A stretch of 36,248 bases of DNA from Candidatus Moraniibacteriota bacterium (GTDB taxonomy: Bacteria > Patescibacteriota > Minisyncoccia > Moranbacterales > UBA1568): contig JAHFOO010000007.1 of the NCBI GenBank assembly GCA_023261645.1, positions 22,330 to 58,577 on the forward strand, given 5' to 3'. Below are positions 1-36,248 of this stretch, piece after piece. Numbering within the stretch: the stretch's first letter is position 1; each line of letters starts with the position of its first letter. A program made the translations under genes and the position numbers. The notes under the pieces were generated by a model that saw nothing but the letters and a program-made list of their open reading frames with translations, made no database searches and was not told where the DNA came from.

Positions 1-2
1 TT

Positions 3-989
3 TCTCTCGAGACTTCACCTATCACCGAAGATAAGGTCATCGAAGTACTCGGTACGACCAAAAAAGAAAATATCGTCGCTCTGCTTCGCCTGATCGGAAA
101 CCATGAACTGTATCCCAGTCTCCATTTCGTGAGCAAACTTTCTCAAGACGGTGCTGATCTTTCGATTTTCTCCGGCACATTGCTCCATTATTTGAGCGAT
201 CTCCTGCTCGTCTCCGCCGATCCTGCGAATGGTCCGCAAGAGATCGATTCGATGACTTTCGAACAGAAAAATGCGCTCATCGAATTGGCAAAAATATTTT
301 CTCCAGCCGATATCGTAAGAATGCTCGAATATTTCCAAATAGCAGAGACAGCAAGCAAGGTTTCAGTCATACCGGAACTTCCTCTCCAAATCGCCATTGT
401 AAAGATTTTATCAGATGATAGTCGACAACCAACAATAGACAATAGACCCACGGGAAAGGAATTTCCTGAAAGAAAAACGCTGACCCATCCTATCAGGTCC
501 ATCGCATCCGAACAATCAGCGGTTCCTATGGCTGTAGAGAGACAGACGCCAAAGAAACAAGACAAGGAGCAGACAATTCCAGTGACAAAAGAGGATCATA
601 CGGATCGTGAATCAGATGAAACGAGCATTGACCTCGATATCGTGAGAGAAAAATGGCCACTGATCCTCACTACGGCAAAGCGTCTGAATGCCTCTCTCAC
701 TCTCGCACTCTCCACCGCCCGTCCGATTGAAACCACCGGAAAGATCATCACTATCGCTGTCAAATATCCCTTTCACAAAGAACGCCTCGATGAGAAAGCC
801 AATCAATTGACACTTGCCACCGCCTTTGATACGATACTCAAGTCAAAAATGCGGATACGTATCGTCCTTGAAAGTACTGTTTTGACATCTCCACCAAAAA
901 TCGATGAAGAGGCTAAAGCCCCTTTGCTCAGTCCCCTTGTAAACCAAGCACTGGATCTCCTCGGTGGCACATTGGTGAACGAAAGTTGA
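3..989 (+). CDS. dnaX: DNA polymerase III gamma/tau subunit, C-terminal part (5' end outside window)
   Basis: Open frame continues to the left edge (...SLETSPITEDKVIEVLGTTKKENIVALLRLIGNHELYPSLHFVSKLSQDG...), DnaX domain III-like; listed ORF 129..989 is an internal GTG start. Confidence 0.75.
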   Translation, partial: SLETSPITEDKVIEVLGTTKKENIVALLRLIGNHELYPSLHFVSKLSQDGADLSIFSGTLLHYLSDLLLVSADPANGPQEIDSMTFEQKNALIELAKIFSPADIVRMLEYFQIAETASKVSVIPELPLQIAIVKILSDDSRQPTIDNRPTGKEFPERKTLTHPIRSIASEQSAVPMAVERQTPKKQDKEQTIPVTKEDHTDRESDETSIDLDIVREKWPLILTTAKRLNASLTLALSTARPIETTGKIITIAVKYPFHKERLDEKANQLTLATAFDTILKSKMRIRIVLESTVLTSPPKIDEEAKAPLLSPLVNQALDLLGGTLVNES

Positions 990-1025
990 TGGACGACACA
1001 CAGGATATGAATCGATAAGTATCAT

Positions 1026-1097
1026 TGGGGAGTAGCCAAGTGGTAAGGCAGGGGCCTTTGAAGCCTCCATTCGTAGGTTCGATCCCTACCTCCCCAG
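1026..1097 (+). tRNA. tRNA-Gln (anticodon TTG)
   Basis: Cloverleaf by eye: acceptor TGGGGAG/CTCCCCA, D-arm GCC..GGC, anticodon loop CTTTGAA, T-arm GTAGG TTCGATC CCTAC; no encoded CCA. Confidence 0.93.
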
Positions 1098-1112
1098 CTG
1101 ATGAAAAAAAAG

Positions 1113-1143
1113 ATGCTATACTTACTAAGTAAGGCATTTTTTT
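1113..1143 (+). terminator. putative intrinsic terminator after tRNA-Gln
   Basis: ATGC-tata-CTTAC-taa-GTAAG-GCAT followed by T7. Confidence 0.5.
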
Positions 1144-1156
1144 ATATCGGAACACT

Positions 1157-1474
1157 ATGCAGACATTCAGTAAGCGTGTAGTGAAAATAGCCCTCTCTAT
1201 TCCCTCTGGTCGAGTAACGACATACGGACGCATCGCACGAGCTGCCGGTGGTGGAAATATGGCCTCTCGGAGTATCACCAGTATTCTCGGCAAAGCCTAC
1301 GACAGTAGAGAAAAATCCATCCCCTTTCATCGCATTGTCTACGCTGACGGACATATCTGGACCGATGCCTCACATCATCGAGAACGTATGCGTCTCTACA
1401 AGAAAGAAAGTATCTCTATCGATGGAAAAAATAGGGTCAAAAATTTTAGAGAAATCCTCTTTGATTTTCAATAA
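1157..1474 (+). CDS. MGMT DNA-binding-domain / alkyltransferase-like protein (catalytic Cys absent)
   Basis: IPSGRVTTYGRIARAAG...ARSI-like region...SIPFHRIVYADGHI matches the Ada/MGMT C-terminal fold; PCHR motif is PFHR. Confidence 0.85.
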   Translation: MQTFSKRVVKIALSIPSGRVTTYGRIARAAGGGNMASRSITSILGKAYDSREKSIPFHRIVYADGHIWTDASHHRERMRLYKKESISIDGKNRVKNFREILFDFQ

Positions 1475-1491
1475 AAAAGAAAAGAAAAAGT

Positions 1492-1653
1492 ATGGAGAAA
1501 AAGATTATCTGGATATCCCTCTTTATCGGATCGACAATAGGCGGTTTCATACCGCTCCTCTGGGGAGAAAATATGATTTCTTTCTCATCTATCCTCTTCA
1601 CCGGTATCGGCGGATTTATCGGTATTTGGGTCGGTTTCAAAATGACACACTGA
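1492..1653 (+). CDS. small hydrophobic (likely membrane) protein, 53 aa
   Basis: ATG..TGA ORF MEKKIIWISLFIGSTIGGFIPLLWGENMISFSSILFTGIGGFIGIWVGFKMTH, two hydrophobic segments; missing from the ORF track because of length. Confidence 0.65.
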   Translation: MEKKIIWISLFIGSTIGGFIPLLWGENMISFSSILFTGIGGFIGIWVGFKMTH

Positions 1654-1658
1654 ACTCT

Positions 1659-2321
1659 ATGGATACCAATCACGCCAGTTTCGATATGAAAGAGAAGAAG
1701 ACGATCATTTTCGATCTCGACGGTACGCTTGTCGATATCGAACCAATATTCGTAAAAATATTCAATACACTCGCCAAAAAATTCGGTTATGCACCGATTC
1801 ATCCGGAAGAGATTCCGACGCTTAAGAAACTCCGTCTGAAAAGCCTTATCTGGAGGCGTCTTGGATTCCGTATTTTATTATTTCCAATTATCCTGAAGCG
1901 TGGTCGTGAAGAATATCATAAACTCATTCCCGAGGTGAAACTTTTTGCTGATATGAAAGAAACGGTTTTCGCCCTTCATTCTCAAAGCTTCATCATCGGC
2001 ATTGTCTCCTCCAGCGATCAAAACACCATTACAGCACTGATGAAGAAATTTGCGATTCCTATAGACTTCATTTATCACTGCAGTATATTCAATAAAGCAA
2101 AGACTCTCAAAAGAGTTCTCAAAGAAAGGCAACTTACACCATCTGAAACTCTCTATATCGGTGATGAGGTGCGTGATATCGAGGCCTGCAACAAATGCGA
2201 TATGGACATCATTTCTGTTTCCTGGGGACTCAATAGCGAGGAAGCTCTCCGTGATGCCGGAGCAAAAATAATTGTGGCAAGTCCTTCTCTCCTCCTCGAA
2301 ATACTCACTCGCAACAGATGA
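1659..2321 (+). CDS. HAD-family hydrolase (phosphoglycolate phosphatase-like)
   Basis: FDLDGTLVD motif, SSSDQNT, ...YIGDEVRDIEAC; start chosen at ATG 1659 (alternative 1686); upstream part of ORF 1248..2321 overlaps other genes. Confidence 0.85.
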   Translation: MDTNHASFDMKEKKTIIFDLDGTLVDIEPIFVKIFNTLAKKFGYAPIHPEEIPTLKKLRLKSLIWRRLGFRILLFPIILKRGREEYHKLIPEVKLFADMKETVFALHSQSFIIGIVSSSDQNTITALMKKFAIPIDFIYHCSIFNKAKTLKRVLKERQLTPSETLYIGDEVRDIEACNKCDMDIISVSWGLNSEEALRDAGAKIIVASPSLLLEILTRNR

Positions 2322-2329
2322 ATCTGGTA

Positions 2330-2358
2330 TTGACATATACCCCCTAGAGGTATATAAT
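2330..2358 (+). promoter_or_regulatory. consensus sigma70-type promoter with embedded palindrome
   Basis: TTGACA (2330-2335), 17-nt spacer, TATAAT (2353-2358); palindrome ATATACC-CCCTAGA-GGTATAT at 2335-2355. Confidence 0.85.
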
Positions 2359-2406
2359 AAAAGTAGTGCTGGCTCTACGGTACCGATAATTATTTTCATC
2401 AAACAT

Positions 2407-2946
2407 ATGTCACACATACTCGTCGACCAAAAAGTTCCGGAAGTTGTATTCAAAACCCGTGTACGCGATGAATCGATCGGAGGAGACAATCCTTATCGTT
2501 GGCACGATCTCACCACAGATGATGTTTTCAAGGGGAAAAAGATCGTCCTTTTTGCCTTGCCTGGAGCATTCACTCCTACCTGTTCGTCGACACATCTGCC
2601 CGGATATGAATCAAACTTCCCTCTTTTCAAAAATCTCGGTATCGATCAGGTTGTTTGCCTCTCTGTCAACGATGCTTTCACGATGAAACAGTGGGCTGAC
2701 AAACTCGAAGTAAAAAATATTTTTATGTTGCCTGATGGCAACGCCGAGTTCACCAGAAAGATGGGGATGCTCGTCAAAAAAGAAAATCTCGGTTTTGGTG
2801 ATCGGTCCTGGCGCTACAGTATGTATGTCGAAGATGGCATCATCAAAAAACTCTTCGCTGAAGAAGGGTTTGTTGACAATTGCCCAGATGATCCTTTTGA
2901 AGTAAGTGGCGCCGACACGATGCTCAAATTTCTGAAGAGCCGTTAA
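2407..2946 (+). CDS. peroxiredoxin (Prx5/redoxin family)
   Basis: FALPGAFTPTCSSTHLPGYE active-site motif; start at ATG 2407 (MSHILVDQKVPEV). Confidence 0.9.
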   Translation: MSHILVDQKVPEVVFKTRVRDESIGGDNPYRWHDLTTDDVFKGKKIVLFALPGAFTPTCSSTHLPGYESNFPLFKNLGIDQVVCLSVNDAFTMKQWADKLEVKNIFMLPDGNAEFTRKMGMLVKKENLGFGDRSWRYSMYVEDGIIKKLFAEEGFVDNCPDDPFEVSGADTMLKFLKSR

Positions 2947-2956
2947 GGTAAAAAAG

Positions 2957-2991
2957 AAAGCACTCTCTGATGAACTTAGAGTGCTTTTTTT
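2957..2991. terminator. bidirectional intrinsic terminator between convergent genes
   Basis: AAAGCACTCT...AGAGTGCTTTTTTT hairpin; overlaps the stop codon of the minus-strand gene. Confidence 0.75.
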
Positions 2992-4247
2992 ATCTTCGCA
3001 GCCTCTTCTCCAGCGACATACCCGGTAGTGAAGCAGAGCTGAAGGCTGTACCCTCCTGAAGGACGATCGATGTTCAAAATATCACCCACGAGATAGAGAT
3101 TCGAATAGAGACGCGAACGCATCGTCTTGAAATCCACTTCCGGAAGAGTCACACCTCCGCTCGTAACGATTGCTTTTTCCGCTCCGAGGAGTCCGGTTAC
3201 TGTCATCTGCATACCTTTCGCTGTTCGGCCGAGAGACAATCGCTCTTCCCGACTGATGACATTGACCGCTTTCTCACCATTTATCTTTACAATCTCCAAG
3301 AGTGCAGAGGCGAAAGATGCGGGAGCAAATTCACCCAGTATATTCTTTATTTTCTTATTCTTATTCTGCTCAAAAATCTCCTGCAATTTCCTATCAATCA
3401 TACCAAAATCCATCTCTGGCAGGAGATCAAGCGAAACAACGACTTCACCGTATGGTAGGAATTCGCTGATAGACTTGCTCATATTCAGAACAAGAGGACC
3501 GCTTAAACCGAAATGCGTGAAGAGCACCTTCCCTTTCTTTGAAGGAAGTATTTTCTTTCTTTTCCCCAGCGTGTCATTTTGAAAGAAAGAAAGTTTTGCA
3601 TCTGCCAGACTGACTCCTGACAAAGCATGCACCCATTTTTCACGGATAGTGATCGGTACCAATACTGCCTGCGACTTGATGATAGTATGCCCGATTCCTT
3701 CAAGCCATCGGAAGCCATCTCCTGTCGATCCTGTTTCCGGATGAGATTTTCCTCCAGTTGCAAGAATATATGAATGAGCCTCCATTTTCTCTCCGTTTTT
3801 GAGGAGCACTCCATCTACTTTCCCCTCTCTTGCAGAGAGTCCCATAACAGACGTTCCCGGAAGAACGGTCACAGTTCCCTCATTCATATATTGCTTCAAT
3901 ACTGCAAATACAGACTCCGCCTTATCCGTCACGGGAAAAACACGTTTTTCAGCTTCAATTTTCGTCGGCATATTACGCTTATGGAAAAAATCGAGTGTAT
4001 CTTGCACTCCGAACCGTGAAAATGGTGAGAACAGAAATTTGGCAGTGTCTTTGAATTTATCCAGAAAAATATTGATATCGAATTCTGCATTGGTGAGATT
4101 GCATCGTCCTCCCCCCGTGATCAGGAGCTTCTGACCGAGAGAATCATTTTTCTCAATCAACAGAGCCCGTGCACCGCACTCTGCAGCACGTCCGGCCGCC
4201 ATCATCCCTGCCGGCCCGCCTCCGATAATAATCACATCATACTGCAT
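2976..4247 (-). CDS. NAD(P)/FAD-dependent oxidoreductase, HI0933/YhiN (BaiN-like) flavoprotein family
   Basis: MQYDVIIIGGGPAGMMAAGRAAECGARALLIEKNDSLGQKLLITGGGRCNLTN; C-terminal DILNIDRPSGGYSLQLCFTTGYVAG. Confidence 0.93.
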   Translation of the reverse strand: MQYDVIIIGGGPAGMMAAGRAAECGARALLIEKNDSLGQKLLITGGGRCNLTNAEFDINIFLDKFKDTAKFLFSPFSRFGVQDTLDFFHKRNMPTKIEAEKRVFPVTDKAESVFAVLKQYMNEGTVTVLPGTSVMGLSAREGKVDGVLLKNGEKMEAHSYILATGGKSHPETGSTGDGFRWLEGIGHTIIKSQAVLVPITIREKWVHALSGVSLADAKLSFFQNDTLGKRKKILPSKKGKVLFTHFGLSGPLVLNMSKSISEFLPYGEVVVSLDLLPEMDFGMIDRKLQEIFEQNKNKKIKNILGEFAPASFASALLEIVKINGEKAVNVISREERLSLGRTAKGMQMTVTGLLGAEKAIVTSGGVTLPEVDFKTMRSRLYSNLYLVGDILNIDRPSGGYSLQLCFTTGYVAGEEAAKIKKAL

Positions 4248-4349
4248 AGGAAAAATCCGCTTATTGAAATCATCGCATCATCCCACGATATCACTCGCGA
4301 GTCAATACGAAATGATGTATACTGGATACATAATTCACTATAAATCGTT

Positions 4350-5153
4350 ATGCACAAACCTTCAAGTTTGCATGATTATGTCGTCGCAATTTCCACAGCG
4401 TTTTTTCTCACGGTTTTTTCAGGGTTTTATCTCTATTTCCGGCGTGGATTTATGCTTAATGCACCCGTCGGTGTGGATGCTTTCTATGTTCCGAATAAGG
4501 TCATTGCAAATGTCGGCGTGCTCATTCTGGCCCTTTCATTTCTCTTCGGACCGATTGTACGCTATTTCGATCGCTTTGACGCATGGCTCAGCTACCGCAA
4601 AGAAATAGGTATCGTCGGAGCTTTCTTAGCTATCTTTCATGGCATAATCTCATATTTTTTCCTTCCACAAAAATATCCAAGTGAATACATTGATTTCTCC
4701 TCACTTGAATTTTCTGCCGGCCTCATCGGAGTATCGATCCTTTTCTTCTTGTTCATCATTTCTTTCAAAAAAGCCATCAATCTCATAGGCGCGAGCCGTT
4801 GGTGGTTTCTACAACGCTTCGGACTTCGTCTCGCAGTAATGTTCGCTCTCATACACGTATACGCGCTCAAATGGAATGGCTGGGTAAAGTGGCTTACAGA
4901 AGGTGCTTTGCCATCAAAAGAACTCGCGGTGACTTGGTTACCCGGAGCGAGCCTCCTCACTGCACTTTTCATTACCTGGGTCGTGATTATACGACTGTAT
5001 GAGTCAGCTTTCCTTTTCAAAAGCTTCGGATTGACTACCAAGGAAATTGCTCTGAATATTGAACTCAAAACTCGTGGCCGACGATTCTTCGTCAGAAGCT
5101 TCTTGGCACTCATCATATTGTATATCCTCGTGCTGACACGCTGGGTATTGTAG
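4350..5153 (+). CDS. ferric reductase-like transmembrane (MsrQ/YedZ-like) protein
   Basis: Multiple TM segments with His residues in helices (AIFHGIISYFF, ALIHVYALKW); RKEIG...LRLAVMFALIH pattern. Confidence 0.65.
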   Translation: MHKPSSLHDYVVAISTAFFLTVFSGFYLYFRRGFMLNAPVGVDAFYVPNKVIANVGVLILALSFLFGPIVRYFDRFDAWLSYRKEIGIVGAFLAIFHGIISYFFLPQKYPSEYIDFSSLEFSAGLIGVSILFFLFIISFKKAINLIGASRWWFLQRFGLRLAVMFALIHVYALKWNGWVKWLTEGALPSKELAVTWLPGASLLTALFITWVVIIRLYESAFLFKSFGLTTKEIALNIELKTRGRRFFVRSFLALIILYILVLTRWVL

Positions 5154-5195
5154 TAGAAAAAACATCTCTTACAAACGATTCTTGAGTCGCGCAAA

Positions 5196-5216
5196 AAATC
5201 CCCTCTTCGGGGATTT
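5196..5216. terminator. intrinsic terminator
   Basis: AAATCCCC-TCTTC-GGGGATTT hairpin between convergent genes. Confidence 0.6.
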
Positions 5217-5237
5217 CCTTCATCAAAGAACAGCTTC

Positions 5238-5861
5238 TTATGCTTTTCGTTTCTCCTTAATATAAGCTAAAATCCCCGGTAAGAAAGAGAAGAAGATTAT
5301 CAAAAGAATGATTGGCAGAAGATATTTATCCACATCCAAAATATTTCCCAAGAAATACCCGAGCACTACCAACCCAACAGTCCACAGAAATGCTCCGATC
5401 ACGTTATAGAGAAAAAACGCCGGATATTTCATATTCGCCACACCGGCAACGATCGGTGCAAATGTCCTCACGATAGGCATAAATCGCGCAAGGAGTATTG
5501 TCTTCGGCCCATATTTCTCATAAAAACTCTGCGCTTTGAGTACGTGCGCTTTTTTGAAAATAAATGAGTCATCTCGGCTGAAAATCCTCGGACCGACTTG
5601 TCTTCCGAATTCATAACCTACCATATTCCCCAAGACTGCCGAAACGAATAGTCCAGAAATAAGTACGGGAAGAGAGAAGAAACCTCCTGCAGCGAGAAAT
5701 CCCGTGATGAAGAGCAAGCTGTCTCCTGGAAAAAAGAATCCCAAAAACAAACCTGTTTCTGCGAATATTATTCCAAACACTCCCGTATATCCGACAACTT
5801 TGATCAACCCGACGAGGTCTCCGTGGAAAATACCATCGATGAATACTGAAACGAGGTCCAT
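5238..5861 (-). CDS. DedA family membrane protein
   Basis: FAETGLFLGFFFPGDSLLFITGFLAA...RFMPIVRTFAPIVAGVANM motifs. Confidence 0.93.
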   Translation of the reverse strand: MDLVSVFIDGIFHGDLVGLIKVVGYTGVFGIIFAETGLFLGFFFPGDSLLFITGFLAAGGFFSLPVLISGLFVSAVLGNMVGYEFGRQVGPRIFSRDDSFIFKKAHVLKAQSFYEKYGPKTILLARFMPIVRTFAPIVAGVANMKYPAFFLYNVIGAFLWTVGLVVLGYFLGNILDVDKYLLPIILLIIFFSFLPGILAYIKEKRKA

Positions 5862-5915
5862 ACGGCTATTCTTACGAAATTACATCTTTCATTATACTTG
5901 AAAAATGAGAAAGAA

Positions 5916-5943
5916 AAAACCCCGACTCCTCGATCGGGGTTTT
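5916..5943 (-). terminator. intrinsic terminator downstream of rplL
   Basis: AAAACCCCGA...TCGGGGTTTT; T-run on the minus strand. Confidence 0.8.
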
Positions 5944-5965
5944 CAGAGCAATACTTGCGACAACT

Positions 5966-6367
5966 TTACTTCAAAGTTACCGTCGCACCAGCCTCTTCGA
6001 GTTTCTTCTTCATAGTTTCAGCATCAGCTTTGGAAACTTTTTCCTTGATAACTTTCGGAGCGGCATCTACCATATCTTTGGCTTCCTTCAATCCCAAACC
6101 AGTTATCTCACGGACAGCTTTGATAGCATTGATCTTCTGATCACCAGCGGCAGTCAATTCAACATCGAATTCAGTTTTCTCTTCAACAGCTGCAGCTTCG
6201 GCTGCAGGCGCTGCACCCATCATCATCGGGGCGGCTGCAGAAACACCAAACTTGTCTTCGAGGACTTTCACGAGTTCTGAAAGGTCGAGCACGCTCATCT
6301 TTTCTATTTCAGCAACAAGCTTCTCAAATTTCTCCGGTACGACGACTTCCTTCTTTTCTTCTGTCAT
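5966..6367 (-). CDS. rplL: 50S ribosomal protein L7/L12
   Basis: [47 protein letters not shown]. Confidence 0.97.
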
Positions 6368-6408
6368 ATGATTATATTATATTACTTATATTAATAACAA
6401 AAAAAATA

Positions 6409-6930
6409 TTATGCTTTCTTCTCTTCGATAGCCTTCAGCACTTGCACCAAACCACTCAGATTGCCGGAAAGGACTCGAACAAAACTTGAAATCGGAGCTT
6501 GGAGCGTACCTACCAACTGTGCACGGAGTTCGTCTCTGCTCGGAAGCTTGGCCAACGCTTTCACTTCATCGATCGACAATTCTTTGACTCCGAGAGATCC
6601 GCCCTCGATAGTGAATGGCACATCCCTGTTCGCCTTCGCAAATGAAGCGAGAACCTTTGCGGCAGTGACTTCATCATACGAAAATGCGACACCGATCTGA
6701 CCATCGAGTTTCCTCACATCAACACTCACCCCGGCATCCTTCAGCGCAAGGTTGAGAAGAGTTTTCTTCAGTACCTGCCAACCGGAACCGTTCTGCATCA
6801 GCTCTTTACGAACCTGCGAAATATTCTTCACAGAAACTCCCTTGAAGTTTGCGAAAACCAATGCCTTGGAGCCCTTGATTTTCTTCGTTACTTCCGCGAT
6901 AAGCACTTCTTTCTGTTGTTTGCTTTGCAT
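6409..6930 (-). CDS. rplJ: 50S ribosomal protein L10
   Basis: MQSKQQKEVLIAEVTKKIKGSKALVFANFKGVSV...; start at CAT 6928-6930, not the upstream in-frame start at 7068. Confidence 0.93.
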   Translation of the reverse strand: MQSKQQKEVLIAEVTKKIKGSKALVFANFKGVSVKNISQVRKELMQNGSGWQVLKKTLLNLALKDAGVSVDVRKLDGQIGVAFSYDEVTAAKVLASFAKANRDVPFTIEGGSLGVKELSIDEVKALAKLPSRDELRAQLVGTLQAPISSFVRVLSGNLSGLVQVLKAIEEKKA

Positions 6931-7088
6931 ATTTTTGATAAATAAAATCTGCGGGTTATAAACCGCAGACTTAAGAAATTTCTTCAAATAATTTTCGGTG
7001 CTATCTTTTAAAATATCACCAAAAACAATTCCTCGTGAGGACTTATTTGCCAGCCGGCAGAGCCTCATATCAACGGGTATTCAGTTGT
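6931..7088 (-). promoter_or_regulatory. candidate L10-type ribosomal-protein leader
   Basis: About 157-nt 5' region between putative promoter and rplJ with GAGGCTC-[TGCC GGCT GGCA]-AATAAGTCCTC and a start-proximal hairpin TCTGCGG..CCGCAGA (6948-6969) followed on the minus strand by a U-rich stretch. Confidence 0.4.
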
Positions 7089-7094
7089 ATTCCA

Positions 7095-7123
7095 ATGGTA
7101 CAGCGAAACGGCTTGTTTGTCAA
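7095..7123 (-). promoter_or_regulatory. putative promoter for rplJ-rplL
   Basis: Minus strand TTGACA-17 nt-TACCAT. Confidence 0.6.
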
Positions 7124-7153
7124 CCACGTCGTTCACGAACGACGATGGTAAAT

Positions 7154-7618
7154 CTATGCCTTCGCTTCAGTTTCAACTACTTTTTCTTCTGCAACTACCG
7201 GTGTTGCTTCTACTACAGGAGCAGTTTCTACAGCAGGAGTTGCTTCAGGAACAATTTCTACAGGAGCTACTGGCGTCTCAACAACAGGAACTTCGGCAAC
7301 AACAGGAGTTTCAGTAACAGGAGCTTCTGCAGGAGCCACTTCTTTCACGACAGGTCGTGGCATTCTTTTAGCGATTTTCTTGGCTTGGATCACACCTTCA
7401 CGGACAAGAAGATTTGAGACAACCGGAGAAACCTGCGCGCCTTGGCCGATCCAATACAGAATTCTCTCCTTCTTCAGAATAGTCGTTTTCTTATGAGGAT
7501 CATAACTGCCGAGAATTTCGATATGACGCTTTCCAGGAGCTTTTGTATGTTCTTGAAGCACAATGCGAAAATGGGCCTGATTCCTCTTTCCTGTTCGATT
7601 GAAACGAATTGCTAACAT
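7154..7618 (-). CDS. rpsP: 30S ribosomal protein S16 with long low-complexity Val/Pro/Glu/Ala C-terminal tail
   Basis: MLAIRFNRTGKRNQAHFRIVLQEHTKAPGKRHIEILGSYDPHKK... then ~70-aa VVETPV/VEATPV-rich tail. Confidence 0.93.
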   Translation of the reverse strand: MLAIRFNRTGKRNQAHFRIVLQEHTKAPGKRHIEILGSYDPHKKTTILKKERILYWIGQGAQVSPVVSNLLVREGVIQAKKIAKRMPRPVVKEVAPAEAPVTETPVVAEVPVVETPVAPVEIVPEATPAVETAPVVEATPVVAEEKVVETEAKA

Positions 7619-7654
7619 AGGGGATAAATAAATCTTATATACAATACAAATATT

Positions 7655-7683
7655 ACTGTAACGCATTTTCCGAACGACGTCAA
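7655..7683 (-). promoter_or_regulatory. putative promoter for rpsP
   Basis: Minus strand TTGACG-17 nt-TACAGT. Confidence 0.5.
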
Positions 7684-7695
7684 CCCCGATAATTT

Positions 7696-10041
7696 CTACG
7701 CCTTGAGCTCCCCGCCTTCCTCTACGATTCGACTGGGCTTATCATCTTTGACAATGCGATCAAGTTCACCATCTGCCACCTGATCCAAACGGATGGAGAG
7801 GAGCTGAGAAACGCCATCATCACCCATCGTGACGCCATAGAGGAGTCCTGCTTGGGACATTGTCTCCCGGTTATGAGTGATTGCGACGAATTGCGTATGG
7901 ACAGATAGTTCACGAAGCATAGAACTGAAACGACGGGAGTTAGCTTCGTCCAGAGCCGCTTCTACTTCATCGAGGACCGCAAACGGTGGCGGGTTATGAG
8001 AAATGATGGCGAAAAGGAGTGCGAGTGATGTGAGTGATCTTTCTCCGCCGGAAAGCATCGATAAGTTCGTAATTTTCTTTCCTGGTGGACAGGCAAAAAT
8101 TTCTATTCCCATCTCTTCGTTCCCATCCTGTTCTTCTTCACTCGTTTCCTCCGGGAGAGCATCATCCCCACTCCGCCGACGTGTATGAATTTTCACGATT
8201 TCAATCTCAGCTTTTCCTCCACCAAAAATAATTTTAAAATAATCTTCAAACTTTTTCTTAATTTCTTTGAATGCATCATGAAATTCCTTATCAATTTTCT
8301 GTTCCATCTCCTTGGTCACGGTACGGAGTGATTCGGTGGCTTGTTTCAGATCCGTGGACTCGTGGGTCAAGAAGTCGAAGCGTTTTTCTGTCTCTTGATA
8401 CTCTTCCATTATGAGAGGATCAATCGTTCCGATATGTTCCACTTCCACTTTGAGTCGAGAAATCTCACGCTCGATTTTCTCACGCTCCAAGAGAGAACCA
8501 TCGTAATGGAGGTCTTCCACGCTCAGAGAGAGTTCCGCACGGACGAGATTGATCAAATCTTCTTCACGCACTTCCACGCGTGCCAATCGTACCTTCACTT
8601 CATTCAATTGATCTTTCAAATGAGTCAGTTTATATTCCTTTTCACGCCATTCCTTCTCCTTGAGGAAGAAGGTCTCTCTGCCGGCACGACTTGCTTCGCG
8701 CACAGAAACAAGCGACTGTTCGTTGCTTATGATAGATTGCTGTAAAGATTCCAATCGTTTATTGTATGTTTCCTTTTCTTGCAGGAAAGAGGTCAATTTG
8801 TCATCACTCACCTTTTTTTCCGCTTCGGGCATAGCTATTATTTTCTTCTCTTTCACGCTTCCCTCGCCGGATTTCTGATGCAAATCATAAAGCTCCTGTT
8901 GTATCACCTGAGCAAATTCACGAATATCCTGCAGATCTTCCAATTTTTCTACGTTCTGAATACGCTTTACAAGTTCTTCCTGATGCATGCGAATTCCTTC
9001 CACTGCCTTCTGCACGTAATTGAGATCGACAGGGATTATACGAATCACTTCTTCAACTTTCTGCTTTTCTTTCTCAATCTCAATTTTTCCATCGATAATG
9101 CTACGGTCACGAAGAAGTATATTGGATTCGTCACGCAAAACATTCAAGGTGCCACCGAGTTCTTCTTCCTTGGTTTGATCTCCCATCAATTTCGATACTT
9201 CAGCAACTTCACTGGCAAGCGTATTGGTTTCCACTTCCAAATCGAATACTTGCTTCTGAACGCCATCACGTTCTCCCGCAAGCGTTCCTCGTTCCTCTTG
9301 AAAATTATTCCAAAGAAAACTGTAAAGCGAAAACTGCTTGGTGCGTAGTTTTTCCGCTATGTCTTTCCCTTGCGAGGCTTTCTCAGCTTGACGACGAAGG
9401 TTTTTCAAATGTGGTTCAATTTCCAGAAGGAGACTGTCCACTCGTACCAGATTCTCACGCGTACTTTCCAGCTTCCGGAGTGCCCGCTCTTTTTCGATCT
9501 GATACTGTTTCACTCCGGCAGCATCTTCGAAAATAGAACGCCGTTCGACAGGAGTCGCATTCAAGACAGCATCAGACATTCCTTGCGTGATAACGCAATA
9601 GCTGTCCTTACCGATACCTGCTTTTGCAAGAAGATCTACGATATCAAGCAGGCGCACACGAGCACCATTAATCAGATATTCACTCTCCCCGCTTCGATAA
9701 ATTTTTCGTGTGATCGATACTTCGGCGAATTCGATCGGAATTCTCTTGTCAGAATTATCAAAATAAAGCGTCACCGAAGCTGTGCCGAGACGAGATTTTT
9801 TGTCTGTACCTGCGAAAATGACATCTTCGGACTTTTTCCCACGCAAGTTTTTGAGCGACTGTTCTCCGATAGCAAAGCGAATAGCGTCAGCCACATTGGA
9901 CTTACCGGAACCGTTTGGTCCGACGATAGCAGTGATACCACACTTACTCTTTCCGGAAATATCACAATCAGGCAAAAAATCCAATGCCGTCTTATTGGCA
10001 AAGGATTTAAATCCGCTCATTTCAAGTTTCTTGAGATACAT
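7696..10041 (-). CDS. smc: SMC-like chromosome segregation ATPase (short, no recognisable hinge)
   Basis: MYLKKLEMSGFKSFANKT, Walker A GPNGSGKS, signature MLSGGERSLTSLALLFAI, Walker B PFAVLDEVEAALDEAN; about 780 aa. Confidence 0.9.
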   Translation of the reverse strand: MYLKKLEMSGFKSFANKTALDFLPDCDISGKSKCGITAIVGPNGSGKSNVADAIRFAIGEQSLKNLRGKKSEDVIFAGTDKKSRLGTASVTLYFDNSDKRIPIEFAEVSITRKIYRSGESEYLINGARVRLLDIVDLLAKAGIGKDSYCVITQGMSDAVLNATPVERRSIFEDAAGVKQYQIEKERALRKLESTRENLVRVDSLLLEIEPHLKNLRRQAEKASQGKDIAEKLRTKQFSLYSFLWNNFQEERGTLAGERDGVQKQVFDLEVETNTLASEVAEVSKLMGDQTKEEELGGTLNVLRDESNILLRDRSIIDGKIEIEKEKQKVEEVIRIIPVDLNYVQKAVEGIRMHQEELVKRIQNVEKLEDLQDIREFAQVIQQELYDLHQKSGEGSVKEKKIIAMPEAEKKVSDDKLTSFLQEKETYNKRLESLQQSIISNEQSLVSVREASRAGRETFFLKEKEWREKEYKLTHLKDQLNEVKVRLARVEVREEDLINLVRAELSLSVEDLHYDGSLLEREKIEREISRLKVEVEHIGTIDPLIMEEYQETEKRFDFLTHESTDLKQATESLRTVTKEMEQKIDKEFHDAFKEIKKKFEDYFKIIFGGGKAEIEIVKIHTRRRSGDDALPEETSEEEQDGNEEMGIEIFACPPGKKITNLSMLSGGERSLTSLALLFAIISHNPPPFAVLDEVEAALDEANSRRFSSMLRELSVHTQFVAITHNRETMSQAGLLYGVTMGDDGVSQLLSIRLDQVADGELDRIVKDDKPSRIVEEGGELKA

Positions 10042-10165
10042 AGTTCTGTCAACAAAAAACAATCAACAACAAACAAAAAACCAGGTGTACAAAAGTTCTT
10101 TCCGTTGTTTATTGACCGATAGCTGTTATTTGATTCCAGTATACCCTATTTCGAGCGAAAAGAAA

Positions 10166-10185
10166 AAACGTACCAATGTACGTTT
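10166..10185 (-). terminator. intrinsic terminator downstream of rnc
   Basis: AAACGTAC-CAAT-GTACGTTT flanked by A-run/T-run. Confidence 0.6.
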
Positions 10186-10212
10186 CTTTTTCGATACATT
10201 TATATGATATGA

Positions 10213-10911
10213 CTATTCCCATCCTTTTGTTATCAGGCCAAGGCGTGCCGCTTCCCGCTGAGCATCCTGTTTGGATATGCCTTCACCTTCTGCAACCAAT
10301 TCATCGCCGAGAAATGCTCCTGCAATGAAATGACGATCATGATCCGGTCCCCATTCTTTCAAAACACGATAACTCGGTGTCACACCGTTTTTTTCTTGGG
10401 CTAATTCCTGAAAACGGCTCTTGGGATCGGTATAAAGTCCTTGTGCAAGCACTTCATCAAGATGCGTCATAACATATTTCTCGATAAATCTCTGTGCTGC
10501 ATCATAGCCCTGATCGATATAGAGCGCCCCGATGACAGATTCCATCGCATTCGCTACCAGATAACTCCGAGCACGTCCCGTATCTTTGGTTTCGCCACGA
10601 CTCATAAGAAGGAAATCCTGTAGTCCGAGTGCGTGACCGATCTTTCCCAACATATCACCATTCACCAGTGCTGCGCGAAAACTCGTCAATTCGCCTTCCG
10701 GATTCTTGAAATTATCAAAAAGATATCTGGTTACCGCGAGTTCGAGCACTGCATCACCCAAGAATTCAAGGCGTTCATTATGGGGATGCTTGTATCCTTT
10801 GTGTTCATTAAGATATGAACGATGTGTCAAAGCTTCCTGAAACAAATCAGGGTTCTGTATATCGATGACAAGTTTCTTCTTCAATTGTTCGAGGTCTATC
10901 TTGGTTTCCAT
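10213..10911 (-). CDS. rnc: ribonuclease III
   Basis: ALTHRSYLNEH...HNERLEFLGDAVLELAVTRYLF; C-terminal dsRBD. Confidence 0.96.
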   Translation of the reverse strand: METKIDLEQLKKKLVIDIQNPDLFQEALTHRSYLNEHKGYKHPHNERLEFLGDAVLELAVTRYLFDNFKNPEGELTSFRAALVNGDMLGKIGHALGLQDFLLMSRGETKDTGRARSYLVANAMESVIGALYIDQGYDAAQRFIEKYVMTHLDEVLAQGLYTDPKSRFQELAQEKNGVTPSYRVLKEWGPDHDRHFIAGAFLGDELVAEGEGISKQDAQREAARLGLITKGWE

Positions 10912-10957
10912 AACGGTGTAGAGTATTATTCTCAGAAGAAAAACGTCTTCCGACGTT

Positions 10958-11488
10958 TCATCGACCTACCTTTTCTGCGACGACTTTACTTTTCTTCTTC
11001 ACTTCTTTTTTCTTTTCTGCCTCAGCAAGATTCTGTTTGTGATTCTCCGAAATATCGTCTTTCATCGGTTCTCCCATCTCACGATAAATCGTCCCGAGCA
11101 CTCCATTGACGAATCGCGCGCTGGCATCGCTTCCGAATGTCTTGGCGAGTTCGATAGCCTCGTTGATTGCCACTTTCGGAGGAACTTCGTTATAATTCCC
11201 GAACATCAGTTCATAGATCCCAAGACGCAGGATATTCCTGTCTATGATCGTTACCTGCTCGATCGGCCACTCAGGGGCGCATTTCTCGATCAATTTATCG
11301 ATAGTCGACTGCTCTTGAAGCGTGCCCTCCATCAAATGCTCCGCAAATATCGAGTCTTCCAATCCCGGTGCGAATTCGGCGATATTGCGTTTCAAAACAT
11401 CCCGTGATTTTTCATTATTCTTACCTTGAAAATCCCACTCGAAGAGGGATTGCATCGCGACTGATCTTTGAAGGTGCCGGTTTGCCAT
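10958..11488 (-). CDS. nusB: transcription antitermination factor NusB with Lys-rich C-terminal extension
   Basis: [14 protein letters not shown]...[36 protein letters not shown]. Confidence 0.93.
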
Positions 11489-11553
11489 TTTTATGAGAAA
11501 AACTGAAGAAAATTTCCTTTATCTCCGGTAAAAAATCGAGATAAAAAATTTCC

Positions 11554-11766
11554 TTAAGCAGCTTGTTTTGTTTTTTCAGATTTGAGCTTCGGAGTAGTAT
11601 CAATCATTTCTTTCCCTTTGTAAGTACCACAAGTCGGACAGACACGGTGAGAAAGTACACGAGCCTTGCATTTTGGACATTCTTGAGTATTGATCAATTC
11701 GACATCATATTGCTTGCGAGCGCGGTCACGTCGATGGTGGGTATGTCTCTGTTTTGGATTTGCCAT
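11554..11766 (-). CDS. rpmF: 50S ribosomal protein L32
   Basis: MANPKQRHTHHRRDRARKQY...CPKCKARVLSHRVCPTCGTYKGKE. Confidence 0.95.
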   Translation of the reverse strand: MANPKQRHTHHRRDRARKQYDVELINTQECPKCKARVLSHRVCPTCGTYKGKEMIDTTPKLKSEKTKQAA

Positions 11767-11792
11767 ATCAGTAGAAAATTATTAACATCCTT

Positions 11793-11821
11793 ACTGTAAC
11801 ATCCCTTTTTACTTTTGGCAA
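11793..11821 (-). promoter_or_regulatory. putative promoter for rpmF-nusB-rnc-smc
   Basis: Minus strand TTGCCA-17 nt-TACAGT. Confidence 0.45.
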
Positions 11822-11829
11822 GACACCCA

Positions 11830-11945
11830 AAAAATTTCTAATTACCAATTTCTAATTTCTAAACCCTGTCTGCCGAGCGGGCAGGAATTTCCAATGAATC
11901 AATTTCGAAATTGTAAAATTGAAGAATTGTGTTATTGTTTGAAAA
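11830..11945. repeat. AT-rich low-complexity intergenic repeat words
   Basis: TTTCTAATTACCAATTTCTAATTTCTAA...AATTTCCAATGAATCAATTTCGAAATTG. Confidence 0.6.
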
Positions 11946-11958
11946 TTGAAAATTACGC

Positions 11959-12675
11959 CTACCTTTTCTTCGGCCTTAAAACGTTCGCGAAACGTTTGTT
12001 CACATTTTCCGGAAGCGAGAGAAGCACTGGTCGGAAGGACATCCGGTGGATCTTACACGGACCCAAATGACGAAGCGCATCCATATGGACTTTCGTGCCA
12101 TATCCTTTGTGCTGTGCGAATCCATATCCGGGGTATTCCGTGTCATATGCTTCAATCATCCGATCACGAGTCACTTTCGCGATGATAGATGCGGCCGCGA
12201 TCGATTTCACGGTGCCATCCCCTCCGACGACTGCTTCCTGCAGATATGAAAAATTTGGTATCTCCTGATTTCCATCGACGAGGAGATAGCTCCTCTCTTT
12301 TGCTTCACGAGGAAGATTGTTCATCAATTGTGATACGGCACTTTTCATCGCCAGAAACGTCGCCTGTAGAATATTCACCCGATCGATCGTTTCGGCACTT
12401 ACAATACCGACGCCGACATAAAAATGTTCATGAATGAAATCAAACATTTCTTCCCGTTTCTTTGGAGAGAGTTTCTTGGAATCACGAATAGCTGAAAATT
12501 CCTTCTTCAATTCCGTTGATATTTGAAAATGTGGATCTTTGTAACACACTGCTCCGGCCACGACCGGCCCAGCAAGAGGTCCTCGTCCAGCCTCATCAAT
12601 CCCAATGATAAAAAGAGAGGCTGGTTTCTTCTCTCCTACAAGGTTCAACTCTTTCTCAAATGTCGTTTCTTGCAT
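11959..12675 (-). CDS. rnhB: ribonuclease HII
   Basis: IIGIDEAGRGPLAGPVVAGAV...RDSKKLSPKKRE...KGYGTKVHMDALRHLGPCKIHRMSF. Confidence 0.96.
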   Translation of the reverse strand: MQETTFEKELNLVGEKKPASLFIIGIDEAGRGPLAGPVVAGAVCYKDPHFQISTELKKEFSAIRDSKKLSPKKREEMFDFIHEHFYVGVGIVSAETIDRVNILQATFLAMKSAVSQLMNNLPREAKERSYLLVDGNQEIPNFSYLQEAVVGGDGTVKSIAAASIIAKVTRDRMIEAYDTEYPGYGFAQHKGYGTKVHMDALRHLGPCKIHRMSFRPVLLSLPENVNKRFANVLRPKKR

Positions 12676-12918
12676 ATGTTCACCATTATACCTTATTCCG
12701 AAAAAATGCTATACTCTCCATACGGTAAATTTCTCTGCAAAACCCATGGAGTCACTCCGGGCTATGAGGGAACCCAAAGCAATGTCAAAACTCAAATGCA
12801 AAATTTCAAATTCCGCTTCGTCATTTTCGGCGCGGTTTTTTATTTTGAATTCTGAACATTCGAATTTGATTTGATATTACCGTATTCATTAGATATTAGA
12901 AATTAGGTATTAGATATT

Positions 12919-15900
12919 ATGAGTTTTACCCATCTCCACGTCCACTCGCACTATAGTCTCCTCACTGCTCTCCCGAAGCTTGAGGAGCTCTTGGCACAAG
13001 CCAAAGAATTCGGTATGACATCGCTCGCGCTCACCGATACTTCCGCTCTCTACGGTGCCGTAGAATTCTCCCTGAAAGCCAAAGACCTCGGCATCAAACC
13101 GATTTTCGGTGCAGAGATATTCGTCTGTGAAAATTTAAACAGTAAGAACAATACTGCTGAAGACCGTCGACGTCATCAGATCGTACTTCTGGTCAAAAAT
13201 GAAATCGGTTACAAGAATCTGATGAAAATCATTTCTATCGCTCAACTCGATGGATTTTATTACAAGGCTCGTGCCGACAAAAAACTTCTCGAACAATATC
13301 ATGAAGGACTCATCGCCTTGTCCGGATCACTTCAGGGCGAAGTGCCATCAGAAATCATTTACGGGAATTATGAACGTGCAAAAATCGCCGCACTCAAGTA
13401 TCAAGATATTTTCGGTGTCGGAAATTTCTATCTTGAACTTGGACCGAACTTCGAATATGAGAATCAAATGGTTGCCAATCAAGGGCTTATCCAAATCAGT
13501 CGTGAAACAGGTATTCCAATAGTCGCTACTTCCGATGTGCATTATGTGAAGAAAGAGCACGCGGAAATACAGGATATTCTTCTTTGCATCCGCGACAACA
13601 AAAAAGTCACCGACAAAGAACGCTTCAGTATGATGGCGCTCGATCTTTCTATGCGCTCGGAAGAAGAGATGACCAAGATCTTTACAGATTTCCCCGAAGC
13701 CATAGAAAATACACAGAAAATCGCCGATGCCTGCAATTTCAAGATTCACTTCGGCGAGAATCACCTCCCGGAGTTTCCTCTGCCCGAGGGAAAGACTGCT
13801 GATAATTTCTTGCGTGAACTCTGCGAAAAAGGACTCATCAAACGTTATGGGGAAAGAGTGATTTCAGAGGTAGAGCGTACACGTATGGATTATGAACTTG
13901 GTGTGATCGAAAAAACCGGATTTGCATCATATTTCCTCATCGTACAGGATTTCGTCAACTGGGCGAAGGAAAATGGTGTCGTTGTCGGTCCTGGACGTGG
14001 TTCTGCTGCCGGAAGCTTCGTCGCCTATCTCACTGGTATTACTGATCTTGACCCGATTGAATATGGTCTTCTCTTCGAGCGGTTCCTGAATCCGGAGCGT
14101 ATTTCTATGCCGGATATCGATATGGACTTCGCTGACAATCGCCGTGATGATGTACTCAATTATGTACGAGAAAAATATGGAAACGATCACGTCGCACAGA
14201 TCATCACTTTCGGAACAATGGCTGCACGTGCCGCTATCCGCGACGTCGGTCGCGCTCTCGGATTTCCTTATGACATCTGCGACAAGACTTCAAAGATGAT
14301 TCCGATGTTCACTTCCATCACCAAGGCACTCGCGGAAGTGCCGGAATTCAAAAAATGGTACGCAGAAAATACCGATGCGAAAAGACTCATCGATGCTGCG
14401 ATGAAAGTCGAGGGTCTTGTACGACATGCATCGATGCATGCGTGCGGTGTCGTGATTACCAAAGATCCTGTCACCGAATATACTCCCCTCCAGCGCGTCT
14501 CCGGTACGCGTGTCGGCGTCGTGACACAATATGCCAATTCGACCAAATGTGCTGCCGTAGAAAAAATCGGCTTACTCAAAATGGATTTCTTGGGACTCAA
14601 AAACCTGACCATCATACAGAATACGCTACGAATCATCCGGAAGGTAAAAAATATCGAAATCGATATAGAAAAAATTCCGACCGATGACGCTCTCACGTTC
14701 AAGCTCTTGCAAGAAGCGCATACGACAGGCGTATTCCAATTGGAAAGTTCCGGTATGAAGCGCTACCTCAAACAATTGAAACCGACCGTCTTCGAAGATA
14801 TCATCGCGATGGTCGCTCTCTATCGCCCAGGTCCGATGGAATATATCCCTGATTTCATCGGTGGCAAACACGGGACGAAAAAAATAGAATACCTCCATCC
14901 GTCACTGGAACCGATTCTTCAAAACACTTACGGTGTCGCCGTCTATCAAGAACAGCTGATGCAAATCGCCCGTGATCTCGCCGGTTTCAGTTATGGAGAA
15001 GCGGATGTTCTCCGTAAGGCTGTCGGGAAAAAAATCAAAGAGCTCGTCGTCGAACAGCGAGAAAAATTCATCGATGGTTGTATCAAAAATGGAGTAAGAA
15101 AAAATGTCGCGGAGAAAGTTTTCTCATTCATCGAACCATTTGCAGGGTACGGATTCAATCGTTCGCACGCAGCCTGCTATGCTATGATCGGTTATCAGAC
15201 AGCCTATCTCAAGGCTCACTACCCGGCCGAATTCATGGCCGCACTCCTCACGTCGGATCAAGGCAACATCGACCGTATCGCCATCGAAGTCCGAGAAGCG
15301 AAAGAAATAGGCATTCAAGTCCTTCCTCCCCATATCAATGAAAGTTTCGGCGAATTTGCAGTCATTATCGGCGATGATAAAATCGAGCGTGTCCGGTTCG
15401 GATTGAATGCCATAAAAAACGTCGGAACTGTCGTTGCTGAAGAGATTGTTCTGGAACGAAAACACAATGGAAAATACAGCTCTCTCGAAAATTTCGTTGA
15501 ACGCGTCAAAACCAAAGACCTCAACAAGAAGTCTATCGAAGCACTCATCAAGGTGAGCGCCCTCGACGGCTTTGGAGAACGCAATCAGCTCTTGGAAAGT
15601 ATCGATGCCATCTTGCAATATGGTAAGAATCTCAAGACGATTGCTGACACGCACGCCAGCAGTCTCTTCGGCGATATGGTGATGACGACGAGCAGTATCC
15701 GATTATCCCCTGCTCTTGTCGCGACGAAAAAAATGACACTCGGATGGGAGAAAGAACTCCTCGGCCTCTATGTCAGCGATCATCCTGTCAATGAATATCA
15801 GGCGTATTTCGATAGAACAACGACGCCGATTCGTGATCTCGATAAAAAACCGGACGAGGCTCGTGTCCGTATCGGTGGAGTCATCACCGATATCAGAAAA

Positions 15901-16389
15901 ATTCTCACCAAGAGACAGCAGACGATGTATTTCATCGGCCTTGAGGATATGACAGGACGGGTAGAAATCCTCGTTTTCGGAAAAACAGCGGAGCGCACCG
16001 GTGATTTATGGATCGAGGATGAAGTAGTCATCGTCGATGCCCGTGTCTCACAAAAGGACGGTATGCTCAAGTGTATCGCCGAAGGTGTCGAAAAACTCTC
16101 TCAAAATACCGTTCACCAATTCGCTCGTGCCGAAGCCACTCGTGCAAAAAGCACTATGAATACACCACCAGTCAAAGGAGAGAATCATCTCCTTATAACT
16201 ATCAAAAATGATGCTCCAAAGGAGATGATAGCGATACTCTCTTCACTTCTCAAGACAATCCCTGCCGGTTCGGAGAAAATCACCGTCAAAATCCAAGGCA
16301 CAATCATCGATACGACATTTTCCATCGCACCCACCAAAGAACACATCACACAACTCAAAAATCTTGAGGGTATTGAATCGGTCGAATAA
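12919..16389 (+). CDS. dnaE: DNA polymerase III alpha subunit
   Basis: N-terminal PHP-like domain (FTHLHVHSHYSLL), GPGRGSAAGSFVAYLTGITDLDPIEYGLLFERFLNPERISMPDIDMDFAD, C-terminal OB fold. Confidence 0.97.
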   Translation: MSFTHLHVHSHYSLLTALPKLEELLAQAKEFGMTSLALTDTSALYGAVEFSLKAKDLGIKPIFGAEIFVCENLNSKNNTAEDRRRHQIVLLVKNEIGYKNLMKIISIAQLDGFYYKARADKKLLEQYHEGLIALSGSLQGEVPSEIIYGNYERAKIAALKYQDIFGVGNFYLELGPNFEYENQMVANQGLIQISRETGIPIVATSDVHYVKKEHAEIQDILLCIRDNKKVTDKERFSMMALDLSMRSEEEMTKIFTDFPEAIENTQKIADACNFKIHFGENHLPEFPLPEGKTADNFLRELCEKGLIKRYGERVISEVERTRMDYELGVIEKTGFASYFLIVQDFVNWAKENGVVVGPGRGSAAGSFVAYLTGITDLDPIEYGLLFERFLNPERISMPDIDMDFADNRRDDVLNYVREKYGNDHVAQIITFGTMAARAAIRDVGRALGFPYDICDKTSKMIPMFTSITKALAEVPEFKKWYAENTDAKRLIDAAMKVEGLVRHASMHACGVVITKDPVTEYTPLQRVSGTRVGVVTQYANSTKCAAVEKIGLLKMDFLGLKNLTIIQNTLRIIRKVKNIEIDIEKIPTDDALTFKLLQEAHTTGVFQLESSGMKRYLKQLKPTVFEDIIAMVALYRPGPMEYIPDFIGGKHGTKKIEYLHPSLEPILQNTYGVAVYQEQLMQIARDLAGFSYGEADVLRKAVGKKIKELVVEQREKFIDGCIKNGVRKNVAEKVFSFIEPFAGYGFNRSHAACYAMIGYQTAYLKAHYPAEFMAALLTSDQGNIDRIAIEVREAKEIGIQVLPPHINESFGEFAVIIGDDKIERVRFGLNAIKNVGTVVAEEIVLERKHNGKYSSLENFVERVKTKDLNKKSIEALIKVSALDGFGERNQLLESIDAILQYGKNLKTIADTHASSLFGDMVMTTSSIRLSPALVATKKMTLGWEKELLGLYVSDHPVNEYQAYFDRTTTPIRDLDKKPDEARVRIGGVITDIRKILTKRQQTMYFIGLEDMTGRVEILVFGKTAERTGDLWIEDEVVIVDARVSQKDGMLKCIAEGVEKLSQNTVHQFARAEATRAKSTMNTPPVKGENHLLITIKNDAPKEMIAILSSLLKTIPAGSEKITVKIQGTIIDTTFSIAPTKEHITQLKNLEGIESVE

Positions 16390-16486
16390 GAATTCGCCCA
16401 ATATATCTCATTCCTTATATCGAATACTCAATAAATTGCTGATTTTACATATCAAATTCCTAAAAAATCCAAGGACTGTCAAAAAC

Positions 16487-16515
16487 TTGTGTTTTTAGAG
16501 GAAAGGCGATATAAA
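16487..16515 (+). promoter_or_regulatory. putative promoter for orphan gene
   Basis: TTGTGT-17 nt-TATAAA; followed by AAGGAGCATATT-GTG ribosome-binding site. Confidence 0.5.
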
Positions 16516-16550
16516 GAGATATTCTTTAACAATTCTATAAGGAGCATATT

Positions 16551-17270
16551 GTGAACTATAGAGAACCTCTGATTGCGATGGCCTTAAAGATGAGGCAAGC
16601 CGTACCTCGTTGGTACTCCCTCGCTCCTCTTTACAATCCACAAGGACTGAAACTCATCGTTCACTTCGAAACGTGGCAAAGAGTACTCTCTCTTTGTGAA
16701 AACTTTATCAACCAAAAAGATTTTCAAGTGACAATGGAGAAGGACGACTGGGTCAGCGTCAAATTTCCTTTCCCGGTTGATTTTTCGGGAACTGACTGCA
16801 AGTCGCTTCAAAGAACCATCACTACTCTGTTCAGCACGATAGACTGCGTAGAAAAAGACACTCACCCGGAGCAACTACAGCTTGTAGCCTGCAGAGTTCT
16901 CTTCTCCAGAAACGAACTCGAAGGATACGCACTGGAGGTCTATATTTCATATGAAATGAAATGCTTCCTCAAAAAAAACACAGATAAGGTAGAGAAACTC
17001 GCGACTACTGCTTTGAAAAGCGCAGCACAGCGTTTCCACTTCCCGAAAAAACAAGAAGATTTCAGGACTTTCGTTGAGAAAGATGGATTTCTGTACTTCA
17101 TAGTCGGTGATAGCGGAGGACCATTTCTCGGCGTGAACTACAAAGACAGACGATATCCCAATGACCCTATCGGGTATGTTATGGTATCGGACAACATCGA
17201 TTCTCCGGGATTGCAACTCATTTTCCTCTACGCACTCGCAACTGTCGCAGCCTGGGGCGAAAAACAGTAA
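16551..17270 (+). CDS. hypothetical protein, no recognised family (GTG start)
   Basis: Single 239-aa ORF with good SD (AAGGAG) and promoter-like upstream sequence; MNYREPLIAMALKMRQAVPRWYSLAPLYNPQG.... Confidence 0.75.
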   Translation: MNYREPLIAMALKMRQAVPRWYSLAPLYNPQGLKLIVHFETWQRVLSLCENFINQKDFQVTMEKDDWVSVKFPFPVDFSGTDCKSLQRTITTLFSTIDCVEKDTHPEQLQLVACRVLFSRNELEGYALEVYISYEMKCFLKKNTDKVEKLATTALKSAAQRFHFPKKQEDFRTFVEKDGFLYFIVGDSGGPFLGVNYKDRRYPNDPIGYVMVSDNIDSPGLQLIFLYALATVAAWGEKQ

Positions 17271-17389
17271 CCGGTCACAAACTGTCCTACTTAAAGGCCA
17301 AACCTCCGAGTAAGACTCCAAAACCATTCAAGAGTCTGACCAGCTCTTTTTTTCTTTGCCAAAAATGGAAACTGTGGCATACTGGCTGG

Positions 17390-18355
17390 ATGAAAAAATT
17401 GTCTGATAAAACCATCGTTATCGTAGGCCCGACGGCTTCAGGGAAGTCGGATTTGGCTATTCTTCTGGCCCGTACATACGGTGGCGAAATCATTTCAGCC
17501 GACAGTAGGCAAGTGTATCGTGGAATGGATATTGGTACCGGTAAAGTGATTCGTGATGAAATCAAGAATCACCCTGAGCTTGTCGAAGGGTTTCCGAAGA
17601 AGAGAAAACAGGCCTTCTTCTCAGAAGGAATTATTCATCACCTCATTGATGTTGCCAGTCCCAAGAGAACATACAATGTGACTCATTTCATTCGTGACGC
17701 AAAAAAAGCTGTCGCCGATATCCGTAAGCGTGGGGAAACTCCTATCATCTGCGGTGGTACCGGCTTCTGGGTACAATCATTCATCGATGGGAATAATTTT
17801 CCGCTCGTAAAACCTGATGTGAAGTTGCGGAAAAAACTCGAGAAATTATCTGCCGAGAAACTCTTCTCGATGCTCGAGAAAAAAGATCCACGACGTGCAC
17901 GCGTCATCGATACAAAAAATAAAGTTCGTTTGATCCGCGCGCTCGAAATTTGTGGAGCTCTCGGTTCAGTTCCTCTCTCTCATCAAACATCTCTTATCGA
18001 TTATCAGGATTTTTGTATTATTGCCCTCAGTCCAGATAAAAAAACTCTTCACAAAAATATCGATATCCGTCTCGAAAAAAGATTGAAACAAGGGATGATA
18101 GCCGAGATAGAAAAATTACGTAAAGATGGTATCAGCTGGAAACGATTGGAAAGTTTCGGATTAGAATACAAATATATTGCACTCCTTCTTCAGAAAAAAA
18201 TCACTGAAGCAGAAATGAAAGAACGTCTCAATTTCGAAATCCGTCACTACGCCAAACGACAGATCACCTGGCTCAAACGATGGGAGAAGATGGGCGTCAC
18301 CATCCACTGGATTACCAAACCAGCAGAGGCTATGAGGATTATCAAAAAAATATAG
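17390..18355 (+). CDS. miaA: tRNA dimethylallyltransferase
   Basis: IVIVGPTASGKSDLAILLARTYGGEIISADSRQVYRGMDIGTGK...HHLIDVASP. Confidence 0.96.
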   Translation: MKKLSDKTIVIVGPTASGKSDLAILLARTYGGEIISADSRQVYRGMDIGTGKVIRDEIKNHPELVEGFPKKRKQAFFSEGIIHHLIDVASPKRTYNVTHFIRDAKKAVADIRKRGETPIICGGTGFWVQSFIDGNNFPLVKPDVKLRKKLEKLSAEKLFSMLEKKDPRRARVIDTKNKVRLIRALEICGALGSVPLSHQTSLIDYQDFCIIALSPDKKTLHKNIDIRLEKRLKQGMIAEIEKLRKDGISWKRLESFGLEYKYIALLLQKKITEAEMKERLNFEIRHYAKRQITWLKRWEKMGVTIHWITKPAEAMRIIKKI

Positions 18356-18385
18356 AGAACGTTCAAATATTTTTCTCATCTCGAA

Positions 18386-19855
18386 CTACTTCAGTTTTTC
18401 TTTCAACACATCTGCCACAACTTTTGGATTCGCTTTTCCCTTCGTTTCTTTCATCACCTGTCCGATAAGAAACTGAAAAGCATTTTGTTTGCCGGCACGA
18501 TAATCAAGCACTGACTTCTCATTGACATCAAGAACAAAGGAAATAACCGTCTCAAGCTCTGAAATATCGCTTAATTGAGCCAAATTTAGTCGTTCAATAA
18601 TGTGTGATGGATCATTGTCCTCACCTTTGTACATTTCAGAAAGCACGGTCTGAGCGGCGCTGGAATTGATCTTATCCGAAGCGACAATGCCTATAAACTC
18701 TGCATAATTTTCCGGAGTAATTCCGACCTGAGCGATGTCTTGTTCGCTTTCCATCAGATACTTACGCACTTCGGTCAACATATAATTCGAAGCGAGCTTC
18801 ATAGCACGTTCGAATGGTACGGAAATTTCCTGCGACTTCACTTTCTCTGCAAGTTCACTCGCTACTGCTTCGAAATAATGTGCAAGCAAACGGTCATCAA
18901 TAAGGGTCACTGCATCCGCTTCCGGTAATCCGTATTCTCCAACGAAACGTTTCAGTTTGATATCCGGTAATTCTGGCAGTGTCAATCTCAATTTCTCGAT
19001 GTAGACTTCATCAAATTCAAACGGTGGAATATCCGGCTCAGGGAAATAACGATAGTCGTGTGCTGATTCCTTCTTACGCTGAGAAACTGTCTCATTTTTC
19101 ATCTCATCCCAGCCTCTCGTTTCCTGAACAAGTTTCTCGCCCGATTCCAAAGCTTCTGTCTGTCTCTTGATCTCATATTCGATAGAGCGTTCGACAGAAC
19201 GGAAAGAGTTGATATTCTTCACTTCAACTTTCGTACCGGACAGACGCTGTGCTCCTTCGGGATAGAGTGAAATATTCACCTCACAGCGCATCTGGCCTTT
19301 TTCCATATCAGCGTCTGAGACATCGAGATAACGAAGTATCTGACGCAATTTCTGACAGAACAATCGCACATCTTGGCTTGTTGAAAAATCCGCTTCTGTC
19401 ACAAGCTCCATCAGTGGTACTCCAGCACGATTGAAATCGACCAACGTATAATCCGCACCATCCGGATGCATCGATTTTCCAGTATCTTCTTCAAGGTGGA
19501 TACGTGTGATACGGAATTCCTTTCCATTTATTTCCATCACCCCTTTTTCACAGAACGGTTCATCATACTGAGAAATCTGGTACCCTTTTGGAATGTCAGG
19601 ATAAAAATAATTCTTTCGGTCAAATTTTGATTGCAATCGAAGCGCACAACCCAAAGCCAATCCGACACGTTGTACTGCTTCTATCGCTTTACGATTCGGT
19701 ACAGGAAGCGATCCCGGCTGAGCCGTACAAACAGGACAGATATGTATATTTGGTTCTTTCTCTTGTCCCAGACTATTTTTACAAGAACAAAACATCTTGG
19801 ACGCAGTTTTTAACTCAGCGTGTACTTCCATCCCTATCGTTACATTGTATTTCAT
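18386..19855 (-). CDS. gatB: Asp-tRNA(Asn)/Glu-tRNA(Gln) amidotransferase subunit B
   Basis: IGMEVHAELKTASKMFCSCKN...RKNYFYPDIPKGYQISQYDEPF. Confidence 0.97.
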   Translation of the reverse strand: MKYNVTIGMEVHAELKTASKMFCSCKNSLGQEKEPNIHICPVCTAQPGSLPVPNRKAIEAVQRVGLALGCALRLQSKFDRKNYFYPDIPKGYQISQYDEPFCEKGVMEINGKEFRITRIHLEEDTGKSMHPDGADYTLVDFNRAGVPLMELVTEADFSTSQDVRLFCQKLRQILRYLDVSDADMEKGQMRCEVNISLYPEGAQRLSGTKVEVKNINSFRSVERSIEYEIKRQTEALESGEKLVQETRGWDEMKNETVSQRKKESAHDYRYFPEPDIPPFEFDEVYIEKLRLTLPELPDIKLKRFVGEYGLPEADAVTLIDDRLLAHYFEAVASELAEKVKSQEISVPFERAMKLASNYMLTEVRKYLMESEQDIAQVGITPENYAEFIGIVASDKINSSAAQTVLSEMYKGEDNDPSHIIERLNLAQLSDISELETVISFVLDVNEKSVLDYRAGKQNAFQFLIGQVMKETKGKANPKVVADVLKEKLK

Positions 19856-19999
19856 AACATTCTTTCCAAAAAATCAATACGCCTTATATCTTTTCATTCA
19901 CTTTTCCCTCATATTGTATCATCGAACCCTTCGACTCCACAAATCTCTCGAGATTCGGCTACCATCGTCCTTTCGATACCATCGGAACTACAAACATAT

Positions 20000-20560
20000 T
20001 CATTTTTGTATCTTCAACTTCTCTATTATCTTGTCCACCTGTGTGTATAATTCCTCGAGTGTCCCCTCGTTATCGATGATGAACTCTGCTCGTTCCTTCA
20101 GATCTCGAATCTCTGTTTCTGTTTCAAGAAGAGCATCTTTTCTGAACTGCACTTCTGTTTTTGTGGTATCATCGGTATTCTGATGCCGTTTGATCAGTCG
20201 CTCATAGCGCGCCTCAGAAGAAGTCTCCACATAGACGAAAAAAAAATGCTCTTCAGCTTCCAAATGAATAATATCTGATGCTCGTCGCACACCATCGACG
20301 ACGACGAGATTACCCGGACTTTTTTCCGCCTCAGCCAGAACAACTCTCGAAAAAATATCTTCACCAAAAGCTTTACGTAAATGGAGAGACAGTCGAGCCA
20401 TATTTTCCCTGTTTTGTTCCATATGCAGTCGATCGAGCGTATCTCGTAACGGCTGTGAAAATCGAATCGTTGAAGCTCCGTATTTTTCCGCTATGTACTT
20501 TCCTACTGTGTCCTTTCCGGAAGCAATTTCTCCTGAAATACCTAAAATAATTTTTTGCAT
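20000..20560 (-). CDS. P-loop nucleoside/nucleotide kinase (deoxynucleotide monophosphate kinase or dephospho-CoA kinase-like)
   Basis: ILGISGEIASGKDTVGKYIAEKYGASTIRFSQPLRD...VVVDGVRRASDI; context next to folA/thyA/dcd. Confidence 0.7.
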   Translation of the reverse strand: MQKIILGISGEIASGKDTVGKYIAEKYGASTIRFSQPLRDTLDRLHMEQNRENMARLSLHLRKAFGEDIFSRVVLAEAEKSPGNLVVVDGVRRASDIIHLEAEEHFFFVYVETSSEARYERLIKRHQNTDDTTKTEVQFRKDALLETETEIRDLKERAEFIIDNEGTLEELYTQVDKIIEKLKIQK

Positions 20561-20576
20561 AAAAAATCTTGTTCTT

Positions 20577-21071
20577 TTATTGATTATTTCTCTCCATCAC
20601 GATGAATGAGAATGTATATTTCCCATCATTCATTTTCTCCTCACTGATTATTTCTGTAAAATCACTATAATCAGGAAAAAATGTATCCGCCTCGTGTTCA
20701 CCTGAAACCAAGGTGAGATACAAGCGATTCACTTGCGGAAGAAATTGTTTATAAATACTGGCTCCACCGATAATGAATATCTCCTCCTTTTCATTCTCCC
20801 GTGCTACTGCAAGTGCTTCGTCCAGAGAATGAACTGTAAGACAACCGAGAGCTGAAAAAGATTCATTGAGTGTCACAACGATGTTGGTACGGTTCGGAAG
20901 AGGTCTCCCAATCGAATGGTAGGTGTTCTCCCCCATAATAATGATATGTCCGGATGTCAATTCCTTGAAATGCTTCAAATCCTCTGGAATATTCCATAGA
21001 AGTCGATTGTCTTTACCGATAGCCCGCCTCTCATCGACAGCCACAATGATACTTAGTCTTGGGTATGTCAT
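20577..21071 (-). CDS. folA: dihydrofolate reductase
   Basis: LSIIVAVDERRAIGKDNRLLWNIPEDLKHFKELTSGHIIIMGENTYHSIGRPLPNRTNIVVT. Confidence 0.95.
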   Translation of the reverse strand: MTYPRLSIIVAVDERRAIGKDNRLLWNIPEDLKHFKELTSGHIIIMGENTYHSIGRPLPNRTNIVVTLNESFSALGCLTVHSLDEALAVARENEKEEIFIIGGASIYKQFLPQVNRLYLTLVSGEHEADTFFPDYSDFTEIISEEKMNDGKYTFSFIVMERNNQ

Positions 21072-21072
21072 A

Positions 21073-22107
21073 TTATTTTTTCTGAAGCGTGAACAATTTT
21101 TTGTCTTTCTTTTCGAAACCTCCTATATTGGCGATTTCGGCACGAATAGCAGGATACGGATCGTAGCCTTCGATAGTGATATCTTCAAATATGAAGTCAT
21201 CAATGTTCTTCCTTTCCGGATTGAGTTTCAATTGGGGGAACGACCGCGGTTCACGAGCCAGTTGCTCTTTCACTTGATCGAAATGATTGCTGTAAATATG
21301 CGCATCACCGAAGAAATGAACAAATTCTCCTGCTTTGAGTCCGGTCACTTGGGCGACCATATGCAGAAGCAATGCGTAACTTGCAATATTGAAAGGCACT
21401 CCGAGAAAAGTATCCGCGCTACGCTGATATAATCCAAGATTGAGCGTATCATTTCCAGTCACTTGGAATTGAAATGTCGTATGGCAGAAAGGAGGCACTT
21501 CATTTTCATTGCCCGCTGAAGCCATTGCATAGATGAAGTCCGGATTCCAAGCAGACACGACATACGATTTCCGGAAAGGCTTGTCCTTCAATCCATCGAT
21601 CACCCATCCGAGTTGATCGATTTCTCGTCCATCGCTGGCGGGCCACCGGCGCCACATACGTCCATAAATGGTGATGAGATTGCCCCATTCTCTGACAAAT
21701 GCATCATCGGAAGGGAGTGACTTGAGTTTCTCTATAAACTCTTTTTGCTCCAGCTCTGGCAATCCGTTTTCTCCCGCCTGTTTGTTATAGCGTTTCCATG
21801 CCCACTCATCCCAGATATGGACATCGTTATCTACCAGATATTTGATATTTGAATCCCCCTTCAAAAACCACAAAAGCTCATGAATGATTCCTCGATGAAA
21901 AACTTTCTTTGTTGTCAGGAGCGGAAATCCATCCGACATATCAAATCGCATCGAATACCCGAAAACAGAACGGATAAATGGCGGTTTCACTCCCCGCTCT
22001 TCATATTGTTTGAGAATTTCTGGTGTGAAAAAAACCTCCTTATCCGACCCTTTTTCAAGAATCGTCTTCACCATATCGAGATATTGATATTCAGGATGCT
22101 TCTGCAT
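21073..22107 (-). CDS. thyA: thymidylate synthase
   Basis: [26 protein letters not shown]...VSAWNPDF...[12 protein letters not shown]...[22 protein letters not shown]. Confidence 0.96.
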
Positions 22108-22111
22108 AGAT

Positions 22112-22672
22112 TTACTTCTTCAACGATTTACGTTTCTTGGCTGGCTGAAAATGCTTCCAGTTATTCTTGCTGAAACGACCGACTTTCTTGTAATTGCTCT
22201 CCACAGGGCTCGTCAATGTCGAGAAGACAAATTGCGCAATCTGCATACCGGGACGCAGGACAAGCGGGACACGATTGATATTGGATAATTCAAGCGTCAA
22301 ATTCAAAAAATGTCCGGGGTTGATGAGGCCGGCAGTATTGTGTACAACGAGTCCGACACGTGCCAGACTGCTTTTTCCGGAAATCTGAATCAGATATGCA
22401 TCACTACCCACGAAATCACGTACTTTTCCAAGGACTGTTTCTCCAGGAAAAAGATAAAACTCATCACCATCTTTCACGTGGTGTTCTTTCGTTTGAGGAA
22501 ATATTTTCTTCACAGGATCGATCACTGGCGTGTTGTGCACATCGGTCACAATGAAGTCATTGTCCAAGATGACATCATAGCTGACCGGCCCGAGACGTTT
22601 CAGATCGAAATCACGGATAGTTATCGTCCCATCTTTCACTGCTTGCTTGATATCATGATCTGAGAGATACAT
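22112..22672 (-). CDS. dcd: dCTP deaminase
   Basis: [19 protein letters not shown]...[33 protein letters not shown]; start at 22672. Confidence 0.93.
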
Positions 22673-22682
22673 AAAAAATATG

Positions 22683-23384
22683 TTAGAGGATAGTAAATGT
22701 TTTATCGGTACCATAATATTCCGACCAGTGTTCGTTGTAGTATGCGAACATACGCTCCAATCGATCTTGCGATAATTCTTCAATTCCTAGTGTCTGCATA
22801 ATCTCACGCAAATCACGTTTCACCGCTTCTGCCTCTTCGCCACTCTCTACGATTTTCTCGAGTTCGGCAAGATATCCATACCCCGCGTTATGATCTATAC
22901 ACACTACGATGTCCTTGAATATGTACTCTTTGCGATCACGCGACCATTTGGCCTGATATGAGCACCCTGCGTCGAGAAGAAACGCATCCAGAGCATCGAG
23001 AGAAAGTGCCGGAATTTCTGTTTCGAATTCGATGCGTGCGGTGCCATTGGAACTCGTCGTATCATCTATCGACGCCTTGACCACGAACAGAACTTTGTCA
23101 TTCGATTTTCTCGTGCGCACGGAAATATTTTTCCCCTCATAGAGCGCCTTTTTGAAAGCTTCAATTTTTTCAGGAACGATATGGTGAATGATGTTCGTAA
23201 AAATCTTTTCGACATCACCGCCGACGAAGTAATGATTGAGCTGAATGCTTTCATCAAATACCTTCGTTTCTGGATCGAGCTCTCGCATCTTCGCCACCAG
23301 AGCCGTTGCCTTTTCCTTATTCCCGAGTAAAGACTTGATTTCTATCTCGTATTGCTGTGATGTCATATCTTTTCCTTGTGTCAT
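22683..23384 (-). CDS. CYTH-domain protein (class IV adenylate cyclase / triphosphatase-like)
   Basis: YEIEIKSLLGNKEKA...SVRTRKSNDKVLFVVKAS...RIEFETEI...WSRDRKEYIFKDIVVCIDHNAGYGYLAELEKIV. Confidence 0.85.
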   Translation of the reverse strand: MTQGKDMTSQQYEIEIKSLLGNKEKATALVAKMRELDPETKVFDESIQLNHYFVGGDVEKIFTNIIHHIVPEKIEAFKKALYEGKNISVRTRKSNDKVLFVVKASIDDTTSSNGTARIEFETEIPALSLDALDAFLLDAGCSYQAKWSRDRKEYIFKDIVVCIDHNAGYGYLAELEKIVESGEEAEAVKRDLREIMQTLGIEELSQDRLERMFAYYNEHWSEYYGTDKTFTIL

Positions 23385-23405
23385 ACCAATTGAAGCCTTT
23401 TATCC

Positions 23406-23433
23406 AGTATACCACACCTTTTTTCAAGGTAAA
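23406..23433 (-). promoter_or_regulatory. putative promoter for CYTH-dcd-thyA-folA-kinase cluster
   Basis: Minus strand TTTACC-16 nt-TATACT. Confidence 0.45.
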
Positions 23434-23512
23434 AGAGCCATTTTAAAGGTAATCTATACCACAGAAGAAAAGTAATTTTTCTACACACAACCTGCATAAT
23501 GATAATCAACAA

Positions 23513-23538
23513 AAAACAGACCGAAGTTGGTCTGTTTT
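23513..23538 (-). terminator. intrinsic terminator downstream of rplA
   Basis: AAAACAGACC-GAAGTT-GGTCTGTTTT. Confidence 0.75.
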
Positions 23539-23555
23539 TAAGAACAGCAGTACCT

Positions 23556-24245
23556 CTATATTTTGATTGAAAGGCTTGGTCCCATCGTCGAACAGACAGA
23601 AATAGACTTGATAAGCTTGCCTTTCATATTTTCCGGTTTCGCCCTGTCGAGAGTCTCACGAAATGTCTTGTAGTTCTCGAGCAATGCCTCAGCAGTGAAG
23701 GAAAGTTTCCCAATCACTTGATGCACATTTCCTGTATCATCATTCTTGAAACTGACTCTCTTTCCTTTCTTTAACATCTCAACAGTCTCCTTAATTTTCA
23801 CGGTCACTGTTTCTGTTTTCGGACTTGGCATCATTCCTTTTTGGCCAAGAATTTTTGCAACTAAGGCAAGTTTTGGCATCATTTCCGGCGTCGCAAGCAA
23901 TACATCGAAAGCTTGTCCAGGTACTACCTTGCCATTCTTGATATCAGCGATCAATTCTTCTCCACCGATGAGGTCTGCTTTCGCTTCCTCTGCTTCTTTT
24001 TCTTTGGTACTGGTAATGACAGCCACCTTCTTGGCACGACCTGTCCCTTGTGGCAATATTACCGTGACACGTACCATCTCATCGGATTTTTTCGTGTTGA
24101 TTCCGAGACGGATATGTACTTCGACAGCTTCGTCGAATTTGGCCAGTTTATTCTCCTTGATGAAGGCGATTGCCTCTTCTGGAGTATATTCCTTACCGAC
24201 CTCCACTTTCGCCAACACATTGTTATAGTTTTTTCCTCTTGACAT
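23556..24245 (-). CDS. rplA: 50S ribosomal protein L1
   Basis: KFDEAVEVHIRLGINTKKSDEMVRVTVILPQGTGRAKKVAVIT...GQKGMMPSPKTETV. Confidence 0.96.
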   Translation of the reverse strand: MSRGKNYNNVLAKVEVGKEYTPEEAIAFIKENKLAKFDEAVEVHIRLGINTKKSDEMVRVTVILPQGTGRAKKVAVITSTKEKEAEEAKADLIGGEELIADIKNGKVVPGQAFDVLLATPEMMPKLALVAKILGQKGMMPSPKTETVTVKIKETVEMLKKGKRVSFKNDDTGNVHQVIGKLSFTAEALLENYKTFRETLDRAKPENMKGKLIKSISVCSTMGPSLSIKI

Positions 24246-24296
24246 ATATTTATTCGTGGTTCAAGCGCCTTTTACAGCTCCCACACATTAAAAAAA

Positions 24297-24722
24297 TTAA
24301 TCAACAACTTTGATACCCATCGAACGAGCAGAGCCAGCGATAATCTTCATTGCCTGTTCCACATCATTGGCATTGAGATCTTCCATCTTTTTCTCAGCGA
24401 TTTCGCGTATCTGTGCCATCGTTATAGACCCTACTTTGTCCTTCAGAGGATTTGATGCACCTTTTGCAACACCGGCCGCTTTCTTGAGCAAGTCCGAAGC
24501 TGGGGAGGTTTTCAGAACGAATGTAAATGTACGATCTTCATACACGGTGATTTCAGCCGGCACAATATCTCCCATACGATCCTGAGTTGCGGCATTGAAT
24601 TTCGAACAAAAGTCCTGAATGTTCAAACCATGCTGACCGAGGGCAGGCCCGACTGGAGGAGCCGGATTGGCTTTCCCTGCAGGAATCTGTAACTTGATAA
24701 CGGTTTTGATTGCTTTTGCCAT
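24297..24722 (-). CDS. rplK: 50S ribosomal protein L11
   Basis: [39 protein letters not shown]. Confidence 0.97.
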
Positions 24723-24880
24723 AATCGTCTATGAGCGAAGCGAGTAGCTATGATTATGAGCATCCCGCTTCAATTCTTTCATTAATTCTTAACTCTGGTT
24801 CATACGAAAGCCGAAGGCGCTTCCGTGTTACTTTCACTCCATTTCACAAATCCTCTTCGGAATTGTGGCGGGGAGCCATA
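24715..24880 (-). repeat. 166-bp direct repeat copy A (spacer between nusG and rplK)
   Basis: Aligned by eye with 25433-25598, offset 718, no indels; 3 mismatches at 24838, 24854, 24855. Confidence 0.95.
24729..24782 (-). CDS. putative 17-aa upstream ORF MKELKRDAHNHSYSLRS (copy A, before rplK)
   Basis: ATG AAA GAA TTG AAG CGG GAT GCT CAT AAT CAT AGC TAC TCG CTT CGC TCA TAG, 6 nt before the rplK ATG; identical in copy B. Confidence 0.3.
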   Translation of the reverse strand: MKELKRDAHNHSYSLRS

Positions 24881-24894
24881 TCTTTATTGGTAAA

Positions 24895-25440
24895 TTATGC
24901 CTTCACTACTTGCAGGAAATCGAGCTCTACCGGTGTTTCACGTCCGAAAATAGATACGAACACCTTGACTTTTCCTTTCTCTTCATCAACTTCCTGGATT
25001 TTTCCATCAAAATTCTTGAAAGGTCCGTCGATAATCTTGATCGCATCACCCACACGCACATCGATCTTATATTTCGGTTCAGCCACACCCATTCGTTTCT
25101 TCAGGGCTTCAATCTCTTTCAGATCAATCGGGGTCGGGGTCGTCCCCAAACCGATGAAACCGGTCACATTTGGCGTATTCCGCACCACATACCATGAGGC
25201 GTCCGTCACCATCATATCCACCAAAACATAACCGGGATAAATACGTTCTTCGACGACGACACGCTTACCGCCTTTGATCTTGATCTTTTTCTCCTTGGGA
25301 ACCAGGACATCAAAAATGAGTTCCTGCATATCCATAGAATCGATTCTCTGTTTCAAATTGCGAGAAACGTTGTCTTCATATCCGGAATATGTATGAAGGA
25401 CATACCAAGCGCGTCCATGATGTTGAGTCTGCTTTGCCAT
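24895..25440 (-). CDS. nusG: transcription termination/antitermination protein NusG
   Basis: AWYVLHTYSGYEDNVSRNLKQRI...PGYVLVDMMVTDASWYVVRNTPNVTGFIG...VGDAIKIIDGPFKNFDGKIQEVD (KOW). Confidence 0.97.
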   Translation of the reverse strand: MAKQTQHHGRAWYVLHTYSGYEDNVSRNLKQRIDSMDMQELIFDVLVPKEKKIKIKGGKRVVVEERIYPGYVLVDMMVTDASWYVVRNTPNVTGFIGLGTTPTPIDLKEIEALKKRMGVAEPKYKIDVRVGDAIKIIDGPFKNFDGKIQEVDEEKGKVKVFVSIFGRETPVELDFLQVVKA

Positions 25441-25598
25441 AATCGTCTATGAGCGAAGCGAGTAGCTATGATTATGAGCATCCCGCTTCAATTCTTTCAT
25501 TAATTCTTAACTCTGGTTCATACGAAAGCCGAAGGCGCTTCCGTGTTACTTTCACCCCATTTCACAAATCCCATTCGGAATTGTGGCGGGGAGCCATA
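25433..25598 (-). repeat. 166-bp direct repeat copy B (spacer between secE and nusG)
   Basis: See copy A; about 98% identical by eye. Confidence 0.95.
25447..25500 (-). CDS. putative 17-aa upstream ORF MKELKRDAHNHSYSLRS (copy B, before nusG)
   Basis: Identical nucleotide sequence to copy A; stop 6 nt before nusG ATG. Confidence 0.3.
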   Translation of the reverse strand: MKELKRDAHNHSYSLRS

Positions 25599-25607
25599 CC
25601 TTTTTTT

Positions 25608-25793
25608 TTACTTGATAAGAAATCGTGTAACGAGAGAACTGAACAAAAAATCGAGACTTCCGAGGAAAAATGCCACAGCAAGACTGATAGCAATAACCAA
25701 AAGGGTATACATCGTGATTTGCTTGCGAGTCGGCCAGTTGACACGGGAGAGTTCGACTTTTGCCTCAAGAAGAAACGTAATAACCTTATTCAT
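25608..25793 (-). CDS. secE: preprotein translocase subunit SecE (start 25793 or 25814)
   Basis: MNKVITFLLEAKVELSRVNWPTRKQITMYTLLVIAISLAVAFFLGSLDFLFSSL. Confidence 0.9.
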   Translation of the reverse strand: MNKVITFLLEAKVELSRVNWPTRKQITMYTLLVIAISLAVAFFLGSLDFLFSSLVTRFLIK

Positions 25794-25832
25794 AATTCGA
25801 TTTTGAACTGACACTGACTTTCCCTCTTAAAA

Positions 25833-25849
25833 AAAGCCCCGAGGGCTTT
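25833..25849 (-). terminator. intrinsic terminator hairpin
   Basis: AAAGCCC-CGA-GGGCTTT with A-run at left (T-run on the minus strand). Confidence 0.7.
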
Positions 25850-25857
25850 ATGTACGT

Positions 25858-25886
25858 AAGATACCAGGAAGACTCTTGTTTGTCAA
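25858..25886 (-). promoter_or_regulatory. putative promoter for secE-nusG-rplK-rplA
   Basis: Minus strand TTGACA-17 nt-TATCTT; first 12 nt (TTGACAAACAAG) identical to the rplJ promoter. Confidence 0.55.
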
Positions 25887-25901
25887 CCGGGTGTTTTCAA
25901 A

Positions 25902-26432
25902 TCAAAAAAGCTCCATCTCGCGGAAGAAGGCCAGATACGCATCGAGCCATTTTCTCGCTTCTTCACGAGAAAGTGAGAAGTCGGCCTCGTGTACGATACG
26001 ATTGCGTATCAGGTGAGCTTCTGCCAGAAGTTCTTTCGATTCAATCTGACCTTCATGGACTGTTTCGAGTTTCTCAGCCATTGTCTCTCCCTTATATCCG
26101 ATATCGGCGAGGATTTCCTCCGCAAAAGCATCCGCCTCCAAAATAGCCACTTTGTATTGCGATGGATTCTCGCCTTTGAGACGAGAGAGAATCGTTTCAA
26201 AACGTACTATGGCCTTTGACTTCGATAGAATCGGTCGCTTGGCACCATACAACGTTTTCTTGATATCCGAAGAAATACCTCGTAGCATAAGAAGCATCAC
26301 GATATCAGCAAAAAGGACGATGACATACACGAAAAGAAAAAGCTTTATCGCCAAAACAAACACGGATGTCGAATAGAAAGAAACACTGTTCTTCCATAAT
26401 CCGTTTATGAGACTCATAGTATCGATATCCAT
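25902..26432 (-). CDS. membrane-anchored protein with HEPN-like Rx4H motif, uncharacterised
   Basis: N-terminal TM (VFVLAIKLFLFVYVIVLFADIVMLLML), soluble helical domain ending AEAHLIRNRIVHEADFSLSREEARKWLDAYLAFFREM. Confidence 0.6.
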   Translation of the reverse strand: MDIDTMSLINGLWKNSVSFYSTSVFVLAIKLFLFVYVIVLFADIVMLLMLRGISSDIKKTLYGAKRPILSKSKAIVRFETILSRLKGENPSQYKVAILEADAFAEEILADIGYKGETMAEKLETVHEGQIESKELLAEAHLIRNRIVHEADFSLSREEARKWLDAYLAFFREMELF

Positions 26433-26456
26433 ACAATACGTTTAATATTCACGATC

Positions 26457-27923
26457 TCAGACAGAATGACAACGTTCATACTCTTTTTCAAAAGCATCGG
26501 CGACACAGAGAAGGGTTTCTTCATCGAACCATCTTCCTTGGAGTTGTCCACCGATCGGTAATTCTTTTCCATCCTCACTTACCGTACCTATGGGGAAAGA
26601 AAGTGCCGGAACACCGGTGAGATTGGCAGTTATCGTATAGATATCTCCGAGATACATCTTGAGAGGATCAGTAGTTTTCTCCCCAATCTTGAAAGCCGGT
26701 TCCGGAGTTGTCGGAGAAAAGATGAAATCCACTTCTTCAAAAGCCTTTTCAAAATCCTGCTTGAGAAGAGCCCGCACCTTCTGTGCCTTGAGATAATAGG
26801 CATCATAATAGCCTGAGGAGAGACTGTATGTCCCGAGCATAATCCGACGCTTCACTTCCGGTCCGAAACCGTGACGACGTGTGTCGAGGTATGTTTCGAG
26901 CAAGGTACTCTTTTCTTCCACTGAAGATTTTTCATCGTTGATAGAAAGTCCGTAACGGATACCATCATATCGGGCAAAATTGGAACTCACTTCACACGGC
27001 TGAATGATATAATAAGCAGGAAGGGCGAATGAACTGTGAGGAAGAGAAATCTCCCGAACTTCTATGCCGAGTGATTTGAAATATTCGAGTGCCTGATCGC
27101 ACAGTACCCGGATTTTCGGATCAAGGTCTGAAGAAAAATATTCTTTGGGAATGCCTATTTTTTTTCCTCGTACATCGCCTCCGAGATAGTCTTCATATTT
27201 TTTCCCGTGCCCGCTGTCAGCCGATGTCGCATCGTGAGGATCATAACCGGCAATGCGAGAAAAAACAATCGCCACATCCTCAACGGTCTGTGCAATGGGA
27301 CCGATCTGATCAAGGCTCGATGCTCCGGCCATCAGTCCATAGCGACTCACTCGGCCATACGTCGGTTTCAGTCCGACGACACCGCAAAACGCGGCTGGTT
27401 GGCGAATAGAACCCCCGGTGTCTGATCCAAGAGCCCACACAGCCTCGCTTCCTGCCACGGCTGCAGCCGATCCTCCTGATGTCCCTCCTGGAACTCGGGT
27501 CAGATCATAAGGATTCTTGGTCACCTGATAAGCGCTGTTCTCTGTGGAAGAACCGAGTGCGAACTCATCCATATTCGTCTTACCGAGCATCACGGTATGC
27601 ACTGCTTTCAATTTGGCGATAACCGTCGCATCATACGGCGCGATGTAATTATCGAGGATTTTGGAAGCGGATGTAGCCCTGATGCCTTCCATAAGTATAT
27701 TATCCTTGATGGCACCAGGAATACCTGCAAGCAGATCTATCGTTTCTCCCCGTTTCAATCGTTCATCCACGATAACTGCCTCTTCGAGCGCCTGCTTTTC
27801 GAGCACCGTCAGATACGCCCCGAACTCACCATCTTTTTCTTTGATGGTTTTCAGATACTGCTTGGCGAGATCGACAGCGGTGATTTCCCCTGCCACCAAT
27901 TTGTTGTGTAATAGACGAATCAT
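26457..27923 (-). CDS. gatA: Asp-tRNA(Asn)/Glu-tRNA(Gln) amidotransferase subunit A
   Basis: [20 protein letters not shown]...[13 protein letters not shown]...[31 protein letters not shown]. Confidence 0.97.
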
Positions 27924-27931
27924 ACGATCAT

Positions 27932-28219
27932 TTAGAATACTGACTTTACTTTGACGAATCCATCTTTCGTTTCCGGGACATTTTTCATCATCTGTTCTCT
28001 CCCTCTCTCTCCGAACTCTTCACACTCATCACTCCGCATCACATCGGTTCTCCCCGTGATGTGTCCGATAGGAGCCACATCATCTGTCGGCAAAGTCTCC
28101 AGTTCACGAAAGAAATCAAAAACAGCCGACAGATCTTTTTGATACTGCGGTATTTCTTCTTCCTTGAGTCCGATACGACTGAGAAGAGCAATGTGTTTTA
28201 CTTCATCTTCTGTAAGCAT
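27932..28219 (-). CDS. gatC: Asp-tRNA(Asn)/Glu-tRNA(Gln) amidotransferase subunit C
   Basis: MLTEDEVKHIALLSRIGLKEEEIPQYQKDLSAVFDFFRELETLPTDDVAPIGH. Confidence 0.95.
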   Translation of the reverse strand: MLTEDEVKHIALLSRIGLKEEEIPQYQKDLSAVFDFFRELETLPTDDVAPIGHITGRTDVMRSDECEEFGERGREQMMKNVPETKDGFVKVKSVF

Positions 28220-28231
28220 ATTTTTTGAAAT

Positions 28232-30370
<2,139 letters not shown>

Positions 30371-30396
30371 CTATGATACCTCATATTAAAAAAGAA

Positions 30397-30414
30397 AAAC
30401 AGCAGAGGCTGTTT
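30397..30414 (-). terminator. intrinsic terminator at end of pilus cluster
   Basis: AAACAGC-AGAG-GCTGTTT with T-run on the minus strand. Confidence 0.65.
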
Positions 30415-30441
30415 CTTTTCTCCAGATTTCCAATATTCAGA

Positions 30442-30978
30442 TCAAAGACCGGCATTCCCATAATCCCTCAGAGAAACAGAGGTCTGGATGTTTGCTTGGT
30501 GCGTCGCTCCCGTCCCGATTTGGAGAGAAACCGTCACTCTGCCTACACGCTGTGGACTGGATGATTGAGATTTCGTTACATTGAATACTCCTCCTGCAAT
30601 CCCTCTGGCAACTACGGTGGGAGGTCCATAGCTTCCGCAATCTGAAACTGTTGTCGCTCCACTTCTCGAAGCAACGGTGAGGGTAGTTCCTGTTATTTCA
30701 TAATCGAAACACATACTTTGTGAATAATCAATGAATCTCACTGAAGAGGCAGAAAAACTTACAATAGAACTCGTACGGAGTTCCTTGGCCATCGTATTGA
30801 TGGTGAACTGAGCGGACTCCAAGTCATTCTGTACTGTCTTCTCATAACGATACCCCGAGAAAGACTGCGTGAAAATCTGTGCTACGGCAGCTATCACCAA
30901 CACGAAAATAAACATAGAGACAACCGTCTCGATGAGCGTGAACCCTTGATATCTTTTTCCTGAAGAATGTATCACCAT
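30442..30978 (-). CDS. prepilin-type N-terminal cleavage/methylation protein (PilW/GspJ-like minor pilin)
   Basis: MVIHSSGKRYQGFTLIETVVSMFIFVLVIAAVAQIF. Confidence 0.8.
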   Translation of the reverse strand: MVIHSSGKRYQGFTLIETVVSMFIFVLVIAAVAQIFTQSFSGYRYEKTVQNDLESAQFTINTMAKELRTSSIVSFSASSVRFIDYSQSMCFDYEITGTTLTVASRSGATTVSDCGSYGPPTVVARGIAGGVFNVTKSQSSSPQRVGRVTVSLQIGTGATHQANIQTSVSLRDYGNAGL

Positions 30979-30988
30979 AAGACTGTTA

Positions 30989-31657
30989 TTATCTCCAGTT
31001 AGTAAGGGATATTTCTGTAAAAACACATTTCTTGGCAACGGTACAAGCAGTAGTGCTTCCCCCGCTGTTCGGTGGAGTGAAAAGTCCTCCCCAATAAACG
31101 AAACTCTTCACCGTCCAGGTCTCTTGTGCATTATCATAATCCACATACACATATCGGGAAAATTTCCCCGCTCCTCCAGTATGTTTGTAGAAACCGCCGG
31201 TATACGCGAGAGCATAATAGGAAGTCCCTTGTAAACTCCCTGTGCAATCCATATCTGCAGTATAATCGACGGTATAATCGATACGACAGTGTTTCTGATT
31301 GCTGAATTTATAGAAAGGATCCGTAGCATTATTGATGAAACCGTTGTCTCTCACATTACGTACCAGTTCCACGCCCTCTTGAGCCAATTCGACGGCGATG
31401 ACAGTATCGCGATTGTCAAATGATCGGTTCAAACTGCTGGAAATAAGGGCGATCGTGGTCGTCAAGCCGATAGTAAGCACGAACAAAGACAGAATCACTT
31501 CCGTTATCAGAAAGCCTCTTATTTTTTTTGCGTGCCCACACACCAAAAATCGACTCTTAGATTTATCTCTAGAGATTTTTGGTGTGTGGGTAAACATCTT
31601 TTCATTCATAGGAAACATATTCTCAACATTTTTATGGACAAGCATTGCTCCCGGCAT
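30989..31657 (-). CDS. minor prepilin (PilV/GspI-like); true start uncertain
   Basis: KKIRGFLITEVILSLFVLTIGLTTTIALISSSLNRSFDNRDTVIAVELAQEGVELVRNVRDN; annotated leader before G|F about 48 aa. Confidence 0.75.
   Translation of the reverse strand: MPGAMLVHKNVENMFPMNEKMFTHTPKISRDKSKSRFLVCGHAKKIRGFLITEVILSLFVLTIGLTTTIALISSSLNRSFDNRDTVIAVELAQEGVELVRNVRDNGFINNATDPFYKFSNQKHCRIDYTVDYTADMDCTGSLQGTSYYALAYTGGFYKHTGGAGKFSRYVYVDYDNAQETWTVKSFVYWGGLFTPPNSGGSTTACTVAKKCVFTEISLTNWR
31535..31590. repeat. 17-bp perfect inverted repeat at 5' end of prepilin gene
   Basis: CCCACACACCAAAAATC - 22 nt - GATTTTTGGTGTGTGGG. Confidence 0.9.
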
Positions 31658-32144
31658 AATCGACTACCGAACCTCCTGAATTGAGACAGACGGTGTGCGT
31701 CGAAGTTGACTTTGTCAATTGGATCGTTTTCGCAGTTGTGACCGCCCAAGGCAAAGAAAAAGAAATACTTCCCGAACTCTGGAACACTACTCCTTGTTTG
31801 AGTGCATACGTAGCAACAAGAGTAGAACTACCCGTACATGCCGATCCATTCTTCGCTACAGCATCGAGATGATAGGCTGAACCGGACCACGTCACGTTGA
31901 AACTACATACCACCCCGCTCCCCACCTGCTTACCTGTCAGAGCATAGTTCTGTGCTTCCTTGAGTACACTGGCGAACTCACGAGCATTCGTCTCAACTTC
32001 TCTTTGTGTACGTCCATTCCCGAGAGAAACAACGATTATCGAAGTCATAATACCGACGATAGCTATGACTATCACCATTTCAATCAAAGTGAAGGCTTGT
32101 ACACTTCTCTTTTCAATTATTTCAGACATTCGAGTGTGTAACAT
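31632..32144 (-). CDS. prepilin-type protein (GspH/FimT-like)
   Basis: VQAFTLIEMVIVIAIVGIMTSIIVVSLGNGRTQREVETNAREFASVLKEAQNYALTGKQ. Confidence 0.8.
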   Translation of the reverse strand: MLHTRMSEIIEKRSVQAFTLIEMVIVIAIVGIMTSIIVVSLGNGRTQREVETNAREFASVLKEAQNYALTGKQVGSGVVCSFNVTWSGSAYHLDAVAKNGSACTGSSTLVATYALKQGVVFQSSGSISFSLPWAVTTAKTIQLTKSTSTHTVCLNSGGSVVDYAGSNACP

Positions 32145-32190
32145 TTTGATATTTTTTTAGTATCGCTTCCCCACCTATTCTAGCAGAAAA

Positions 32191-32982
32191 CTACAAAAAG
32201 AAAAGCTGTGAGAAGACAGGGAAAGCTTTCGGCAGAAGAAGAATGAGTATCACACCGGCCACGAGAAACGGTGCGAAAGGTATCTGACTCTTCAACCCTT
32301 TTTTCTTATACGCGATAGAGAGCAGTCCGACGATAGCACCGAGTCCGAACGAAAGCGTCAACATAGGAAGGACGAGAGGCAATCCCACTATCAATCCGGC
32401 AACAGCTCCGAGCCACACGTCCCCCCAGCCCATCCACGTTTCATGAGACATCCACACCAGAAGAAAGAAAAAACCGCACACAACCGCCCCACCAAGGAGT
32501 CCATACCAAAGTTGAGAAGAAAAGAATGCTTCTCCTGAGAGGAAAAATGAGCTTACAAAAAAAGAGAGTGTCAAAACGGCACTTACGATAAGCAAAGAAA
32601 GCGGTATTTCCATATAGCGCAGATCATACACTCCAATGACGAGGAGACAGCTCACGATACCGAGAAGCCACCCGGTTTCCATCCACGAAGACACTACTTC
32701 CGGAGAGAAGAAAAAATACCCGATCAGAGCGAAGAGAAGTCCTGTAATGAATTCCAGAGTAGGATATTGCCAAGAGATCTTGGTCTCACAATCTCTACAA
32801 GCGCCACGAAGGAGGAGGAAACTCACCAGAGGAACATTGTCATACCAGCGTATCTGATGCTTGCAGTTTCGACAAAAAGAGCGACCCAAAAGTGTTTCAG
32901 CGTCTTTCAACCGATAGACCAACACATTGAGGAAGCTCCCGATAATGAGACCAAAAAGAAGAAAAAGAATAATAAGCAACAT
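32191..32982 (-). CDS. pilD: prepilin peptidase (A24 family, with N-methyltransferase-type CxxC...CxxC domain)
   Basis: GSFLNVLVYRL...CRNCKHQIRWYDNVPLVSFLLLRGACRDCETKIS...GVYDLRYMEIP...GWGDVWLGAVAGLIVG. Confidence 0.95.
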   Translation of the reverse strand: MLLIILFLLFGLIIGSFLNVLVYRLKDAETLLGRSFCRNCKHQIRWYDNVPLVSFLLLRGACRDCETKISWQYPTLEFITGLLFALIGYFFFSPEVVSSWMETGWLLGIVSCLLVIGVYDLRYMEIPLSLLIVSAVLTLSFFVSSFFLSGEAFFSSQLWYGLLGGAVVCGFFFLLVWMSHETWMGWGDVWLGAVAGLIVGLPLVLPMLTLSFGLGAIVGLLSIAYKKKGLKSQIPFAPFLVAGVILILLLPKAFPVFSQLFFL

Positions 32983-33029
32983 AACACAAAAAATTTATAT
33001 TTGATCCACTCTGTACTATATCTATATGA

Positions 33030-33058
33030 AGTATATCATAAAATAAATTACTCATCAA
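33030..33058 (-). promoter_or_regulatory. putative promoter for pilD and minor pilins
   Basis: Minus strand TTGATG-17 nt-TATACT. Confidence 0.5.
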
Positions 33059-33171
33059 TACTTCTAGAGCGACAACTTTCGCTGGGATGGAACATTTCTG
33101 TGTATCTTTGAGAAAGTCCTTCCGGGTCCGCCCCATTTATGAAGACATATCGTCTCCATCTGGATGATAAA

Positions 33172-33201
33172 CAAAGAGCAGACATCTGTGTCTGCTCTTT
33201 G
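33172..33201 (-). terminator. strong hairpin downstream of second pilin gene
   Basis: CAAAGAGCAGACA-TCTG-TGTCTGCTCTTTG, 13-bp stem; only weak T-run. Confidence 0.6.
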
Positions 33202-33255
33202 CTAAAAATATACCTAATCCATTCTCTAATTTCTGCACTGATCTGTAAAATTCTA

Positions 33256-33621
33256 CTACAAACAAGTAGAAGGGAAAACAGCACCAGTATTTGTCGAGGC
33301 AGAACCAGGAGAACAAACTACAGGTAATGTCTTGACCGGAGTAGCTGTCATTGAGAATGTACCAGCACCAGTCGGGCCACAACTCTGACTACCGATTGTC
33401 CATGTCACATTAGATGTGGCAGCAGGAGCAACTATACTAGCTGAATCACACATAATAAGAAACCCAGCAGTCGCACCAGCGACCTCCGACTTAAAAGCAG
33501 CAACATTCGCTTTCCCTCGAGCACTGCTCAAACTCACCAAGACGATCGATGCCAAAATACCGATAATGGCGATAACAATCAAGAGTTCGATAAGAGTAAA
33601 TCCTTTTAATATTTTTTTCAT
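33256..33621 (-). CDS. type IV pilin, paralog 2
   Basis: MKKILKGFTLIELLIVIAIIGILASIVLVSLSSARGKANVAAFKSEVAGATAG; SD AGGAGGTGA. Confidence 0.9.
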   Translation of the reverse strand: MKKILKGFTLIELLIVIAIIGILASIVLVSLSSARGKANVAAFKSEVAGATAGFLIMCDSASIVAPAATSNVTWTIGSQSCGPTGAGTFSMTATPVKTLPVVCSPGSASTNTGAVFPSTCL

Positions 33622-33668
33622 ACGATTGTTCACCTCCTTTTTTAATTATTGACTTCAGTAATGAGCTT

Positions 33669-34052
33669 TTATGGGCAACTTGTGAAATCAGCACCGCTCC
33701 CTGTGGCATCCACAGCGATGGCGGCTCCCGTACATCCAGTTATGGCACTAGAAACAGGAGCAATTCCTGTGATAGTAAACTGTCCGGAACCTGTAGGACC
33801 ACAATTATTCGTTCCTATCGTAGCACCAGCCCAATTCGTCACACCAGTCGATGCAGGAAGAACAATCAAAGCATCATCACAAGCAGTAACAAAACCAGCC
33901 ACCGAACCAGAAACTTCAGCCTTGAAAGCTGCCTTCTGAGCTTTCACGCGAGCACCGCTCAAACTCACCAAGACGATTGATGCCAAAATGCCGATAATGG
34001 CGATAACAATCAAGAGTTCGATAAGAGTAAATCCTTTTAATATTTTTTTCAT
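33669..34052 (-). CDS. type IV pilin, paralog 1
   Basis: MKKILKGFTLIELLIVIAIIGILASIVLVSLSGARVKAQKAAFKAEVSGSVAG; SD AAGGAGGTGA. Confidence 0.9.
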   Translation of the reverse strand: MKKILKGFTLIELLIVIAIIGILASIVLVSLSGARVKAQKAAFKAEVSGSVAGFVTACDDALIVLPASTGVTNWAGATIGTNNCGPTGSGQFTITGIAPVSSAITGCTGAAIAVDATGSGADFTSCP

Positions 34053-34130
34053 ATGCTCACCTCCTTCATATTTTTGTTTTTGTTTTTTACCTGTTTGAAA
34101 ACCTTCGAAGAGTCTTTCAAACTTATTTTT

Positions 34131-34159
34131 ATTTTACACCCATTTCATTCGTCTGTAAA
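34131..34159 (-). promoter_or_regulatory. putative promoter for pilin genes
   Basis: Minus strand TTTACA-17 nt-TAAAAT. Confidence 0.55.
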
Positions 34160-34170
34160 TATTTTTGTCA

Positions 34171-34290
34171 ACCCCCACACCAATTGAACTTTGGTATAGA
34201 GATATATAAATTTTGTTTAATCTCTACTAGAATATATATCATCAAAAAATATCTGGTACTCCAAAGTTGAAGTTCAATTGGTGTGGGGGT
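34171..34290. repeat. 120-bp element bounded by 21-bp perfect inverted repeats
   Basis: ACCCCCACACCAATTGAACTT (34171-34191) and AAGTTCAATTGGTGTGGGGGT (34270-34290); AT-rich interior. Confidence 0.9.
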
Positions 34291-34304
34291 CAATGGTCTC
34301 TTCT

Positions 34305-35513
34305 CTACATCTGCCCGGCAATATTATAAATAGGCATAAGCACGCCCACCGTCAGAATACCCACACCGATACCGAGAATGACAATGAGCACCGGTTCCAT
34401 CAAAGCCGTCAGATTCTTCGTCGTAGCATCGACTTCCCGGCCATAAAATTTGCCGACACTGCCTAGCACCTGAGAAAGCGTCCCTGTCTCTTCTCCGATG
34501 CGAACCATCTGCGAAACGATCGAAGGAATTTCTTGTGTCCGCAGGAACGTAGTGCTCATAGCGCCTCCCACCTTCACATCTTCTGCTGCCTGCACGATGA
34601 TTTTCTTGAAAACCTGATTCCCGATGACTTCGCTCACGATGGAAAGCGCGTGCACCACAGGGATACCTCCGTTCAAGAGCACGCTCAGATTGTCTGCGAG
34701 ACGCGTGATGTAGATATTGCGAGCCAATGTGCCAATGACAGGAATTTTCAGCACGATGACTTGCCATTCCCGCTGACCCGATTCCGAACGGATATAATGA
34801 ATGAAACCTCCGATAGCTGCTATGATAGCAAGCAACACAGCCCACCAATACTGTGCCATAAAATCTCCCACCGCGATGAGCACGGCAGTATACCAAGGGA
34901 GAGCAACATTCAGATCTTTGATTAGAAGCGTGATTTTCGGAAGAATGAACGTCACCACCAAGAAACCGACAGCGAAGGCGACGGAGAGTACGAAAATCGG
35001 ATAATAGAGTGCTCCTTTGATCTTGGATGCCAATTCATAATTTTTCTCGATACTATCGGCGACGAAAGATACAGATTTATCCAAACTGCCTGATACTTCT
35101 CCGGAACGAATCATATTTATAGTAAGAGAGGAAAAAACGTCCGAGTGTTTTTCCAGCGCATCAGCGAAAGACATACCATCTTTGATGTCGTCCGAAACTT
35201 CTTTGATGATGATCTGAAAATATTTATTGTCTGACTGCTCTGCAACGGTATTGAGAGACAAAACGATGGCCACATGCGCTTCAATCAGTGTCGCTAATTG
35301 ACGGAAAAAAATCATCAGTTCTTTCTGACTTATACCCTCCCAAATCTTCTCAATACTTTTCAGAAGAGCTTGCGACTCCACTTGTTCCTTGATAGTAATC
35401 GGTGTCAGACCGTTCTTACCGAGAATTTTGGCGGCAGACTCCCAGTTCATCGCCTCGATAATCCCTTCTCGTATCTGTCCGGCATCATTTTTTGCTTTGA
35501 ATAAAAATTTCAT
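34305..35513 (-). CDS. pilC: type IV pilus inner-membrane platform protein PilC (type II secretion F family)
   Basis: FFRQLATLIEAHVAIVLSLNTVAEQ...MSFADALEKHSDVFSSLTINMIRSGEVSGSLD...IARMVRIGEETGTL-like C-terminal repeat. Confidence 0.95.
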   Translation of the reverse strand: MKFLFKAKNDAGQIREGIIEAMNWESAAKILGKNGLTPITIKEQVESQALLKSIEKIWEGISQKELMIFFRQLATLIEAHVAIVLSLNTVAEQSDNKYFQIIIKEVSDDIKDGMSFADALEKHSDVFSSLTINMIRSGEVSGSLDKSVSFVADSIEKNYELASKIKGALYYPIFVLSVAFAVGFLVVTFILPKITLLIKDLNVALPWYTAVLIAVGDFMAQYWWAVLLAIIAAIGGFIHYIRSESGQREWQVIVLKIPVIGTLARNIYITRLADNLSVLLNGGIPVVHALSIVSEVIGNQVFKKIIVQAAEDVKVGGAMSTTFLRTQEIPSIVSQMVRIGEETGTLSQVLGSVGKFYGREVDATTKNLTALMEPVLIVILGIGVGILTVGVLMPIYNIAGQM

Positions 35514-35694
35514 ATCCTCTCGTGAAACTTCGGCAACTTCCTTACAAGTTGCAGAAATTCGAATTAATATAATTTAGTATGCTCGTATTACTTGCATTAT
35601 TTCTCCATTTACTTCAAACTTTGACCAAAAATCTCTACCTATCTATCATATTTCATAATTTCGACATTTCAACTTATATATGCTTTATATACGC

Positions 35695-36248
35695 TCATCC
35701 TTTACTCATAAGCATCTGGAGATACTCACGATTCTTGGAATACGTAAAGGCATCATTGACAGAAATAAGCCCTCTCCGTACGAAATCAGCCAAAGCTCGA
35801 TCCAGCGATACCATCCCCTCCTTGAGGCCGGTTTCGATAACAGAATCCAACTGCTGGATCTTATTTTCCCGTATCAGATTCTCGACAGCATGATTCTTGA
35901 ACATAATTTCCACTGCTGGGATGCGCCCACCACCGACACGCGGGAGCAGACGCTGTGAAACGACACCAAGAAGTACGCTCGCGAGTTGTGAACGGATCTG
36001 GTTTTGCTGATGGGATGGAAAGACATCGATGATACGATCAATTGTCTGAGCGCTATCATTGGTATGGAGTGTCGCGAAAATGAGATGTCCTGTCTCTGCT
36101 GCCGTCATTGCAGTGCTGATAGTTTCCAGATCGCGCAACTCTCCAAGGAGGACGACATTCGCGTCCTCGCGGAATACTGCACGCAAGGCATCCGGAAAGT
36201 TTTTTGTATCACGTCCTATTTCACGCTGGTTGATGATGCAACGATCCT
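35695..36248 (-). CDS. pilT: type IV pilus retraction ATPase PilT, C-terminal part (runs off right edge)
   Basis: ...CIINQREIGRDTKNFPDALRAVFREDANVVLLGELRDLETISTAMTAAETGHLIFATLHTNDSAQTIDRIIDVFPSHQQNQIRSQLASVLLGVVSQRLLP. Confidence 0.9.
   Translation of the reverse strand, partial: DRCIINQREIGRDTKNFPDALRAVFREDANVVLLGELRDLETISTAMTAAETGHLIFATLHTNDSAQTIDRIIDVFPSHQQNQIRSQLASVLLGVVSQRLLPRVGGGRIPAVEIMFKNHAVENLIRENKIQQLDSVIETGLKEGMVSLDRALADFVRRGLISVNDAFTYSKNREYLQMLMSKG

Follow-up and report, generated by a model that had tools for sequence, protein, structure and literature searches.

CstR (Staphylococcus aureus; YrkD in Bacillus licheniformis) is a CsoR-family protein with two cysteines and no metal-ligand histidine, as is the putative repressor described in this work, and it represses a thiol/sulfur-linked regulon, as is predicted here. 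Its targets are the genes of rhodanese, SQR and persulfide dioxygenase, whereas those proposed here encode thioredoxin reductase, thioredoxin, peroxiredoxin and glutamate dehydrogenase (GDH) or SDR. In CstR, 28 residues lie between the cysteines (Cys-x28-Cys), and in the protein studied here there are 27. The latter also belongs to a clade of its own, with S. aureus CstR placed elsewhere in the tree, though on a long branch. Because of these differences in cysteine spacing, targets and clade, we do not file the protein as a CstR, although it would work like one.

Canonical Cu(I)-sensing CsoR proteins with copA operators, found in related Patescibacteria (loci L143, L144 and L119), have the same fold and the same style of C-tract/G-tract palindrome, but the repressor described here lacks the Cys-His-Cys site and has no copA target in its genome. 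According to PMC10318464, the Mycobacterium tuberculosis CsoR site (cso) overlaps the -10 and -35 boxes, as does the operator described below. TTHA1953, a CsoR-like sulfur-oxidation regulator of Thermus thermophilus whose binding is Cys-dependent (PMC10318464), resembles the proposed system in acting on non-metal genes at several dispersed promoters; it differs in its site, TACNNTACNNNNGTANNGTA, which has no G/C tract, and in its Sox targets. RexT of Nostoc (PMC8960804) is likewise a thiol-switch repressor of a thioredoxin gene, but it is of ArsR type, and both its protein family and its operator are unrelated.

In the open literature searched, we found no CsoR-thioredoxin-peroxiredoxin regulon and no relevant CsoR work in Patescibacteria. 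As far as could be found, known parts (a CsoR-family protein and a peroxiredoxin) are combined here in a way that has not been described, namely in a dithiol clade from Patescibacteria that is linked to the thioredoxin system. In these bacteria, genomes are very small and few transcription factors have been characterised; the system concerns how they may sense redox and sulfur stress. From sequence alone, an 85-residue repressor and a 21-bp site would define a regulon with an exact operator and an apparently autoregulated gene, whose targets form one biochemical chain of thioredoxin reductase, thioredoxin and peroxiredoxin. The repressor provides uncultured bacteria with a candidate sensor that can be tested directly, and it is a naturally occurring form of CsoR whose metal site has seemingly been rebuilt as a dithiol. 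The best explanation as a whole, to which we assign a probability of roughly 0.7, is that a palindrome in the promoter of the peroxiredoxin gene (prx) is the operator of the only CsoR-family dithiol repressor of the genome, controlling prx and a csoR-SDR-trxR operon.

The prx Gene and Its Promoter

The window, i.e., the whole analysed stretch of 36,248 nucleotides, contains prx and its promoter, while csoR is located outside it, on contig C4 of the same genome (Table 1).

Table 1. Features of the prx and csoR loci (window positions unless a contig is named).
Feature	Position	Strand	Basis
HAD-family hydrolase, upstream neighbour of prx	1659..2321	+	sequence, Pfam
prx promoter -35 element, TTGACA	2330..2335	+	read from sequence, promoter scan
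Candidate 21-bp operator, ATATACC-CCCTAGA-GGTATAT	2335..2355	no strand	inverted-repeat, pattern and matrix scans
prx promoter 17-nt spacer, TATACCCCCTAGAGGTA	2336-2352		read from sequence
Operator core, ATACC-N7-GGTAT	2337-2353		read from sequence
prx promoter -10 element, TATAAT	2353..2358	+	read from sequence, promoter scan
prx, Prx5-type peroxiredoxin, 179 aa	2407..2946	+	Pfam, PDB comparison, motif
Probable terminator hairpin 3' of prx, aagcactct...agagtgctttttt	2953..2990	+	read directly from sequence
csoR-promoter palindrome, directly 5' of csoR	C4:211,860-211,876		genome-wide pattern scan
csoR, CsoR/DUF156-family putative repressor, outside window	C4, about 211,896-212,150		PF02583

The prx product is a Redoxin/AhpC-TSA peroxiredoxin (PF08534, E = 1.2e-27 in Pfam), and its nearest relative in the PDB is the Prx5-type peroxiredoxin domain of HI0572 (1nm3, E = 2.9e-53). 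Its PGAFTPTC motif satisfies the peroxidatic pattern PxxxTPxC, with C59 as the peroxidatic cysteine; C84 is likewise kept in congeneric orthologs. Domain, motif and likeness to HI0572 support the Prx5 identity assigned in an earlier, sequence-only reading of this DNA. The gene has its own promoter, located after the HAD-family hydrolase gene. The terminator hairpin scan did not return the hairpin found behind prx by eye, which lies outside the scanner's loop limit because of its 11-nt loop. Near prx, on the opposite strand, an HI0933-like flavoprotein gene (2976-4247) adjoins that of a ferric-reductase-like transmembrane protein (4350-5153).

The promoter agrees with the consensus at 12 of 12 positions, has a 17-nt spacer and is the best promoter-like site in a scan of 2200-3050. 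Its spacer is occupied by an inverted repeat (ATATACC at 2335-2341 and GGTATAT at 2349-2355) with 7-nt arms that are 100% complementary and a 7-nt gap, which overlaps the -35 and -10 boxes and lies about 50 bp 5' of the prx ATG (2407). The 12/12 matches and perfect arms confirm what had been claimed at the outset, a perfect-consensus TTGACA/TATAAT promoter with a palindromic spacer. The operators of CsoR/RcnR proteins are defined as pseudo-palindromes that contain 4 or more consecutive G/C (quoted in PMC10318464), a definition that the candidate prx operator, TATACCCCCTAGAGGTATA, fits. When TATACCCCCNNNRGGTATA was searched on both strands of the 36-kb window with up to 3 mismatches, a single place was found, the prx operator, against 0.12 expected hits. 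A weight matrix built solely from csoR-upstream sites of other species, with none from the window's genome, gave the prx site a score of 29.4; no other site in the window scored above 11.1.

The CsoR-Family Gene of the Genome

The assembly of the window's genome (G000; 840 kb, 12 contigs, 96% complete) contains exactly one PF02583 (CsoR/DUF156) gene, so that a regulator of the family suggested from the palindrome is present. Its product, of 85 aa when counted from the first plausible ATG, scores 65.5 bits against PF02583 (curated cut-off 22.8, E = 5.7e-18), and its sequence profile matches 4m1p at 3.9e-16. The AlphaFold model (pLDDT 76.9) has helices at residues 12-32, 37-60 and 75-81, and the top 20 PDB matches in a fold search are CsoR, CstR, FrmR and InrS proteins, with E-values of at least 0.0056; the predicted fold is CsoR-like and all-helical. 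In this moderate-confidence model, one of two cysteines discussed below, C65, comes shortly after the end of helix 2 and belongs to a segment of low confidence.

The gene csoR heads an operon, followed by an SDR gene and by that of a thioredoxin-reductase-type flavoprotein with an FCSTCDAPF motif. A genome-wide scan by pattern, not by matrix (ATACCCCCNNNRGGTAT, up to 3 mismatches), gave 66 hits compared with 62 for the reversed control pattern. The prx site ranked first (0 mismatches) and the site in the csoR promoter second (1 mismatch); the remaining hits carry 2-3 mismatches and are about as numerous as those of the control. Thus, the sole comparable second copy of the palindrome is at the promoter of csoR itself, where it is placed just downstream of the -10 box. 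As read from its genes, the genome thus supplies a candidate for the cognate factor, a site placed as in autoregulation and an operon of thiol-redox genes. The only PF00085 thioredoxin gene of the genome (contig C5) had no operator site in the scan, and therefore the reductase, and not thioredoxin, would be the target in this species. The single PF02583 gene, the csoR-promoter site and the conservation of the prx site within the genus (see below) bear out the suggested CsoR-family operator, and the pairing of operator and regulator is very probably correct.

G007, a genome of the same genus, has a prx ortholog (74% identity) preceded by TTGACA-TATACCCTGTGGGGGTA-TATTAT, with the operator in the same position, and its csoR-SDR-TrxR operon bears the site ATACCCTACAGGGGTAT. 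A pairwise alignment shows the block TTGACATATACCC...GGTATAT kept between diverged flanks; in the centre of the palindrome, letters have changed, with the C-tract/G-tract character kept. Across 384 genomes of the class, 14 were found to carry this prx (E <= 1e-25). Conservation of the palindrome upstream of prx orthologs, at issue since the sequence-only reading, holds for the congeneric genome but not broadly: it is present in G000 and G007 only (2/14) and absent from the other 12. This CsoR type occurs in the same two genomes only, and the 12 others have no matches or weak matches to other types. This co-occurrence (Fisher p = 0.011, with both positives in one genus) rests on few events, as this prx and this CsoR occur together in two genomes only. 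Peroxiredoxin appears, from these comparisons, to be a second target of the dithiol CsoR in this genus.

A Clade of CsoR Proteins in Patescibacteria

An alignment of this CsoR (A1), used to search 84,980 species genomes, returned 40 close loci, belonging to Moranbacteria, Wolfebacteria, Uhrbacteria, Falkowbacteria and other Patescibacteria or bacteria, and, after a clear gap, Clostridia, Chloroflexi and others. Judged from its nearest CsoR relative (91%), the window's genome most likely belongs to Candidatus Moranbacteria (Moraniibacteriota). In a tree based on 85 columns, whose deep order is unreliable, the 40 loci and the CsoR of the window's genome form one group (support 96/97), and a separate one (100/99) holds the canonical CsoRs of copper type from the same bacterial families. 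C37 and C65 are invariant in the 21 members aligned in A1, and both were also seen among the matches listed. Most members have Cys-x27-Cys, a spacing shorter by one residue than that of CstR or CsoR. The position of the copper sensors' histidine is taken by Asp in the window genome's CsoR (Asp at +25, Cys at +28) and by Asp/Asn or other residues, never His, in the members; the Cys-His-Cys arrangement (Cys, His at +25, Cys at +29) occurs in none of them.

TrxR is encoded downstream in 33 of the 40 loci, and TrxR or TrxA in 36; a GDH or SDR gene is often found within the operon, and three second copies of csoR stand with YgaP-TM genes. The motif ATACC-N7-GGTAT lies upstream of csoR in 31 of the 40 loci, against 0.03 expected from a Markov-1 control, and as a rule it follows immediately on a TTGAC-/TAAT promoter. 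The consensus of these sites in relatives is ATATACCCCCAGGGGGTATAT. Among the other nine loci, three have the site before an operon-leading YgaP-type gene and one has it further upstream; in four of the 40, no site is recognisable before csoR although the upstream sequence is long enough. A supported subclade (L166, L171, L172, L173 and L175) has TrxA/TrxR downstream and no recognisable palindrome upstream (for L166, within only 128 bp), and its operator may have changed. In L146 (3897-6008) and L147-L165, the slot in csoR-trxR holds SDR, glutamate dehydrogenase, thioredoxin or nothing, interchangeably among related species. A MurD-like ligase gene is usually located 5' of csoR in the nearest relatives.

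The clade, specific to Patescibacteria, could represent a new class of dithiol redox/sulfane-sulfur sensors (Cys-x27-Cys, no metal site) and, in several candidate phyla, the principal regulator of the thioredoxin system, with peroxiredoxin, GDH and YgaP/ferredoxin captured via operator evolution in promoters; we give this proposal an even chance.

Proposed Mechanism and Nature of the Signal

Operators that lie over the spacer and boxes, or just after the -10 box, are both typical of repression. We propose that the reduced apo-repressor binds the A/T-flanked C-tract/G-tract palindrome, as other CsoR-family systems do. At prx, it would sit on and between the -35 and -10 boxes and sterically block RNA polymerase; its site at the csoR operon would place it just downstream of the -10 box. 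Oxidation or persulfidation of C37 and C65, most likely bridged across the dimer as in CstR, would release the DNA and switch on prx and csoR-SDR-thioredoxin reductase. Once thioredoxin/peroxiredoxin capacity was restored, it would clear the oxidant or sulfane sulfur, and the repressor would form again. The cross-dimer bridge is not assured, because C65 is one residue nearer and, in the model, comes shortly after the end of helix 2. A pair of thiols with no metal site corresponds to the design of CstR, from which we infer, by analogy, a thiol-based sensing step. The CstR-like YrkD loses its DNA sites after treatment with elemental sulfur, i.e., sulfane sulfur (PMC9918477). Since a peroxiredoxin of Synechococcus reduces elemental sulfur to H2S (PMC9426444), prx and trxR would fit a defence against peroxide or sulfane sulfur alike. 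It is likely that the signal acts by thiol chemistry, and the case for sulfane sulfur in particular is evenly balanced.

The alternative explanations concern the site itself and the signal. It is very improbable that the palindrome arose by chance from a consensus promoter and has no cognate factor: the outer A and the TAT of its arms do come from the -35 and -10 boxes, but the core scarcely depends on box letters, the site is the top match of the genome, resembles the csoR site and fits an independent matrix, and the congeneric genome keeps it with an altered yet still C-tract/G-tract centre. Its uniqueness in the window, the genome-wide scan and the matrix score led us to reject this explanation. 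If the palindrome is accepted as an operator, the repressor might sense a metal (Cu(I) or Ni/Co), with prx and trxR belonging to metal-stress defence. PF02583 members are mostly metal sensors, the best NCBIfam model is the copper sensor RicR (far below cut-off), and two thiols alone can bind Cu(I). Moreover, a genome of the same family (G023) has a canonical copper-type CsoR with a near-identical palindrome before itself and before copA (L119 1992, 7871), so the palindrome alone does not reveal the signal. Nevertheless, in the clade, the His ligand is replaced and the Cys spacing changed, the clade is separate from the copper type of CPR bacteria, and neither the genome-wide pattern scan nor inspection of the locus found an operator at the genome's own HMA/TauE-CopA operon (C3:68,521 onward), which makes copper sensing unlikely. 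A 3-mismatch hit near copA (C3:69,724) was dismissed, as it is part of the preceding gene's coding sequence. Residues, tree and unmarked CopA operon thus disfavour a copper sensor, and we consider metal sensing in general improbable. The two invariant cysteines, the missing metal-ligand histidine, TrxR in the operon and the CopA operon without an operator favour a thiol or persulfide over a metal as the predicted signal.

A signal other than persulfide or peroxide could act on the same operator and repressor, namely an electrophile or aldehyde, as with FrmR, or the oxidised-to-reduced thioredoxin ratio. In its favour are the SDR or glutamate dehydrogenase genes present in the csoR-trxR operon of many relatives and the fact that TrxA/TrxR is the most constant partner; however, the equivalent of FrmR His60 is absent, and the operon dehydrogenases vary while TrxR is constant. 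We regard such signals as possible but rather unlikely, and prefer thiol oxidation or persulfidation.

Copper Genes and Further Operators in Relatives

The copper locus of the window's genome (L252, L243) consists of an HMA-TauE/cupredoxin-like fusion gene followed by that of a CopA-type ATPase. Because this genome has no copper-type CsoR, its copper efflux would be unregulated or otherwise controlled.

In relatives, the same palindrome occurs at glutamate dehydrogenase promoters (L110, L117) and possibly at a thioredoxin promoter (L112, 336 bp away). The genes that CstR usually controls (rhodanese, SQR, persulfide dioxygenase) were not seen at these operators. Promoters of YgaP-TM and ferredoxin genes also carry it, with a divergent RND adaptor gene in L109, L115 and L120 and without the adaptor in L118. 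Between the RND adaptor and YgaP-TM genes (L109 3152, L115 2176, L120 2815), the palindrome stands between TTGACA and TGTCAA, so that a single operator appears to lie in the spacers of two back-to-back promoters. In L114 (3021), the palindrome is found 97 bp before a shikimate-dehydrogenase-like gene, in which the AroE domain is the C-terminal part of a 495-aa protein.
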